Assembly (NCBI GenBank): GCA_027593175.1
Contig: JAQCJI010000002.1
Coordinates: forward strand, 1-64,000
Length of the DNA stretch: 64,000 bases
Origin: Bacteroidota bacterium
GTDB taxonomy: Bacteria; Bacteroidota; Bacteroidia; Cytophagales; Cyclobacteriaceae
Direction: 5' to 3'
The notes below the pieces were generated by a model. That model saw only the letters and a program-made list of their open reading frames with translations. It searched no databases and was not told the origin of the DNA. The first letter of the stretch is position 1. Each line of letters begins with the position of its first letter. The position numbers and the translations under genes were made by a program. Of this stretch, positions 1-64,000 are shown piece by piece.

Positions 1-112
1 GTCAAGTCATCGCCAGTAAAAAAAAATTAAAAATAAAATCCGTATTTTTAATAGATAGTTCAAAGCTTTATAGCGTTACAATTTTTGAAAACTACCTAAA
101 CTTCTTTCTGCC

Positions 113-739
113 ATGAAAAAGATTGGGAGATTAGATCGTCCAGATAATTTTGGTTCGGCTAAGATATTTTCTAATCCAATTCTTGAACGAATTTCAAGAA
201 CCCATATTTCTATCCCCATCACCTTGTTTTTGGTGATTTCTTCCGTTTCGTTGTATTTTGGAATGACAGCTACTTCGATTCCATTTAGTTTCGGCTTTGC
301 CATTTTAGTGCTTGGGTTATTTGTGTTTACGTTTTTGGAATACATGATGCACAAGCATTTTTTTCATATGGAGCCAAATACGCCCATCAGGAGTAAATTG
401 CAGTATGGCATTCATGGTGTACACCACGATTACCCTAAGGACAAGGACCGTTTGGCTATGCCCCCGTTTGTTAGTGCGGCCTATGTAGCGGTCCTTCATT
501 TGGTATTTACACTGCTAATTGGTGATTATGCCCTTTATTTTTTACCTGGCTTTCTGATAGGATATGCCACCTATTTGGGAGTTCACTACGCAGTGCATGC
601 ATATAATCCTCCGGAGAATATTCTTAAGATCTTGTGGAAAAACCATGCCATCCACCACTATAAAGATCCAGATACTGCTTTTGGTGTTAGCTCTCCCCTT
701 TGGGACTACCTCTTAGGAACCCTGCCCAAAAAAGAGTAA
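113..739 (+). CDS. Sterol desaturase/fatty acid hydroxylase family protein
   Basis: A 208-residue integral membrane di-iron hydroxylase of the sterol desaturase/fatty acid 2-hydroxylase superfamily. Two hydrophobic segments lie near residues 31-50 and 55-78, and two more near 121-162. The iron-binding histidine clusters are visible: HKHFFH (80-85), HGVHH (101-105), HYAVH (158-162) and HAIHH (178-182). This spacing resembles the Scs7/FA2H type, so hydroxylation of a fatty acyl chain, perhaps of a sphingo- or ornithine lipid, is the likely reaction. The substrate is inferred, and a carotenoid-ring hydroxylase is a less likely alternative. The gene stands alone. The 112 nt upstream are AT-rich and show no gene. 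Confidence 0.88.
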   Translation: MKKIGRLDRPDNFGSAKIFSNPILERISRTHISIPITLFLVISSVSLYFGMTATSIPFSFGFAILVLGLFVFTFLEYMMHKHFFHMEPNTPIRSKLQYGIHGVHHDYPKDKDRLAMPPFVSAAYVAVLHLVFTLLIGDYALYFLPGFLIGYATYLGVHYAVHAYNPPENILKILWKNHAIHHYKDPDTAFGVSSPLWDYLLGTLPKKE

Positions 740-814
740 TTCTACCTCAAGTATGGAAGTTTACTCTTGATTTTTCTTGAGATTGGTCCCTGACTTTTTG
801 CCGACTCATTCCTA

Positions 815-822
815 TACCTTTG
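815..822 (+). promoter_or_regulatory. Putative -7 promoter element TACCTTTG
   Basis: TACCTTTG matches the Bacteroidota -7 consensus TAnnTTTG and ends 16 nt before the ATG at 839. A TTG lies 14 nt upstream of it, closer than the usual spacing, so the -33 element is uncertain. Confidence 0.45.
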
Positions 823-838
823 CATACCTAGTATTCAC

Positions 839-1672
839 ATGAAGAAAGTTTCGATTTTAGGTTTAGGATGGCTTGGCCAAACGGCAGGATTGCTGCTGCA
901 GCAGCAGGGTTATCAGGTGTTGGGATCTGCTACCAGCCTAGAAAAAGCAGCACAGCTTCAAGAGAAAGGGATAGATGTGGTACAGCTTAAACTAAACCCT
1001 TATCCCGAAGGAAGGGATTATCTCCGGCTTTTTGAGTCACAAGTTCTGGTGGTTACTCTTCCTCCTAGAAGTAGGCATGGGGAGAGTGAAGTATACCTTC
1101 AGCAGCTCGCTGTCATTCGAGAGTTACTAACGGCATCCGCTGTAGAGCAGGTGATTTTTATCTCTAGCACAGGAATTTATCCCAATGTATCCAAAGTAGA
1201 TTCCTATACTGAAGCGGAGAGGATTTCCGAAAGTAAGGCAGGAAATACCATTTTGTATCGTGCGGAACAGTTGATGGCAACCACTCCTAGCTATGTGCTA
1301 ACTATCCTGCGGATGGGTGGTTTAATGGGTGAGAATCGGATTCCTGGACTGTATTTTTCAGGAAAGGAACAGGTTGTAGGCCATACTCGGGTCAATTTTA
1401 TCCACCAATTGGATGCTGCACGAATGATAGCTTGGGTGATTGATCAAGGGCTTTGGAATCAAACCTTTAATGGGGTAGCTCCTCAGCATCCTTTCCGGAG
1501 AGAGGTCTATGCAAAAAATGCGAGTACTTTGGGCATCCTTCCCCCTGTAAGCTATCAGGAAACGGCCGATGAAAAAAAAGGAAGGTGGATTAGTTCAGAA
1601 AAAATTAGTGCCACTGGGTTCAGTTTTGACTTCCCAAATCCCTTGGACTTTACCTATGCTACCCGCCTTTAA
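839..1672 (+). CDS. NAD(P)-binding SDR/epimerase family protein
   Basis: A 277-residue Rossmann-fold protein of the atypical extended SDR class, similar in layout to YeeZ-like NAD-dependent epimerases. The nucleotide motif GLGWLG is at residues 8-13, and the conserved SSTGIYP segment, which carries the active-site Ser/Tyr region of this subgroup, is near 109-115. There is no signal peptide, so it is cytoplasmic. The substrate cannot be read from the sequence. The gene stands alone between the hydroxylase and htpG, with its own putative TAnnTTTG promoter. Confidence 0.85.
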   Translation: MKKVSILGLGWLGQTAGLLLQQQGYQVLGSATSLEKAAQLQEKGIDVVQLKLNPYPEGRDYLRLFESQVLVVTLPPRSRHGESEVYLQQLAVIRELLTASAVEQVIFISSTGIYPNVSKVDSYTEAERISESKAGNTILYRAEQLMATTPSYVLTILRMGGLMGENRIPGLYFSGKEQVVGHTRVNFIHQLDAARMIAWVIDQGLWNQTFNGVAPQHPFRREVYAKNASTLGILPPVSYQETADEKKGRWISSEKISATGFSFDFPNPLDFTYATRL

Positions 1673-1725
1673 TTAAATTTAGCAGTTATGCTTTTTTGCA
1701 GCGTATTTAAATTCTTCTTTTTTGC

Positions 1726-1738
1726 TGACATCTTGTCA
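1726..1738. promoter_or_regulatory. 13-bp palindrome upstream of htpG
   Basis: TGACA-TCT-TGTCA is a perfect inverted repeat 76 nt before the htpG start. Just downstream is TACACTTG, one mismatch from the TAnnTTTG -7 element. The position suits an operator or stress-sigma element for a heat-shock gene; that role is inferred. Confidence 0.4.
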
Positions 1739-1813
1739 CTTTTTTACACTTGGAATAAGCCTTGTAGAGGTTTGGTAGATAAAATTTATCCTTAACTAAA
1801 CCGATGTAAGTCT

Positions 1814-3700
1814 ATGCAAGAAAAAGGCACAATCTCTATTCATACTGAGAATATTTTCCCTATCATTAAGAAATTCCTCTATTCTGATCATGAGATTTTC
1901 CTTCGGGAGCTGGTCTCCAATGCGGTCGATGCGACTCAAAAAATCAAGCGACTAGCGACATTAGGTCAGTATACTGGGAAACTAGGTGATCTTACGATTG
2001 AGGTATCTTTTGACGAAAAAAAGAAAACCATCACCATCTCCGACAAGGGACTTGGCATGACTGCTGAGGAAATCAAGAAATACATCAACCAGATTGCATT
2101 TTCAGGTGCTACCGAGTTTGTGGAGAAATTCAAAGATGCCAAAGATGCCAATGAGATTATTGGCAAGTTTGGTTTGGGCTTTTATTCTGCCTTTATGGTG
2201 GCAAAAAATGTGGAAATCCATACCCTTTCCTATCAAAAAGATTCCGAGCCTGCGATTTGGACCTGTGATGGAAGCACAGAATTTGAAATCAAGAAAGGGA
2301 AAAAGAAGAGCAGGGGAACGGATATTATTCTCCATATCAACGAGGATTCGGAGGAATTTCTGGATAAGTGGAAGTTGCAGGGCATCTTGGATAAGTATTG
2401 CAAGTTTCTGCCCATCCCCATCAAGTTCGGCACCAAATCCGAGTCAGTAGAAGATGGTGTAGACGATAAGGGGGAGAAGAAATGGAAATCTGTGGAGGTG
2501 GACAATATTCTCAACACTACAGCCCCTATTTGGACCAAGTCCCCAAGTGATCTGCTAGACGAGGATTACCTAGCTTTTTACAAGAGCTTGTATCCGATGG
2601 GGGAAGATCCATTGTTTTGGATTCACCTCAATGTGGACTATCCCTTCAACTTGACTGGGGTCCTGTATTTCCCAAAAATCAAAAATGATTTTGAGTTGCA
2701 GCGCAACAAGATCAAGCTCTTCAGCCGCCAGGTATTTATCACTGATGAGGTCAAGGACATTGTGCCTGAGTTTTTGATGCTGCTTCATGGGGTGATTGAC
2801 TCCCCAGATATTCCACTCAACGTGTCCAGAAGTTTCTTGCAGGCAGATGGCAATGTGAAGAAAATCAACAACTACATCACGAAGAAAGTTGCTGACAAAC
2901 TTTCCGAGCTCTTCAAAAAAGACCGAAAGGCCTACGAAAGTAAGTGGAGTGATATTGGGCTTTTTGTGAAGTATGGCATGATCTCTGAAGAGAAGTTTTA
3001 CGAGAAAGGGAAGGAATTTACCCTACTTAAAAATACGAAGGATGCCTATTTCACTTTAGATGAGTACCGAGAGAAAGTAGCTCCTAACCAAACAGATAAA
3101 AACGACCAACTCATCTACTTGTATGCCACCGATATTAAGAAGCAAGATAGCTTTATCGATTCGGCGCTGAACAAGGAGTACGATGTGCTCGTGCTCGATT
3201 CTCCGATAGACAGCCATTTCATTCAGCATATTGAGTCCAAGTTGGATAAGACGCAGCTCAAGCGTGTAGATGCGGATGTGGTGGAGAAATTGATCCAGAA
3301 AGATTCCACCTATGCCAATCTCTTAACCGAGGATCAGAGTAAGTCGGTGAAGGAAATTTTTGACAAGGCGATTCAGAATAAAACCTATACCGTGGAAGTC
3401 GAAGGTCTAAGTCCAGAGGAGTTTCCGGTGACCATCACCATGGAAGAGTGGATGCGACGGATGAAGGAAATGGCACAGACAGGAGGTGGACCGATGAGTT
3501 TCTACGGCAGCTTGCCTGACAACTACAAGGTGGCTATCAACGGCAATCACCCGCTTGTGGACAAGATCTTGAAGGCGGACTCGGAGGAGGCGCAAGTGAC
3601 CCTTGCCAAGCAGGCTTTCGATCTGGCTTTACTTTCTCAGGGCTTGCTGACTGGCAAGGACCTGACTGCCTTTGTGAAGCGCAGCGTGGAGATGATATAA
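1814..3700 (+). CDS. htpG: Molecular chaperone HtpG (Hsp90)
   Basis: A 628-residue cytoplasmic Hsp90 ATPase that remodels client proteins. The N-terminal GHKL ATP pocket shows RELVSNAVDA (E32, N36, D39), DKGLGMT and GKFGLGFYSAF. The middle domain follows with the conserved NVSRSFLQ region, and the C-terminal dimerization domain has no MEEVD tail, as expected for bacteria. The length is normal for Bacteroidota HtpG. The gene is monocistronic, with a palindrome upstream and a hairpin immediately after the stop. Confidence 0.98.
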   Translation: MQEKGTISIHTENIFPIIKKFLYSDHEIFLRELVSNAVDATQKIKRLATLGQYTGKLGDLTIEVSFDEKKKTITISDKGLGMTAEEIKKYINQIAFSGATEFVEKFKDAKDANEIIGKFGLGFYSAFMVAKNVEIHTLSYQKDSEPAIWTCDGSTEFEIKKGKKKSRGTDIILHINEDSEEFLDKWKLQGILDKYCKFLPIPIKFGTKSESVEDGVDDKGEKKWKSVEVDNILNTTAPIWTKSPSDLLDEDYLAFYKSLYPMGEDPLFWIHLNVDYPFNLTGVLYFPKIKNDFELQRNKIKLFSRQVFITDEVKDIVPEFLMLLHGVIDSPDIPLNVSRSFLQADGNVKKINNYITKKVADKLSELFKKDRKAYESKWSDIGLFVKYGMISEEKFYEKGKEFTLLKNTKDAYFTLDEYREKVAPNQTDKNDQLIYLYATDIKKQDSFIDSALNKEYDVLVLDSPIDSHFIQHIESKLDKTQLKRVDADVVEKLIQKDSTYANLLTEDQSKSVKEIFDKAIQNKTYTVEVEGLSPEEFPVTITMEEWMRRMKEMAQTGGGPMSFYGSLPDNYKVAINGNHPLVDKILKADSEEAQVTLAKQAFDLALLSQGLLTGKDLTAFVKRSVEMI

Positions 3701-3704
3701 TGAA

Positions 3705-3729
3705 CTTTGGGGGTTTTTAAACCCCAAAG
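3705..3729 (+). terminator. Hairpin terminator after htpG
   Basis: CTTTGGGG and CCCCAAAG form an 8-bp stem around a T/A-rich loop, starting 5 nt after the htpG stop. The following tract is only moderately U-rich, so termination efficiency is uncertain. Confidence 0.6.
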
Positions 3730-3770
3730 GCATTGTTTTAATAAACCATGGAGATTTCTTTAAATAAGAG

Positions 3771-3841
3771 TCTCGAAAAGGCGTAGAACCGCAAAGGTTG
3801 CATAGGAGAATTTTTCTTTGCGTCTTCCATTCTTTGCGAGA
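3771..3841. repeat. Degenerate GCAAAGACGC-type palindromic intergenic repeat
   Basis: The left arm starts TCTCGAAAAGGCG and contains CCGCAAAGG. The right arm reads TTCTTTGCGTCTTCC and ends TCTTTGCGAGA. The arms are imperfect inverted copies of a TCTCGCAAAGGCGCAAAG-type sequence, a style of dispersed palindromic repeat often seen in Bacteroidota intergenic DNA. It lies in the 264-nt gap between htpG and the M1 peptidase, which otherwise holds no gene. Confidence 0.55.
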
Positions 3842-3964
3842 ATAAAAAATGGACTAAACCAATTATTTGAGCAAAAGAAAAGCTTGGAAATAAAAAAATT
3901 GAAATAAGGATGAAAAGGATTTTACTCAGTATAAAAGTTCAAATATTAAACTAATTTGTTATTC

Positions 3965-5539
3965 TCACCGTTGAAGCATCAGCCATCCCCTTGGATCTAC
4001 TTCGGGGGTGGTGGCACTCGAGATCAGCGTTGGGGTTTTTCCGAGTTGGTACTTTTGAATTCCTGTGGAGGTCTTTACTTCTACGGGTAATTCGAAATCG
4101 ATACCTTCTAAGGAAACGAGAAACTCGTTTTCCCCTCTCTTTTTCACCTTGACTTCAGGCAGCCTCGTAGTCTTGAGGTAGAGCTCAAAAAATCCTTCGA
4201 GATTTTGCCCAGTATAGCGTTGGATAAAGTCGGTAAAATCTTTCGTAGTCACCCGATTTAAGTAGGTGAATTTCTCTTCACTGGCAAAGGCTTTTATGGC
4301 AGGAAAAAAAAGCTCATCTCCCAAAACCCCCCTTAGGGAATGAATGACCATGGCTCCCTTGGTATAGATTTCTGGATGGTAGGCCGTCTTTTCGGTGGAG
4401 TTGGTAGGACTTACCACAGGTCGGGCATGAGGAATACCCCGGGCCTCGGACCGCGCTTTTTTGAAATAAGCCTCCGGTCCCCCATGTTCCCAATAGAACA
4501 ACCAATCCCCGTAGGCCGTAAGGCCCTCGTGAATCCACATGTCTGCCCAGTCACCCACAGAAATCTTGTTGCCAAACCATTCATGCCCAAACTCGTGGTG
4601 GAGTAACCAGTCGTACTGGACGTTGCCCATGGTGACAAATTGGAAATTATTTCCATAGGCATTGATGGTTTGGTGTTCCATTCCCAAGTAGGGCGTTTCG
4701 ACGACCGCGATTTTGTCCTCCGGAAAAGGATAGGGACCAAAGTATTTTTCATGGGTTTGGGCGCTTACCCGAAGTACTTCTAGCAGTTCCTTAGCCATGC
4801 CCTTGTTGTCTTGAAGCACCCAAACTTCCATCGGAATCAAGGCTCCCGAGATGGAGCGAAATGAAGTTTCGGCTTTTTCAAATACACCAACTGTAAAATT
4901 GATGTTGTAGTTGTTTATCGGGTATTCAGTTTTCCAATTGTAGCTCACTTTTTGACCTTGATCTTGGGCTTGGATCAAGCGTCCATTGGAGGCCACGAAG
5001 TAGGGTTTGGGTACTGTGAAGGATAACTCCACTCCCTGCTGAGGTTCGCTTGAGGGGTGGTCTAAGGCCGGCATAAAAAGTTTGGCCCCTTCACCCTGGC
5101 AAGACAATCCCATCCAATGCCTGCCCCACTGGTCTTTTTTCCAGGTAAATCCTCCTTTCCAAGGCGGATTCTGAGCAATAGGGGTTGGGCCCTCGTAGAA
5201 AATCTCCACCTGATCGCAGGTGCAGTCTATGGGTAGGATATCTAAAAGGTCATTTTGATGGGTAAAAGCGACTTCTTTTCCATCCATGAGTACCTTACTT
5301 ACCTGGTACTGGTCAATCAATTGAAACCGCAGCGTAGCTAACTTTTCTTGGGACGTAAAAGTGATCGTGGATCGTCCAGCAATAGATTGCATCTCGGGGA
5401 AAATTTCCAACTCAAGTCGGTACTGTTGGATTTGAAACTTGGCTTGCAGGGGATCTATTGGCCCACCCCAATCCCACGTTTGGCCTTGAATTAGCAGGGT
5501 CACAAAAAGAAGGGGAAGGAAAAAGAGTATTTTTTTCAT
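3965..5539 (-). CDS. M1 family metallopeptidase, secreted
   Basis: A zinc aminopeptidase of the gluzincin M1 family. The ORF track starts at a TTG (5578), but the ATG at about 5539 opens directly onto a signal peptide (MKKILFFLPLLFVTLLIQGQ), so that start is preferred and gives about 524 residues. In ORF numbering, the GMEHQ exopeptidase motif is at 299-303, the zinc motif HEFGH at 328-332 and the third ligand Glu at 351. A long N-terminal beta domain precedes the catalytic domain. It should act in the periplasm or at the outer membrane, trimming peptides from their N-termini. The gene is monocistronic. Confidence 0.93.
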   Translation of the reverse strand: MKKILFFLPLLFVTLLIQGQTWDWGGPIDPLQAKFQIQQYRLELEIFPEMQSIAGRSTITFTSQEKLATLRFQLIDQYQVSKVLMDGKEVAFTHQNDLLDILPIDCTCDQVEIFYEGPTPIAQNPPWKGGFTWKKDQWGRHWMGLSCQGEGAKLFMPALDHPSSEPQQGVELSFTVPKPYFVASNGRLIQAQDQGQKVSYNWKTEYPINNYNINFTVGVFEKAETSFRSISGALIPMEVWVLQDNKGMAKELLEVLRVSAQTHEKYFGPYPFPEDKIAVVETPYLGMEHQTINAYGNNFQFVTMGNVQYDWLLHHEFGHEWFGNKISVGDWADMWIHEGLTAYGDWLFYWEHGGPEAYFKKARSEARGIPHARPVVSPTNSTEKTAYHPEIYTKGAMVIHSLRGVLGDELFFPAIKAFASEEKFTYLNRVTTKDFTDFIQRYTGQNLEGFFELYLKTTRLPEVKVKKRGENEFLVSLEGIDFELPVEVKTSTGIQKYQLGKTPTLISSATTPEVDPRGWLMLQR

Positions 5540-5628
5540 GGAAAGACCAAAAAAGGATGATGGTTTTAATATAGTCAATTGGACCTAAAAAAACTGCTAC
5601 TGATGGGAAATCTTGGAGCGGCGGATGT

Positions 5629-6066
5629 TTAGTCTTCGGCGTAATTGAAGGAATCGACCTGTTCCTTGATCCAATCCTGGTATTTCCCGCGAAGGAATTC
5701 TGCCCACTCTTCTTTGTACTTGGATCCATCGAGGAGGAAACGGAAAGCGGTCGCTGCCTTTGGATTGCTTAGCGCACTGACTAAGTCTTCGGCTAGCGTG
5801 CGCTCCTTGACACGGCGGTCTACAAAATCCTGCATGAGTGCATGCTCTTGGGCAGGCTCTAAACGAGTAAACTCTGCAAAATTTTCAGGGTGGTCTTCAA
5901 TTTCGTCGAGGATGTCTTCTTCCTCTGGGGTTAGGTCGTAGTTGAAATAATCTTCATCGTCCGGCATGTGGTGGATTTTCTTCTTGTCAACCTGATAGAA
6001 GCACACATTGCCTTTAAGCAATTGGGTAGCAATTAGATCTACCTCTTTTTCAGTAAGCGAAAGCAT
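5629..6066 (-). CDS. UPF0158-like conserved protein
   Basis: A 145-residue soluble acidic protein with no signal peptide. It begins with MLSLTEKEVDLIA and has a very acidic stretch (PDDEDYFNYDLTPEEEDILDEIED) near 44-71. A basic and aromatic C-terminal half includes the FRFLLDGSKYKEEWAEF segment, a pattern resembling UPF0158 proteins, whose function is unknown. It lies between the M1 peptidase and the esterase on the same strand with gaps of about 80-90 nt, so it may be transcribed alone. The family assignment is moderate and the CDS itself is well supported. Confidence 0.75.
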   Translation of the reverse strand: MLSLTEKEVDLIATQLLKGNVCFYQVDKKKIHHMPDDEDYFNYDLTPEEEDILDEIEDHPENFAEFTRLEPAQEHALMQDFVDRRVKERTLAEDLVSALSNPKAATAFRFLLDGSKYKEEWAEFLRGKYQDWIKEQVDSFNYAED

Positions 6067-6147
6067 GGATGGAGTTCAAGATGTTTTAAAAATGCGATTC
6101 GTCGAAAGTTGCAACAAATTGTGCAAGGTCGACGCAAAAAAATAAGC

Positions 6148-6795
6148 CTAAACTCCCTGATTTATAATTTTTTTTAACATTGAGGGGTTGATTTCATGCC
6201 CACCTTTGAAAATCAAGAGGTTCATTGGCTTTCCAAGTTCAAGCAGCAAGGCTTCTTGCCGCTGCTTACTCTCGTCTGTAATTAATTCATCCTGGGCCCC
6301 ATGAACTAGGATCACCTCCGTGGAAGCGAATTTTTCTTTCGCCAAATTCAGCACCAAGTCATGTGCAAAGCCCCCACCCCAAAGGATAAGTGAATCAAGG
6401 GTACCCTCCCATTGACTGGCCCATCGGGTGCCAGTGGCTGCTCCTTGCGAAAATCCTAAGAGGTGTATGCGTGGTACATTATTGAATGCTTCGAGGAGTT
6501 CCTCCATCATCCGATTTAGCAACCTATGGTTGTTGGCAATCGCCGTCTCCCGCTGGTGGCTCGTCATCCAATTGGCCCCCACCCGTCCTTGAAAGTCCTT
6601 GAGGTAGGAATGATTGGTGCCTTCAGGGGCGATAAAAAGCCTTTTTTCGGAGGAAAAGGGAATAAACTTCTGGATAAAAAATTTTGCTAATTGTCCATAG
6701 CCATGCAGGACAATCCAAACTTCTTGTTCGTTCCCTGTAGGTTCTTGAGATAAGAAATAGGGGGCTTCATAGGAAAAGTGGATAGACTTCTTCAC
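6148..6795 (-). CDS. Alpha/beta hydrolase, carboxylesterase/phospholipase type
   Basis: A 215-residue alpha/beta hydrolase similar to the small YpfH/carboxylesterase group. The oxyanion-hole motif HGYGQ is at 31-35 and the nucleophile elbow GFSQGA puts Ser at 116. Asp169 (GAQDE) and His200 (KGGHE) complete the triad. It has no signal peptide and is cytoplasmic; ester hydrolysis of a small acyl substrate is likely. It starts 2 nt after the stop of the upstream cytidine deaminase gene, so the two are probably co-transcribed. Confidence 0.86.
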   Translation of the reverse strand: MKKSIHFSYEAPYFLSQEPTGNEQEVWIVLHGYGQLAKFFIQKFIPFSSEKRLFIAPEGTNHSYLKDFQGRVGANWMTSHQRETAIANNHRLLNRMMEELLEAFNNVPRIHLLGFSQGAATGTRWASQWEGTLDSLILWGGGFAHDLVLNLAKEKFASTEVILVHGAQDELITDESKQRQEALLLELGKPMNLLIFKGGHEINPSMLKKIINQGV

Positions 6796-6797
6796 GA

Positions 6798-7319
6798 TTA
6801 GCTGTGGAGATCGTCAAATTTAAGTGGGAGCAAGTGGCGTATCCCTTGGAATCGAAGCACAATCCCCTTGGGTTGCAATAATAGGATGGTGATTGGGCTT
6901 TGGTACCGATTTTCAGTTTCATTGATCGTCTGCCGACACATGCCACAAGGAGAAACACCTGCCCAGTCGATTTCACCTTCGCGCCGTGCCACAATGGCAA
7001 GCGTTTGGGGAGCTTGTTCAGGGAAGTTGGCCCCAACATAGCCTAATAATAACCGTTCTGCGCAGGTGCCTACCGGGAAACTTACATTCTCTTGGTTGGA
7101 AGATTGGTAGATTTTACCATTTGAGAGCGATACCGCTGCGCCTACCTGAAATTTTGAATAGGGGGCATAAGCATTTTTGGAAATTTCTTGGGCCCGCTGG
7201 AGTAAGGTGGCTTCTTGGGGGTTCAATTCTGAGAGTGTTAGTTCTTCTATCTCAATCGTATCGACTATTTTTTTCACAAGCTGTAAAGGTTTGGACGGGA
7301 ACGAAGGTTTAAAGTACAT
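6798..7319 (-). CDS. cdd: Cytidine deaminase
   Basis: A 173-residue zinc hydrolase that converts cytidine and deoxycytidine to uridine and deoxyuridine in pyrimidine salvage. The catalytic CAE motif is at 86-88 and the zinc PCGMC motif at 124-128. YAPYSKFQVGAA (51-62) is the standard substrate-binding signature. An N-terminal extension of about 35 residues precedes the catalytic fold. It is the first gene of a probable two-gene operon with the esterase and is divergent from the saccharopine dehydrogenase gene across a 78-nt gap. Confidence 0.95.
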   Translation of the reverse strand: MYFKPSFPSKPLQLVKKIVDTIEIEELTLSELNPQEATLLQRAQEISKNAYAPYSKFQVGAAVSLSNGKIYQSSNQENVSFPVGTCAERLLLGYVGANFPEQAPQTLAIVARREGEIDWAGVSPCGMCRQTINETENRYQSPITILLLQPKGIVLRFQGIRHLLPLKFDDLHS

Positions 7320-7397
7320 AAATGTTCCTTAATTCTTTAATGTTCCTTTTTTCAGCCCAAAAAAAAGGAGCAACTTTAACCCAATATTACCAAGCCC

Positions 7398-8729
7398 ATG
7401 CCTACCATTTTGATTTTTGGAGCAGGAAAATCTGCCACTTACTTGATTGATTACCTAGCCGATTCCTGTGCTGAGGGAGATCGCCATCTCCTAGTAGCAG
7501 ATTTGGATTCCAACTTGGCAGCATCCAAACTCAGGCAGCGAAGCAATACCCAGGCCGTGGAGGCTAAATTGGACGATCAGGATTCTCGGCGGCAATTAAT
7601 TGAAAATGCAGATGTAGTGATATCCATGCTTCCCGCTGGGCTCCATCCGGTAGTAGCTGCAGACTGCTTGGAGCTGGGTAAACATTTTTTTACAGCTTCC
7701 TACGAGAGTGAAGCTTTGCGTGCGATGCAGCCGGAGATCTTGGCCAAAGGCCTACTTTTTCTCAATGAATGTGGGCTAGACCCAGGAATTGACCACATGT
7801 CTGCCCTAAAAATCATTCATGAGGTAAAAGTAAAGGGAGAGGTAATCCGTTCCTTTAAGTCCTATTGTGGCGGGCTGCTGGCTCCCCAAAGTGAAGACAA
7901 TCCCTGGAAATACAAGTTTACATGGAATCCACGAAATGTGGTACTGGCAGGCCAAGGGACCTCCAAATACCTGGATCACGGAGAGGTTAAGATTGTTCCT
8001 TACCACCAGCTTTTTAAGCGTATAGAGACGGTGAGCTTTCCAGGTTTAGGGGATTTTGATGGCTACCCAAACAGGGATTCGCTGAGTTATCAAAGCATTT
8101 ATGGCCTTTACAATATCGCCACTTTGCTTCGAGGAACACTCCGAAGAGCAGGTTTCTGCAAGGGCTGGGATGTCTTGGTGCAGCTGGGCCTCACGGACGA
8201 CTCCAGCCAGCTACAGCTACCTTCAGGCAGCACCTACCGGCAGTTTTTGAATATTTTCTTGAACGGGTCAGCTACCTTGAGTATGGAGGAGAAACTAACC
8301 CAGCTCATTCCTGACATTGACTTTCCTACCTTTGAAAAACTGCAATGGTTAGGATTTTTTGATGCCAAACCGCTTCCACTTACCGAGGGTAGCCCGGCGC
8401 AACTGTTACAAGCCATTTTGGAGGAGCAATGGGCACTTTTACCAGAGGACCGAGACCTAATCGTGATGCAGCACCAGATAGAGGTAGTGACCGAGCAGGG
8501 TATCAAAACCATCCTTTCCAGTTTGGTGGCTGAAGGAAAAGATGCGCTCTACACGGCCATGGCCAAGACTGTAGGACTCCCTTTGGCTATTGCAGTCGAT
8601 CTTTTTTTGCAAGGTAAAATTACAGTTCGCGGACTTCAGCTTCCTGTGGTACCGGAAATTTATTTGCCTATTCTGGAAGCCTTGGAAAAGGAAGGAATCC
8701 GATTTGACGAAGAGATAGTGAGCCACTAA
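7398..8729 (+). CDS. Saccharopine dehydrogenase family protein
   Basis: A 443-residue oxidoreductase with an N-terminal Rossmann fold (ILIFGAGKSATYLIDYL) and the large saccharopine dehydrogenase C-terminal domain, including the conserved ECGLDPGIDHMSA and SYCGGL segments. The likely reaction is NAD(P)-dependent oxidation of saccharopine to glutamate and aminoadipate semialdehyde in lysine catabolism. No lysine-ketoglutarate reductase is next to it. It is transcribed alone and ends in a strong shared terminator. Confidence 0.9.
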   Translation: MPTILIFGAGKSATYLIDYLADSCAEGDRHLLVADLDSNLAASKLRQRSNTQAVEAKLDDQDSRRQLIENADVVISMLPAGLHPVVAADCLELGKHFFTASYESEALRAMQPEILAKGLLFLNECGLDPGIDHMSALKIIHEVKVKGEVIRSFKSYCGGLLAPQSEDNPWKYKFTWNPRNVVLAGQGTSKYLDHGEVKIVPYHQLFKRIETVSFPGLGDFDGYPNRDSLSYQSIYGLYNIATLLRGTLRRAGFCKGWDVLVQLGLTDDSSQLQLPSGSTYRQFLNIFLNGSATLSMEEKLTQLIPDIDFPTFEKLQWLGFFDAKPLPLTEGSPAQLLQAILEEQWALLPEDRDLIVMQHQIEVVTEQGIKTILSSLVAEGKDALYTAMAKTVGLPLAIAVDLFLQGKITVRGLQLPVVPEIYLPILEALEKEGIRFDEEIVSH

Positions 8730-8746
8730 ACTTCCGACTTGTATTA

Positions 8747-8780
8747 AAAACAAAGCCCAGTACCTACTGGGCTTTGTTTT
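8747..8780. terminator. Bidirectional terminator, perfect 16-bp stem
   Basis: AAAACAAAGCCCAGTA-CC-TACTGGGCTTTGTTTT is a perfect 34-nt inverted repeat with A and T tracts on either side. It serves the saccharopine dehydrogenase gene from the left and the DUF4249 operon from the right, and touches the DUF4249 stop codon. Confidence 0.92.
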
Positions 8781-9843
8781 AGGGTTTCCAATCGGCAGGA
8801 GGATCGATAAATGCTCCAGAAATCACTCGACAATCGTCCGGAATAATGGCCCGATTTTGCTTGAAGGTTAAGTCATTTTTATCCACATATATTCGTCTGG
8901 TGGTTTCTCCACCCGCCATAAAGTAGCCCAGCACGACCTCGTCTGGATTGTCCAAACTGATCATGTTGCCACGCAAGTTCGCTGGAGGTGGGTCAAAGAT
9001 AGATCCGCTGATTTCTGCTTGTTGCTTTACCATACGCAGGAATCGATAGGCCCCTAGGGAGATGCTGTATTGCTTGAGATCCATTCTAAATTTGTTGACA
9101 AATCGAATGCCATCGTCTGCTATAAAGGAGGCTGGGATGCGGGTGCTTAGGCCATTGAAGTTGTCGTCATTGACTACAAAGAGACTCTGGTTGTTACTCG
9201 CTTCGTAGCGGAAGCACTGTACACAACAATCTTTAGGCTGTGGGCGTTTGTCGGGATTTTGAGGCGTTGGCCGAGGGGTATAGAGGTCTGGACGAGTTTC
9301 TAAGATGTAGACCGCAGGGCCATTTCGCCAGTAGTAAAAGTTATTTTCATCGGCGGGGTCCCTGAGTTCTACAAGGAGCTGTATGCCAGATTTAGGCACA
9401 GCACTTCCTTCGGTGGGCACGGTTACTGTCCGAATATTTAAGGACTGAATGGCTGGAACAGCAGCAACCCGCTCTGGAGTGGAGGTGTACACTTTTCCTT
9501 CAGCGGTTCGAATCTGAAGCGCGTAGGACTTGCCTACTTGAGCACGGAAATTTGCGGGTGTAAAATAAGATCCTTTCAAGTTGTCTACACCTTCGGTAAG
9601 GAATGTGATATTTCCCTCGTTATCCCTTACTACCACCGTAGCCAAAGTCACGGGACGAATGAGTCCTTCAAAAATACTCCCGTAGGTAGCACTTCTTGAA
9701 AGCGTAATCGCATGAGGGCCTGGCCCCGTGGAAATGATCCCTTCCACGGTCAAGAGTTGCTCTCCCTCAGGTACCTCGACCTCGTAGGGATCTACACAGG
9801 CCATCGGAAGGATTAGGAGTAGGAATACTAGTCTTTTCAACAT
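8779..9843 (-). CDS. DUF4249 domain-containing lipoprotein
   Basis: A 354-residue outer-membrane-associated lipoprotein with an N-terminal lipobox ending at Cys16 (LPMACVD). The DUF4249 fold begins with the typical EGEQLLTVEGIIS and ITLSRSATYG segments. A cysteine group DCCVQC sits in the middle and a further Cys near the C-terminus. DUF4249 proteins are regularly encoded next to TonB-dependent receptors and probably act as surface partners for uptake. Here it starts 3 nt after the receptor stop codon and is the last gene of the operon. The ligand is unknown. Confidence 0.9.
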   Translation of the reverse strand: MLKRLVFLLLILPMACVDPYEVEVPEGEQLLTVEGIISTGPGPHAITLSRSATYGSIFEGLIRPVTLATVVVRDNEGNITFLTEGVDNLKGSYFTPANFRAQVGKSYALQIRTAEGKVYTSTPERVAAVPAIQSLNIRTVTVPTEGSAVPKSGIQLLVELRDPADENNFYYWRNGPAVYILETRPDLYTPRPTPQNPDKRPQPKDCCVQCFRYEASNNQSLFVVNDDNFNGLSTRIPASFIADDGIRFVNKFRMDLKQYSISLGAYRFLRMVKQQAEISGSIFDPPPANLRGNMISLDNPDEVVLGYFMAGGETTRRIYVDKNDLTFKQNRAIIPDDCRVISGAFIDPPADWKP

Positions 9844-9846
9844 GGC

Positions 9847-12249
9847 TTAGAAGCTAATGGCATAACTTAAACTTGGAAGGGGAATTCCCAACAGGGCCAA
9901 ACGGAAGGCCTGTGGAGGTTGCTGTGGAGCATCATCAAAGAAGATAGAAAATGGATTTTTTCGCCCATACACATTGAGTACGGAGAAGGTCCAGTCCCCA
10001 TCAAAAAACTTTCCTTCCCCCTTTAACTTGAAATTGACTGAAAAATCAAGCCGGTGAAAGTCCGGAAGCCGTTGCTGGTTTCTATCCTTGAAGTAGGCCA
10101 GGTTATTTCCTGAAAAATCAAACTTTGCTTCTGGAAAGGTGACAGGTCTACCCGTACTGTATGCAAAGGTGGCTGAAATGGAGGTATTGGTACTCACCTT
10201 GTAATTTCCAATGAGGGTCAGGTCATGTGGTTTGTCAAAGTTGGAGGCATACCAGGTGCCATTATTGATGTTTTCCTCCTCAAATGGCGTAATCACACGT
10301 CTCAAAGACCTGGAATAGGTATAGGAAATCCAGCCAGTAAGTATACCAAGATTTTTCTTGACGTAGAGCTCCAACCCGTAGGATTGCCCTTTGGCAGGAA
10401 TAAGTTCGGTTTCGATATGATTTTGTAAAATCAAATTTGCCCCATCCTTGTATTCCACTACGTTTTGAAGGTCTTTGTAGTAGACCTCCACAGAAGTCTC
10501 AAAGATGTTTCCTTTGAAGTTGTTGTAGTAGCCAAGGGAGAATTGATCCGCAATTTGGGGCTTCAAAAATCCATCACTCAATTTCCATACATCCGAAGGA
10601 GCGATGGTTGCAGTGTTTGAGATGAGGTGGATAAATTGGTACATTTTGTTATACCCCAACTTTACCGAGCTGGCTTTGCTAAAGGAATAGCGAAAAGAAG
10701 CCCGCGGAGCAAGTCCATCGTAGGTTTGGATCAGTTCTTTTTCCCCATAATTGGTTTCACCGATGGCGGAACCATCTGAAACAGGAGTTCCTTCTTGGTA
10801 GGTCCGAACGGTTCGGGCACCCAGGTATTGGTATAGATCATAGCGGAGCCCATAGGATAAGCCTATTTTTTCCCCGATTTCCAACTCATGCTGGAAGTGG
10901 GCAGCCATTTCCCGGCCTGCTTCATTTTGCACCTTTTTAGGGAGCACATCTTCTGAAGTTCCCGTAGGAACTAACTCACCGGGTTGGATGGCCACTTGCT
11001 TGTATTCAGCACCAAAGGTAAAGGACTGGGTTGGACTTAAGGTATAGTTGAGAAAGGTTTTCCCCCCCATATCCTTGATATCCGAATTGATTTCAAAGTT
11101 GTTGAGACCGGACTGGTTAAAAATTCCATATTCATAGAGGGAATAAAAGCCAAGGGTCTCCATTTTGAGTTTTTCACTAAGTTTACTTTTCCATTGCAAG
11201 GAGTGTGCATTGTTTTGCCAGGAGATGGTGGTATCGGAGGCAAAGGCAAAGTCATCGTAGCTGGTGTAGTAGCTGTAGGTAAACTCGTTGTTTTCCGTTA
11301 AGGGGGCACTGATGACTAGGTTACCATCGTAAAAATTAGCTTTGGAGTTATTTAAAGTGGTATTACTTAGGGATTGCAAAAGCCAGTTGATGTAAGAGAT
11401 TCGAAAGCCTCCGATGATGGATACCTTGTCTTTGATAAGAGGGCCGTTGAGTGAAAGTTTCCCAGAAAAGTTACTTGCCATAAGGTCTCCTCCCCATTTG
11501 TCCACGCTCCCTGCTTTAGGAATGATGTCCAATATGGCCGAGCTTCTGCCTCCAAATCGGGAAGGAACCACTGCCTTATAGAGGGTAACATCGTTAACCA
11601 TGTCTGCATTGAAGGCGGTAAAAAGGCCAAACATGTGTGAAGGGTTGTAGATGGGAGCACCCGCAAATTGGATAAGGTTTTGATCCACTCCTCCTCCTCG
11701 GACATTGAGGCCTGAAGAGGCTTCCCCCACCTGACTGACACCCGGCAGGGTAGCGAGGGACCTTACGATGTCTATTTCGCCCATAAATGGTGGCAGCTCG
11801 CGCATAGTATTTACACTAAGCGTGACCGCACCCATGTTGGTGGATCGGATGTTTTTTTCTGGGTCGCTCCCGTAGATGATGACGTCGTCCAGGGTGAAAT
11901 CCTCCTGTAGCATGCGGATGGTAAGGCGACCCTCACCCACTGCCGTAATGGGATAGATTTTGGTCGTGTATCCTACATATCGGAATTCTAGGGTGTACTC
12001 TGCCCGGGAAACTTCAAATTCAAAGCTTCCGTTGGCATCGGTGATGCGGGTAAGGTTTAGCTCAGGGATTCTGACAGTGGCACCCACTAAGGCTTCTGCG
12101 GTGATTTCATCGGTTATTCTTCCCGAAATTTTGATGCCTTTGAGTTGTCCGATGTCACGACCGACCACCTCTCTCTTCACCGCGGGAGTTTGGCTCCAAA
12201 CAGCCGTAAGCCCAAAAAACAAAAAGATAAACAGGAATATTTTTTTCAT
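9847..12249 (-). CDS. TonB-dependent receptor with carboxypeptidase-like domain
   Basis: An 800-residue outer-membrane receptor. After a signal peptide (ending near VWSQ) comes a CarboxypepD-regulatory-like beta-sandwich (KISGRITDEITAEALVGATV), then the plug domain (IVRSLATLPGVSQVG, LNVRGGGVDQN) and a C-terminal 22-strand barrel ending in Phe (SYAISF), as barrel proteins do. It would import a substrate using TonB-ExbBD energy. It lies between an IPT/Kelch lipoprotein (10 nt upstream) and DUF4249 (3 nt downstream), so the three form one transcription unit. No SusD homolog is present. The substrate cannot be read from the sequence. Confidence 0.95.
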   Translation of the reverse strand: MKKIFLFIFLFFGLTAVWSQTPAVKREVVGRDIGQLKGIKISGRITDEITAEALVGATVRIPELNLTRITDANGSFEFEVSRAEYTLEFRYVGYTTKIYPITAVGEGRLTIRMLQEDFTLDDVIIYGSDPEKNIRSTNMGAVTLSVNTMRELPPFMGEIDIVRSLATLPGVSQVGEASSGLNVRGGGVDQNLIQFAGAPIYNPSHMFGLFTAFNADMVNDVTLYKAVVPSRFGGRSSAILDIIPKAGSVDKWGGDLMASNFSGKLSLNGPLIKDKVSIIGGFRISYINWLLQSLSNTTLNNSKANFYDGNLVISAPLTENNEFTYSYYTSYDDFAFASDTTISWQNNAHSLQWKSKLSEKLKMETLGFYSLYEYGIFNQSGLNNFEINSDIKDMGGKTFLNYTLSPTQSFTFGAEYKQVAIQPGELVPTGTSEDVLPKKVQNEAGREMAAHFQHELEIGEKIGLSYGLRYDLYQYLGARTVRTYQEGTPVSDGSAIGETNYGEKELIQTYDGLAPRASFRYSFSKASSVKLGYNKMYQFIHLISNTATIAPSDVWKLSDGFLKPQIADQFSLGYYNNFKGNIFETSVEVYYKDLQNVVEYKDGANLILQNHIETELIPAKGQSYGLELYVKKNLGILTGWISYTYSRSLRRVITPFEEENINNGTWYASNFDKPHDLTLIGNYKVSTNTSISATFAYSTGRPVTFPEAKFDFSGNNLAYFKDRNQQRLPDFHRLDFSVNFKLKGEGKFFDGDWTFSVLNVYGRKNPFSIFFDDAPQQPPQAFRLALLGIPLPSLSYAISF

Positions 12250-12259
12250 GGGGATAGGC

Positions 12260-13720
12260 TTAGATCGCGTCGGGGTTAAATTTGAACAATTCCATGGTCA
12301 AGGATCCACTCACTGATTCTTCGGGGGTACGGAGAAAATAAATCGAGCCATTGAGTTGGAAGTGGCCACTATTGATACTTTGAGGGAAACCAATGATTGG
12401 ATTTTTTGCTTTCCAGGTGAGGGTCTCTAGATTCAGTTCCCAGAGCTCTTGGGTAGCTCTAAATAGTCCCAAGTAGGCTTTTGATCCGATGACTTCCGCG
12501 ATGGGGAACCCTTGTCCTTTGTTGCCCGGATAGGTAGTCAATAGCTGCCAACTGTCGAGAGGGGGATTATACTCCCATACCTGCCCGTTGCTTCCTAGGA
12601 CGATCACCCGAGTAGCTCGAGCAAAGGCGGCGGCGTTGCGTCCCAAAGCAATTGGGGCATTGCGTTTGGTTACCCAGGTACGTTGCACTGGGTCGTAAGC
12701 ACGTACCAAAAGAGAGGCGCCGTCCAACCCTCCAAACAAAAGTAGGCCGCCTTCCCAGTCCACAGCCAAGGCATCTCTTGAGTTAAAAGGAAGATCTTCC
12801 AATCGCTCGAAACTGCTTCCATTGATTTTCCAGAAGCTTCGGTCGTAAACAAATTGATCGCGTGCCGGTTCCAAAGCACCACCACCGAGATAGCTGCTTG
12901 TGGCAAAAGCAAATCTGCGCCTGTTTCCAGGGAAACTAACTTCCGACCAGGTGCCAGTAGACGGGTTGAAGCGCTGAAATTTCGGATAATTATCTCCGAA
13001 CTTGACTTTACCAAGTCCCACATGAAATCCCAAAGCATTGGTAAAGTAAGTATTCTCGTAAATCCGAAGGCCGCCTGGGAAATCAGAAATCTTCGTGTAC
13101 TTACCCGCTTGGTACTCAAAAGGGTTCGGGAGGGTAATTTCTTTATCTTGAACTTTAAGTTTGATGGGAACGATAATTTGTCCAGTAGTCGCGGGTATTT
13201 TGACGTTAAGTCTGGATTCAAACACATTTTGAAGGACTGGAGCTTCTTTATTACCAAAAAACACTCTAGTCCCTTCCGGAAAATTTTTTCCTTGAATGAC
13301 TAATTCTTGTCCTGCCACTCCATAGCTTGGTGCAAAGCTAGTCACTGCCGGGGCCAAGGTGCTTAATTCAATGACTTTTCCTTCCAAGCTTTGTCCGTTG
13401 ATAGTAGCAAAGGCTTTGACAAAATAAGTTTGGCTCAGTTTAAACCCGCTTTTTTCACCAATGAATCGCCCAGGTTGGGTTTTTTCTCCTAGGGAAACAA
13501 TAATGGGACTTGTAAAAGAAGCTTGAGTGGAAAAAACAAAGCCATGATCTTCGGCCAACACTTCCCGATTGGCAAGAAGACGCCCAGAAATTCTGATTTT
13601 ATCCCCCCCTACAAATAATACCTCTTCGGTAGCAACGAGAATGGGCGTATCGTCTTCTTGGGTGCAGGACCAAAATACCAAAAGAATCAAAAAAAGAAAG
13701 GAAGTTCGTAGTAGTTGCAT
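12260..13720 (-). CDS. IPT/TIG and Kelch-repeat lipoprotein
   Basis: A 486-residue surface or periplasmic lipoprotein with a signal sequence and lipobox Cys19 (VFWSCTQ). An N-terminal beta domain is followed by an IPT/TIG domain near 130-210 (VTSFAPSYGVAGQELVIQGK). A Kelch-type beta-propeller then runs to the C-terminus, with repeats such as LLLFGGLDG, LGRNAAAFA and LGSNGQVWEYNP. It is the first gene of the TBDT/DUF4249 operon and has a good promoter. A ligand-binding or complex-scaffolding role at the receptor is inferred from this context; no catalytic motif is visible. Confidence 0.88.
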   Translation of the reverse strand: MQLLRTSFLFLILLVFWSCTQEDDTPILVATEEVLFVGGDKIRISGRLLANREVLAEDHGFVFSTQASFTSPIIVSLGEKTQPGRFIGEKSGFKLSQTYFVKAFATINGQSLEGKVIELSTLAPAVTSFAPSYGVAGQELVIQGKNFPEGTRVFFGNKEAPVLQNVFESRLNVKIPATTGQIIVPIKLKVQDKEITLPNPFEYQAGKYTKISDFPGGLRIYENTYFTNALGFHVGLGKVKFGDNYPKFQRFNPSTGTWSEVSFPGNRRRFAFATSSYLGGGALEPARDQFVYDRSFWKINGSSFERLEDLPFNSRDALAVDWEGGLLLFGGLDGASLLVRAYDPVQRTWVTKRNAPIALGRNAAAFARATRVIVLGSNGQVWEYNPPLDSWQLLTTYPGNKGQGFPIAEVIGSKAYLGLFRATQELWELNLETLTWKAKNPIIGFPQSINSGHFQLNGSIYFLRTPEESVSGSLTMELFKFNPDAI

Positions 13721-13743
13721 CGAAATTTGGAATGATCAAACAA

Positions 13744-13773
13744 CAAAAATACAGTAATACCCAAAGAATACAA
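13744..13773 (-). promoter_or_regulatory. Promoter of the IPT/Kelch-TBDT-DUF4249 operon
   Basis: On the minus strand, TTG, 19 nt, TATTTTTG matches the Bacteroidota consensus TTG-N17-23-TAnnTTTG. The -7 element ends 23 nt before the ATG at 13720. Confidence 0.6.
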
Positions 13774-13826
13774 TTCGCTAAAATGGATTATTTACTCCCT
13801 ATAAGGAGAATCTTATGGCTTTTCTA

Positions 13827-14540
13827 TTAAAATTTCAATAAAAATCCAGCGATCAATTGCTGGTAGTCTATTGTAGAAGTCCCGTCCGTTTCTTTCAAGC
13901 TATAGACTCGGGTTGGTATGGAAGGAAGATTTTTGGATTTTGAAAAAGACACAATTTCTCGATGAACCGGCTTGGAGGGGGTATCTTGGATCTGGATTTT
14001 GGAATTGAGGAAGAGCAGGACTTTTTCTGCCAGCTTGCAGAAATCCCCCATCTGCCTTGGTGGCAGGATCACCCAGAATTGTCCTGAAGGCGCAAGCAGC
14101 TGGCTGGCATGTCTTAGCAAAGCTTCAAAAGATAAACTATCCGTATGCAGGGCAAGGTTTCGTTTGCTATCACGGGACTTGAGGTGATCTGGGAAATAGG
14201 GGGGATTGCTGACAATCAAATCAAAGGAGATATCTGCTGAAAATTCTTGAAGGGCAGTAGGCTTTAGTTTCAACTGATCAGCAAAAGGGCTTTCCTTAAA
14301 ATTTTCTTTGGCCTGAGCAGCGGCTTCAGGATCAATTTCCAGAGCGGTAACTTGGGCTTCCGGAAAGCGTTGGGCCAGCATCAAGGCAATCACTCCAGTT
14401 CCAGTCCCGATATCTAGAATTTGTTTGGGAGATTTGCTCTGCGCCAGACTACCAAGCAAAACCGCATCGGTGCTTATTTTCATTGCGCAGCGGTCCTGCT
14501 CCACCCGAAATTGCTGAAATTGAAACCAGCTGTTTCCCAT
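13827..14540 (-). CDS. trmN6: tRNA1(Val) (adenine(37)-N6)-methyltransferase
   Basis: A 237-residue SAM-dependent N6-adenine methyltransferase of the YfiC/TrmN6 type. The SAM motif LDIGTGTGVIALML is near 40-54 and the catalytic NPPY is in DLIVSNPPYFPD near 110. The N-terminal FQFQQFRVEQDRCAMKI segment is characteristic of YfiC. It would methylate A37 of tRNA-Val. Its ATG overlaps the stop of the upstream UPF0316 gene by one base (TAATG), indicating translational coupling. Confidence 0.9.
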   Translation of the reverse strand: MGNSWFQFQQFRVEQDRCAMKISTDAVLLGSLAQSKSPKQILDIGTGTGVIALMLAQRFPEAQVTALEIDPEAAAQAKENFKESPFADQLKLKPTALQEFSADISFDLIVSNPPYFPDHLKSRDSKRNLALHTDSLSFEALLRHASQLLAPSGQFWVILPPRQMGDFCKLAEKVLLFLNSKIQIQDTPSKPVHREIVSFSKSKNLPSIPTRVYSLKETDGTSTIDYQQLIAGFLLKF

Positions 14541-15085
14541 TAAGTGCGCACTCTGCTGAGCAGTCGAGAGCGGAAGCGGGGCTTGTCTTCCATGATGTTG
14601 AGCTCCTCTTTAGAGACGCACTTCACACTTTCTATGGTGTAGAATGCCTTTTCATCGGTTGCTTTTACCTTGCCGATAAACTCGTGGAGTTGGTCTCTTT
14701 TCATCACGGTAAATAAAAGGTTGACCTTTCCATAGCGTCTTTCCGCGCCTAAGTTCGTGAAACAGTAGTTCTTCTCCATCATAAATTCCAGCAAGGTAAG
14801 TAGGGGCTTAGACGTGATGCCCCGTACCAATACCCAGCCTAAAGCCAATTTTTCATCCAACGTCATCCCTACATAGATTCCTGTGGCAAAACCGCCTACA
14901 TAAGCCAAATAGGAAAGTGGGTTATCCACATTTTGAAAAATTTGTCCGATAGCCAAAAGCCAGATCAAGGCCTCAAAAAATCCCAGGATGGGGACAATAT
15001 TTTTCTTGCTATTCATCATAAACATAATGCGGAGCGGATTGATGGATAGATCTGCTACCCGAGCAAAAAAAATCAACAAGGGCAT
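14540..15085 (-). CDS. UPF0316 family membrane protein (N-terminus likely frameshifted)
   Basis: The open frame gives 181 residues from the ATG at 15085. Two or three membrane helices in the first 110 residues (LLIFFARVADLSINPLRIMFM, IVPILGFFEALIWLLAI) are followed by a soluble DUF2179 domain (LLFTVMKRDQLHEFI), the UPF0316 architecture. The family usually has some 12-18 extra residues at the start. These are found upstream in another frame, beginning at an ATG at 15141 (MQDFLQNLGIS), and a single missing base near 15106 would join both parts. It is coupled to trmN6. The function of the family is unknown. Confidence 0.85.
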   Translation of the reverse strand: MPLLIFFARVADLSINPLRIMFMMNSKKNIVPILGFFEALIWLLAIGQIFQNVDNPLSYLAYVGGFATGIYVGMTLDEKLALGWVLVRGITSKPLLTLLEFMMEKNYCFTNLGAERRYGKVNLLFTVMKRDQLHEFIGKVKATDEKAFYTIESVKCVSKEELNIMEDKPRFRSRLLSRVRT

Positions 15086-15141
15086 GAGCAGGCAGTTGAA
15101 CAGATCGTTGAAATGCCCAAATTTTGAAGGAAGTCTTGCAT
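15086..15141 (-). other. Out-of-frame N-terminal coding sequence of the UPF0316 gene
   Basis: Translation from the ATG at 15141 gives MQDFLQNLGIS. The downstream frame, read back from ATG 15085, gives DLFNCLL. Adding one base at about 15106-15107 yields MQDFLQNLGISTDLFNCLL, which resembles the usual N-terminus of this family. The lesion may be real or a sequencing error. Confidence 0.55.
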
Positions 15142-15159
15142 GATAGAATGAAATACTTA

Positions 15160-15184
15160 CAAAAATACCGCTTTAATTAGCGGT
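15160..15184 (-). terminator. Terminator after the MFS gene
   Basis: On the minus strand, ACCGCT-AATTAA-AGCGGT is a perfect 6-bp hairpin followed by ATTTTTG, about 25 nt past the MFS stop. The trailing TATTTTTG also matches a -7 promoter element for the UPF0316 gene, so the site may do both jobs. Confidence 0.6.
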
Positions 15185-15208
15185 GCTAATCTTTAAAAGT
15201 GCTGAAAT

Positions 15209-16372
15209 TTAGATTTTTTGATCTTGACCAGCTGGAATTCCCAAGGCCATAAACTGGAGGGTCATCAGTAGGAGAAACCAGATGAGTAGGTTCCAGTTGC
15301 CAAATACATCCAAACAAATGCCAAAAACTAGGGGTCCTAAGGCGGCTAAGATATAACCTGCCGACTGAACCATTCCAGAAAGCCTAGAGGTGGTCAAGGC
15401 CTCTGCTGTACGCATAGAAATCAAGGTGTAGGCGATGCTCAAGCTCGCTCCGCTCCCGATGCCAATGACCGTAAGGGCTACATATGTAAGCAGTTCATTG
15501 TGGATAAATAGCGCGGAATAGCCGAACAGGTATCCAATGCCTACGGCCAGCACCACTCCAGATTGCTGTGGAAGGCGCATCAGCAGGTTGGGGGCAAAGA
15601 AAGTGCCGATCAAAGAGATCAATTGCATGTAGAAGAGCGCCATTCCAGCATTTACGGGAGTCATCCCCCGAGCGATAAGTAGGTCGGGTAGCCAGGTGAT
15701 CAAGGTGAAATACATGACTGATTGGGACCCCATAAATCCAGTGACCTGCCAGGCGAGTCGGGATTTCCATACATTTTTTCCTGCCAGATGCTCGGCATTG
15801 CCCTCGGATTTGGGAGGAGATAGCTGTGGAATCCAGGCGATAAGCGCCAGGGCCATCAAGCCTACCCAGGAAAGGAGTGCTCCTCTCCATCCCCATCCAA
15901 GCCCTTCTGCTAGGGGCACACTTATTCCCGAAGCGATGGCAGCAAACAAGGACATTCCGGTAGAGAGAAGCGCGGTCATCAAACCAATTTTCTCTGGAAT
16001 CCGGGCCTTAAAAAATGGAATCATCAGCACATTGGCGGTCACAATCCCTATTCCTGTCAAGGCTGTGCCTAGGTAAAGTAAGGCAATCCCACCTTGCACC
16101 CGAATGACCACGCCTATGGCAAGCAGGAGTATTCCAAGAAATATGGCTTTGCCATGCCCCAATTTCTTGCCCAGGCTTGGGGCAAACAAGGAAAAAATCG
16201 CAAAAGTAATCAGGCTTAGGGTAGTCAAAAATCCCGCCGCCCCGTTGGATATTCCCAGATCCTCCCGAATAAAAGGGATCAAAGGCCCTACTGAAGCAAT
16301 GGAGGTGCGCAGGTTGATCGAGATCAATATCACGCCGAGGATAAGTAAGGCTTGGGAGGAGGATTTGGGCAA
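15209..16372 (-). CDS. MFS transporter, CynX/NimT type
   Basis: A 12-helix major facilitator, similar to the cyanate/nitroimidazole (CynX/NimT) group by its SINLRTSIASVGPLIP start and overall length. The track ORF begins at 16546, but its first 58 residues are encoded by intergenic repeat sequence. A TTG at 16372 gives 387 residues, the normal family length, and is preferred; a nearby GTG is possible. It probably exports or imports a small anion or drug across the inner membrane, with the substrate unknown. It is separated from hemH by the repeat cluster. Confidence 0.85.
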   Translation of the reverse strand: MPKSSSQALLILGVILISINLRTSIASVGPLIPFIREDLGISNGAAGFLTTLSLITFAIFSLFAPSLGKKLGHGKAIFLGILLLAIGVVIRVQGGIALLYLGTALTGIGIVTANVLMIPFFKARIPEKIGLMTALLSTGMSLFAAIASGISVPLAEGLGWGWRGALLSWVGLMALALIAWIPQLSPPKSEGNAEHLAGKNVWKSRLAWQVTGFMGSQSVMYFTLITWLPDLLIARGMTPVNAGMALFYMQLISLIGTFFAPNLLMRLPQQSGVVLAVGIGYLFGYSALFIHNELLTYVALTVIGIGSGASLSIAYTLISMRTAEALTTSRLSGMVQSAGYILAALGPLVFGICLDVFGNWNLLIWFLLLMTLQFMALGIPAGQDQKI

Positions 16373-16512
16373 GGGAAGTCTTAAATACGAAATACGAGAT
16401 ACGAAATTAAGTACAAAGTAACAGGTACCAAGTACAAAGTATGGATTCGCATTCGAAATAGAATTCTGCAGGAAATGTACAATGTACCAGGTACTTCGTA
16501 CTTGGTACATAA
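16373..16512. repeat. Intergenic GTAC-rich repeat cluster with inverted arms
   Basis: The segment holds three tandem TACGAAA/TACGAGA units, followed by AGGTACCAAGTACAAAGTA (16423-16441) and an inverted near-copy TACTTCGTACTTGGTACAT (16492-16510), matching at 17 of 19 positions. It fills the gap between hemH and the MFS gene and falsely extends the MFS ORF. It has no coding signature. Confidence 0.6.
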
Positions 16513-17544
16513 TTAGGATCTCGACACGATTAAGTCTTCTACACACCTTACCCAGGTATCACTAGAGTTGAGGCTGGGCACCAAATCCCAATGCTCGCCG
16601 CCGAGCTCTTCAAACTGCTCCTTGTATTCTTCGCCCACCTCCACGGTAGTTTCCAAGCAGTCCGCCACAAAGGCAGGAGAGAAAACGAGTACTTTTTTTA
16701 CTCCATCTTTGGCAAACTGCTTGATGAGGTCCTCTGTGTAGGGTTTGATCCAAGGATCTTTCCCCAGTCGAGATTGGAAGCAGGTGACCACTTTATCTTC
16801 GGGAAGCCCTAGCTTGGCCGCCACTAGTCGGGTGGTTTGGAAACACTGTGCACGGTAGCAAAATTGATTTTTTAGACCATAATCGGCACAGCAAGTGCCT
16901 AGCTTGCAATGTCCTTCGACGCTCCCCTTGCGGATTTGCCTTTCGGGAAGGCCATGGTAGGAGAATAAATACTTGTCGTAGTAGTGCTTCTCCATCGCTT
17001 CTCTTCCTTGTTCGGCCCAAGCCTCGAGAAACAAGGGGTGATCTACGTAATTACTCACGAAGGTCATTTCCGGGATGATCTGCCAGCCACGGGCTATTTC
17101 CATCACCCGATCTATCACGGATCCGTTGGTAGCGGAGGCGTATTGGGGGAATAATGGGAGCACAATAATTTTCTTTACGTTTGCCTTATTTAGTTCATTC
17201 AAGGCCTTTTTTATGCTGGGGTTTTGGTAGCGCATGGCCATGGCCACGAGGTATTTTTTGGGATCTAGCTTTTCGACCAGCTTATCCTTCAAGTCTTGGG
17301 TATGAAAAAGTAGGGGAGAACCCCGATCGGTCCACAGCTTTCGGTATTCACCGGCAGATTTTGGGGCACGGAAGGGCGCAATAATCAGGTTGACCAGCAT
17401 CCATCGGGGAATAAAGGGGAAGTCAATCACGCGTCCATCCATCAAAAACTCCCGGAGGTACTTGCGTACATCCCCTGTTTTGGTGCTGTCTGGAGTACCC
17501 AAATTGACCAATAAGACTCCTATTTTTGCTTGACTTGTAGACAT
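16513..17544 (-). CDS. hemH: Ferrochelatase
   Basis: A 343-residue enzyme that inserts Fe2+ into protoporphyrin IX in the last step of heme synthesis. It has IGVLLVNLGTPDS at the N-terminus, the catalytic-His region SYHGLPERQ in the middle and the VFSPAFVADCLET motif in the C-terminal half. The track start at 17574 is a TTG lying inside a good promoter, so the ATG at 17544 (MSTSQAK) is chosen. A cysteine-rich loop (GHCKLGTCC then FCYRAQC) follows the active-site His, suggesting a bound metal or Fe-S cluster as in some bacterial ferrochelatases. Confidence 0.95.
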   Translation of the reverse strand: MSTSQAKIGVLLVNLGTPDSTKTGDVRKYLREFLMDGRVIDFPFIPRWMLVNLIIAPFRAPKSAGEYRKLWTDRGSPLLFHTQDLKDKLVEKLDPKKYLVAMAMRYQNPSIKKALNELNKANVKKIIVLPLFPQYASATNGSVIDRVMEIARGWQIIPEMTFVSNYVDHPLFLEAWAEQGREAMEKHYYDKYLFSYHGLPERQIRKGSVEGHCKLGTCCADYGLKNQFCYRAQCFQTTRLVAAKLGLPEDKVVTCFQSRLGKDPWIKPYTEDLIKQFAKDGVKKVLVFSPAFVADCLETTVEVGEEYKEQFEELGGEHWDLVPSLNSSDTWVRCVEDLIVSRS

Positions 17545-17571
17545 GGTGTTTGTGCTTTCTTTAAAAGGGCT

Positions 17572-17600
17572 CAAAATTATCCCCTTTTATTCTTTTTCAA
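17572..17600 (-). promoter_or_regulatory. Promoter of hemH
   Basis: On the minus strand, TTG, 18 nt, TAATTTTG closely matches the Bacteroidota consensus. The -7 element ends 28 nt before the ATG at 17544 and excludes the upstream TTG at 17574 as the start. Confidence 0.6.
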
Positions 17601-17617
17601 TAAGAGTAGTACTCCTT

Positions 17618-18868
17618 TTACTCAGATTTGTTTGAAAGCTTAAGTTTTTCGGCCCAACTCATCAACGGTCCAGAAACGATGCTTGAAAGGAGCGCGAGGA
17701 TTACCAAACCAATAAATAGGGATTCCGAAACCAACCCATATTCCAAGGCGATTAGGGCAAGAATTATATCCATACTCCCTCTAGCACTCAATCCAAAGCC
17801 GATAACCATCGCTGTATTTCTTTTAAATCCAGCAAATCGACCGCCAAGGTAAGCACCAAAGTATTTGGTGAAAAATCCAACAATTACCACAATCCCTACC
17901 ACCATTGGGTCAAAGCCCTCAATGAAGTTGACTTTCAAGCCAATGGAAACAAAAAATATAGGCGCAAAAATATTATTGATAAAATGGTGGAGAATTTCTT
18001 TGGCTTTCTCCGTCAAGTGTTCAGAATCACCTAGTGCTACTCCAATAATAAATGCCCCAAAAATGGCATGAATTCCGATGTATTCGGTAAAGGATGCAGC
18101 AATAAAGCAAATCGCCAAGGATAAGGAAATTAGACCTCCAGGCCAAGCTAGATTTTTATTAGTCCATGGTAGCACTTTGTTGATGAGTCCTTTTCCTATC
18201 GTAAGCATGAAAACGGTAAAAAAGAGGGTAAGTCCTATCGTTGGCCAAACCCCTAGTCCAGTCTTACCAGAATCAGATAAAGATAGAATAACAGAAAAAA
18301 TAATCCATCCCACCACATCTACAATGATGGTTCCTGCAATTATTAATAGGCCAGTCTTGGTTTTAAATAAATCTAAATCCATCAAAATTCGTGCGATTAC
18401 TGCCAACGCAGTTATCGAAATGGAAAGACCAAAAAAGGTAGAGGCTATGATTCGATCGTTAATATTCACGCCTAAGAATTCTGGGAAGGCATAAGCAAGC
18501 ACAAAGCCACTAAGGATTGGAATAATCATGGAGGTCAGGCCTATTTTAAGAGCATTCTTTCCTTGGCTCCAAACTACTTGTAGGTCTACCTCAATTCCTG
18601 CAATAAATAGCAAAAGGACAATAGAAATTTGGACGAAACCGTCCAATGCAATATTGGTTTGATTATTTGTTTCAAATAAGCTTTCAAAAAGTTCTGGAAA
18701 AGCCATCCCTAAAACTGTTGGCCCCATGATGATCCCTGCAATAATTTCCCCTACAACAGCAGGTTGCTTCAGCTTTCGTGCTAATTCTGCAAAAAGCCGT
18801 GCCATAATCAACATCAATGCCAGTTGAAGGAGCAGGTTAATTACCTCATGATGGGATAGGGTTTCCAT
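17618..18868 (-). CDS. Cation:proton antiporter (CPA2 family)
   Basis: A 416-residue Na+(K+)/H+ antiporter of the Kef/NapA type with about 12 hydrophobic helices. It carries the conserved VVGEIIAGIIMGPTVLG near the N-terminus and FIAGIEVDLQ in the next helices. There is no C-terminal TrkA-N domain. It exchanges cations for protons at the inner membrane. It starts 6 nt after the universal stress protein gene, so the two form an operon, a common pairing in which the Usp may sense nucleotide or stress state. Confidence 0.93.
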   Translation of the reverse strand: METLSHHEVINLLLQLALMLIMARLFAELARKLKQPAVVGEIIAGIIMGPTVLGMAFPELFESLFETNNQTNIALDGFVQISIVLLLFIAGIEVDLQVVWSQGKNALKIGLTSMIIPILSGFVLAYAFPEFLGVNINDRIIASTFFGLSISITALAVIARILMDLDLFKTKTGLLIIAGTIIVDVVGWIIFSVILSLSDSGKTGLGVWPTIGLTLFFTVFMLTIGKGLINKVLPWTNKNLAWPGGLISLSLAICFIAASFTEYIGIHAIFGAFIIGVALGDSEHLTEKAKEILHHFINNIFAPIFFVSIGLKVNFIEGFDPMVVGIVVIVGFFTKYFGAYLGGRFAGFKRNTAMVIGFGLSARGSMDIILALIALEYGLVSESLFIGLVILALLSSIVSGPLMSWAEKLKLSNKSE

Positions 18869-18874
18869 TTCAGC

Positions 18875-19705
18875 TTATTTTTTAAATAAGAGAAGGTTAC
18901 ATGGAAGACTACTCAAGAGCTCCTCTAAATCATGAGGAAATAGACGGTCAAAAATTGTCAGGTTTAGGTCATCGCCGACAATCAATAAGTCAGCTGATAT
19001 TTTTTCGCAGTATTTGGCAAGCTCTGAGGCCCATTTCCCGCCAGTTACTTTAATATTTATTTTTAGATCTCCTGGATTTAGTTCACTTAGGATTTCCTCC
19101 ACATACGTTATTTCTTCTTGAACTAACCTCCTTCTGGTAAAGGAAGCTTCATCTTCTGTACCCTCGCTTGCATTCCCCATCAACAGGCCATACATTTTTA
19201 TTTCATTTAAGATGCTCACCTGCTGTGTGTGCACTGCTTGACAGAATAAAAGGCTACGTCGAATTACCTCCGGGGTAAAATCTAGTTGGGTTCCATTGAT
19301 TACTACTTTTTCAAAATCAGTCGTTTGAATTCTTGGATCAATTAGCGTGAGAACATCGCAGGTGGATTTCCGAATGATTTTTCTTGCTATCGACCCGAGG
19401 TAATAAGTAAGTAGCCCTTCTTTTTTCAAGGCTCCTAAGACCAAAAGGTCTACCCCTTCTTCCTTGCAGGTTTTTAGGATGGTCTTGGCCGGCTTGCCTT
19501 CTTTCCAAATGGTCTTGATGGGGCGCAGATCCCCACAATGTCGGGAAAGTACTTCGGACAACTGCGCTTCCAACTCCGGAGTCTTGGTGCCGACATGGAT
19601 CAAAATCAATTCACCCTCAAAAATTTGAATCAATTTTCGGGCTTCGGCAATCAAGGCCTCCATTCGTGGAGAAAAAGCAATGGCAAGGGCAAGTTTTTTA
19701 TACAT
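18875..19705 (-). CDS. Universal stress protein, two UspA domains
   Basis: A 276-residue cytoplasmic protein with two tandem Usp folds. The first (1-140) starts KLALAIAFSPRMEALI and has LVLGALKKEGLLTYYLGSIARKI, which fits the ATP-binding G-x2-G-x9-GS/T pattern only partly. The second (about 150-276) ends with DLLIVGDDLNLTIFDRLF, a degenerate form. It is the first gene of an operon with the CPA2 antiporter and probably modulates it or the stress response. It is divergent from the M14 pair across 198 nt that hold no gene. Confidence 0.88.
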   Translation of the reverse strand: MYKKLALAIAFSPRMEALIAEARKLIQIFEGELILIHVGTKTPELEAQLSEVLSRHCGDLRPIKTIWKEGKPAKTILKTCKEEGVDLLVLGALKKEGLLTYYLGSIARKIIRKSTCDVLTLIDPRIQTTDFEKVVINGTQLDFTPEVIRRSLLFCQAVHTQQVSILNEIKMYGLLMGNASEGTEDEASFTRRRLVQEEITYVEEILSELNPGDLKINIKVTGGKWASELAKYCEKISADLLIVGDDLNLTIFDRLFPHDLEELLSSLPCNLLLFKK

Positions 19706-19903
19706 GGCAACGAGATTAATCCTTGAAATAGGTCATTTTTTGTGAAATGAGCAAGTTCCTTTGCCTCGCTCACCATTCATCCTCTACGACTTCCGCTTAC
19801 CTTTATTTTGGGGGTTCAGAAAAACTCCAAGAGATAATTCCGCTGTTTTTCCTAAACTTTTCCTTCATTTACCCTTTGAATCTATCCAAAAATACAAGCC
19901 AAT

Positions 19904-21490
19904 ATGAGAAAATGCTTCTATTTTGGGCTGTTGTTGGCAACGACGATTTGTGGCAAAGCCCTTGCCCAAAGCGACTATCCCACACTCAGTCAAAGCGCTC
20001 AACGTATCCAAATACTCAGTGCCAATCCTGCAGTAGAGTTAAAGACGCTGACCAAGACCGCAGGCGGTAAGGAAATTTATGCCCTGAAGATCGGCACTGG
20101 AAACAAAGACCAGAAGCCCGCAGTCGCCGTAGTCGGCGGTGTGGAAGGATTTCATGTGCTCGGCGTGGAGCTTGCGCTTCAGTTTGCCGAAAAGCTCGTA
20201 GGAGAGAATGCCAAGGCACTTGAATCCACTACGTTTTATGTATTTCCCAACCTTTCCCCTGACGCCTATGCGCAGTACCACGATGCCTTGAAGTACGAGC
20301 GGCGAGGCAATGCCGTAGCCATCGACCACGACCGTGATGGGGTAGCCGGAGACAACGGATACCGAGACCTAAATGGAGATGGACTCATCACCTGGATGCG
20401 TATCGCAGATCCTATGGGGGACTGGACGACTTCCAAAGAAGATGCCCGCGTCCTAGTTAAAGCAGACCGAGCCAAAGGAGAAGCTGGACAGTACCGCGTC
20501 TTCAAAGAAAGTGTAGACAGCGACAAGGATGGCAAGTTTGCCGAAGACCTGAGCGAAGGCATTGCTTTCAACAAATCCCTCAGCTATAAGTTCCCAGTAT
20601 TTGAGCCCCTTGCAGGAGACTTAGCAGTATCTCAACTCGAAAGCAGAGCCTTGTTGGACTACCTCTTTGAACAGTGGAATATTTTTGCTTTTGTGACCTT
20701 TTCACCAGCCAATAACTTAAGTGCCCCGCTGAAGTACTCGGCAGGCGATGCTCGAAAGCGTGTGGTGACTTCTATTTTGGAAAAAGATCAGGCTACCAAC
20801 GCTATGGTGTCTGAACTCTACACCAAAACAGTTCCTGCCAAAGCCTTTCAGCAAACCAACCAAGGTACAGATGGGGATTTTTTCCAATGGGCCTATTTCC
20901 ACTTTGCGCGCTACAGTTTTTCTACGCCAGCCTACTGGAACCCTGAATACAAGGGTAAAACCAACGCTGAAGCTAATTTCTTAGCTTGGTCTGATTCGCT
21001 AAACTGGGATTCTTTTGTGCCTTGGACTGAAGTAAAGCATCCAGATTTTCCCAACCAACAGGTGGAAGTGGGAGGTATCAAGCCTTTCAAGATGGCGAAT
21101 CCACCTTTTGAGAAAGTGAATGAAATCGCCAAGCAGCACACGGATTTTATCCTCAAGCTTGCCGAAATGCAGCCAAAATTGGAGTTCCACCAACTCAAAT
21201 CAGAGTCACTTGGAAATGGGCTCACACGAATCACCGTAGACTTATTTAACAATTCCCCGCTACCCACGCATTCCGAAATGGGAGCTAGGTCGCGTTGGCT
21301 CAGAAAGCTACGGGTAGATATTGATGTGCCCGCAGATCAACTGATTTCTGGAGATAAGGTGAAGCTCGTCGATTCGCTAGGTGCATTTGATAAAACAAGC
21401 TTTAGCTGGATCGTGCGTAGCAAGGGTCCGGTGCAACTGAAAGCAGGTGCTCCGCATGCAGGTTTTGCTACCCAAACTGTAACATTTTAA
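19904..21490 (+). CDS. M14-fold protein, catalytically inactive paralog
   Basis: A 528-residue secreted protein (signal peptide MRKCFYFGLLLATTICGKALAQ) with the fold of M14 zinc carboxypeptidases, but with none of the catalytic residues that its downstream sister has. The zinc motif HxxE is replaced by EGFH (VGGVEGFHVLG), NPDAR by SPDAY and the zinc His by Ser (VTFSPANN). The catalytic Glu region reads FSTPAYW. Calcium-type acidic loops (DHDRDGVAGD, DSDKDGKF) are kept. Only 3 nt separate it from the active paralog, so co-translation is likely. A role as a binding partner or regulatory pseudoenzyme is inferred. Confidence 0.85.
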   Translation: MRKCFYFGLLLATTICGKALAQSDYPTLSQSAQRIQILSANPAVELKTLTKTAGGKEIYALKIGTGNKDQKPAVAVVGGVEGFHVLGVELALQFAEKLVGENAKALESTTFYVFPNLSPDAYAQYHDALKYERRGNAVAIDHDRDGVAGDNGYRDLNGDGLITWMRIADPMGDWTTSKEDARVLVKADRAKGEAGQYRVFKESVDSDKDGKFAEDLSEGIAFNKSLSYKFPVFEPLAGDLAVSQLESRALLDYLFEQWNIFAFVTFSPANNLSAPLKYSAGDARKRVVTSILEKDQATNAMVSELYTKTVPAKAFQQTNQGTDGDFFQWAYFHFARYSFSTPAYWNPEYKGKTNAEANFLAWSDSLNWDSFVPWTEVKHPDFPNQQVEVGGIKPFKMANPPFEKVNEIAKQHTDFILKLAEMQPKLEFHQLKSESLGNGLTRITVDLFNNSPLPTHSEMGARSRWLRKLRVDIDVPADQLISGDKVKLVDSLGAFDKTSFSWIVRSKGPVQLKAGAPHAGFATQTVTF

Positions 21491-21493
21491 GCC

Positions 21494-23239
21494 ATGAAGA
21501 TTATGAATATCAAACATACCGTCACTGCATTGGCTTTGGGAGCTTTATCGCTAAGTTCTTTTGAAGTAAGTGCACAGCAAGAAAATTACTTTCGGGCCAT
21601 CGGCACGCCGCACCAGCCCAAAGTGGAGATTGCTTGGAACCGCTATTACAGCGCGGAAGGGATTTGGGATTTGATGAAAAAAATTGCAGTAGCACATCCC
21701 AAACTTGCCAAAATCGAGTCTATTGGAAAGTCTGTGGAAGGCAGAGACATCCTGACCCTGACCATCACCAACTTTGCTACAGGCAAGGATACCGACAAGC
21801 CGGCCATGTGGATTGATGGAAATATCCACTCCAATGAGGTGCAAGGAGGGGAATTTTCGCTCTATGTCGCTTGGTACTTGACCGAAATGCATGCCGACAA
21901 TGAATTTGTGAAGCAGCTTCTAAAAGACAAGACCTTCTATATCACCCCGACCATCAATCCAGATGCTCGAAATAACTTCTTCAAGGAGCCCAATACGGCT
22001 AGTTCGCCCCGCTCAGGAATGCTTGTGCTGGATAATGACGGCGATGGTATGGCTGGAGAAGACCGCATGGATGACTTGGATGGTGATGGGCACATTACTA
22101 TGATGATCCGCAAGTCGCCAACGGGTAGATTTATCAAGGATCCACTTGATCCTAGAAGATTGATGCAAGTGGGACCTGACCAGGCAGGAGAGTACGAAAT
22201 GCTCGGTCAAGAAGGAATCGATAACGATGGCGATGGTGAAGTCAACGAAGATGGGATTGGCTACTATGATCCCAACCGCGATTGGGGTTGGAACTGGCAG
22301 CCAGATTACATCCAACGAGGTGCCATGCGCTATCCATTTACGCTACCTGAAAATCGTGCGGTGATGGAGTTTGTCAGCAAGCACTCCAACATTGCAGGAG
22401 CCCAGAATTTCCACAATTCAGGGGGTATGATTCTTCGAGGCCCAGGTGTGGAGGAAGATCTCAATACCTACAACAGAGAGGACATTCGAATCTACGACGC
22501 GATAGGTAAAAAAGGAGAGGAAATGATCCCGGGCTACCGCTACCTGACCTTGTACAAGGATTTGTACTCGGTATTTGGTGGGACGCTGGATTGGTTTTAT
22601 AGCAATAGAGGAATCTTTACCTATACCAATGAGCTGATGGTCTCTTACCTGTACTTCAATAAAGAGGCAGGGAGAGGCAACCAGGAGGAGCAACTCAAAG
22701 TGGACGAGCTGTTGACTTTTGGGGATGCCTTTGTCAACTACAAAGAATACAAGCATCCGCAGTTTGGCACGGTAGAGATCGGAGGGTTCAAGAAGACCTT
22801 TGGTCGTGCACATCCAGGATTTCTCTTGGAGCAGGATGCACACCGCAATGCGGCCTTTACCATTTACCATGCCTACCATACGCCCAAGCTATCCATCACC
22901 GAGGTGAAGGAAGAAGAGTTGGGAGGAGGATTGAAAGCCATTACGGCCACGATCTTCAACGAGCGCATGATGCCGACTCACGCCAGCCAAGACCTGAAGT
23001 ACCGCATTGAGCGTCCAGATTATGTGACCATCTCTGGAGCCAAGGTAGTGGCAGGCTTTGTAGTAGAAGACGAGGACATGAAGAAGTACAAAGAGCAGAC
23101 GAATTCACCAGAAAAAATGGTTGTAGCCAATATTCCGGGTATGGGTGCTGTACAAGTGAGGTGGATTGTTTCTTCTTCTGCCAATTATTCTGTCACGGTG
23201 GATTCTGCCAAAGGCGGGAAGGCTAGCTGGAAGAAGTAA
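21494..23239 (+). CDS. M14 family zinc carboxypeptidase, secreted
   Basis: A 581-residue periplasmic or exported peptidase with a signal peptide ending near SFEVSAQQ. Zinc ligands are HSNE (DGNIHSNEVQGG) and the His in AQNFHNSGG. Substrate-binding Arg is in NPDARNN and the general-base Glu in FTYTNELMVS. Two acidic loops (DNDGDGMAGEDRMDDLDGDG and DNDGDGEVNEDG) resemble calcium-binding EF-hand-like inserts. It should remove C-terminal residues from peptides. It follows an inactive paralog by 3 nt and is followed by a hairpin terminator. Confidence 0.92.
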   Translation: MKIMNIKHTVTALALGALSLSSFEVSAQQENYFRAIGTPHQPKVEIAWNRYYSAEGIWDLMKKIAVAHPKLAKIESIGKSVEGRDILTLTITNFATGKDTDKPAMWIDGNIHSNEVQGGEFSLYVAWYLTEMHADNEFVKQLLKDKTFYITPTINPDARNNFFKEPNTASSPRSGMLVLDNDGDGMAGEDRMDDLDGDGHITMMIRKSPTGRFIKDPLDPRRLMQVGPDQAGEYEMLGQEGIDNDGDGEVNEDGIGYYDPNRDWGWNWQPDYIQRGAMRYPFTLPENRAVMEFVSKHSNIAGAQNFHNSGGMILRGPGVEEDLNTYNREDIRIYDAIGKKGEEMIPGYRYLTLYKDLYSVFGGTLDWFYSNRGIFTYTNELMVSYLYFNKEAGRGNQEEQLKVDELLTFGDAFVNYKEYKHPQFGTVEIGGFKKTFGRAHPGFLLEQDAHRNAAFTIYHAYHTPKLSITEVKEEELGGGLKAITATIFNERMMPTHASQDLKYRIERPDYVTISGAKVVAGFVVEDEDMKKYKEQTNSPEKMVVANIPGMGAVQVRWIVSSSANYSVTVDSAKGGKASWKK

Positions 23240-23261
23240 GTTAGTATAAAGTATAGTTTAT

Positions 23262-23293
23262 CCCCGTCTCACTGCTGAGATGAGGATTTTTTT
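23262..23293 (+). terminator. Terminator of the M14 operon
   Basis: CGTCTCA-CTGC-TGAGATG forms a 7-bp stem (one G-U pair) with an outer CC/GG pair, followed by ATTTTTTT. It lies 22 nt after the stop. Confidence 0.78.
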
Positions 23294-23323
23294 CTCAAAT
23301 TGGTAGGTGCAAACTGACTCATT

Positions 23324-23893
23324 ATGCGACTGAATCTTTCCCTTTTTTTACTGCTGTTTTTTCTGTCTTTGTCAGTTTATGGTCAGCATAAACCCTTGGT
23401 TTTGATTACTTACTACTCCCCATCGGGAAATACCAAAAAATTGGCTGAAGCCATTGGGGAAGGGGCAAGGTCTGTCGTAGGGGTGGAAGTAGTCCTTGTT
23501 CCGATTGGAGAGGTAAATATGCAAGACCTCATGGCTGCCAATGCCATCCTCATAGGTTCCCCGGTTTACAATGCGAATATTGCCCCTGCCGTGCAGGAGT
23601 TTATCAATTCTTTGCCCTTCGAGGGGAGACCATTGAAAGATAAGCTTGGGGCAGCCTTTGTAACGGGAGGGGGTATTTCTATTGGCGAGGAGGGAGTGAT
23701 GCTAGATATTTTGAGGGCTATGCTGATTCAGGGAATGGTAGTCATGGGTGGAGAAGAGGCGGAAGCTGCTTTTGGAGCTTCCGCTATCACCGGAGAAGGA
23801 CCCTTTGTAGGGGGAAAAATGGATCAGATTTTTTGGAACAAGGGATTTGGATTGGGGAAAAGAGTGGCCGAAAAAGCCCTCCGTTGGAAATAG
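23324..23893 (+). CDS. Flavodoxin/WrbA-like family protein with signal peptide
   Basis: A 189-residue flavodoxin-fold protein with an N-terminal signal sequence (MRLNLSLFLLLFFLSLSVYG), unusual for this mostly cytoplasmic family. The FMN phosphate loop YYSPSGNTKKLA is near 30-41, IGSPVYNANIAPAVQEF near 77-94 and the WrbA-like FVTGGGISIGEE segment follows. It probably binds FMN in the periplasm and moves electrons, with an unknown partner. It stands alone. Confidence 0.82.
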   Translation: MRLNLSLFLLLFFLSLSVYGQHKPLVLITYYSPSGNTKKLAEAIGEGARSVVGVEVVLVPIGEVNMQDLMAANAILIGSPVYNANIAPAVQEFINSLPFEGRPLKDKLGAAFVTGGGISIGEEGVMLDILRAMLIQGMVVMGGEEAEAAFGASAITGEGPFVGGKMDQIFWNKGFGLGKRVAEKALRWK

Positions 23894-24336
23894 GCAAAAA
23901 AGAAAAATCCTGCCAAGATTCACTCAGCGAGATAGTAGCAACAGTTGGATTAAATTAAAGGACTTTCCGATTATTCTAGATCCCGTTCTGGAAATTAAAA
24001 TCAGAACATATATTTTTATTTTTTGCCGATCATGAACTAAATCATGGATTTTAGGGGTATCCGCAAACAAAGAACCTTCTTAACTGCTTATTGAGTGGAT
24101 AGGATCTAATTTTCTTTACGATGTCAAAAGGATTTAATTGGAGGAAAATGAGGAAGTGCTGCTGCCTCTTTTCTTTGGATGAATAGGGTACAAAAAAAAG
24201 AAGGATTCCTAAGCAGGAATTATCTGAAATAATTTTAAATTCATCTCTAAAATAGTATGCATGCAGACTATTTTTTACTTTGTCATTTGTAATAAAAAAA
24301 GGGGTAAAATGCGTAGTATGGGTAAAAATATAAGGC
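23894..24336. other. AT-rich intergenic region without a recognisable gene
   Basis: This stretch before the tRNA-Phe terminator holds only short ORFs of up to 95 codons on either strand, with no family signature and strong A/T bias. No repeat, riboswitch or promoter was convincingly seen. Confidence 0.6.
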
Positions 24337-24346
24337 AAAAAAAAAT

Positions 24347-24366
24347 CCCGATCTGTGAAGACCGGG
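24347..24366 (-). terminator. Terminator of tRNA-Phe
   Basis: On the minus strand, CCCGGTCT-TCAC-AGATCGGG is an 8-bp stem (one G-U) followed by ATTTTTTTTT, 5 nt past the tRNA 3' end. Confidence 0.85.
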
Positions 24367-24370
24367 TTTG

Positions 24371-24443
24371 TGGTGATAAGTGGACTCGAACCACCGACTC
24401 ACGGATTTTCAGTCCGATGCTCTACCAACTGAGCTATATCACC
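24371..24443 (-). tRNA. tRNA-Phe (GAA)
   Basis: The minus strand reads GGTGATATAGCTCAGTTGGT through to TATCACCA, giving a 7-bp acceptor stem. The anticodon loop CTGAAAA contains GAA, and the T loop is TTCGAGT. The discriminator is A and CCA is not encoded. A hairpin terminator follows. Confidence 0.97.
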
Positions 24444-24545
24444 ATCTTATAAATGTGTTGCAAATGTAGAAAAATGAGTATTCCCTACAAATCCTTTTTA
24501 GAAAAATAGACTCAAAAATTATAAAAACTAATTAATCCGATCAAT

Positions 24546-25880
24546 ATGAGCATTTTACCACAACTTGCATTTGTCTTAATTCTGGGTGTTGCGGGCTTTT
24601 TCTTGAGTAAAAGGATCCAATTTCTTCGGCGAAACATTCTGCTTGGTAAGGCAGAAACCCGAAATGACCAGCCTAAAAACCGGTGGAAAGCCATGCTTCT
24701 AATTGCTTTGGGTCAGCAAAAAATGTTCAAGCGCCTTGTCCCTGCATTTTTGCACCTATTGATCTATGTGGGGTTTTTGGTTATCAACTTGGAAGTTCTG
24801 GAGTTTGTACTTGATGGGATATTGGGAACGCACCGTCTATTTGCTCCTTTTTTGGGAGGAGTCTATACGGTGGCAATCAATGTGTTCGAATTTTTAGCGG
24901 TTGCTGTTTTGGTATCGTGTGTGGCTTTTTTGGTACGAAGAAACGTGATGCGCGTGGAGCGTTTTACCAAGCTCGAACTGAAGGGATGGCCGGCTATGGA
25001 TGCCAATGTGATCCTCGTAATCGAAATTATTTTAATGTTTGCCATTCTGACCATGAATGCCACTGATCAGATTTTGGCTAGTCGAGGAGATACCCGTTAC
25101 CTAGCTCTTGATCCTCTTTTCTTCAGTAGTTTCTTTCAACCACTGTTTGAGGGATTTTCTAGAGGAGCCTTGGTGGCCATAGAGCGCTTCACCTGGTGGT
25201 TTCACATTGTTGGTATTTTAGTATTTTCCGTGTATGTGACCTATTCCAAGCACCTTCATATTTTCCTTGCCTTCCCCAATACTTGGTATTCTAATCTGAA
25301 ACCAAAAGGAGAAATGGAAAATATGCCGGTAGTGACCAATGAGGTCAATATAATGCTCGGCATTCCTATAGAAAGCCCTTCCAATGCTCCTGTAGAAATT
25401 GGTCGCTTTGGAGCCAAAGATATCAATGACCTCAACTGGATCAATGTTCTCAACGCGTACTCCTGCACCGAATGTGGTCGCTGCACTTCAGAATGTCCTG
25501 CAAATCTGACGGGTAAAAAACTCTCCCCTCGTAAGATTATGATGGATGTTCGAGACCGAGCTGAAGAGGTGGGAAAAAGCATAGACGTTGGAGGCCTGGG
25601 TCTAGCGGACGGAAAATCATTGTTGGGAGACTACATCACCAAAGAAGAGATCAATGCCTGTACCAGCTGCAATGCATGTGTGGAGGCCTGTCCCATTAAC
25701 ATTGATCCCTTATCCATTATTCTACAGATGCGCCGGTATGTGGCCATGGAAGAATCGGGGACTCCTGCACAGTGGAATGCGATGTTCCAGAATATGGAAA
25801 CGAGCTTTTCTCCATGGAAATTTAGTCCGAGCGACCGCTTCAACTGGGCGGATCAAGTAAAAGAAGAGGAAATGAAATAA
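24546..25880 (+). CDS. Membrane-bound 4Fe-4S ferredoxin-type electron carrier (HdrC-like)
   Basis: A 444-residue protein. The N-terminal half has about five transmembrane helices of the cytochrome b/HdrE-like type, and the C-terminal half is a cytoplasmic bi-cluster ferredoxin domain. Cluster motifs are CTECGRCTSECP near 308-319 and CTSCNACVEACP near 380-391. Together with the downstream CCG-domain protein it resembles a split heterodisulfide-reductase or GlcF-like module that passes electrons between quinones and an unknown soluble dehydrogenase. The gap to the next ATG is 74 nt, with the same orientation. Confidence 0.9.
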   Translation: MSILPQLAFVLILGVAGFFLSKRIQFLRRNILLGKAETRNDQPKNRWKAMLLIALGQQKMFKRLVPAFLHLLIYVGFLVINLEVLEFVLDGILGTHRLFAPFLGGVYTVAINVFEFLAVAVLVSCVAFLVRRNVMRVERFTKLELKGWPAMDANVILVIEIILMFAILTMNATDQILASRGDTRYLALDPLFFSSFFQPLFEGFSRGALVAIERFTWWFHIVGILVFSVYVTYSKHLHIFLAFPNTWYSNLKPKGEMENMPVVTNEVNIMLGIPIESPSNAPVEIGRFGAKDINDLNWINVLNAYSCTECGRCTSECPANLTGKKLSPRKIMMDVRDRAEEVGKSIDVGGLGLADGKSLLGDYITKEEINACTSCNACVEACPINIDPLSIILQMRRYVAMEESGTPAQWNAMFQNMETSFSPWKFSPSDRFNWADQVKEEEMK

Positions 25881-25954
25881 GTACTGGATGTCGGACAGCA
25901 GAAGAAATCTTCTCTTCAGTTTTGGGCGTGCATCTCACTTTAAAAATTAAAAAA

Positions 25955-26746
25955 ATGTCCACCTATACTGTTCCTACTATGGCCGAAATGGCCGCCAACG
26001 CACAGCTGCCGGAAGTACTTTTCTGGGTGGGCTGTGCAGGTTCCTTCGATGAGCGATACAAGGCCGTTACCCAGGCTTTTGTAAAAATACTGAATAAAGT
26101 AGGAGTAAGTTTTGCGGTGCTAGGCCCTGAAGAAGCCTGCTCGGGAGATCCTGCGCGTAGGGCTGGTAACGAGTTTCTCTTTCAAATGCAGGCGGGAGCC
26201 AACATCCAAGTGATGAATGGCTATAAAGTAAAAAAAGTGGTCACTGCCTGCCCGCACTGTTTTAATACCATCAAAAATGAATACCCAGCACTAGGGGGTA
26301 ACTATGAGGTGGTCCACCACTCCGAGTTTCTCCAACAGCTGATCAACGAAGGGAAAGTACGCTTACAAGGAGGGGGGGAGTTTAAAGGAAAAAAAATCAC
26401 CTTCCACGACTCCTGCTACCTTGGACGGGCAAACGAGGTCTATGAGGCTCCCCGCGAGGTGATTAAGGCCTTGGATGTGGAGCTTGTGGAAATGAAACGC
26501 TGCCGTACAAAGGGCCTCTGTTGCGGAGCGGGAGGTGCACAAATGTTTAAGGAGCCAGAAGCTGGGCAAAAGGATATCAACATCGAAAGGACAGAAGAGG
26601 CCTTGGCTACAGGAGCACAGGCCATTGCTGTGGGTTGTCCCTTCTGCTTGACCATGATGACCGATGGCGTCAAGAACAAAAACAAAGAAGCGGAAGTAAA
26701 AGTCTATGACCTTGCCGAGATGATTGCCAAGGACATGGGAATTTAA
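25955..26746 (+). CDS. (Fe-S)-binding protein with two CCG domains (HdrB/GlcF-like)
   Basis: A 263-residue soluble protein with two cysteine-rich CCG domains. The first contains VGCAGSFD and, later, TACPHCFNT, and the second HDSCYLGR and CCGAGGAQMF with CPFC near the end. Such domains hold a noncubane [4Fe-4S] cluster in HdrB and lactate/glycolate oxidase subunits. The track start at 25922 is a TTG; the ATG at 25955 (MSTYTVPTM) is preferred. It acts with the upstream membrane ferredoxin protein as electron acceptor module; the electron donor is not encoded nearby. Confidence 0.9.
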   Translation: MSTYTVPTMAEMAANAQLPEVLFWVGCAGSFDERYKAVTQAFVKILNKVGVSFAVLGPEEACSGDPARRAGNEFLFQMQAGANIQVMNGYKVKKVVTACPHCFNTIKNEYPALGGNYEVVHHSEFLQQLINEGKVRLQGGGEFKGKKITFHDSCYLGRANEVYEAPREVIKALDVELVEMKRCRTKGLCCGAGGAQMFKEPEAGQKDINIERTEEALATGAQAIAVGCPFCLTMMTDGVKNKNKEAEVKVYDLAEMIAKDMGI

Positions 26747-26822
26747 TTTTAAGATTTGAATCCAAAATGTCCTTTTTGTCGTTATGCAAAAAGGGGTTTT
26801 CTTTGAATACAAATGCTGCATT

Positions 26823-27311
26823 ATGTACCAACCTTTTGACCAATTACCAGACTCTTCCCGTATTTGGCTCTATGCTTCTACACGCAGATTTTCAGCTGCC
26901 GATCAGGAGGTGATCCAAAAAGAAATGCAAGATTTTTGTGCTGGATGGGCCACTCATGGAAAGGAGATGCCCAGTTCTTTTGAAATTTTACACAACCAGC
27001 TTCTGGTTTTGGCCGTAGATGAAAGTCAGCTTGGAGCCTCAGGATGCTCTATTGACTCTTCAGTCCGTGCACTTCAAGCCTTAGAACAGATGCTGGATTT
27101 GGATTTGGTCAACCAAGGGAAAGTTACTTTTAAAAACGAGGAAGGAGTCCTTCGGGTAGTTTCTTCACTGGGTCTGAAGTCCAAAATTTCACTTGGAGAA
27201 ATTACCCCAGATCTCGACGTGATGCAGCCCTCATTACAGATAAAAGCCGATCTAAAAAGCCTTTGGCAGCCGTTACGAAAAAGCTGGCTATCCAACTATT
27301 TTCCAAATTAA
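26823..27311 (+). CDS. Conserved Bacteroidota protein of unknown function
   Basis: A 162-residue soluble protein beginning MYQPFDQLPDSSRIWLYASTRRF. No signal peptide or membrane segment is visible, and no catalytic motif. Homologs in Bacteroidota are often labelled ABC transporter ATPase, but there is no Walker A or signature motif here, so that label looks wrong. The ATG at 26823 is chosen over the track start at 26784, which adds an unlikely cysteine-containing leader. It follows the Fe-S pair by 76 nt and precedes the PorE-like gene by 36 nt, so it may be in one transcript with them. Confidence 0.75.
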   Translation: MYQPFDQLPDSSRIWLYASTRRFSAADQEVIQKEMQDFCAGWATHGKEMPSSFEILHNQLLVLAVDESQLGASGCSIDSSVRALQALEQMLDLDLVNQGKVTFKNEEGVLRVVSSLGLKSKISLGEITPDLDVMQPSLQIKADLKSLWQPLRKSWLSNYFPN

Positions 27312-27347
27312 TTATCATATTCACTCCTAGACTACAGCTGCTGTCCA

Positions 27348-29282
27348 ATGAAACCGATTTTTTTTTACCTAGCTCTTTGCCTATTCCTTTTTTTAGGAGC
27401 CTGCAAAAGCCTTTTTGAAAAGGGGGATGAACAGTTTCTTTCCGGTCAATATCAGTATGCAATTGGCACCTTCAATCAGATCTTAGCCAAAGACAGCAGC
27501 AACCTAAAAGCGAGGCAGGTGCTGGCTGAGAGTTATCGGCTGTCCAATCGCATTGAAGCATCAACCCCTCATTACCAGGCCCTGGTAGCCGTAGAACCCA
27601 CCTTTGCCTCCTATTTTCACCTTGGCCAAAGCCTAAAAGCCAATCAGCAAATTGAGGCGGCAAAGCAGGCTTGGGAGGAAGCGGCCTCACTCACTTCTGA
27701 TCAGGGTCTTCTTGCCCGTGTGAAGCAAGAGCTTGGTTCCCTAGCTTTGGTTTCTGATCTTGCAGACTATTTTTCCAATTACCAATTGGTCAACTACCGA
27801 GAGTTGAACACGGCTGGGGCAGATTATGCCCCCCTGATTAGTGAAGACTTTCTTTATTTCACTTCAGGAAGGGCTTCTTCCAACCTTTATTCAGCAACGG
27901 GCACTCCTTATCACCAGCTTTTTCGCACCCGTGCTGAGGGATTAAAAGTGGATGCAGGGGGGATTCAGCTCTTGCCAGAATTTCAAAACGAAGAAGGACT
28001 CAACCAGGCTGCTTTGGCTATAAGTCCCGATGGGAATACCTTGATCTACGCAAGGGGAAATTCTACCTCATTCAAAGATTATCCCGAAACTACCCTATTT
28101 GTCTCCTACTTCCGCGGGGCTGGGTTTACACAGCCTATTTGGATGCCCGTTAATGAGGACGAAACCTGGTGGAACTCTACCCCAGCTTTTAGTGCAGATG
28201 GTTCCGAACTTTACTTTGCCTCTACTAGACCTGGAGGCTATGGAGGGGTCGACTTGTACAAAGCATCCAAGTTAGCTAATGGGGACTTTGGCAATGCTTT
28301 GAATTTGGGTCCTACTGTTAACACCGCGGGGAATGAGTTATTTCCTCGTCCTACGAAAGATGGTAAATTTTTCTTTGCTTCAGATTCACACCCAGGATTT
28401 GGAAAATTAGACCTTTTTGTAGCAGAAAAAAATCAAGAGGGGGTGCAAGTGGTCACTAATCTAGGCCCTACTTTTAATAGTAAGGGGGATGATTTTGGAA
28501 TTTTCTTCACTGACTATCCCAAAGTGGGGTTCATCTCGTCCAACCGTGAGGGAGGCAAAGGCGATGACGATATTTACTTTTTTGAGGACAAGACGCCCAA
28601 ACCAAAAATTATCAATGTACTGCTCAACGTCTACACCAAGGAAGTCAAAGCGGATGGCAAGGAACTGATTTTGCCTCAAACACGAGTGGTGTTGTATGGT
28701 GAGGATAAGCGACAGCTCGGAGGGGATCTCTCCAATGCTCAAGGAAGAGTCCGGTTTACACTTTCTCCGGAAAATGATTACAGCATCATTGCCTCACGAA
28801 GCGGTTATTTCTCTAAATCTTTTGGCTACACTACCAAGGGAAGGACTCCAGATCCTGCTACCTTGATTCAAGAGGTAACGAATATTACTCTGGATACAAC
28901 AGTGATTTTGGATCAGTTGATTCTTGAAAAGTCGATTGTCCTTGATAATATTTATTACGATTTGGCCAAGGCAGATATTCGTTCTGATGCCACCTTGGAA
29001 TTGGATAAATTATTGAAAATTTTAAAGGATAATCCAACTATACGAATTGAGTTGAGCTCTCACACGGACTCCAGATCAGGGGATGCCTACAACTTAACTC
29101 TTTCTCAGCGCAGGGCCCAATCGGCGGTGGACTACCTTGTTTCTCAGGGAATTTTAGCAGACCGACTGGTCGCCAAGGGTTATGGTGAAACTCAGCTTCT
29201 AATCAAAAATGCCCAAACGGAAGAAGAGCACCAAACCAACCGGCGTACGGAATTTAAGGTGATTGAGATTAAAGGGAACTAG
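27348..29282 (+). CDS. PorE-like lipoprotein: TPR, PD40 propeller, OmpA domain
   Basis: A 644-residue lipoprotein (lipobox Cys19, LFLGACKSL). TPR helices span about 22-130, a WD40/PD40 beta-propeller about 140-415 (repeats such as ALAISPDGNTLIYA and FSADGSELYFASTRPGGYGG), a carboxypeptidase-regulatory-like domain about 420-510 and a peptidoglycan-binding OmpA domain at the end (DSRSGDAYNLTLSQRRAQ). This order and length match PorE of the type IX secretion system, which links the machinery to peptidoglycan. Similar proteins occur as T9SS-independent paralogs, so the specific assignment is moderate. Confidence 0.88.
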   Translation: MKPIFFYLALCLFLFLGACKSLFEKGDEQFLSGQYQYAIGTFNQILAKDSSNLKARQVLAESYRLSNRIEASTPHYQALVAVEPTFASYFHLGQSLKANQQIEAAKQAWEEAASLTSDQGLLARVKQELGSLALVSDLADYFSNYQLVNYRELNTAGADYAPLISEDFLYFTSGRASSNLYSATGTPYHQLFRTRAEGLKVDAGGIQLLPEFQNEEGLNQAALAISPDGNTLIYARGNSTSFKDYPETTLFVSYFRGAGFTQPIWMPVNEDETWWNSTPAFSADGSELYFASTRPGGYGGVDLYKASKLANGDFGNALNLGPTVNTAGNELFPRPTKDGKFFFASDSHPGFGKLDLFVAEKNQEGVQVVTNLGPTFNSKGDDFGIFFTDYPKVGFISSNREGGKGDDDIYFFEDKTPKPKIINVLLNVYTKEVKADGKELILPQTRVVLYGEDKRQLGGDLSNAQGRVRFTLSPENDYSIIASRSGYFSKSFGYTTKGRTPDPATLIQEVTNITLDTTVILDQLILEKSIVLDNIYYDLAKADIRSDATLELDKLLKILKDNPTIRIELSSHTDSRSGDAYNLTLSQRRAQSAVDYLVSQGILADRLVAKGYGETQLLIKNAQTEEEHQTNRRTEFKVIEIKGN

Positions 29283-29319
29283 CTTTAGTTTTAGCTTGGG
29301 GAATAATCTTTTTGCTACT

Positions 29320-32262
29320 TTATTGCTTGATAGCCTCATAAATAAGGTCATGAATCTGAGTACGAATACCCAAATCTATTAAGGCATTGTTTTCGGCTTT
29401 TGGGTAAACGCGATTGGAGAGGAAAATGTAAATCAGTTGATTTTCTGGATCTGCCCACATACAAGTCCCTGTAAAACCCGTATGGCCAAAGGTGCTTTTT
29501 GGGGCTAGTTTTCCTGCAGGACCTCCTTTTCCTTTTTCAGGATCTGGCTTGTCCCAGCCCCAGCCTCTCCTACTTTGTGTGGATTGACGTTTGGTGAAGG
29601 CCTCTACCGTTTCAGGTTTCATCAGAGTTATGTCCCCGTAGCTCCCTTTATTCAGGAGCAGTTGAAGGATTACGGCGAGGTCCTGTGCAGTACCAAATAA
29701 TCCAGCGTGACCCGCTACCCCTCCGTACATGGCAGCACCAGGATCGTGCACATAGCCTTGGATTTGTCTTCCCCGAAAGGTTAAATCCTTCTCTGTAGGT
29801 GCAATTCGGGAAAGCGGCATTTTTTCAAATGGTTTAAAGGTTAGGCTTTGCAATCCAAGAGGAGCATAAAAATTTTGATCTACAAATCCATCTAAGGGTT
29901 GATTTACAATTCGTTCGATCACTTCTTGCATAAAATACATCGTCAAGTCCGAGTAGACATAGCCGTGTGGCTTGGGCAAAAGCTCGGAGTTTACCGTCCA
30001 TTTCCAGAGGCTATCGCGGAGACTATTTTTGGCAAACATTTCATTGGAAACTGGCAGCGTAAACTCTTGGCTAATGGAATCTTTGTAGTAGGAAGGATTC
30101 CATTTTCCTGAACTTAATGTTTTGGTGTAGTGTGGAATAAAAGCCTTTAAACCGGCTTCATGTACTAGGAGGTTTTTCAAGAGGATGCCGCCTTTAGTTG
30201 TGTTTTTCAATTCAGGAAGGTAGTGTTCCAGTGGTTTTGTTAGGTCTAGTTCTCCACGGCTATGCAAAAACATTGCGGCAAGTGTAGTAGCTGCAACCTT
30301 GGTGATAGAGGCTAGGTCATAGACAGTTTCTGTGGTTACCGGAGCAGATTTCTCATAATCTAAGTGTCCATAAGATCGGTCAAAAATGATCTTTCCATCT
30401 TTCACTACACATACTCGACCTCCAGGAGCTGCTTTTGATTCGATCATTTGGGTAACTACTGCATCTATTTTGTCAAGCTTTTTTCCATCCATCCCCACAC
30501 TTTCTGGGCTACCATAGGCCAAGCGGTTTTGGGAATTTAATAGTCCTCCTACGCCTTGAGTGAATTGTTCACTTACCGTGACTGGCAAGATACCTTTTGC
30601 GGGCCTCGCACCAAATAAAATTTGAGGAACTAGCCTTTGAGTGAAGGGTGAGTTTTCATAAGCAAAGACGACATGATCTAGCCCTTCTAGGTACTTGGCC
30701 GAATAGGCATTGCCAAATAGTACCGCCACAACTTTCTGTCTTTTTTCTAAAGCATGAATCAGCTCGATATCTCCAGGAGCGACGCCAAATCCCCGTTGGG
30801 GACTATTAGTGATTCCCATCAATCCTACCACAAGGATATCATAGTCTTCCAGTTGCTTCATCAGGTTATAGTGTGCCGAATTTCCAGAGGCCTTAGCAAT
30901 CTGGAAGTGGTCCACCTTTGTATAGCGGTTGAGGTAGCTACTGAAAGTATCGCCTGGGTCGCCAATACTTAGGCTGGCGATTTTTTTCTGGTCTAACTGG
31001 CCTAGGGGAAGTAAATCTTCTTTATTTGAGGCTACGGTGATGGCTTCACTGTAGAGTTTTTCGATGACCTCTGAGGTAGCTGTAGTGGTAAGGCGATCTG
31101 TAATTTTGTAGGTGTCTATGGGGGTATAAGTATGCAATCCTGCCCAATACTTTGCTTTCAAGACTTTTTTTACCCGCCTATCAATCTCATGTTCGCTGAT
31201 CTGGCCCTGAGCTACAGTTTTTAGAATAAGTGCTTTGGCTTTGGAAACATCCTCCGAATGTAATAGGATATCATTACCAGCAAGTAGTGCTTGCAATTCT
31301 ACTTCCCCTGGTTTGCTTAGATTGGCCACACTCTCCATGTTTAAGGCATCGGTAAAAATTAAACCCTGGAAATTCATCTGCTGCTGTAGTAGATCGGTGA
31401 CAATGGGTTTGGATAAGCTAGTTGAAATGGGCGAACCTTGGTTGAGGCTAGGGACATTTAGGTGGGCTACCATGACAGACATCAAATTTTCTTTAAAAAG
31501 TTCTTGGTAGGGGTATAGGTCCACCTCCCAGATTCTTTTTTCGGCATGGGGGATCAAGGGTAGTGTAAAATGGCTGTCTGCTTCTGTGTCTCCATGTCCT
31601 GGAAAATGCTTCGCATTGGCAAGCACTCCATTTTCCTGAAGTCCTTTCATATAGGCAATAGCTTGTTTTGTTACTCGAACCTTGTCCTCACCAAAAGCTC
31701 GATAACCGATCACTGGATTTTCAGGATTGGAGTTGACGTCCACTACAGGGGCAAAATTGACATGTATACCCAATAGCTTAAACTGGCGTGCAATTTCAGC
31801 TCCCATTTCCTGGACCAAGCTAGGATCTGAGATAGCTCCTAGTGTCATGGCTTTGGGGAAATTGAGTGTTGAATCCAGGCGCATCCCTATCCCCCACTCG
31901 GCATCCATAGCAATCATTAAGGGAGTTTTTGCCTTTGCCTGGTAGTAGTTGGTCAAGCGAGCTTGCCGGTTAGGCCCTCCTTGAAAAAATATCAGTCCTC
32001 CTAAATTTTCTTTTTGAATCAATGCACTAATTTCATCCACGTGTCTTTGGTCCTTATTGGAGTAGGCTGCCACCATAAACAACTGTCCTAGTCGCTCTTC
32101 AAAGGTGAGTGCATGAAAAACACTATCTACCCAAAGCTGTTGCAGGTCGATTTCTTTGCTTTCCAGTGAGTCCTTTGGAATAGCTGTATAGATATGCTTC
32201 TCAGGTAAAAACCCCGCTAGTAAAAATAGCCATAGAAGGTTGAGCAAATGCAGTGTTCTCAT
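29320..32262 (-). CDS. GH3 N-acetylglucosaminidase / beta-lactamase-fold fusion protein
   Basis: A 980-residue exported two-enzyme fusion. After a signal sequence, the GH3 domain (about 45-400) shows AKHFPGHGDTEADSH, the NagZ-type motif whose Asp-His pair serves as acid/base. A second GH3-associated domain follows to about 570. The C-terminal 400 residues are a class C beta-lactamase/DD-peptidase-like domain with SITK (SxxK), YSD in place of YxN, and HTG near the C-terminus. It would trim peptidoglycan muropeptides, with the second domain hydrolysing an ester or amide. The gene is monocistronic. Confidence 0.92.
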   Translation of the reverse strand: MRTLHLLNLLWLFLLAGFLPEKHIYTAIPKDSLESKEIDLQQLWVDSVFHALTFEERLGQLFMVAAYSNKDQRHVDEISALIQKENLGGLIFFQGGPNRQARLTNYYQAKAKTPLMIAMDAEWGIGMRLDSTLNFPKAMTLGAISDPSLVQEMGAEIARQFKLLGIHVNFAPVVDVNSNPENPVIGYRAFGEDKVRVTKQAIAYMKGLQENGVLANAKHFPGHGDTEADSHFTLPLIPHAEKRIWEVDLYPYQELFKENLMSVMVAHLNVPSLNQGSPISTSLSKPIVTDLLQQQMNFQGLIFTDALNMESVANLSKPGEVELQALLAGNDILLHSEDVSKAKALILKTVAQGQISEHEIDRRVKKVLKAKYWAGLHTYTPIDTYKITDRLTTTATSEVIEKLYSEAITVASNKEDLLPLGQLDQKKIASLSIGDPGDTFSSYLNRYTKVDHFQIAKASGNSAHYNLMKQLEDYDILVVGLMGITNSPQRGFGVAPGDIELIHALEKRQKVVAVLFGNAYSAKYLEGLDHVVFAYENSPFTQRLVPQILFGARPAKGILPVTVSEQFTQGVGGLLNSQNRLAYGSPESVGMDGKKLDKIDAVVTQMIESKAAPGGRVCVVKDGKIIFDRSYGHLDYEKSAPVTTETVYDLASITKVAATTLAAMFLHSRGELDLTKPLEHYLPELKNTTKGGILLKNLLVHEAGLKAFIPHYTKTLSSGKWNPSYYKDSISQEFTLPVSNEMFAKNSLRDSLWKWTVNSELLPKPHGYVYSDLTMYFMQEVIERIVNQPLDGFVDQNFYAPLGLQSLTFKPFEKMPLSRIAPTEKDLTFRGRQIQGYVHDPGAAMYGGVAGHAGLFGTAQDLAVILQLLLNKGSYGDITLMKPETVEAFTKRQSTQSRRGWGWDKPDPEKGKGGPAGKLAPKSTFGHTGFTGTCMWADPENQLIYIFLSNRVYPKAENNALIDLGIRTQIHDLIYEAIKQ

Positions 32263-32382
32263 TGAATAGAATACATTTAATTCTGTATTTTTACCTAAAT
32301 TTATTTGGTGATTTAGGGCTTTTTGTTTTGGCTTAAGTCTTTCACCTAGAATAACTCTTTGTAAAAAAGCCCAAAATTCAAG

Positions 32383-32398
32383 TTACAAAAGTTTGTAA
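32383..32398. promoter_or_regulatory. 16-bp palindrome in a divergent intergenic region
   Basis: TTACAAA-AG-TTTGTAA is a perfect inverted repeat between the divergent GH3 fusion gene and the mutL operon. The position suits an operator, but no regulator gene is adjacent. Confidence 0.35.
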
Positions 32399-32512
32399 AA
32401 CTTCTACTCGACTTTGGGATTTTCTGAGTAAGAAAAATCACCATCTACTCACTTAGTTCAATGTGGCAATGAAGAAATGCAATTTCTTTGTTTCGAAAAA
32501 CTCAATTCTACT

Positions 32513-32917
32513 ATGAAACTTCCTTCCATTTTCAAGACTTCTACCCATCAGAGATTTTCGATAAGCCCCAGGTATTACGACCCAATTAAGGAAGAGATAG
32601 CCGAGCGGACCGCAAGAATCAAAAGAGAACTCGAGGGGGAAGGCTTATTGCACCAAAAGGAGGGGGAATCTACCGAGCAGTGGAGGACGGCATTTAAAGG
32701 TTCTTTTTCTTCCTATCGGGGAATAAAAATGCGAAATACTTCCGTGTTCAACTCTACCGCAATGATCCGTACCTTACTTTTCCTTGGTATGGTGATTTCA
32801 GCATTTGGCTATATCTATATAGGTCCCCAGATATTCACTTACTTAAGCATGATCGGTATCGGAGGGGCAGGAATTTATTTTTTACTCAAACTGATGAAGA
32901 AAGGGAAAGATGCCTGA
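32513..32917 (+). CDS. Small membrane protein upstream of mutL
   Basis: A 134-residue protein with a basic N-terminal half (about 1-75) containing the RYYDPIKEEIAERTARIKREL amphipathic segment, then two hydrophobic helices near 85-125 (TLLFLGMVISAFGYIYIGP and LSMIGIGGAGIYFLLKLM). The ATG at 32513 is preferred to the track start at 32477. It overlaps mutL by 8 nt, so they are co-translated. Similar small proteins occur beside mutL in related genomes, but their function is unknown. Confidence 0.72.
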   Translation: MKLPSIFKTSTHQRFSISPRYYDPIKEEIAERTARIKRELEGEGLLHQKEGESTEQWRTAFKGSFSSYRGIKMRNTSVFNSTAMIRTLLFLGMVISAFGYIYIGPQIFTYLSMIGIGGAGIYFLLKLMKKGKDA

Positions 32918-34757
32918 TTTTATACAGCTCCTTCCCGATGCCATTGCCAATCAAATTGCTGCTGGCGAGGTAGTTCAACGCCCTGCCTCTGCCCTCAAGG
33001 AACTACTTGAAAATGCAGTTGACGCTGGGGCCACACAAGTTCAAGTAGTAGTCAAAGATGCAGGGAAGCAGCTGATTCAAGTGATTGACAACGGGAAAGG
33101 AATGTCCCCCACTGATGCACGAATGAGTTTTGAGCGGCATGCTACTTCCAAAATTCGAACGGCACAGGACCTGTTTGCCATTCGCACTTTTGGGTTTCGA
33201 GGCGAAGCCATGGCTTCTATTGCCGCTGTGGCGCAGGTCGAACTTAAAACGCGAACTCAGGAAGCTGAAGTTGGTTCCCTGATTCATATTGAAGGGTCCG
33301 AAGTTAAAAAGCAGGAGACTGTAGCGGTACCTGTGGGAACCTCAGTGGCCATGAAGAACTTGTTTTTTAATGTGCCTGCCCGAAGGAATTTCTTGAAGTC
33401 CAACCCAGTAGAAATGCGTCATATCGTTGATGAATTTCAACGCGTGGCCCTTTCCTACCCAGAAATTACCTTTTCCCTGTACCAGCAAGATTTGGAAACT
33501 TACAACTTACTACCTGGCAAACTTAGCCAGCGAATAGTGGGTGTTTTTGGGAAAGGAGTTCAAAATCAACTAGTTCCCTGTGAGGAAGAAACTCCTCATC
33601 TCAGCATAAAAGGGTATGTGGGCAAACCGGAATACGCAAAAAAAACGCGGGGAGAACAATTTTTCTTTGTCAACAATCGCTACATCAAAAGCAGCTACTT
33701 ACACCATGCAGTAAATACTGCCTATGAGGGGTTGATCCAAGCGGATCAGCACCCCTTCTATGTCTTGTTTTTAGAGATCGATCCCGCACAAATAGATATC
33801 AACGTCCATCCTAACAAGACAGAAATCAAGTTTGAAGACGAACGTACGGTATACGCTGTCATTCGTTCGGCTGTTAAACAAGCCTTAGGAGCCCATCAGG
33901 TCATGCCTGCACTAGATTTTAGTATGGATGTCAATTTTCAAGAAAATTGGACGACCAATCCCCAAGTATCTTTGGATGTAGACCGAGAATACAGCTACAA
34001 AACTTATAATACACCTGATTTTCAACGAGCCTCTGTATCGGGATGGGAACGACTCTTTGAAGGGGATTCCCCAGCATCCATCTCCCAAAAATCTCCTGGC
34101 TTTACAGATGAAGATCAAGAGCTACTTACTTTTCCAAGTAGAGCTTCAGCAGGTGCGGTTTCTTTGGCTTTGCAACAAGAAGCAGGAGAGGGAACTGGAA
34201 CGACCTTTCAAGTGGAGCGAAGCTATGTTGTGGCCCAAATGTCTACTGGACTCCTAATCCTAGACCAGCAACTGGCTCATGAGCGGATCCTGTACGAGCG
34301 CTACCTCAAGCAACTGCAAACGACCCAAGGAGCATCGCAACAATGCTTGTTTCCGACGTCCCTGACCCTGAATCCGGCAGACTTTGCTTTGGTGATGGAT
34401 ATGCTCCCTGAGCTAGCAAGCCTGGGCTTTCAAATCGATGAGTTTGGCAAAGACACGGTAGTCATCCGAGGGATGCCAGCAGAAACGCAGGTAAAAAATG
34501 AAAAGGAAGTCTTCGAAGGATTAATTGAACAGTATAAAAATTTTAAAAACGAGCTTTCCCTAGATAAAAAAGAAAATTTGGCCCGTTCTCTCTCCAAAAG
34601 GTCCTGCCTAAAGAAGGGGCAGAAGCTTGATGGGCAAGAGATGGAAACTTTAGTTGGGCAACTTTTTGCTTGTCCAAACCCAAATTATTCTCCTTCTGGA
34701 AATAAAACCTTCGTGAAATTGGATTTAACTAGCATTCACGCCTTCTTCGTAAAATAA
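32910..34757 (+). CDS. mutL: DNA mismatch repair protein MutL
   Basis: A 615-residue mismatch-repair ATPase. The N-terminal GHKL ATPase has ELLENAVDAGA, DNGKGM, FGFRGEA and the VPARRNFLK segment. A variable linker runs from about 340 to 430. The C-terminal dimerization domain carries QQLAHERILYE and ends in CPNPNYSPSGNKT, near which endonuclease-type MutL proteins have a C-P-H-G-R-P motif. The classic DQHAxxE motif is DQQLAHE here. It would nick DNA or couple MutS to downstream repair. Confidence 0.96.
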   Translation: MPDFIQLLPDAIANQIAAGEVVQRPASALKELLENAVDAGATQVQVVVKDAGKQLIQVIDNGKGMSPTDARMSFERHATSKIRTAQDLFAIRTFGFRGEAMASIAAVAQVELKTRTQEAEVGSLIHIEGSEVKKQETVAVPVGTSVAMKNLFFNVPARRNFLKSNPVEMRHIVDEFQRVALSYPEITFSLYQQDLETYNLLPGKLSQRIVGVFGKGVQNQLVPCEEETPHLSIKGYVGKPEYAKKTRGEQFFFVNNRYIKSSYLHHAVNTAYEGLIQADQHPFYVLFLEIDPAQIDINVHPNKTEIKFEDERTVYAVIRSAVKQALGAHQVMPALDFSMDVNFQENWTTNPQVSLDVDREYSYKTYNTPDFQRASVSGWERLFEGDSPASISQKSPGFTDEDQELLTFPSRASAGAVSLALQQEAGEGTGTTFQVERSYVVAQMSTGLLILDQQLAHERILYERYLKQLQTTQGASQQCLFPTSLTLNPADFALVMDMLPELASLGFQIDEFGKDTVVIRGMPAETQVKNEKEVFEGLIEQYKNFKNELSLDKKENLARSLSKRSCLKKGQKLDGQEMETLVGQLFACPNPNYSPSGNKTFVKLDLTSIHAFFVK

Positions 34758-34758
34758 T

Positions 34759-35550
34759 ATGTTTAGAAACATCACCCCGGTCGTTCAAAATCTATTGCTG
34801 ATTAATATCGCTGTCTTTTTGGTGGCCAATTTTGTTTTCACTCCCCTGAACCAATGGTTTGCCCTCTACAATATTCAGAGTTCCTACTTCAAACCCTTCC
34901 AATTTCTCTCCTACATGTTTATGCATGCCGACTTTTGGCATCTATTCAGTAATCTCTTCGGGCTGCTAATTTTTGGCCCACTGTTGGAGCAGTTTCTAGG
35001 CCCCAAAAAGCTATTTATTCTATGGATGGTCTCTGGAATGGGCGCAGGCGTGCTATACTCTGGCTATACGTTGGTGCAGTACCGAACGATGGAAGAGAAG
35101 GTATTGGCATTTGAGGCCAACCCAGATCCGGAGTACTTTAACCGCCTAGTTATCGAGAATCGGAGCTACTTCTCCCCTGAAGTGTTTGATTTTGTGGATC
35201 AGTACAGCAGAAATCCTGAAGACCCCATGAATATCGAACGCGCTGAGCAAACCTTGAAAACCATTTTGGAGCTGCATGTCAACCAACCGATGGTCGGTGC
35301 TTCAGGAGCGCTTTTCGGAATTTTGATTGCTTTTGGCATGCTTTTTCCGAATACCCAACTTTTTTTACTTTTCCCTCCCATACCCATTAAGGCGAAGTAT
35401 ATGGTGTTTTTCTATGGACTTTACACGGTTTACAATGTGCTGTTGACAAGCCCCACGGATAATGTGGCCCACTTTGCGCACCTAAGTGGCCTAGTGATCG
35501 GTGCGATTCTGGTTTACTTTTGGAAAAAAAATAGAAATAGCTTCTATTGA
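34759..35550 (+). CDS. Rhomboid family intramembrane serine protease (1)
   Basis: A 263-residue six-helix rhomboid protease. The catalytic Ser is in GASGALFGI near 185 and the catalytic His in HFAHLSGLVIG near 245. HADFWHLFSNLFGLLIFG is the conserved HxxxNxxx helix-2 region. A soluble insertion of about 70 residues between helices 3 and 4 (MEEKVLAFEANPDPEYF) is a special feature. It begins one base after the mutL stop and is followed by a second rhomboid, so all are co-transcribed. Confidence 0.92.
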   Translation: MFRNITPVVQNLLLINIAVFLVANFVFTPLNQWFALYNIQSSYFKPFQFLSYMFMHADFWHLFSNLFGLLIFGPLLEQFLGPKKLFILWMVSGMGAGVLYSGYTLVQYRTMEEKVLAFEANPDPEYFNRLVIENRSYFSPEVFDFVDQYSRNPEDPMNIERAEQTLKTILELHVNQPMVGASGALFGILIAFGMLFPNTQLFLLFPPIPIKAKYMVFFYGLYTVYNVLLTSPTDNVAHFAHLSGLVIGAILVYFWKKNRNSFY

Positions 35551-35551
35551 T

Positions 35552-36451
35552 ATGTATTCGAGCTTTTGGGACAATTTAAAAAATGCATTCAACCGGCATG
35601 ACAATAGCTTATACAAGCTAATGGCCATCAACTTGATTGCTTTTTTTGTGCTGTTGATTACACGCGTAGTGCTGACACTTAGCGGCTTTGAGGAACTCTA
35701 CAAGGAAGGGCTGAAGTGGATCATGATGCCCGCCTCCTTGTCTACTTTTGCCATGCAACCCTGGTCTCTATTCACCTATTTCTTTTTGCATGAAGGGCTT
35801 TTTCATATTTTGTTCAATCTCCTCTTCCTGTATTATTTTGGACTTCTCGTCCATCAATATTTAGGTAGTAGGAAACTTACCAACTTGTACGTGCTCGGCG
35901 GTGTGTTTGGAGCAGGATTTTATGTGTTGATGTACAACATTGCCCCCTACTTTTCAGGTGCAGTTGACACCTCATTTATGCTTGGAGCCAGCGCAGGAAT
36001 ATTTGCTGTGGTTGTAGGCGCTGCTACGCTTGCACCACAAACTACTTTTGTTCTTTTTCTCCTAGGTCCAGTCAAAATTGTTTACATCGCAGCATTTTAT
36101 GTCATCCTTTCCTTCGCCAACTCTATTGGTGAAAATGCTGGTGGAGAAATAGCACACTTGGGAGGGGCAATGCTTGGCTTTGGCTATATCTTCTTGTTGA
36201 GAAAAGGCTGGGACTTGGGCATTCCTATACAAAAAGTGGGACTATTTTTCGAAAACCTAGGCAGTAGACGCGCTCCGAAAGTAAGTTACAGAAGGGCTTA
36301 CTCCACCAAATCAACAGGTTCGAAGCCGGTGAACAAGGAGACACTCACCCAAGAGGAAGTGGATAAAATTCTAGATAAAATTGCCGATAAGGGGTACGAG
36401 GGGCTGACGAAGGAGGAAAAAAGAAAACTTTTTGAATACAGTAAAAAGTAA
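35552..36451 (+). CDS. Rhomboid family intramembrane serine protease (2)
   Basis: A 299-residue rhomboid starting at ATG 35552 (MYSSFWDNL), one base after the first rhomboid stop; the track start at 35501 overlaps that gene and is rejected. Catalytic Ser is in LGASAGIFAV and His in EIAHLGGAMLGF. The HxxxN helix (HEGLFHILFNLLFLYYFG) is clear. A cytoplasmic tail of about 80 basic and charged residues ends the protein (LTQEEVDKILDKI). It is paralogous to the first rhomboid and may have a different substrate. Confidence 0.92.
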   Translation: MYSSFWDNLKNAFNRHDNSLYKLMAINLIAFFVLLITRVVLTLSGFEELYKEGLKWIMMPASLSTFAMQPWSLFTYFFLHEGLFHILFNLLFLYYFGLLVHQYLGSRKLTNLYVLGGVFGAGFYVLMYNIAPYFSGAVDTSFMLGASAGIFAVVVGAATLAPQTTFVLFLLGPVKIVYIAAFYVILSFANSIGENAGGEIAHLGGAMLGFGYIFLLRKGWDLGIPIQKVGLFFENLGSRRAPKVSYRRAYSTKSTGSKPVNKETLTQEEVDKILDKIADKGYEGLTKEEKRKLFEYSKK

Positions 36452-36488
36452 ATTCCCTAGAATCCGGATTTTCAATTTTTAGGGGTCC

Positions 36489-36965
36489 TTATTTCCCAAT
36501 AGGGAACTGGAGACCAAAGCGGAAGTAGGTTTGCTGTATGCCCTGGCTTTGAAATTTGAATTCCGAACTAATTCCTACCCAGCTGTTGATGGGGACCACT
36601 GCACCAACACCCACATTGGCGCCATTTAAGTTTCTACGTGTACCTGCTGTGGTTGGCTGAGGATTTTCAGTAGTTAAGCTATAGCCACTGACCACATAGA
36701 CCTGAGATTTTCCTTGAGACAGGTAGTACCGTAGGTCTGCACTAAAGTTGCTCGCTCTACCTATTGCTGGGAAAATTTGAGTGAAGCTCGGCACCAATCC
36801 AAACTGGGGAGCAAAAAAATACTCCCAACCAACTCCAATACCAGGCTCCTCCATTCTCATCCCATATTGGCCCAAAACATGAAGCCTTGAATCACCTTGT
36901 TCTTGTGCCTGCAGGGTGCTTATTGTGCCAAAAATCAGGGAAGTCAAGAGAAGCAAGTTTTTCAT
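36489..36965 (-). CDS. Small outer-membrane beta-barrel protein
   Basis: A 158-residue protein with a cleavable signal (MKNLLLLTSLIFGTISTLQAQ). Alternating hydrophobic strands and a C-terminal aromatic segment (FRFGLQFPIGK) indicate an 8-stranded barrel. No known ligand motif is visible. It lies 45 nt after the large plug-domain protein on the same strand, so the two are probably co-transcribed. Function unknown; it could be a partner of that protein. Confidence 0.75.
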   Translation of the reverse strand: MKNLLLLTSLIFGTISTLQAQEQGDSRLHVLGQYGMRMEEPGIGVGWEYFFAPQFGLVPSFTQIFPAIGRASNFSADLRYYLSQGKSQVYVVSGYSLTTENPQPTTAGTRRNLNGANVGVGAVVPINSWVGISSEFKFQSQGIQQTYFRFGLQFPIGK

Positions 36966-37010
36966 GGCAGCATTTTTTACGAAGCTAAGGAATACCTTGT
37001 AATCCCCAAA

Positions 37011-39695
37011 TTATTCCAAAATTTGGACCAATCGACCTAACCTTCCTCGTTGATCTATGCATTCTAGGATCAGTAAATGCCGCTTTGCAGTTTCAGAATT
37101 GTAATAAGACAGGGTAGCTTTTCCTTCTGGATTGGTAGTAATCTGTGGATTCCAATACAAGGTGGCGCGCTGGTCGGTCATGGAATTGGCTGAGGAGTTT
37201 TCCTTGTATTTTGGAGAGTAGAAAATACGAGGAGTGGAGTAACCACTGGACTTGGCTACTAAAGTGCCTCCCACAGAGGAATAGAAGGTGCTGGCACCTG
37301 TTTTAGTGTAGACTGCGATGACGCCATTTCCTCCTTGAGAACCAAATATTGCGGTGCTACCAGGGTCCTTAAATACCTCCACACTTTCCACATCTCGTGG
37401 ACTAACTTGGGCGAGTGTGCTCGCATCTACTGGCACATTGTTGAGCATGTACATGGGCTGTACCCCTGCTTGAAGTGAGCCCACTCCTCGAATAAGCACC
37501 GTTGCATTAAACCCATCAAAGGTAACGCGTACCCCAGCCACTCTACCCTGGATCAATTGAAAAATGTTGATAAATCCTTGTCCTCCTGGGATGTCTTCAG
37601 GTTTGATTACGGCATCCCCTTCTCCATAGATTTTTCGGGCTTGGGTTTGTTCCTCCTGAAGCGTCTCTGCCTCCACGGTGATCCCTTCCAGTTCCTTTTC
37701 CAAGAGGTTGGAGTTGAGCTGCTGCATCAAGTTTCGTTCGCCAACCGTTGCTGCCAATCCTTTGGGCCAGCTGCTGGTAGCGGGATATACTCCGCTGAGT
37801 TGGGTAAAGGGGAGTTTGGGAACAGCTATAGTGAGATCAATAAAATTTCTTGCGCGAAGGTCTTCTGCGGTAAGTGTGACTGTAACAGAATCTTGGTACC
37901 GAAGGTCTGTCAACAAGAAGTTTCCATCAGGCCCATATTCCGTCGAAAGGAGTTCAATTCCATCCCCTACGAGGGCTGTGATTTTTCCACCCCCCAATCC
38001 TTTTTTGGTGGGGATTTGTTCCTTTATTTTTCCTGAAATCGTAATTCCCTGTTCGATGTAGTACCCTTGGTCGGGGAAATGGTTTTGAAGCACATCCTCC
38101 CAATCAAATCGAGTCCAACCATGGGTAAGCATCACCAAGTCTAGTTCCTCGGCAGCATGGGGCAGATCTTTTCTAAAATAATACCCTGGGCTATAGACGG
38201 CCCCTTTCAGGTCACTTTGTAGGAGTAAATGGGAAAAGAGAGTTCCCTGCAGGTCACTTTGATCCTCCACTTGCTCCAGATCGACTACCGACAGTGAGAA
38301 GCTTGCAGGGGCAATGCTATCCAGGAAGGAACTCTTCAAAGCCAAGTTTACTTTTCCGCGGGGTCGGAGCGGTTCGCTTGGAGTAGATAGCTCGAGCGCT
38401 AACTCATCCTTATTTTGAACAAATACCAGTCGCTCTAGCAAGGGTCTTCCTTGCTCATCGAGTAGGGTAATCGTATGGATGCCACTTGGGAGCGTTTTCT
38501 TTGGAATGCGCACGCCCCAAATGCCATTTACTAGGGAACTTTGTGCCATGAAATTGATTAAGCCTCGAGTATGGGTCACAAGAAGGAGCTTGTTAGTTAC
38601 GCCTTCGCCTTGGATAATTGCGGAGATAAAGGTGCCGTCTTTTGGGTTTTGCACTTGAATGCTTAGCCCCTTATCCAAGACTTTTGGGAGTGGAATTCTA
38701 CGTGTCACTCCAAAAGTAGTATCCTGGATGAAGGCGATGTAATCGGACTTTTTGGGAGTGAAATCAAGTTTACCCAATCCAGCGTCATTGGTTGTAAACT
38801 GAGTACCCTCTTCGCCTTCTATTCTTACTTGAAGTTTGAGAGGGGTCCCATCTGGAAATACCGCTCGTAGGGCTAGTGTTGATTTTTTTCCAATAAGCCA
38901 GTTCCCTCCTTCTGGCAAAAATTGAATATCTGCAGCCTCCAAGGTATAGGGAAGCTTTATCTTCTGAATGATGTTGTACCCGCGGCTTTCTTCAAAAGTA
39001 AGTACAAGGTGTTGAGATGGATGAGGGGCATTGGGGATGGAAAAACTAAATTCCGTTGTTCCCTGGGCATTGAGCTGAAGAGGGTGGCTGTAAAGTTCCT
39101 CATCCCCTGCTACTGCCTGCAAATTGATTTGCCGATTGCTCAAGGGCTCACCGGCCGCATTGACCCCTTGAAGGGATAATTTGTACCGTACTTTACCATT
39201 TTCTACCTGGATGTCGAGCACCTCTAACTTAGGTAAAAAAGCACCGCCCAGGCCATCTACTACCTGCACTTGCTGCGTGAAAAAGTAATCTTCTCCAAAA
39301 TTTCGCATCCAAGTGGTGTAGGCCTTGAGTTGGTAGGTGCCTGTCTTTACAAAGTTTGGAAAGTTAAAATCTCCAGCACCGCGGCCATTTTCTAGGGAAA
39401 TAATTTTTTGAGCGATGCGTAAGCCATCTCCGTCAAACAAGTCTACAAAGAGGGTTTTGCTGAGTGGGGATGGGAGTTGCTCTCCTCCTGCGACTACATA
39501 GGCGGCAAACCAGAGATCTTCCCCAAGTGTGTAGGTAAATTTATCGAGGTGGAGGTAGGCTTTTTCAACTGGGAATTCTTCCTGGTAGCTCTTGAAGTAG
39601 TTTTGGATTTGCTTGGGCAGTCCTTCTTGAGCTAGTATAGGAACCGAAAAAATTAGGAAGCATAGAAAAAATAATGGGGGAAGGATGTACTTAAT
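37011..39695 (-). CDS. MG2/plug-domain outer-membrane protein with ATT start
   Basis: The track ORF begins at a TTG at 39440 and misses the N-terminus. The same frame is open upstream and encodes a signal peptide IKYILPPLFFLCFLIFSVPILAQ. No ATG, GTG or TTG precedes it in frame up to a stop at about 39750. The ATT at 39695 stands exactly where the Met should be, giving 894 residues. Macroglobulin-like beta domains (about 30-640) carry the MG2-type sequence of Bacteroidota, and a C-terminal TonB-dependent plug domain (VAGVRVTFDGFNATVLIRGV) ends near residue 830 without a barrel. It may bind a partner barrel. Either ATT initiation or a sequencing error is possible. Confidence 0.85.
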   Translation of the reverse strand: MKYILPPLFFLCFLIFSVPILAQEGLPKQIQNYFKSYQEEFPVEKAYLHLDKFTYTLGEDLWFAAYVVAGGEQLPSPLSKTLFVDLFDGDGLRIAQKIISLENGRGAGDFNFPNFVKTGTYQLKAYTTWMRNFGEDYFFTQQVQVVDGLGGAFLPKLEVLDIQVENGKVRYKLSLQGVNAAGEPLSNRQINLQAVAGDEELYSHPLQLNAQGTTEFSFSIPNAPHPSQHLVLTFEESRGYNIIQKIKLPYTLEAADIQFLPEGGNWLIGKKSTLALRAVFPDGTPLKLQVRIEGEEGTQFTTNDAGLGKLDFTPKKSDYIAFIQDTTFGVTRRIPLPKVLDKGLSIQVQNPKDGTFISAIIQGEGVTNKLLLVTHTRGLINFMAQSSLVNGIWGVRIPKKTLPSGIHTITLLDEQGRPLLERLVFVQNKDELALELSTPSEPLRPRGKVNLALKSSFLDSIAPASFSLSVVDLEQVEDQSDLQGTLFSHLLLQSDLKGAVYSPGYYFRKDLPHAAEELDLVMLTHGWTRFDWEDVLQNHFPDQGYYIEQGITISGKIKEQIPTKKGLGGGKITALVGDGIELLSTEYGPDGNFLLTDLRYQDSVTVTLTAEDLRARNFIDLTIAVPKLPFTQLSGVYPATSSWPKGLAATVGERNLMQQLNSNLLEKELEGITVEAETLQEEQTQARKIYGEGDAVIKPEDIPGGQGFINIFQLIQGRVAGVRVTFDGFNATVLIRGVGSLQAGVQPMYMLNNVPVDASTLAQVSPRDVESVEVFKDPGSTAIFGSQGGNGVIAVYTKTGASTFYSSVGGTLVAKSSGYSTPRIFYSPKYKENSSANSMTDQRATLYWNPQITTNPEGKATLSYYNSETAKRHLLILECIDQRGRLGRLVQILE

Positions 39696-39777
39696 GGAAG
39701 AAATGGAATAGTTATAAAACTTTATACCGATTTGGAGAGCTAAGGGTTGTTACGCGTATTTTTTTAAATCCTGAAGG

Positions 39778-40833
39778 CTAGAGTTGAGCCACCTCATTTT
39801 TATTGGCAAGTTGCCCACAGGCGGCATCGATGTCCTGTCCTCTGGACTTCCGTACCTTGGCAATAATTCCTTGCCCTTCAAGCACTTGGAGGTACATGTC
39901 CACGGCTTCTTGGGCAGCCTGTCTGAATTCCCCTTCATCAATAGGATTGTATTGTATAAGATTCACTTTGGAAGGGATGATTTTACAAAATTTTGCAAGG
40001 GCTTTGGCATGTCGTTCATCGTCATTGATTCCTTCCCAGATGACATACTCATAGGTTACCTTTCGCTTGGTACGTGTGTACCAAAAGGACAAAGCTTCAG
40101 CCAGGTCTTCAAGGGGGTTAATCTCGTTGATGGGCATGAGACGGGATCGAGTCTCATTGATGGCAGAGTGGAGGGAGATGGCAAGGTTAAACTTCACTTC
40201 ATCCTCTGCCATTTTTCGAATCATTTTTGGAATCCCTACCGTAGAGAGGGTGATTCTACGGGGAGCCATACCCAAGCCGTCTGAGGAGGTAATTTTTTCG
40301 ATGGCACTGATGACATTGGCATAGTTTAGCAGCGGCTCTCCCATCCCCATAAAGACGATGTTGGTCAATGGCCTTTTAAAATAAGTTTCTGCCTCGTCTT
40401 TGATGGCGACCACCTGGTCATAGATTTCATCGGAGTTGAGGTTTCGCATCCGTTTCAAGCGAGCGGTAGCGCAAAAATTGCAGTCTAGGCTGCAACCTAC
40501 TTGGGAAGAGATGCAAGCAGTAATGCGCTTTGTTGTTGGGATAAGCACGGATTCGACAATTTTATCATCGAAGAGTTTGACCGCATTTTTGATGGTGCCA
40601 TCACTACTGTGCTGCATCAAGCCCACACGGATGTGGTTGATGGTAAAGTGGGTTTTGAGTAGCTCGCGAGTGGAAAGTGAGATGTTGCTCATCTCATCGA
40701 AATTTTTCATCGACTTATTCCAAAGCCATTCATAGACTTGCTTGGCTCTGAACTTTTTTTCTCCCTCCTCCAAAAAGAATTCTTCTAATTCAGCTAAGCT
40801 TAATTTTCGGATGTCTTTTTTCTGAAGTTCCAC
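39778..40833 (-). CDS. rlmN: 23S rRNA (adenine(2503)-C(2))-methyltransferase
   Basis: A 351-residue radical-SAM enzyme that methylates A2503 of 23S rRNA, and A37 of some tRNAs. The cluster motif CSLDCNFC (CxxxCxxC) is near 113-120, ACISSQVGC precedes it and NIVFMGMGEPLLN follows. The catalytic Cys in AACGQLA is near the end. The start is a GTG at 40833, only 4 nt after a TATCTTTG -7 element, so translation may be leaderless or begin a little downstream. Confidence 0.95.
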   Translation of the reverse strand: MELQKKDIRKLSLAELEEFFLEEGEKKFRAKQVYEWLWNKSMKNFDEMSNISLSTRELLKTHFTINHIRVGLMQHSSDGTIKNAVKLFDDKIVESVLIPTTKRITACISSQVGCSLDCNFCATARLKRMRNLNSDEIYDQVVAIKDEAETYFKRPLTNIVFMGMGEPLLNYANVISAIEKITSSDGLGMAPRRITLSTVGIPKMIRKMAEDEVKFNLAISLHSAINETRSRLMPINEINPLEDLAEALSFWYTRTKRKVTYEYVIWEGINDDERHAKALAKFCKIIPSKVNLIQYNPIDEGEFRQAAQEAVDMYLQVLEGQGIIAKVRKSRGQDIDAACGQLANKNEVAQL

Positions 40834-40837
40834 GGCA

Positions 40838-40845
40838 CAAAGATA
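40838..40845 (-). promoter_or_regulatory. Putative -7 element TATCTTTG at rlmN
   Basis: TATCTTTG on the minus strand matches TAnnTTTG and lies 4 nt before the GTG start of rlmN. A -33 TTG is not seen. Confidence 0.4.
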
Positions 40846-40978
40846 GGGATTGAAATTGGGAAAGCAGACAGGAATGGGGGATGGTACTCAAAATTAATGG
40901 GGCGATACTTTCTATTTAAATTGCGAGTTTACTTCTTCCTTTTCTTGGAAAAAGAAGGGGATTCAAGAACATATCCCT

Positions 40979-40986
40979 TATTTTTG
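40979..40986 (+). promoter_or_regulatory. Putative -7 element of the ccm operon
   Basis: TATTTTTG matches the Bacteroidota -7 consensus, 24 nt before the ccmC ATG. No clear -33 TTG at the usual spacing was found. Confidence 0.45.
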
Positions 40987-41010
40987 TAGGGAAAATTCTA
41001 ACCCCTTCCT

Positions 41011-41685
41011 ATGCGCCAATCTTGGTGGAAATTTCTGACTGTAGGGCTTCTCTTGTATACACTCGTTGGAGGGTTGCTGCTGGAGGCTCCTCGGCTTCCA
41101 ATCTTGAATGAGACTATCCGTGCGCTACATTTTCATGTGACCATGTGGTTTGGGATGATTTTAATGCTTGTCGTTGCAGCATGGCATAGCGTGAAGTATT
41201 TGAGAAGCAATGATTTGAAGCACGATGATATGGCTTTGGAGTTTACCAATGCGGCGATTTTGTTTGGCGTACTGGGTATCGCTACGGGCATGTTGTGGGC
41301 CAAATTTACCTGGGGAGATTATTGGAGTGGAGATCCCAAGCAAAATGCTTCTGCCATCGGATTGCTTATGTATTTTGCCTACTTAATATTGAGAGGCAGC
41401 CTTTCAGATGGCCAGCAGCGCGGTAGAATTGCTGCAGTTTACAATTTGTTTGCTTTTGCCGCCTTTATCCCTTTGATTTTTGTTTTGCCTCGCCTTACCG
41501 ATAGTTTGCACCCAGGAAATGGTGGGAATCCAGGCTTCAATGCCTATGATTTGGACTCTAAACTCCGACTTGTTTTTTATCCTGCGATTATCGCTTGGAC
41601 ACTTTTGGGAACTTGGATAGCAACTGTTCGTGTTCGTATCCGTAGGTTAGAGCGAGAAGTGGAGGAAAATCTTGTAAACGATTAA
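41011..41685 (+). CDS. ccmC: Cytochrome c biogenesis protein CcmC (heme handling)
   Basis: A 224-residue six-helix inner-membrane protein of the CcmC/CcsA heme-handling family. The tryptophan-rich signature is TWGDYWSGDPKQNASA near 109-124, flanked by the heme-ligand His residues (FHVTMWFGM and SLHPGN). It would load heme onto CcmE at the periplasmic side. It is the first gene of a ccmC-D-E-F operon, followed by ccmD after 3 nt. The ABC subunits CcmA and CcmB are not in this window. Confidence 0.92.
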   Translation: MRQSWWKFLTVGLLLYTLVGGLLLEAPRLPILNETIRALHFHVTMWFGMILMLVVAAWHSVKYLRSNDLKHDDMALEFTNAAILFGVLGIATGMLWAKFTWGDYWSGDPKQNASAIGLLMYFAYLILRGSLSDGQQRGRIAAVYNLFAFAAFIPLIFVLPRLTDSLHPGNGGNPGFNAYDLDSKLRLVFYPAIIAWTLLGTWIATVRVRIRRLEREVEENLVND

Positions 41686-41688
41686 TCG

Positions 41689-41934
41689 ATGAAAAAAATA
41701 GTTGTATTCCTATTGATGATTTTTTCCTTTGCTGCACAGGCTCAAGAGAAAATAGCAGTAACGGCTGCTGATTACAGCAACAACGAAGTAGAGATGGCGG
41801 ATGTTATGCGAAGTGAAGGGAAAATTTATGTGTTGGTGGGAATCATTGTGTTGATTTTCCTCGGCTTATTAATCTATGTGATTCAAACAGATCGTAGGGT
41901 TTCCAAGTTAGAAAAAGTAGGACAAACTAAATAG
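41689..41934 (+). CDS. ccmD: CcmD family protein
   Basis: An 81-residue protein with a signal-like N-terminus (MKKIVVFLLMIFSFAAQAQ), a short acidic periplasmic segment, one transmembrane helix (IYVLVGIIVLIFLGLLIYVI) and a basic tail (RRVSKLEKV). Similar small proteins are encoded in Bacteroidota ccm clusters and probably help assemble the CcmC-CcmE heme-transfer complex. It starts 3 nt after ccmC and 9 nt before ccmE. Confidence 0.82.
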   Translation: MKKIVVFLLMIFSFAAQAQEKIAVTAADYSNNEVEMADVMRSEGKIYVLVGIIVLIFLGLLIYVIQTDRRVSKLEKVGQTK

Positions 41935-41943
41935 GAATTTGGC

Positions 41944-42360
41944 ATGAAGAAGGGACATATAATTGCCTTAGGAATTATTGCTGTAGCAATTGCAATCATC
42001 CTCAGCTCGATTGGTGATGCGAGTAGCTACGAGAGTTTCACCACTGCCTTAGAGATGAAGCATGATGGAGAGGACAAGGCAATCCATGTGGTGGGTAAGT
42101 TAAAAAAAGATGCAGTAGGTGAAGTTTCAGGAATAGAGATTCGGGAGGATAAAACTTCCTTTACTTTCCTTTTGGTAGACAACGAAGGCACTGAGCAAAA
42201 GGTGTTTTATAACCAGCCCGTGCCTGCAGATTTTCATCGATCTGAGCAAGTAGTGGTCATTGGTAGCTACCGAGATAAAGAAATCTTTGTGGCAGACAAG
42301 ATTCTCATGAAGTGTCCTTCCAAGTACCAAGAAACAGACGTGCAAGCTGCGGGCATCTGA
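41944..42360 (+). CDS. ccmE: Cytochrome c maturation protein CcmE, CxxxY variant
   Basis: A 138-residue periplasmic heme chaperone with one N-terminal membrane anchor (HIIALGIIAVAIAIILSSIG) followed by an OB-fold. The classical heme-binding His is replaced by Cys124 in MKCPSKYQE (CxxxY), as in the System I* cytochrome c maturation described for archaea and some bacteria. It would carry heme from CcmC to CcmF. It lies in the ccmC-D-E-F operon, with no ccmG or ccmH following. Confidence 0.9.
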   Translation: MKKGHIIALGIIAVAIAIILSSIGDASSYESFTTALEMKHDGEDKAIHVVGKLKKDAVGEVSGIEIREDKTSFTFLLVDNEGTEQKVFYNQPVPADFHRSEQVVVIGSYRDKEIFVADKILMKCPSKYQETDVQAAGI

Positions 42361-42388
42361 TGGTAAATTCTATTCCAAGTAAAATCGT

Positions 42389-44908
42389 ATGATAAATACC
42401 TTCGTGGGCAATTTTGGTCACCTAACAGCCTTGGTGGCCTTCGTGAGTGCCTTGGTTACCGCTTTTGCGTACAGTCAATACTTTAGGGCCAACGAACTGG
42501 AAAAAGCCAGTTGGCAAAGATTTAGTCGCATGAGTTTTTACATTCATGCACTATCGACTAGCTTGATCGCGTTATCCTTATTTGAAATCATCTACAATCA
42601 ACGGTACGAGTATTTTTACGCCTATTCCCATAGTTCCAAGGCTTTGCCAGTTCATTACATGATTTCCAGTTTCTGGGAAGGTCAGGAAGGAGCATTTATT
42701 CTGTGGGCATTTTGGAATGTAGTGCTTGGATTAATATTGGTACATACCAACAAGTTTTGGGAAGCACCAGTGATGGTAGTTTTTTCCTTAGTTCAAGCTT
42801 TCCTTATTTCCATGATTCTAGGAGTGGTGGTAGGGGATCTTAAAATTGGAAGCTCCCCCTTTATTTTACTTCGGGACGCCACTCAAGCACCGATTTTTGA
42901 TTTAAATCCGGACTTTATCCCAGAAGATGGTACGGGCCTCAATCCGCTCTTGCAGAATATTTGGATGGTGATTCACCCGCCCACCTTGTTTTTGGGCTAT
43001 GCATCTACCCTGGTTCCCTTTGCCTTTTTAATTGGGGGTCTTGTTACCAAAAAGTATGCAGAATGGATCCGTCCAGCCTTGCCTTGGGCAATTTTCTCGG
43101 CTATGATTTTGGGGATGGGAATTATCATGGGTGCTTATTGGGCCTATGTAACCTTAAATTTCGGGGGCTACTGGAACTGGGATCCAGTGGAAAATGCGGT
43201 GTATGTGCCTTGGCTGATCTTGGTGGCTTCTATCCACACGATGATTACGTTCAAGAAAAGTGCCACGGCATTGAAGACCTCCATCGTCTTGGTGATTCTC
43301 AGTTTTATCTTGGTGTTGTACGCTACCTTCTTGGTTCGCTCGGGGGTCCTAGGGGATGCTTCGGTGCACTCTTTTACCGATTTGGGTCTTTCTGGGCAGT
43401 TGCTGATCTATTTGCTATTTTTTATGGGAGTAGCGATTTTCCTTGCCGCTCGAGCTTGGAAGCACTTGCCTACATCCGAACGAGAGGCATCCGTTTATTC
43501 TCGTGAGTTTTGGATTTTCTTAGGTGCGATGACGCTAGGATTGATGTCCTTTCAAGTGATTTTGCCTACTTCCATTCCTGCTTGGAATGCTTTGATAGAA
43601 AGCTTTGGAGGAATTTCTAATATGGCTCCTCCAGCAGATCAAATAGGTTTTTATACCAAATTCCAACTTTGGTTTGCGGTAGTATTGGCATTATTAACTT
43701 CAGTAGGGCAGTTTTTCTGGTGGCAAAAAATCGATAGAAAAACCTTGGGAGAATCGTTAGTGGTTCCGTATGTAGTCTCGATCATCCTTTCCACAGTCGT
43801 TATTGTCTTGGCCAAGGTTTACGATTGGAAATACATAATCATTGTGCTTACAGGAATGTTTACCATTATAGCCAATGGATTTATTTTAGTCAAGTTGCTT
43901 AAAAAATCGACCTTCAAACTTGTTGGAGGATCCCTTGCACACATTGGCTTGGGGATGATTTTGATCGGGATCATGTTTAGTTCTGGCTATTCAGAAGTCA
44001 TCTCCATGAACATGTCGGGGTTGACTTACAGCAACAGTTGGGAGGATGAAATGAACAAGGAGCACGTATTGCTTTGGATCAACAAGCCTACTCAGATGAA
44101 GGACTACACGGTGATCTACCGTGGCAGACAAAAGAAAGCAGTAGGGATTCCCGAATACGTGCCTGCCAAAATTTTAGCTGCTACGGGTGAGGTGAATGAA
44201 GCGATAGCTTTGGAAGATTACAAAACCTACTTCAAAAAAGGAGATACCGTACAGTTGGTTTTGGAAGAGAATGATTACTTTAAAATTGATTACCTACAGA
44301 ACGAGGCCTTACAGTTTTCGCTTTCGCCCATGTCCCAGTTCAACGAAGGGATGGGGGGCTTGATTTCCTCGCCTGATTCCAAAATTTACCTCAATAAGGA
44401 TTTGTACACCTATGTTGCTGCGATGAATGATTTCGCAGATCCAGAATGGAAGGAAGATGAAACTTACGAAGTAAGCAAGGGGGAGCAATTTCATGTGTCT
44501 GACTTTGTTGCCTATTTTGATGGGGCCGAAGTACTCAAAGAAATTGATGGCTATACCTTGAAAGAGGGGGATGTGGCAGTAAAGGCTAAAATCCGTGTTC
44601 TAGATTACGATGTTGAAAAATTACTAGAGCCTACCTTTATCATTCGTGACAATCAGGTAGGGAAACTTCCCGTGATTGATTCTGAATTGGGAATCAAAAT
44701 CAGCTTGGAAAATATTCTCCCTGAGCAAAATAAATTTGTATTTAAGGTCAATCAATACCAGAAGGACTATGTGGTCATGAAGGCAATTGTTAAGCCTTAC
44801 ATCAATGTGCTTTGGATCGGAACGATTGTGATGTTGTTCGGATTTACGGTAGCCATTTACCGACGGTTTGATGAGTTTGTCAAAATGAGAGACAAAGGAA
44901 TTGAATAA
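42389..44908 (+). CDS. ccmF: Cytochrome c heme lyase subunit CcmF
   Basis: An 839-residue inner-membrane protein with about 14 helices and a large periplasmic domain near residues 520-800. It has the WWD-type heme-handling motif FGGYWNWDPVENAVYVPW near 252-269 and the conserved His regions around IWMVIHPP and HTMITF. It attaches heme to apocytochrome c at CxxCH sites. It is the last gene of the operon and ends in a strong hairpin. The length is slightly above that of E. coli CcmF because of the periplasmic region. Confidence 0.94.
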   Translation: MINTFVGNFGHLTALVAFVSALVTAFAYSQYFRANELEKASWQRFSRMSFYIHALSTSLIALSLFEIIYNQRYEYFYAYSHSSKALPVHYMISSFWEGQEGAFILWAFWNVVLGLILVHTNKFWEAPVMVVFSLVQAFLISMILGVVVGDLKIGSSPFILLRDATQAPIFDLNPDFIPEDGTGLNPLLQNIWMVIHPPTLFLGYASTLVPFAFLIGGLVTKKYAEWIRPALPWAIFSAMILGMGIIMGAYWAYVTLNFGGYWNWDPVENAVYVPWLILVASIHTMITFKKSATALKTSIVLVILSFILVLYATFLVRSGVLGDASVHSFTDLGLSGQLLIYLLFFMGVAIFLAARAWKHLPTSEREASVYSREFWIFLGAMTLGLMSFQVILPTSIPAWNALIESFGGISNMAPPADQIGFYTKFQLWFAVVLALLTSVGQFFWWQKIDRKTLGESLVVPYVVSIILSTVVIVLAKVYDWKYIIIVLTGMFTIIANGFILVKLLKKSTFKLVGGSLAHIGLGMILIGIMFSSGYSEVISMNMSGLTYSNSWEDEMNKEHVLLWINKPTQMKDYTVIYRGRQKKAVGIPEYVPAKILAATGEVNEAIALEDYKTYFKKGDTVQLVLEENDYFKIDYLQNEALQFSLSPMSQFNEGMGGLISSPDSKIYLNKDLYTYVAAMNDFADPEWKEDETYEVSKGEQFHVSDFVAYFDGAEVLKEIDGYTLKEGDVAVKAKIRVLDYDVEKLLEPTFIIRDNQVGKLPVIDSELGIKISLENILPEQNKFVFKVNQYQKDYVVMKAIVKPYINVLWIGTIVMLFGFTVAIYRRFDEFVKMRDKGIE

Positions 44909-44923
44909 ATTTTCAAATGGGAA

Positions 44924-44964
44924 GACAAAAAATAAAGGGGCGGCAAGCCCTTTTATTTTTTGTC
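44924..44964. terminator. Bidirectional terminator between ccmF and a HAD gene
   Basis: GACAAAAAATAAAGGGG pairs with CCCTTTTATTTTTTGTC as a 17-bp stem with one G-U pair around CGGCAAG. The A/T tracts on both sides make it act in both directions. It overlaps the stop of the HAD gene. Confidence 0.85.
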
Positions 44965-45771
44965 TAGAAAAATTCGCTCTAGGCTTACGGCTACCCCATC
45001 TTTTTTGTGGTGCAAGGTGAGTTCCTGCGCCACTGCTTTTACTTCCGCCAGGGCATTAGCTACAGCCACGCCCCAGCCCACCTGTTCCAGCAGGTCGATG
45101 TCGTTGTAGCCATCGCCGAAGGCCACTACTTCGTCCATCCCTATGGCATATCCTTGATCTAGAATTTTTTTCAACCCAGTGGCTTTGGAGATCGGTTTCG
45201 GCGCAATTTCTAGGTAAGTGTCTTTGGATCGGTAGAGGTGCAATTGAGTTCCTAGCCTTTGGAGAAGGGTTTGGTAGAGCTCACCGATTTTTGCTGGATC
45301 TCCCATGCACATCACCTTGTGGGCGCCATGATTGTCAGATTTCCAACGCTCAATGACTACTAAGGGGTCTATCCAAGAGGGAATAACTTTTGTGTTTTCA
45401 ATTTCGCGAAGTGCAAAATAATCTTCTTTTGGGGTATGCCATTCCTCCCCATTAAGTAGGCTAACATGAAGAGTAAGGTTATTTGCTAAATTAACTACTT
45501 CTTCTACCTGGTGAATTGGAATGGTGATGGATTCAAGTTCTTTTCCTTCCCCATCCAAAATTAGAGCGCCGTTGTAAGCGATTAGGGGTTCCTTAGGGCG
45601 CTTCAAGTCTTGAAGGAGGTACCGCATGGCAGCAGGCATGCGAGCGCTAGCTAGAAAAAACGGAATCTCTGGTGAAATGGAAGAGACAATTGAAATGAGG
45701 TTTGGGGAAAGCGAGCGCTCGGAGTTGAGGAGGGTACCGTCAATATCAGAGCAAATAGCTTTAAAAGTCAT
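44953..45771 (-). CDS. Cof-type HAD-IIB family phosphatase
   Basis: A 272-residue cytoplasmic HAD phosphatase. Motif I is CSDIDGTLLNS near 7-17, motif II lies in FFLASAR, motif III is a Lys in SKATGLKKIL, and motif IV is VAFGDGYNDIDLLE near 216-229. The large C2b cap identifies the Cof/YbiV type that hydrolyses sugar phosphates or flavin/pyridoxal phosphates. The precise substrate is unknown. It is transcribed leftward and alone. Confidence 0.92.
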   Translation of the reverse strand: MTFKAICSDIDGTLLNSERSLSPNLISIVSSISPEIPFFLASARMPAAMRYLLQDLKRPKEPLIAYNGALILDGEGKELESITIPIHQVEEVVNLANNLTLHVSLLNGEEWHTPKEDYFALREIENTKVIPSWIDPLVVIERWKSDNHGAHKVMCMGDPAKIGELYQTLLQRLGTQLHLYRSKDTYLEIAPKPISKATGLKKILDQGYAIGMDEVVAFGDGYNDIDLLEQVGWGVAVANALAEVKAVAQELTLHHKKDGVAVSLERIFLDKK

Positions 45772-45845
45772 GGTAGCAAAGTGGATAGGAAAAATTAGAG
45801 GATGTTAATTTCTAAAAATTCAATTTAAATCTAATCTTGAAGAGA

Positions 45846-46265
45846 TTAGAAATCTTTAACCTCGAAGGTGTATTCTTCTACAGAAATATTTTCTGGGTTG
45901 TAGGAATCCGTTTGAACAAATTGGATGGTAATCTTGGTGTATTCGTTGGCATTTTCGAAATCTCGTAAATAAAGTTCAGCACAATTGCGGGCAAGTTGTT
46001 CACGCTGGTCTGCCATGAGTTGCGGATCACCATTTTGCAGTTTGAGAAAAATGATGGATTCTTCTGTATCTCCATCTGTAGATTTGGAAAGGGTGACACT
46101 GGTACTTTCAAATTTTCCTAACCCTCGAATTTCTTCAGAAGGTAGGAATCCCTCGCCTAAAAATCCTTCCATGCCATTGAAGGCGAATTCAGCTATTTTT
46201 TCTGGCGCACAGCTGCAGCTCCAAAGAATGAGAAAAAATAGAGGAAGCAATTGGTAAATTCTCAT
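45846..46265 (-). CDS. Small lipoprotein of unknown function
   Basis: A 139-residue lipoprotein with a hydrophobic signal and cysteines 17 and 19 (LILWSCSCAPEK); either could be the lipid-modified residue. The rest is a mixed alpha/beta region with no recognised domain. It lies 21 nt after the membrane regulator-like gene on the same strand, so a shared role is likely but unproven. Confidence 0.65.
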   Translation of the reverse strand: MRIYQLLPLFFLILWSCSCAPEKIAEFAFNGMEGFLGEGFLPSEEIRGLGKFESTSVTLSKSTDGDTEESIIFLKLQNGDPQLMADQREQLARNCAELYLRDFENANEYTKITIQFVQTDSYNPENISVEEYTFEVKDF

Positions 46266-46286
46266 GGATGAGGGATTTGGTGCTGC

Positions 46287-47654
46287 CTAGAAGCTTATTT
46301 TATAGAATACAAATCGCCTATCTTCTGGATTTCTTATTCGGGTAATAAGCGAGTTACCCTTTTTCTCCTCATAGTGGAAATTAATCTCCTTGATCAACCT
46401 GGCGCGTTTGACTCGTTTGGAGTCAAATTGGGTAATCTCATGAATGCCCAAGAGTGAATCAAATTCATCTGTACTCAATTTTTTACCATTATGTAGAAGT
46501 AATCGCTGAAGAATTTCTGCGTTTTCCTCTTCAGATTCTTGTTTTACATCAGTTTCTGTATCGGAATCTAGTGGAGTTTGGACTGCTGTATTTTTTCTTT
46601 TTTGAATCTGTATGCCTAGCCAAAGGGCAAGTAGAAATACAACAGGAAAGCCTATCCAAGGGAGTAACGATAAAAGCGAGGCGTTGCCAGTTTTTTCTGG
46701 GGCATCAAGCACGACTACCTGCCCAATTTCACGCGATTGGCTTCGAATGATGTCCAAGTTGATCATCGCTTCTTTGCCCTCTGTAACGCTATTTAGAGTG
46801 AAATCGAAATAATGAATTGTGTTTCCAATGTATTCATAATAGGGCGAATCAAACATTGCACCATGTTTTTTCCCTTCATAAAAAAAGAGCTTGCCGGTTT
46901 CCTTTTCGAAAATTATCCAAAGGTACCAGCCAAGGCTTGGTAATTGGGAGGTAGTGACACTAAATGCATAGTCTTCTGTTTCATACAAATTACTTTCATT
47001 TGCATGTACAATCTCTGCTAGATCAAAATCTTTGATATCGATTTTGATGGGTCGCCATGATTTTTTTTCAAGGTCTAGAAAAAAGCCGTTGGCTTCTTTT
47101 CCTAATCTTGGAATTCTAGGGTTATTGTATTCCCCAAAAATGGTTACTATTCCTTTTGAAGTTTGGTAGGTCCCTAAGGGATAATAGTCAAGGGGTTGAT
47201 AGGAGGATTGAACAAATTCCCAAGATCCATTTAGGGTATCAAATTCCATTAAATCTACATGGTAAGTCCAAATCCCCCTTCCACTTAGAAAATGGTAGGT
47301 ATTGTTTTTTTCAAACAAAAAAGAACCGCAGGTATAGCCTCTATTTGTAAACTTATACTCCTTAATGAGTTGACCTTTTTTGATGGAATAAAAATCAAAG
47401 GTGCATTGCACAAAAACCCTTAAAGTCTGGCTCGATGGCTCGTAATTAAATTCGTAAACAGTTGGAGCATTTTGATAAATGCTATCTAACTGGTTTAAAA
47501 TTTTCCTACTTACCCTTCCTTCTAAGAACGAGGATCTTTCTGCTACTTGCCACCTATTCGCCCCGATTTTTAGCCGATAAAATTCCGGATCAACAGCTAG
47601 GGAGTTCAAGCTGAGTAACAAGGTAAGGACGAAAAAAAGTAATTTCAATTTCAT
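46287..47654 (-). CDS. Membrane protein with exported domain and putative winged-helix tail
   Basis: A 455-residue protein from the ATG at 47654 (MKLKLLFFVLTLLL); the track start at 47705 is rejected because it precedes this signal sequence. An exported beta-rich domain fills about 25-320. One transmembrane helix follows at about 326-352 (LPWIGFPVVFLLALWLGIQI), then an acidic linker. The cytoplasmic tail, about 383-455 (STDEFDSLLGI, then RVKRARLIKEINFHYEEKKG, then LITRIRNPEDRRFVFYKI), has a helix-helix-wing pattern suggesting a winged-helix DNA-binding domain. If so, this is a one-component transmembrane regulator. A perfect palindrome lies upstream. No family was recognised with certainty. 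Confidence 0.72.
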   Translation of the reverse strand: MKLKLLFFVLTLLLSLNSLAVDPEFYRLKIGANRWQVAERSSFLEGRVSRKILNQLDSIYQNAPTVYEFNYEPSSQTLRVFVQCTFDFYSIKKGQLIKEYKFTNRGYTCGSFLFEKNNTYHFLSGRGIWTYHVDLMEFDTLNGSWEFVQSSYQPLDYYPLGTYQTSKGIVTIFGEYNNPRIPRLGKEANGFFLDLEKKSWRPIKIDIKDFDLAEIVHANESNLYETEDYAFSVTTSQLPSLGWYLWIIFEKETGKLFFYEGKKHGAMFDSPYYEYIGNTIHYFDFTLNSVTEGKEAMINLDIIRSQSREIGQVVVLDAPEKTGNASLLSLLPWIGFPVVFLLALWLGIQIQKRKNTAVQTPLDSDTETDVKQESEEENAEILQRLLLHNGKKLSTDEFDSLLGIHEITQFDSKRVKRARLIKEINFHYEEKKGNSLITRIRNPEDRRFVFYKISF

Positions 47655-47745
47655 GAAGGACTTCAAAATAGGGACTCGGAGAGACCATTGCGTTCTAAAC
47701 TCCACTCTTATTTAGCAAATGAAAAATTTTTTTCTGAATCAATTG

Positions 47746-47761
47746 TGTATCAAATGATACA
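47746..47761. promoter_or_regulatory. 16-bp palindrome upstream of the membrane regulator-like gene
   Basis: TGTATCA-AA-TGATACA is a perfect inverted repeat about 92 nt upstream of the 47654 start. It is the best operator candidate for that gene. Confidence 0.45.
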
Positions 47762-47908
47762 TAGTGACAATTATTTAATCTTACCAGCTGCAAAGGTTGA
47801 ATGGGGGTTGGTTTCGATTCAATCTATCTGAATAGAGAAAGGATTTAGTGACAGAAATTGCTTGAACTAGCTTTGAGGGTTGATTAGGTTAAAAGTCTAA
47901 AAATTCTC

Positions 47909-48159
47909 TCAGTTTAAGGGGGTGTTATTTTTTTTTATGGGACAACTGCTATTTTTCTTTTTGAGTTCAAGTTCACACTTGAGCGCAGTAGATCTATCGG
48001 GGAGTGTTTCGATGTAGCCGATCTCCCAGTCTGGGGCTCCGATTTGGTGGAGGGAGTAGACCCTGCATTGTGGTGTTTGAGTCTGCGTAGCAAGTCATCC
48101 GTGGACCCCAGGTTGTCCTTCTTGGATTTCAGGCTAAAAAGGATGTAGATGTAGTGCAT
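47909..48159 (-). pseudogene. GIY-YIG nuclease pseudogene
   Basis: The frame from 48159 starts MHYIYILFSLKSKKDNLGSTDDLLRRLKHHN, the GIY-YIG domain start, but the YIG-type Tyr is missing (NLGSTDD, apparently a 6-nt loss). After the codons for TKS the frame shifts by one base. The second frame gives GAPDWEIGYIETLPDRS and then LKCELELKKK, which is the normal C-terminal half of small GIY-YIG proteins. A stop follows at 47909. It is broken in at least two ways and lies next to tRNA-Ala. Confidence 0.75.
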
Positions 48160-48174
48160 TTAGGTTTAAAAAAT

Positions 48175-48197
48175 AGGCTGTCCTAATTGGACAGCCT
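48175..48197 (-). terminator. Terminator of tRNA-Ala
   Basis: On the minus strand, AGGCTGTCC-AATTA-GGACAGCCT is a perfect 9-bp stem followed by ATTTTTT, just after the tRNA. Confidence 0.88.
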
Positions 48198-48199
48198 TG

Positions 48200-48273
48200 T
48201 GGAGGATAACGGATTCGAACCGATGACCCCTACACTGCCAGCGTAGTGCTCTAGCCAACTGAGCTAATCCCCC
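48200..48273 (-). tRNA. tRNA-Ala (GGC)
   Basis: The minus strand reads GGGGGATTAGCTCAGTTGGC through to ATCCTCCA. The 7-bp acceptor stem pairs with one G-U. The anticodon loop CTGGCAG contains GGC, for GCC/GCU Ala codons. The T loop is TTCGAAT. CCA is not encoded, and a terminator follows. Confidence 0.96.
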
Positions 48274-48323
48274 TAAGAAGTGTCCAAAGATAGCCCCTCT
48301 TGCTTTGCTTCCAAAAGATTTCT

Positions 48324-48932
48324 TTATTCCTGAGAATAATTTATTCGGGTAAGGATACTTCTTCCTAGAGTGACTTCGTCGGTAAATTCAAGTTCTCCCC
48401 CCACAGGAATTCCTCGTGAGATGCTCGTGATTTTAACATTTAAAGGGGAAAGCTTTTTGCTCAAGTAGAAGGAGGTGGTGTCACCTTCCATCGTGGCGGA
48501 AAGAGCCAAAATAATTTCTTTTATTTCTCCCTGTTTCACCCGCTCTACCAACCGCTCGCAGGTTAACTCTTCAGGTCCAATGCCCTGCATGGGGGAGATG
48601 ACCCCTCCCAACACATGGTACAGTCCCTGGTACTGATTCGTATTTTCAATGGCCAGCACATCACCAATGTCTTCTACTACACAAACCAAGGAGCGGTCTC
48701 TTTTGTGACTTTGGCACGTGGAGCAGAACTCCTCATCTGCAAGTGCATGGCAATTTTTGCAATAGGAAACTTCAGCCCGCATCCGAGTTAAGGCCAAAGA
48801 AAGGGCTTCTGTATGCGCTTCATGTTGTTTAAGCAAGTGTAGCGCTAGGCGAAGAGCAGTTTTTTTCCCAATGCCTGGGAGCCTGGAGATTTCCGTTACT
48901 GCGTCTTCGATTAATTTAGAGGGGAAGTTCAC
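48324..48932 (-). CDS. recR: Recombination protein RecR
   Basis: A 202-residue recombination mediator that works with RecF and RecO to load RecA on gapped DNA. It has the N-terminal HhH motif (SRLPGIGKKTALRLALHLL near 17-35), a four-Cys zinc finger (CKNCHALADEEFCSTC near 57-72) and a Toprim domain (VCVVEDIGDVLAIE then GGVISPMQGIGPE). The length is typical. It follows clpS by 12 nt on the same strand. Confidence 0.97.
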   Translation of the reverse strand: MNFPSKLIEDAVTEISRLPGIGKKTALRLALHLLKQHEAHTEALSLALTRMRAEVSYCKNCHALADEEFCSTCQSHKRDRSLVCVVEDIGDVLAIENTNQYQGLYHVLGGVISPMQGIGPEELTCERLVERVKQGEIKEIILALSATMEGDTTSFYLSKKLSPLNVKITSISRGIPVGGELEFTDEVTLGRSILTRINYSQE

Positions 48933-48944
48933 GTAGATTTTTTT

Positions 48945-49238
48945 TTAAAGAATTGCAGCCTGAATGCCTTCGTCCAAAATGGCCTCACAGAGGGGCTTGA
49001 GTTCTGGTCTCGTTCCTTTCTTTACAGCACACTTTCCCTTGTAATGGATGATCAAGGTACACTGCTCTGCTTGTTCATGGGTATGCTCACAGACCTTTAT
49101 GAGCACCTGAATGACATGTTCAAAGGTGTTCACATCGTCATTGAATACAACGAGGTCTAGCGCTTCCTGATCGATGAGTTCCTCGAGGAGGACTTCAATT
49201 TCTTCTACATGGGGAAGGGGTGAGCTGAACTGGTTCAT
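48945..49238 (-). CDS. clpS: ATP-dependent Clp protease adaptor ClpS
   Basis: A 97-residue adaptor that delivers N-end-rule substrates to ClpAP or ClpCP. The conserved LVVFNDDVNTFEHVI segment is near 34-48 (the ND and the following residues form the N-degron pocket), then CEHTHEQAEQCTLIIHYKGKCAVKKG. It is upstream of recR by 12 nt and may share its transcript. The divergent gap to the symporter gene is 52 nt. Confidence 0.93.
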   Translation of the reverse strand: MNQFSSPLPHVEEIEVLLEELIDQEALDLVVFNDDVNTFEHVIQVLIKVCEHTHEQAEQCTLIIHYKGKCAVKKGTRPELKPLCEAILDEGIQAAIL

Positions 49239-49290
49239 TTTGCAAAATTAATAATAATGGACAACTTAGCGAGCGACAGACGCTTACAAT

Positions 49291-50751
49291 ATGAATCCGC
49301 AACTCGTTTTAACGGTTATTTTTATTTATTTCGGTGTGCTTTTTTTTATTTCCTGGCTTACTACTCGAAAGTTAACGGAGGACACTTTTTTTACGGGCGA
49401 CCGCAACTCCCACTGGTTTTTGGTTTCCTTTGGCATGATTGGCGCTTCTTTGTCTGGAGTTACCTTTGTTTCCGTCCCAGGAGAGGTTGGTAATTCTAAC
49501 TTCTATTACTTCCAAGTTGTTTTAGGTTATACCCTCGGGTACTTTACAATCGCCAAGGTGCTGTTGCCGCTCTACTATCGGTTGAATTTAGTTTCCATCT
49601 ATGCCTACCTAGAAGAGCGGTTTGGGTTTTGGTCCTACAAAACAGGTTCTTTTTTCTTTATTCTTTCTCGATCCTTAGGCTCCTCCATTCGCCTGTACTT
49701 GGTAGCTAGTGTTCTTCAACTCATTCTATTTGATTCCTTAGGCATTCCTTTTTGGGTGTCTGTCCTGATCACAGTAGGCCTTATTTGGCTGTATACCTAC
49801 CGTGGGGGCATCAAGACTGTAGTGTGGACGGATACCTTTCAAACCACCTTTATGCTGGCTTCGGTAGTAATTACCTTGGTGGTAATTGGACAAGAATTAG
49901 AGGTAAAAAGTCTTGGAGATTACTTCAGCCGAATTGCAGCCGATCAGCGATCTACCATTTTTAATTGGGACTGGAAGGCAGGTACGAATTTTTTCAAGCA
50001 ATTTATCTCTGGGGCATTTATTACCATCGTGATGACTGGACTAGACCAGGATATGATGCAGAAAAACCTCACTTGCCGAACGCTCAAAGATGCCCAGAAA
50101 AATATGTTCTGGTTTACCCTGATCATAGTCGTGGTCAACCTGCTCTTTCTTTCTTTAGGCGTGATGTTGTACCTCTTTGCAGAAACCAAAGGTATTGCAC
50201 TTCCTGCCAAATCGGACGGTCTTTTCCCCATGTTGGCTACAGAGCATTTTCCCTCTTTTGCGGGAATTGTTTTTGTGCTTGGGATTGTGGCTGCAGCCTA
50301 TTCAAGTGTAGATTCTACCCTTACCGCCCTGACCACATCTTTTTGTTATGATTTTCTCCAAATTGAGCGCAAGTATTCACCTGAAAGACGACTTTCTATT
50401 CGTAAGATTGTCCACTTAGGATTCACAGGGTTGATGTTTTTGCTGATTCTTGCTTTTCGCTGGCTCAATGACCAGAGTGTGATCAATTCGGTATTTATCC
50501 TTGCAGGCTACACTTATGGGCCGCTTTTAGGCCTCTATTCTTTTGGGTTATTCACCCACTACCGAGTCAAGGATACTTGGGTGCCAGTTATTGCCGTCCT
50601 TGCTCCCTCCCTAACATTCCTGATTACCTCTAATTCCAAGGCTTGGTTTTGGGGCTATACTTTTGGATTTGAGGCACTCATACTCAACGGTGCGTTGATG
50701 TTTCTCGGTCTTTATCTGCTGCGCAAAAAATGGGATGACCTAGGATTCTAG
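49291..50751 (+). CDS. Sodium:solute symporter family protein
   Basis: A 486-residue integral membrane carrier with about 13 helices, of the SSS family (LeuT fold). Signatures include SFGMIGASLSGVTFVSVPGEV and the GLDQDMMQKNLTCRT loop. The substrate may be a sugar, amino acid or organic anion and cannot be assigned. It is transcribed rightward, with its 3' end overlapping the ATL gene by 12 nt tail to tail. Confidence 0.93.
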   Translation: MNPQLVLTVIFIYFGVLFFISWLTTRKLTEDTFFTGDRNSHWFLVSFGMIGASLSGVTFVSVPGEVGNSNFYYFQVVLGYTLGYFTIAKVLLPLYYRLNLVSIYAYLEERFGFWSYKTGSFFFILSRSLGSSIRLYLVASVLQLILFDSLGIPFWVSVLITVGLIWLYTYRGGIKTVVWTDTFQTTFMLASVVITLVVIGQELEVKSLGDYFSRIAADQRSTIFNWDWKAGTNFFKQFISGAFITIVMTGLDQDMMQKNLTCRTLKDAQKNMFWFTLIIVVVNLLFLSLGVMLYLFAETKGIALPAKSDGLFPMLATEHFPSFAGIVFVLGIVAAAYSSVDSTLTALTTSFCYDFLQIERKYSPERRLSIRKIVHLGFTGLMFLLILAFRWLNDQSVINSVFILAGYTYGPLLGLYSFGLFTHYRVKDTWVPVIAVLAPSLTFLITSNSKAWFWGYTFGFEALILNGALMFLGLYLLRKKWDDLGF

Positions 50752-51078
50752 TTCCTTTTCGGGATCCCAAAAGCGAGTTGGGAAGTCTAGCACTTGATCG
50801 TTTTCTACCCGTACTCCTTCGTCAAGAAGTAGCTCTTCCATGCGGGTAGAGTTAGCAAAATGATGCTTTCCCGTCAGCAAACCTTGTCTGTTTACCACGC
50901 GATGGGCAGGTACATCGGGGGACGAATGAGCAGCATTCATCGCATAGCCAACCATCCGTGCCCCAGACTTCAGTCCCAGGTAATGGGCAATCGCGCCATA
51001 GCTAGTAACACGACCAGCAGGAATTTCACGAACTACTTGGTATACCCACTCAAAGTAATTCCCCTTTTCGGAGTTCAT
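50740..51078 (-). CDS. Alkyltransferase-like (ATL) protein, MGMT family
   Basis: A 112-residue protein from ATG 51078 (MNSEKGNYFEW); the track start is at 51090. It has the DNA-binding MGMT fold with IPAGRVTSYGAIAHYLG, but the reactive PCHR motif is PAHRVVNR, with Ala in place of the acceptor Cys. This is the mark of ATL proteins, which bind O6-alkylguanine without repairing it and recruit nucleotide excision repair. It overlaps the end of the MscS gene by 29 nt and the symporter gene by 12 nt. Confidence 0.92.
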   Translation of the reverse strand: MNSEKGNYFEWVYQVVREIPAGRVTSYGAIAHYLGLKSGARMVGYAMNAAHSSPDVPAHRVVNRQGLLTGKHHFANSTRMEELLLDEGVRVENDQVLDFPTRFWDPEKELES

Positions 51079-51952
51079 AGTTCCAATCAATGAGTGCTTT
51101 GTTAACAGATTTTTTGACCTGGACTTCAGTTAGTTTTTCTCCAGATTTTATCGGGAATTGGTAGCGTATCAACAAATTTTCAGTTTTACGCTCCAAAATA
51201 TTTAGCTGTGCCCCTTCCTTGACTACTACCTCAGGATACTGCTCTAAAATCTGTTGGAGTAACTCTTCTAATTGGTTGAGGTGGATCTCATTTTTTGAGG
51301 TGATTTCCGCATCAAAGATGACCTGGTGGGTATTATTTTTGGAAAAGTTGACCACATCTGCTGCTAAGGCCATGGTATTGGGAATGAGGATAATTTCTCC
51401 AGCATCATTTTTTAGAACCAGGTTGATCAGGGTAATGTCTCGAATAAACCCGGTATGCCTCCCAATTTGGATCTTATCCCCAATCTCAAGTTGATCCGAG
51501 AACATCATGATCAACCCATTGATAATGCTGGAGATGTAGTCCTTGGTCAACAAGGCAATGGCTGCGGCTACGATGGTAATGCTGGTCAAAAATTCCAAAG
51601 GCTGAATTCCAAAGGCGAGCATTAGGGCGATGAGAATAGAGATGAGATTAATTAAAAACTCAATCCGGTCGATACCCAATACGAAATTGGGCTGAACCTT
51701 GGTCTCCTCACGCTGTTGGAGGTAAATCCGAAGGGTAATGATCCGTACTAGGGAAAAAAATAGGTTGGCGCTTAAAAGAAAGATTAGTGCCCGTACGATA
51801 TGGTTAAAAATTTCGTATTTCTCTAAAAAAGGAGTGACAATGGTGTCCCCAGCATAGAAAATCTGTAAAATAATCAGGAGAATGAGCTTAAATGCAAAGT
51901 AGGTTTTGCGCACATTTTCCTTTATCCGGATACTGCTTTTGAGATGATTCAT
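51050..51952 (-). CDS. MscS family mechanosensitive ion channel
   Basis: A 300-residue inner-membrane channel with four or five N-terminal helices and a C-terminal cytoplasmic MscS domain. TM3, the pore-lining helix, is around ALLTKDYISSIINGLIMMFSD and leads into LEIGDKIQIG, the conserved beta-domain start. It opens under membrane tension to release osmolytes. It is upstream of and overlaps the ATL gene, so the two may be co-expressed, although a functional link is not evident. Confidence 0.92.
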   Translation of the reverse strand: MNHLKSSIRIKENVRKTYFAFKLILLIILQIFYAGDTIVTPFLEKYEIFNHIVRALIFLLSANLFFSLVRIITLRIYLQQREETKVQPNFVLGIDRIEFLINLISILIALMLAFGIQPLEFLTSITIVAAAIALLTKDYISSIINGLIMMFSDQLEIGDKIQIGRHTGFIRDITLINLVLKNDAGEIILIPNTMALAADVVNFSKNNTHQVIFDAEITSKNEIHLNQLEELLQQILEQYPEVVVKEGAQLNILERKTENLLIRYQFPIKSGEKLTEVQVKKSVNKALIDWNYELRKGELL

Positions 51953-52009
51953 GGTTCAATCGAAAAATTAACCCTATTTTAGCAAATATAGGAAGGATTT
52001 GACGGACTG

Positions 52010-52687
52010 ATGAGTAGAAATATTGTAATTACTGGAGCAGCAGGTGTCTTGGGGGCTGCCGTGGTGGAGAAATTTAAAAGAGAGGGATACTACGTGATTG
52101 CCTTGGTTCGGCCCGAGGCAAACGAGCAGGCCAAGGAGGCAGATGTCACTTACGATGTAGATGTGACTGACGAACAAAAGGTGGCGGATTTTGTCAAAGA
52201 ATACGAGGCGCAATTCGGGGACTTAGAAGCGATCGTGATGCTAGTAGGGGGGTATGCCCCGGGAAATCTAGAGGCTACCACTCAACAGGAATTGACTCGC
52301 ATGATGCAGCTTAATTTTTTTAGTTCATTTACAGTAGCTAAAGCTTTTTTACCTTTAATAAAAAAGCAACAGCGGGGGGCCTTTTTATTTGTGGGAGCCC
52401 GTACTGCCTTGGAACCAAAAGAAGGAAAAGGAGCTGTAGCCTACGCCTTAAGTAAACGCTTGGTAAGCGCTCTCGCGGAAATTGTGGCGGAGGAGGTCAA
52501 GGATACGGGTATCAAAACCCATGTATTTGTTCCAAGTATCCTTGATAGTGCCGCTAATCGGGCCGCGATGCCCACTGCAGATTTTTCAAAATGGGTAAGC
52601 CCTTCCGATATTGCCGAAGCAATGCACTATGCCTTGAATACCCCCGCATCAACGAACATGAACTTTAACTTGTATGGAAGAATTTAA
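52010..52687 (+). CDS. SDR family oxidoreductase
   Basis: A 225-residue short-chain dehydrogenase. The NAD(P) motif reads ITGAAGVLGAAVV near 6-18, the active-site YxxxK is in VAYALSKRLVS near 145-155, and a Ser-equivalent position reads GARTAL. NVVG-like MLVGGYAPG follows strand 4. Substrate unknown. It is cytoplasmic and the first gene of a unit with the NTF2-like protein, whose start lies inside its last 14 nt. Confidence 0.92.
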   Translation: MSRNIVITGAAGVLGAAVVEKFKREGYYVIALVRPEANEQAKEADVTYDVDVTDEQKVADFVKEYEAQFGDLEAIVMLVGGYAPGNLEATTQQELTRMMQLNFFSSFTVAKAFLPLIKKQQRGAFLFVGARTALEPKEGKGAVAYALSKRLVSALAEIVAEEVKDTGIKTHVFVPSILDSAANRAAMPTADFSKWVSPSDIAEAMHYALNTPASTNMNFNLYGRI

Positions 52688-53153
52688 ATCGCTAAAAAAT
52701 AGCTGGTTATTTACAGTTCTTTTTGCCTGTTTACTTGGGCCTCCCGCCTTTTCTCAAACACCTGAGCAAGAAGTGGAAGTGGTCATCCGCTCGCTTTTTG
52801 ACGGAATGAGACAGAAAAATGTGACGATGGTAGCAGATGCTTTCTACACAGAAGGCTTGATGCAAACGATCCTTCAAAAGCCAGAAGGCACCACTGTCGG
52901 CAGTAATGCTGTCGTTGATTTTGTGAACCGAATCGCCAATACTCCGGAGGGAACTACCCTAGACGAACGGCTGTTGTCCTACGATATTCGGGTAGATGGC
53001 CCTATGGCATCGGCTTGGACGCCCTATAAATTTTATGTAAACGACATTCTTTCCCACTGTGGAGTGAATTCCTTCCAGCTGGTGAAAATGGCCTCGGGAT
53101 GGAAAATCGTGTACATCATCGATACCCGAAGAAAAGAACCTTGTGAAGAGTAA
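52674..53153 (+). CDS. Secreted NTF2/SnoaL-like protein
   Basis: A 159-residue protein with a signal peptide (about 1-27, ending PPAFSQ) and an NTF2-like fold: VEVVIRSLFDGMRQKNVTMVADAFYTEG is the first helix and DIRVDGPMASAWTPYKFYV the barrel strands. It may bind a small hydrophobic ligand in the periplasm. It overlaps the SDR gene by 14 nt and is followed 5 nt later by the GreA-like gene, so the three are an operon. Confidence 0.85.
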   Translation: MEEFKSLKNSWLFTVLFACLLGPPAFSQTPEQEVEVVIRSLFDGMRQKNVTMVADAFYTEGLMQTILQKPEGTTVGSNAVVDFVNRIANTPEGTTLDERLLSYDIRVDGPMASAWTPYKFYVNDILSHCGVNSFQLVKMASGWKIVYIIDTRRKEPCEE

Positions 53154-53158
53154 TTTGT

Positions 53159-53614
53159 ATGAATGAATTTAAAAGTGCAGTCTATCAGACTGCTATCGCG
53201 CAGCTAAAGCAAAAAGAAGCACTTCTAGCAGAGGAGCGTAAAAACATCATTGAAAGTATTCTGGAAGAGGAGAAGAATAGTGCTGGGGATAAATACGAAA
53301 CGAGCAGAGAGACGATGACCCAGGATCTCAATTCTTTAGAGAAGCAAATCAAACAAAGTAAGCTGGACCTGGAGGAATTATATCGCCTTCAAGCAATTAA
53401 AGATGCACCTCCAACCGTGCAGGAAGGAGCCCTCCTGCAGTTGGGTACCGATTGGTTTTTGCTGGCAGTTAGTATTGGACAGGTGAAGGTTGCTGACAAG
53501 CAGGTCTTTTTGCTTAGTAAAAATTCTCCGCTTGGCGAGCTGTTGGTAGGGAAGAAAAAGAATGAAGCGATTCAGTTCAGAGGAAAGCTGCAAAATATAA
53601 CGACCCTCCTGTAA
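53159..53614 (+). CDS. GreA/GreB-like coiled-coil protein
   Basis: A 151-residue protein: a long charged coiled coil (about 1-85) followed by an FKBP-like C-terminal domain with SPLGELLVGKKKNEAIQF, the Gre-factor C-terminal signature. It is shorter than GreA, and the coiled-coil tip lacks the usual acidic DE pair, so RNA-polymerase secondary-channel binding without cleavage stimulation is possible. Homologs are commonly misnamed 3-oxoacyl-ACP synthase. It sits in an operon with the SDR and NTF2-like genes. Confidence 0.78.
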   Translation: MNEFKSAVYQTAIAQLKQKEALLAEERKNIIESILEEEKNSAGDKYETSRETMTQDLNSLEKQIKQSKLDLEELYRLQAIKDAPPTVQEGALLQLGTDWFLLAVSIGQVKVADKQVFLLSKNSPLGELLVGKKKNEAIQFRGKLQNITTLL

Positions 53615-53975
53615 GGCCAAAAGACGCTTTACTTAATACCCTCCAAATTGCCAGCTTATCAAATTGTGGGATTGTTAGTTTTATTAACTTAAATTTATTT
53701 TTAAGGCAATAAAAAGCCTATTTCATTTCATTTTTCTTTGGGTTTTCATTTTTTTACCGGTATGATTGATGGCTAAAGCTAGTCCTTGTGTTTTTTTCTA
53801 AGCTTTCATTTGGTAGAATTGCCCATCCACTTTTCAAAATTTGTGGACAGGGAATGTTTCTTCATGGTCGGATTATCAGGATATTTTTTGGAAAATCATG
53901 CCCATTTGGGACAAGTAGTAGACCCTATCTTCCACTAAGTTTCCCTTTTACTTCTTCCACCTTTACCTAGCAGTT
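53615..53975. other. 361-nt intergenic region upstream of thrA
   Basis: The region is AT-rich, with a weak AGGC/GCCT hairpin near 53704 (ending in a T-rich tract) that may end the GreA-like operon. It holds a 60-codon TTG ORF (53788-53970) that shows no run of Thr or Ile codons, so a threonine attenuator leader is not supported. No clear TAnnTTTG promoter was identified. Confidence 0.5.
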
Positions 53976-56426
53976 ATGAAAATCATCAAGTTTGGAGGCT
54001 CATCAGTCGAAAACGTCAAAAATATACATCAGGTGTTTGGCATTCTTGAAGACAAACTTCAGGGAGGCGACTTGGCAGTGGTTTTTTCAGCTATTGGGGG
54101 TGTGACCGAGCAATTATTTTCCTTAGCCAAGATGGCGAAGGAAGGGGGTATAGCCTACCGTGAGGCTTTGGATGAACTTGAGGAAAAGCACATTATGCTA
54201 GTGAAGGAGCTACTTCCCCTGGAGAAAAGAGCAGAGGGTCTGACGTTTGTAAGGCAGAGATGCCAAGAACTTGAGGATCTTTACCATGACATTTACTTGG
54301 TCAAGGAACAGTCGCCACGGATCCTTGATTATGTAGCCAGCTTTGGGGAGAGGCTAAGCACCTTTATTCTGGCAAAGGCCTTGGAATGCAGAGGGATACC
54401 CACCTGTTTTGTTGATGCACGGGAAATTATCCGTACAGATGATCGCTTTGGTCAGGCCCGAGTGGACGAGGTTCAAACCACTGAACTTATCCAAACCTTT
54501 TTTGCAGTGCATCAAGGGATTAAAATAGTCACTGGATTTATCGCGGCTACAGAAAAAGGAGAAACAACTACCTTGGGTCGTTCGGGCTCAGATTATACTG
54601 CCGCCCTATTGGCTGCGGCCTTGCATGCGGAGTCCTTGGAGATTTGGACCGATGTGTCGGGCGTACTTACCTGTGATCCAAAGATGGTCTATGCCGCCTT
54701 TACTATTCCGCAGCTGAGCTACGCCGAAGCCATGGAACTCTCCCATTTCGGGGCAAAGGTCATTTTCCCTGCGACCATGCAGCCGGCGATGAAGAAAAAC
54801 ATCCCAATTCATATCAAAAACACCTTTGAACCACATCATCCCGGTACGCTTATCCATGGAGCTCTGCGTCAAGGAGGTTGGATCAAAGGAATTAGCTCCC
54901 GCTCAGACATTTCTCTGATCACATTTCAAAGTTCAGAGTGGATGGTGGCCGGGGGAAATTTGGGGAGAATCTTCAAGGTTTTATCTCAAGTAAACCTCTC
55001 AAGCTTACTTATTTCTCAAGCCTCTTCCCAACATAGCATTTGCTTGGCAATGCCTTCTCAAGAAGCCCTACTGGCGAAAGAAGTGATTGAACAGGAATTT
55101 TTCAATGAAATTAAATCTGGAGAAATGGATGCAGTCACGCTACTTCCGGACTTAGCCTTGATAGCGGCAGTAGGTGAAAATATGAAGCATGACCCTAGTG
55201 CTTCAGGAAGGATGTTTCGAGCCCTTGGTCAAAATAATATCAATGTGGTAGCCATTGCTCAGGGGAGTTCCGAACTAAATATTTCTGCGATTATTTTCCA
55301 AGTGGATTTACAAAAAGCACTTAATGCCCTTCATGAAGCTTTTTTCCTATCCGAATACAAGGTGGTTCACCTGTTCCTTATAGGTACCGGCCTCATCGGT
55401 AAAGCACTTCTGCGTATGATCGCTCATCAAAAGGAAAAACTCCTCCGAGAAAATCAGTTAGATATTCAAATCCACGGGATAGCCAATAGCCGCTACATGG
55501 CCTTTGATGAAGACGGCTTTGATCTCAAAAAACTGCCTTCCCTTACTTCAGAAAATGAAAAAATGGACTTGGGAAAGTTTATGGCAAAGCTCCAGGAAAT
55601 GAACTTTTCCAATTCAGTGCTGGTAGATTGTACTGCTAGCCAAGAGGTAGCCCAATGTTATTCAAGAATGTTGGCTGCAAAAATAGCCATTGTTACTCCT
55701 AATAAGAAGGCCAATTCAGGTTCATTGGAAAGTTATCTTGCGCTTAAGCAGCTTGCCAAAACAAGGGGCGTCCACTTTTTATACGAAACGAATGTGGCAG
55801 CAGGTCTTCCTGTGATTACGACCTTGCACGATTTGATGCTCTCTGGTGACCGAGTGCTGCGGATTGAAGCGGTATTGAGCGGCTCCTTAAATTTTATTTT
55901 TTCAGAGCTCGAAAAGGGAGTGCCTTTTTCTGAAGTAGTGGCCCTGGCCAAAGAAAAAGGGTATACCGAGCCTGATCCAAGGGATGATTTGAGTGGGATG
56001 GATGTAGCTAGAAAAGTGGTGATCTTGGGAAGAGAAGTCGACCAAGCCCTTGAAGTGGAGGATGTAGTTGTTTCTTCCCTAGTACCTGAGAAAGCGAGGC
56101 AGGGAGTTTCGGTGGAAGAATTTATGGAACTTCTGAAGGAGGAAGATGCATCCTATGCCCTACTTTTAAATCGTGCAAGAGAAAAAGGAGAAAAACTCCG
56201 ATTTATGGCCACTTTGGAAGATGGAAAAGCGGAAATAGGACTACGCTCTCTCCCTGCTTCACATCCTTTTTATGGCTTGGAGGGCTCCGATAACATGATT
56301 TTGCTGACTACGGATCGCTACTACGATCGACCTATGATCATTCGAGGACCAGGAGCGGGAGCTGAAGTTACTGCAGCTGGGGTATTTGCAGATGTAATCC
56401 GTGTGGGCAACTATACGCGAGACTGA
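53976..56426 (+). CDS. thrA: Bifunctional aspartokinase/homoserine dehydrogenase
   Basis: An 816-residue enzyme catalysing the first and third steps from aspartate to homoserine. The aspartokinase domain is at about 1-290 (MKIIKFGGSSVENVKN, LGRSGSDYTAALLA), the ACT domains at about 305-455 and homoserine dehydrogenase at about 460-816. The last has the NAD motif FLIGTGLIGKALLRMI, PNKKANSG and EAVLSGSLNFIFSELE. It supplies threonine and methionine and is likely allosterically controlled by threonine through ACT. It stands alone with 361 nt upstream. Confidence 0.97.
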   Translation: MKIIKFGGSSVENVKNIHQVFGILEDKLQGGDLAVVFSAIGGVTEQLFSLAKMAKEGGIAYREALDELEEKHIMLVKELLPLEKRAEGLTFVRQRCQELEDLYHDIYLVKEQSPRILDYVASFGERLSTFILAKALECRGIPTCFVDAREIIRTDDRFGQARVDEVQTTELIQTFFAVHQGIKIVTGFIAATEKGETTTLGRSGSDYTAALLAAALHAESLEIWTDVSGVLTCDPKMVYAAFTIPQLSYAEAMELSHFGAKVIFPATMQPAMKKNIPIHIKNTFEPHHPGTLIHGALRQGGWIKGISSRSDISLITFQSSEWMVAGGNLGRIFKVLSQVNLSSLLISQASSQHSICLAMPSQEALLAKEVIEQEFFNEIKSGEMDAVTLLPDLALIAAVGENMKHDPSASGRMFRALGQNNINVVAIAQGSSELNISAIIFQVDLQKALNALHEAFFLSEYKVVHLFLIGTGLIGKALLRMIAHQKEKLLRENQLDIQIHGIANSRYMAFDEDGFDLKKLPSLTSENEKMDLGKFMAKLQEMNFSNSVLVDCTASQEVAQCYSRMLAAKIAIVTPNKKANSGSLESYLALKQLAKTRGVHFLYETNVAAGLPVITTLHDLMLSGDRVLRIEAVLSGSLNFIFSELEKGVPFSEVVALAKEKGYTEPDPRDDLSGMDVARKVVILGREVDQALEVEDVVVSSLVPEKARQGVSVEEFMELLKEEDASYALLLNRAREKGEKLRFMATLEDGKAEIGLRSLPASHPFYGLEGSDNMILLTTDRYYDRPMIIRGPGAGAEVTAAGVFADVIRVGNYTRD

Positions 56427-56457
56427 GGATTTTTTCTGAGGTTTTTTTGATAGGAAC

Positions 56458-57432
56458 CTATTTCTTCCGATCAATGGAGTATAGGACCAAGTCGCGAAGA
56501 GAAGACTTGTACGTAGAATCGGGAAATTGATCCAATAGGGATAGAGCTTCTTGGTAGAATGCGGTCATTTTTTGCTTGGCATAGTCCAAGCCTCCACTCT
56601 TTTTTACAAATGTAATGACCTCGTTCACTGCTTTTTTATCTTCGGAGCGGTTGCGAATGAGGTAAATAATTTTCTTTTTTTCGAGCCAGTCGGCATTGCG
56701 AAGTGCATAAATCAAGGGGAGTGTCATCTTTTTTTCCTTGATGTCTATGCCTACCGGTTTACCGATTTCTTCTTCTCCATAATCAAACAAATCGTCCTTG
56801 ATCTGGAATGCCATGCCCACTTTTTCTCCAAAGTTCCACATATTTTGGATGGTTACTTCGTCTGTACTTACACTAGATGCTCCAACTGAGCAGCAGGAGG
56901 CAATGAGGCTTGCCGTTTTTTGGCGTATAATCTGGTAGTAAACATCCTCATCTACATCTAGTTTTCTGGCTTTATAGCTTTGTAAAAGTTCTCCTTCAGA
57001 CATCTCTCGTACGGCATTTGACACAATGCGTAGGAGGTGAAAGTCGTTGTGTTCTACACTTAAAAGCAATCCCCGAGAGAGGAGATAATCTCCAACCAGC
57101 ACGGCAATTTTGTTTTTCCACAGCGCATTGATGGAAAAAAAACCTCTACGGTAGTTGGCATCATCTACCACATCGTCATGGACTAAGGAAGCCGTGTGGA
57201 GTAATTCGATGAGCGCAGCACCTCGGTGAGTAGATTCGTTGATTTGTCCACACACTCCCGCCGTCAAGAAGACAAACATGGGGCGCATTTGCTTCCCTTT
57301 TCGCTTGACAATGTAGTAGGTGATATGGTCGAGTAACTTGACCTTGCTTTTCATAAAGTCCCTAAACTTATGTTCAAACTGAGCCATTTCGGTCTCAATA
57401 GGCACTTGTATTTGTTTGAGGTCTAGTTTCAT
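56458..57432 (-). CDS. Polyprenyl synthetase family protein
   Basis: A 324-residue trans-isoprenyl diphosphate synthase from ATG 57432 (MKLDLKQIQVPI); the longer track ORF begins at 57543 upstream of a putative promoter. The first Asp-rich motif is HDDVVDDANYRRG near 85-97 and the second KDDLFDYGEEE near 210-220. The residues upstream of the first motif are small or unbulky, pointing to a long-chain product, probably the side chain of menaquinone. The gene is monocistronic. Confidence 0.93.
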   Translation of the reverse strand: MKLDLKQIQVPIETEMAQFEHKFRDFMKSKVKLLDHITYYIVKRKGKQMRPMFVFLTAGVCGQINESTHRGAALIELLHTASLVHDDVVDDANYRRGFFSINALWKNKIAVLVGDYLLSRGLLLSVEHNDFHLLRIVSNAVREMSEGELLQSYKARKLDVDEDVYYQIIRQKTASLIASCCSVGASSVSTDEVTIQNMWNFGEKVGMAFQIKDDLFDYGEEEIGKPVGIDIKEKKMTLPLIYALRNADWLEKKKIIYLIRNRSEDKKAVNEVITFVKKSGGLDYAKQKMTAFYQEALSLLDQFPDSTYKSSLRDLVLYSIDRKK

Positions 57433-57447
57433 CGATGAAGGATGGCG

Positions 57448-57477
57448 TAAAAATACCACGCTTTTTGGCATGGGCAA
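57448..57477 (-). promoter_or_regulatory. Promoter of the polyprenyl synthase gene
   Basis: On the minus strand, TTG, 19 nt, TATTTTTA, one mismatch from TAnnTTTG. It supports the start at 57432. Confidence 0.4.
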
Positions 57478-57575
57478 GGGATTACTTCTTTCCTTTTTTA
57501 ACCACCAAGAGACCAAAACGTTTGTGCTTTTTTGTAAATTCAATTTTCCTTTTACTATTCCTCCCCTAACTACCC

Positions 57576-58073
57576 ATGAAAAAGTTCCGTATTGAAGTAA
57601 AATGGGGTATTCACTTCTTCCTATCAGGGCTTGCCTGGATGGCTTTGGAGAAAAATTTGGGTTGGCACGATCGATTGATTTAGCAGCATTCTTTGTATAC
57701 CTTCCTCTATGCTCCCCTGGCGATTTTGATTTATTTCGTAGCTCTCTGGGAAAAAAAGCGAAAGACCTACTCAGGTAGTATGACCTTTATCCAAGGGGCA
57801 CTTTCTGGATTTGCTCTTACCCTAATTGTTGTATTGCTCACCCCTTTGAGTCAGTATATTTCCCATAGCCTTATATCGCCTGCTTACTTTTCCAATGTAA
57901 TCCAGCTCTCTGTAAATTCAGGTAAGATGAGCATGTCTGAAGCCCAAGCATATTTTAACTTGATGAACTATACGACCAAATCCATTCTTTTTACTGCGGT
58001 GATGGGATTACTTACGACAGTCGGGGTGATGATTTTTTTGAGGCCGCGTCCACAGGAAGGCCAATCCGAATAA
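57576..58073 (+). pseudogene. DUF4199 membrane protein interrupted by an amber stop
   Basis: From ATG 57576 the frame reads MKKFRIEVKWGIHFFL up to codon 36, which is TAG (57681-57683). It then continues in the same frame as QHSLYTFLYAPLAI and through the rest of a typical four-helix DUF4199 protein (PLSQYISHSLISPAYF), with the stop at 58073. The total of about 166 codons is the normal family length. The track ORF (57693, TTG) is only the post-stop part. A single-base change (AAG, CAG or GAG to TAG) explains it, as does a sequencing error. Confidence 0.8.
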
Positions 58074-58133
58074 TTTAGGCAGCAACAGTTCCTTTTTGTT
58101 TATATTTAAGGGTTTTTAAAACAGAACTACCAC

Positions 58134-59831
58134 TTGGAGGAAAACTATATCAAGCATCAGTACAGGCCTATTTTGCCTAAAAAGAACGAATGGCCTGTGG
58201 TAAAGCTTGCTCGGGAACGGAAGGAATTTGTGAATAAGGTGGCAGCACTTTCCGAAGAACGGATTTTAGATTTAATCGGAAAAAACTCTGAAATACTAAA
58301 GGAGGAGCTTGAAACCACACTCTACCGGGAGAAGCTCCGTATTAAGCAAAACCCCTGGGATGTAGATCCCGATGATGAAGGGCCCTTCTGGGGGGAGGTA
58401 AAAAATAACTTGCTTCAAATTCATTCGGAGGGCTCTCGAACCAAAGCCAAGAAACTTGAGGCTTACAAGTCAGTATTGCGAAAGATCACTAGGCGCTATT
58501 CTGAAGAAATTGCTTCCAATTTTAAAGCTAGCCACTACAAATTTACCCGGAGTATGGTGTCCTATGGGTTTTCTCGACTTCTTAATGCCACCCGCGTTAA
58601 GGGCTTTGGATCCTTATTTAGTAACCAATATTCCCTCCAGGATAAAATCCAGATTACAGGGCAGACTGCCCAAATTCGTGAACTGGCAACTAAGGGAACT
58701 ATCGTGATGGTGCCTACACATTTTTCAAATTTAGATAGCATCTTGATTGGGTGGATAATTTCAGTGTTGGGATTGCCACCCTTTATTTACGGGGCTGGAC
58801 TCAACCTTTTTAATATCTCCATCTTCGCCTACTTTATGAATGCCCTTGGAGCATACAAGGTGGATCGAAGAAAGAAAAATCTGATGTACATGGAGACTCT
58901 TAAAACCTATTCCAAAGAGGCAATTCAGTTTGGCTGTCATAGCTTGTTTTTCCCAGGAGGTACACGCTCTCGGAGTGGCATCATTGAATCCAAGTTGAAA
59001 CTTGGACTGCTAAGCACTGCCATAGAAGCGCAGCGAGCGAATTTTCAGCAGGGCATTTCAGATGTTTCCGGCAAGATTTTCATAGTTCCAGTCACTATCA
59101 ATTACCACTTTGTCTTAGAGGCGCCTAGTCTGATTCAGGATTACTTGAGTATGACTGGTCAGGAGCGTTATTACAAGGAAAACGATGAGTTTTCCACCTC
59201 CTACAAGATTTTTAAGTTTCTCTTCAAGTTTTTCACCAAGGGCTCTGATATCTCTGTCTCGATAGGTAGTGCCTTGGATGTGATGGGTAACTATGTCGAT
59301 GAGGAGGGCAATAGCAGAGATAAATGGGGTAGAGCAGTGAATACCGAGGAGTATTTTATGTCTAACGGCAAAGTTACAATAGATGCTCAGCGGGAAGAAG
59401 AATATACCCAAATGCTTGGTAAGCGAATTGTGGATGAATTCCATAAAATCAATCGGGTGTTTAGCTCCCATCTAGTTACCTTTGTAGCATTCGAATTGAT
59501 TCAAGCAAAGAATGCCAAAATGGATTTGTTTGATCTCATCCGTCTCCCTCAGGAGGACTTAGCGGTAGGTTACGAAGAATTCAAAGCCGCTTGTCAACAG
59601 GTATTGGATAAAATTTTTGAGTTAAAAGCCCAGGGAAAAATTGATGCTGCACCCCACCTCTACCGATCTATGGATGAAATTATCACCCATGGACTTGAAA
59701 ATGTGGGGATGTACCATGCCAAACGTCCACTGATAAAAGATAAGGAGGGCAACCTAGCTACCGAGGACATGAGTTTGCTTTATTTTTACCACAACAGAAT
59801 ACATGGGTATGGCCTTGAAAAACTCTTCTAA
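58134..59831 (+). CDS. Glycerol-phosphate/lysophosphatidate acyltransferase family
   Basis: A 565-residue acyltransferase. It starts at the TTG at 58134; the frame has an upstream stop and no other start between. Motif I, HX4D, is THFSNLDSI near 200, and motif III, FPGGTRSRSG near 282-291, has Gly in place of the usual Glu (PEGTR). The size and motif set resemble PlsB-like glycerol-3-phosphate acyltransferases. It overlaps gpsA by 29 nt, so the two would together turn dihydroxyacetone phosphate into lysophosphatidate. It is probably membrane-associated. Confidence 0.88.
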   Translation: MEENYIKHQYRPILPKKNEWPVVKLARERKEFVNKVAALSEERILDLIGKNSEILKEELETTLYREKLRIKQNPWDVDPDDEGPFWGEVKNNLLQIHSEGSRTKAKKLEAYKSVLRKITRRYSEEIASNFKASHYKFTRSMVSYGFSRLLNATRVKGFGSLFSNQYSLQDKIQITGQTAQIRELATKGTIVMVPTHFSNLDSILIGWIISVLGLPPFIYGAGLNLFNISIFAYFMNALGAYKVDRRKKNLMYMETLKTYSKEAIQFGCHSLFFPGGTRSRSGIIESKLKLGLLSTAIEAQRANFQQGISDVSGKIFIVPVTINYHFVLEAPSLIQDYLSMTGQERYYKENDEFSTSYKIFKFLFKFFTKGSDISVSIGSALDVMGNYVDEEGNSRDKWGRAVNTEEYFMSNGKVTIDAQREEEYTQMLGKRIVDEFHKINRVFSSHLVTFVAFELIQAKNAKMDLFDLIRLPQEDLAVGYEEFKAACQQVLDKIFELKAQGKIDAAPHLYRSMDEIITHGLENVGMYHAKRPLIKDKEGNLATEDMSLLYFYHNRIHGYGLEKLF

Positions 59832-60867
59832 ATCTCGCCTCATAGGAGTGATCGGAGTGGGAAGCTTCGGTACTGCGATTGCCAATATGCTCGCAGAAAA
59901 AAACGAGGTGATGGTCTATGCGCGTAAGCAGGAAGTGGTAGATGAAATTAATACGCAGCACAGCGCTTCTGGGAAATTACTGAATCCGAAGATTCGTGCC
60001 ACTTTTTCTCCAGAAGAACTCTGTGGAGTTTGTGGGGTTCTATTTTTAATGGTTCCCTCTACGGCATTCTTGGAAGTAACGCGTACGTTCGCTCCTTTTT
60101 TACATCCGTACCACTTGGTCATCCATGGTACCAAAGGCTTGGTCGTACAGTTGGCGGATGGAGAACAATGGGATACTGTCAAAAAGCTCCGTCGCAATCA
60201 GATCATGACCATGAGTGAAGTCATCGTCCAAGAAACCCTTGCGGTACGGGTGGGTTGCTTGGCTGGGCCAAATATTTCCAAGGAGCTTGGCAATGGTCAG
60301 CCTGCCGCCACCGTTATTGCCAGTAAATACAATGAGGTGATTCAAGAAGGACAGCGCCTCCTTCGTTCCGAAAAATTCCAGGTGTATGGCAACTTTGATA
60401 TCATTGGGGTAGAGTTCAGTGGGGTTCTCAAGAATATTATTGCGATTGCAGCAGGGGCTTTGGCGGGCCTAGAATTGGGTGAAAATGCCAAAGGCTTGTT
60501 GATTTCACGAGGGATGGTAGAAATGGCACATTTGAGCAAAGCCTTGGGCGGCACGGTCAGTTCCGTGATGGGGCTAGCAGGGATAGGAGACTTAGTGACC
60601 ACCTGCAATTCCTTGGATTCTAGAAATTTTACGGTAGGATATCGCCTAGCAAAAGGAGAGACGCTAGATCAAATCCTAGAAACTATGGAAGAAGTCGCCG
60701 AAGGGGTCAATACGGTACGAATTGTGGATGCGTTTTTGAAAACAGCCGGGATAAGAGCCCCGATCACCGAAAATCTCCATCGGGTATTATTTGAAGACCT
60801 CCCCATTGAGGAGGCACTTCATTTTTTAATGAAGTATCCCTTTAGCGTAGATGTGGATTTTATCTAG
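59803..60867 (+). CDS. gpsA: Glycerol-3-phosphate dehydrogenase [NAD(P)+]
   Basis: A 354-residue NAD(P)-dependent enzyme reducing dihydroxyacetone phosphate to sn-glycerol-3-phosphate for phospholipid synthesis. The nucleotide motif IGVGSFGTAIANML is near 16-30, and HGTKGLV and GPNISKELGNGQPAA follow. The substrate-binding segment KNIIAIAAGALAGLELG and the ISRGMVEM region are in the second half. ATGs at 59803 and 59809 are both possible. It is translationally linked to the upstream acyltransferase. Confidence 0.96.
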   Translation: MGMALKNSSKSRLIGVIGVGSFGTAIANMLAEKNEVMVYARKQEVVDEINTQHSASGKLLNPKIRATFSPEELCGVCGVLFLMVPSTAFLEVTRTFAPFLHPYHLVIHGTKGLVVQLADGEQWDTVKKLRRNQIMTMSEVIVQETLAVRVGCLAGPNISKELGNGQPAATVIASKYNEVIQEGQRLLRSEKFQVYGNFDIIGVEFSGVLKNIIAIAAGALAGLELGENAKGLLISRGMVEMAHLSKALGGTVSSVMGLAGIGDLVTTCNSLDSRNFTVGYRLAKGETLDQILETMEEVAEGVNTVRIVDAFLKTAGIRAPITENLHRVLFEDLPIEEALHFLMKYPFSVDVDFI

Positions 60868-60901
60868 ATTTTTGAAGACGAAATACACCAATTTTTCAAG
60901 C

Positions 60902-62059
60902 TTAGGAAGAAGGAATTAGTTTGATCAGAAGACCTGTACCTTCCGTAATGGCATACAAGTACCCGTCTGGACTTTGTGCTACTTGCCGCACTCGCCCTAT
61001 TCCAGGAAGTAATTTTTCCTCTCCGACAGGTTTTGTTCCATTCATCTCCACGCGAGCAATGTGCGTACCCGCAAGCGCCGCCACTAGGATATTTCCTTTC
61101 CATGCTGGATAGCGATCCGAAGTGATCAAGGTCATGCCACAGGTAGCAATGGAGGGATTCCAGTACTTTAAGGGCTGTTCCATCCCTTCTTTTTCGGTGA
61201 TGTTGGTGATGGGGGTACCGTTGTAGTTGATACCATAGGTAATCACAGGCCACCCGTAATTTTTCCCTTTTTCGAGGAGATTCAGTTCATCTCCTCCACG
61301 AGGGCCATGTTCCACTTCCCAAAGGCGGTTGCTTGCTTTGTCAAAAAAGAGTCCTTGAGGATTTCGGTTTCCGTAGGTCCAGATGGAAGGAATAGCCCCG
61401 GCAGTGGTGACAAAAGGATTGTCTGATGGGATGCGCCCATCGTCATGAATGCGATGAATTTTTCCATGTGAATTTTTTAGGTTTTGGGCATTATCTTGAG
61501 TTCCTCGCTCCCCGTTGCTGAAATACAGGAAATCTTGATTATCAAAGGCGATCCTACTGCCATAATGGGTTCCCCCCTTCCATTCTGGACTGGTGACGAT
61601 GAGTTCTTCAAATGAAGCAATAGCAGTTCCTGACAATTTAAATCGAGCAATTGCGGTAGCCCCTCCATCGCCTACAGGTTTGGCATAGGCAATGTAGATC
61701 CAACCATTTTGAACATAATTGGGATGGGTTGCAATATCCAGTAAGCCGGCTTGGCCTGAGGTATAAAATGCTGGGAGGCCAGTGATTTTTTGTCCAGTGA
61801 ACTTGTCTTTTGTGAATAAAAGTAATTCCCCTTTCTTTTCAGTGACTAAGAGGGTTTCTGTATTGATCCAGGTCATGCCCCACGGATTTTGAAAGCCAGT
61901 GTAGAGGGTGTCTACCTTGATGACCATCTTCTCCGATTTCGTAGTGAATTTTTGAGTGGATAAACTGTCAGGAACAGGATCTCCCTCCTTGGCTTGGCAT
62001 GAAAAAATCGGGGAAATAAAAGATAAAAGGACTAAGAGGTATGTAGAAACGGTTTTCAT
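60902..62059 (-). CDS. PQQ-dependent sugar dehydrogenase lipoprotein (1)
   Basis: A 385-residue exported protein with the soluble aldose sugar dehydrogenase fold. The ATG at 62059 (MKTVSTYLL) is preferred to the TTG at 62074; it then has exactly the length of its neighbour. A lipobox Cys is in PIFSCQAK. The six-bladed propeller carries NPWGMTW, the active-site EVEHGPRGGDELN motif and GKNYGWPVITYGINYNGTPI. It would oxidise sugars with PQQ as cofactor, passing electrons to the respiratory chain. It is a close paralog of the next gene. Confidence 0.9.
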   Translation of the reverse strand: MKTVSTYLLVLLSFISPIFSCQAKEGDPVPDSLSTQKFTTKSEKMVIKVDTLYTGFQNPWGMTWINTETLLVTEKKGELLLFTKDKFTGQKITGLPAFYTSGQAGLLDIATHPNYVQNGWIYIAYAKPVGDGGATAIARFKLSGTAIASFEELIVTSPEWKGGTHYGSRIAFDNQDFLYFSNGERGTQDNAQNLKNSHGKIHRIHDDGRIPSDNPFVTTAGAIPSIWTYGNRNPQGLFFDKASNRLWEVEHGPRGGDELNLLEKGKNYGWPVITYGINYNGTPITNITEKEGMEQPLKYWNPSIATCGMTLITSDRYPAWKGNILVAALAGTHIARVEMNGTKPVGEEKLLPGIGRVRQVAQSPDGYLYAITEGTGLLIKLIPSS

Positions 62060-62180
62060 AGTGTTAAGGTTCAAAGATCCAGGAGAAGAACGCGCAGGAG
62101 ATGGTTAGAGTTTTCGGATAGGGAAATCAACTTTTTTTCTTTGTAGGTAAAGGAATAGTCAAAGTACTTTTTTCTAAAAC

Positions 62181-62214
62181 CCAACAAGGCCTTTCGATTG
62201 AAAGGCCTTGTTGG
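62181..62214 (-). terminator. Terminator of the second sugar dehydrogenase gene
   Basis: CCAACAAGGCCTTTC and GAAAGGCCTTGTTGG form a perfect 15-bp stem with a 4-nt loop, followed on the minus strand by GTTTTAG. It lies 19 nt after the stop of the 62233 gene. Confidence 0.8.
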
Positions 62215-62232
62215 AATGTAATTGGGAAATCT

Positions 62233-63390
62233 TTATCGTATAGGAAGTAATTTGACCAACAAGCCTGTTGCCTCGGTGATCGCATAGAGGTAGCCATCTG
62301 GGCTTTGCGCTATTTGCCGTACTCGGCCAATGTCTTGAAGAAGTTTTTCTTCTTTTACAAAACTGGTGCCATTCATTTCCACTCGGCCAATGTGCTGCTT
62401 TGCAAGGGCTGCAACCAAGATATTGCCTTTCCAAGCAGGATACTTGTCCGAGGTGACTACTGCAACGCCGCAGGTAGCGATAGAGGGTACCCAGTAATGC
62501 TTGGGCTGCTCCATTCCTTCCTTTTCCGTGATTTCTGTGATCGGTGTTCCGTCATAGTTGATGCCGTAGGTGATCACAGGCCATCCGTAGTTTTTCCCTT
62601 TTTCGATTAGGTTGAGCTCGTCACCACCCATGGGGCCATGCTCTACTTCCCAGATTCTATCGTTCGCTTTGTCATAAATTAGACCTTGTGGGTTTCTGTT
62701 TCCATAGGACCATATCGAACTCACCTTGCCCAAGGAATCTGTAAATGGGTTGTCTTTAGGGATGCTTCCATCTTCTTTGATGCGGTGAATTTTACCATGG
62801 GCATTGTTAAGATTCTGAGCGTTCATTGGGATATTTCCCTTGTCACCGTTGGAGAAATACAGGAAGCCTGCCTTATCAAAGATGATTCGGCCACCAAAGT
62901 GACGGCCACCTTTCCAAGAAGGTCCTGCCACGATCAGTTCTTCCTGATTTACGGCCTTATTGCCCTCTAATTTGAATCGTAGGATGGTGGTAGCTGCAGT
63001 GCTGTCTTCAAAATGTTTGGCATACGAAATATAAATCCATCTATTTTCTGAGTAGTTGGGATGCACTGCAATGTCCAAGAGACCAGCCTGATTTACATTA
63101 TGAACTGCTGGTAAACCTTGAATTTTTTCACCTGAAAATTTATCCTCCTTGAAAACTAGAATCTCTCCTTTTCTTTCAGTGACGAGGAGCGTTCCATCTG
63201 GAAGCCAAGTCATGCCCCAAGGGTTTTCCAAACCGGTGTGGAGGGTATCTACCTTAATCAGCAATTTTTCTGTTTGGGTTGCGAAGGTTTCGTCGATAAC
63301 AGGGGTATCTTTTTTCGGGCTACAAGAGGACCAAGTGGTGACTGCCATCGTCAAAATGGCTAGCGAGAGGTACAGGGAGCGTAATGCCAT
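62233..63390 (-). CDS. PQQ-dependent sugar dehydrogenase lipoprotein (2)
   Basis: A 385-residue paralog of the preceding gene, from ATG 63390 (MALRSLYLSLA); the track start at 63444 is upstream of it. A lipobox Cys23 is in TWSSCSPK. The same motifs recur: NPWGMTWLPDG, EVEHGPMGGDELN and GKNYGWPVITYGINYDGTPI. It has its own terminator, so the pair arose by tandem duplication but is probably transcribed separately. Sugar oxidation at the cell surface is inferred. Confidence 0.9.
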   Translation of the reverse strand: MALRSLYLSLAILTMAVTTWSSCSPKKDTPVIDETFATQTEKLLIKVDTLHTGLENPWGMTWLPDGTLLVTERKGEILVFKEDKFSGEKIQGLPAVHNVNQAGLLDIAVHPNYSENRWIYISYAKHFEDSTAATTILRFKLEGNKAVNQEELIVAGPSWKGGRHFGGRIIFDKAGFLYFSNGDKGNIPMNAQNLNNAHGKIHRIKEDGSIPKDNPFTDSLGKVSSIWSYGNRNPQGLIYDKANDRIWEVEHGPMGGDELNLIEKGKNYGWPVITYGINYDGTPITEITEKEGMEQPKHYWVPSIATCGVAVVTSDKYPAWKGNILVAALAKQHIGRVEMNGTSFVKEEKLLQDIGRVRQIAQSPDGYLYAITEATGLLVKLLPIR

Positions 63391-63568
63391 AGGTGTTACA
63401 GTTTGGACTATAAATATAAACATCTCCTTCCAAATCTTATCCAATTTTTGAATAGTGGTGATTGGAGAGGATTAACGTGCATGTACTCCTCCCTATACTG
63501 GGGGTTGTAGGTGGATAATTCATCTTTGCGTACCTTCGCAGCAAGGATTTCCCTTACTCTTTTTACCT

Positions 63569-64000
63569 ATGAATAGGACTTTGCAAGTGTATAAATTTGG
63601 TGGGGCCTCCGTAAAAGATGCGGCTGCCCTCCTTAATCTCCATACCATTCTCCACTCCCGACTTCAGGCCATCAAGGTGATCGTAGTTTCTGCCATGGGA
63701 AAAACAACCAATGCACTAGAAGCGGTATTGGCTAAAAAGTTGGGACAAGAGGATTTTTCCAAGGACTGGAAGCAGATCAAGGAATTTCATGTAGGAGTTT
63801 GTGAGGAACTGTTTCCCGCTGCTCACCCGGTATTTGAGAAATTAGGACAGTTGATGGATACAGCTCAACCCATCTTGGAGTTGCCTATTTCTAAAATCAA
63901 TTACGATGAAGTGTATGATCAGCTGATTTGTTACGGTGAATTGCTTTCTTCGATTCTCGTCTCAGAATACCTTATTTTTAAAGGATTATGCCTTTCTTGG
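63569..64000 (+). CDS. Aspartate kinase, N-terminal part (truncated by window)
   Basis: The frame runs open from ATG 63569 to the window end (144 codons) and is absent from the ORF track because it is cut off. It starts MNRTLQVYKFGGASVKDAAALL, the KFGG aspartokinase signature, and continues IKVIVVSAMGKTTNALEAVL. It phosphorylates aspartate. It is distinct from the thrA fusion at 54 kb and is probably a stand-alone lysine-branch isozyme. A putative TACCTTCG -7 element lies upstream. Confidence 0.9.
   Translation, partial: MNRTLQVYKFGGASVKDAAALLNLHTILHSRLQAIKVIVVSAMGKTTNALEAVLAKKLGQEDFSKDWKQIKEFHVGVCEELFPAAHPVFEKLGQLMDTAQPILELPISKINYDEVYDQLICYGELLSSILVSEYLIFKGLCLSW

Follow-up and report, generated by a model that had tools for sequence, protein, structure and literature searches.

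Two adjoining M14 genes

The window, a 64,000-nt stretch of DNA, comes from an Algoriphagus-like member of the Cyclobacteriaceae and carries two adjoining open reading frames on its forward strand, here called A (19904-21490, 528 aa) and B (21494-23239, 581 aa). A lies upstream; its TAA stop occupies 21488-21490 and the ATG of B begins at 21494, which leaves the gap of 3 nt reported in the preliminary description of this locus, along with the correct coordinates and frames. The upstream neighbours of A run in the opposite orientation and the gene after B begins 85 nt downstream, so that A and B constitute a two-gene unit.

The common fold claimed for the two copies is borne out by matches to Pfam Peptidase_M14 (PF00246; 2e-14 for A and 7e-38 for B) and by their mutual alignment, which is nearly full-length (27% identity over 485 columns, E 5e-33; profile-profile E 1e-89). 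PF00246 is also matched by 27 of 27 diverse A proteins. A and B are M14-fold paralogs. Alignment to M14 structures, a check proposed earlier, places carboxypeptidase T and carboxypeptidase A nearest to both by sequence profile (A profile against carboxypeptidase T in the PDB, 8e-24), with A in register and its zinc site replaced. These relatives, which are also the nearest to A by fold, are active enzymes that work singly and have no partner gene, unlike A and B. AlphaFold2 gave a model of fair quality for A (mean pLDDT 76, pTM 0.77), for which Foldseek lists M14 carboxypeptidases in all the top places; for B as a single chain the model is poor (pTM 0.49). Residues 425-528 of A (21176..21487, + strand) are modelled as a C-terminal beta-rich domain with pLDDT of about 90.

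By inspection, both N-termini resemble signal peptides ending in ...AQ, in line with the preliminary description, and both proteins are probably exported. In A this segment covers residues 1-22 (...KALAQ; 19904..19969, + strand), is helical in the model and has an AQ end conserved in relatives. Both copies also contain the acidic DxDxDG loops noted earlier, for which calcium binding is a motif-based prediction. In A the loops form a first block at residues 141-160 (20324..20383), with invariant Asp in the alignment, and a second, likewise aligned, at residues 205-215 (20516..20548), both on the + strand. They belong to a large insert of A and B that falls outside the alignments to carboxypeptidases T and A. 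D143, D145, D155, E202, D205, D207, D209 and E214 of this insert are among the most conserved residues of A, and its aspartates are common to B; the insert is therefore a candidate for a calcium-stabilised surface common to both proteins.

Active sites of B and A

Active-site positions follow carboxypeptidase A (CPA) numbering (PMC7706225, PMC11266112). B has the complete CPA set: H112xxE115 (21827..21838), equivalent to zinc ligands His69 and Glu72; R173 (Arg127); N261-R262 (22274..22279), equivalent to Asn144-Arg145; H307 (22412..22414), the third zinc ligand His196; Y358 (Tyr248); and E380 (22631..22633), the general base Glu270, all placed by alignment on the + strand. R173 was assigned to Arg127 from spacing and conservation, as the best-fitting invariant Arg. 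The HxxE, third-ligand His and catalytic Glu of the preliminary description are thus in place, but the Arg of its NPDAR motif is not the CPA Arg127. We rejected it as catalytic because the position is not kept in other active B proteins, where the context has His, Gly or Ser. Across 115 distinct B sequences, positions 69, 72 and 270 are always His, Glu and Glu, and position 196 is His in 114 and Leu in one. By its residue set (His69, Glu72, His196, Glu270, Asn144-Arg145 and Tyr248), B is predicted to be a catalytic M14 carboxypeptidase.

In A, the EGFH, SPDAY, Ser and FSTPAYW segments described earlier are all present and in register. E81-G-F-H84 (20144..20155, + strand) falls exactly on the HSNE of B in alignments that include carboxypeptidase T, and replaces the first two ligands; S267 (20702..20704, + strand) stands at the third ligand and P342 (20927..20929, + strand) at the general base. 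Tyr248 is absent. R134 occupies the Arg127 position, and N223-K224 (20570..20575, + strand) retain the carboxylate clamp of Asn144-Arg145. The claim that A had lost all catalytic residues therefore stands for the zinc ligands, general base and Tyr248, but not for the clamp.

The same pattern extends over 114 distinct A sequences. Position 69 is Glu in 101 (Lys 6, Asp 5, Arg 1, Ala 1) and never His; position 72 is His in 88, Glu in 8, Gln in 6 and otherwise various, and the eight sequences with Glu have no other ligand or base. Position 196 is Ser in 90 and Gly in 22 (Glu 1, Thr 1), never His, and position 270 is Pro in 108 and never Glu. A functional set of zinc and base residues is found in none of the 114, so that the loss is not a matter of chance. 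Asn144 is kept in 107; at position 145, 87 sequences have Lys and 24 have Arg (111 together). The clamp residues are altered in the most divergent sequences. A also conserves a motif of its own around the old base, F-x-Q-x-A-Y-x-H-x-x-R-x-S-F-x-T-P-x-W. With the zinc and base residues never complete and positions 144 and 145 mostly kept, catalysis appears to have been lost everywhere in A while the carboxylate clamp was largely retained. Judged by its sequence, A is an M14 pseudopeptidase, in that it combines the fold, lost catalytic residues and a gene conserved by selection. This exposes a misannotation: A matches the generic ‘Peptidase_M14, zinc carboxypeptidase’ model despite the missing zinc site, and none of the NCBIfam models checked separates A from generic M14.

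Distribution and history of the pair

A is present in every sampled genome of the genus (37 genus-level genomes), in many other Cyclobacteriaceae and in other families of the class, and it occurs in about 36 of 396 sampled genomes from other Bacteroidota classes. The closest named record to the A of the window is a MAG (97% identity in A). B accompanies A in every sampled A-bearing genome, and the sole B-clade protein without a visible A (G551, L214) lies at a contig end. A sits directly upstream of B on the same strand in 37 of 37 genus genomes and nearly everywhere else; in three divergent lineages (G235, G339, G599) the genes are unlinked, both are still present, and A evolves fast. The search for the pair in other Bacteroidota that had been proposed earlier thus found co-occurrence and adjacency across several classes. 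No third gene is conserved in the unit across families. Neighbours are shared only among close relatives, which indicates that A and B were kept together while their surroundings changed.

A tree built from 67 sequences separates a single A clade (support 100) from a B clade (support 99) and leaves two long outlying M14 sequences in neither. The clades are sisters with closely similar branching. Over 27 genomes the pairwise identities of A track those of B (r 0.91), a correlation much of which a common species history would produce anyway. A plasmid search outside the phylum returned one haloarchaeal homolog, encoded by a single gene of the same architecture on a megaplasmid of Halomontanus rarus (L245:4968-6629). 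The A profile gives it a slightly higher score than the B profile does; it was rejected as an A, given its intact HxxE, His and Glu, and serves as an outgroup. Because this homolog has an intact site and branches outside both clades, the inactive state of A is most likely derived, and arose once.

Several variants were observed beside the standard pair. Family f101 has an A-B-B' unit (L209:4716-9861, L213:1-3980), and at L213 one B copy has Leu for the third zinc ligand, as though a copy of B were taking over the dead role. Second kinds of A-B pair, branching deeply, occur at four loci (L210, L211, L212, L217), and one genome (G519) holds two different pairs (L202, L217). A solitary M14 homolog outside both clades (L188:1-1659, G066) has Asp at His69 and lacks the Glu270 equivalent, possibly an independent inactivation. 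The genus also has a third M14 family of about 640 aa (L065:96-2012 on contig 83 of G000, and L222-L243), found in another class as well (G571). In 22 of 22 members His69, Glu72 and Glu270 are kept, with Asp for His196 and His for Asn144, which suggests an unusual His-Glu-Asp zinc site. This third gene is absent from 5 of 25 genus genomes, all 25 of which have the A-B pair.

A dead protein kept beside a live one

So, what is A kept for? A decaying duplicate would need little explanation, and A does evolve somewhat faster than B: pairwise Nei-Gojobori dN/dS over 16 close pairs has a median of 0.06 in A (range 0.03-0.10) and of 0.03 in B (range 0.02-0.07). One A frame is also broken, in a distant genome of another class (G537, L209), where it is split into two overlapping frames and B is duplicated. 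However, these values are far from the neutral dN/dS proposed as a refutation test; A is under strong purifying selection. Nor do the 37 genus-level genomes show an internal stop in A, the other signature of decay proposed for close relatives, and the single ancient origin spans several classes. Decay can be practically discounted, and was rejected on dN/dS, single origin and intact frames. A might instead do something new, binding a metal at a different site through the swapped Glu81 and His84 with another ligand, or using a Glu81-His84-Ser267 hydrolase triad in the old zinc pocket. The Glu and His sit exactly on the His and Glu ligand positions, and the combination with Ser (EHSP) recurs in 73 of 114 A sequences, with seven more having Gly in place of Ser (EHG). 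But within the genus several members have Glu or Gln in place of His84, position 267 is Gly in 22 of 114, and the third ligand is not supplied by any other conserved His, Cys or Asp. With His84 varying inside the genus and Ser or Gly at the third ligand position, A is unlikely to have a conserved alternative zinc site; the same variation of His84 tells against the triad, and both were set aside, the whole reading being very improbable.

The more credible alternatives accept a catalytically dead A under selection and differ over its dealings with B. An independent role, with A as a secreted peptide binder (scavenger, delivery protein or sensor) that shares B's pathway and transcript but forms no complex with it, would account for the retained clamp, for the conserved motif around the old base and for the persistence of A unlinked from B in three lineages. 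We consider it less probable than partnership, though the likeliest of the alternatives: A always co-occurs with B in the sampled genomes, and this constancy with long-term adjacency suggests a tighter dependence. Among the known roles of dead paralogs at large is inhibition, and A, upstream of and adjoining B, might be an inhibitor or propeptide-like chaperone that silences B until export or displacement by substrate. The data fit activation equally well, however, and A is full length with its own signal-like N-terminus, so such a role is distinctly unlikely.

We favour as probable, on these sequence comparisons, the explanation that A is a secreted M14 pseudopeptidase serving the active carboxypeptidase B as an obligate, non-catalytic partner. 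A has lost its zinc site yet is strongly selected, which makes the dead protein very probably a working partner, not a decaying gene. Partnership is supported by the absence of a working zinc site from all 114 A sequences versus the sites kept in B (n=115), by the dN/dS values, and by mirrored clades, co-occurrence and adjacency in the only unit conserved at the locus across families. The retention of Asn144 and Arg or Lys145, and the dispensability of the third M14 (absent in 5 of 25) where the pair stays, also support it; the unlinked lineages, the broken frame and the clamp changes in divergent A count against it. That A is an ancient, conserved pseudoenzyme is strongly supported by universal site loss, a single clade, co-occurrence and strong purifying selection, and the preliminary description, which proposed a conserved pseudoenzyme over a decaying gene, is upheld by the intact frames, low dN/dS, single ancient origin and adjacency with B.

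Under this explanation, A and B would be co-expressed from the two-gene unit, exported and paired as a heteromer. With its zinc site and general base lost, A should not hydrolyse peptides; it is probably metal-free, but retains its fold, its acidic loops and the greater part of the clamp, which anchors the C-terminus of a substrate. It may still bind peptide C-termini through that clamp, and could recognise or present them for B, or hold B in an active form; the data favour none of activation, presentation and inhibition over the others. More tentatively, and with appreciably less confidence than the partnership itself, we suggest that A and B form a heteromeric bacterial M14 carboxypeptidase in which a metal-free subunit captures or presents substrates via an Asn144/Arg145-type clamp, the pair having stayed a unit since early in the history of the Bacteroidota.

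Pairs of dead and active metallopeptidases are already known. Bacterial M16B peptidases are encoded in two-gene operons of active and inactive homologs (PMC11266112), and the A-B genes resemble these, and MPP alpha/beta, as adjoining, co-oriented active and inactive paralogs that always co-occur, even in the three unlinked exceptions; the M16B fold is unrelated and its heteromer is solved, whereas that of A and B is putative. In Helicobacter pylori, Csd1 and the zinc-free Csd2 (M23B) pair as a heterodimer (PMC5053510). The putative A-B pairing would likewise join a zinc-binding peptidase to a zinc-less paralog, but Csd1-Csd2 differ in fold and substrate and are confined to cell-shape peptidoglycan enzymes. 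In the open-access literature, subscription papers being mostly outside the scope of the search, we found no bacterial M14 pseudopeptidase or tandem described.

The M14 pseudopeptidases covered by a 2024 review (PMC11266112; also PMC7706225), CPD domain III, AEBP1/ACLP, CPXM1, CPXM2 and Ecm14, are eukaryotic, and their modes of action are mostly unknown. A resembles them in having a conserved M14 fold, predicted secretion and an incomplete catalytic set. CPD-III also acts beside active M14 domains (PMC11266112, PMC7706225), but as a domain within one chain, whereas A is a separate bacterial gene. The eukaryotic proteins all keep His69, usually with more zinc ligands, and all have a changed Arg145 (PMC11266112, Table 2); in A the reverse holds, the ligands being lost and Asn144 and Arg/Lys145 kept. 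If real, the A-B heteromer would present the opposite pattern to the known M14 pseudopeptidases, and a dead and active pair spread across a bacterial phylum may offer a tractable system for learning what an inactive peptidase contributes to its active twin.
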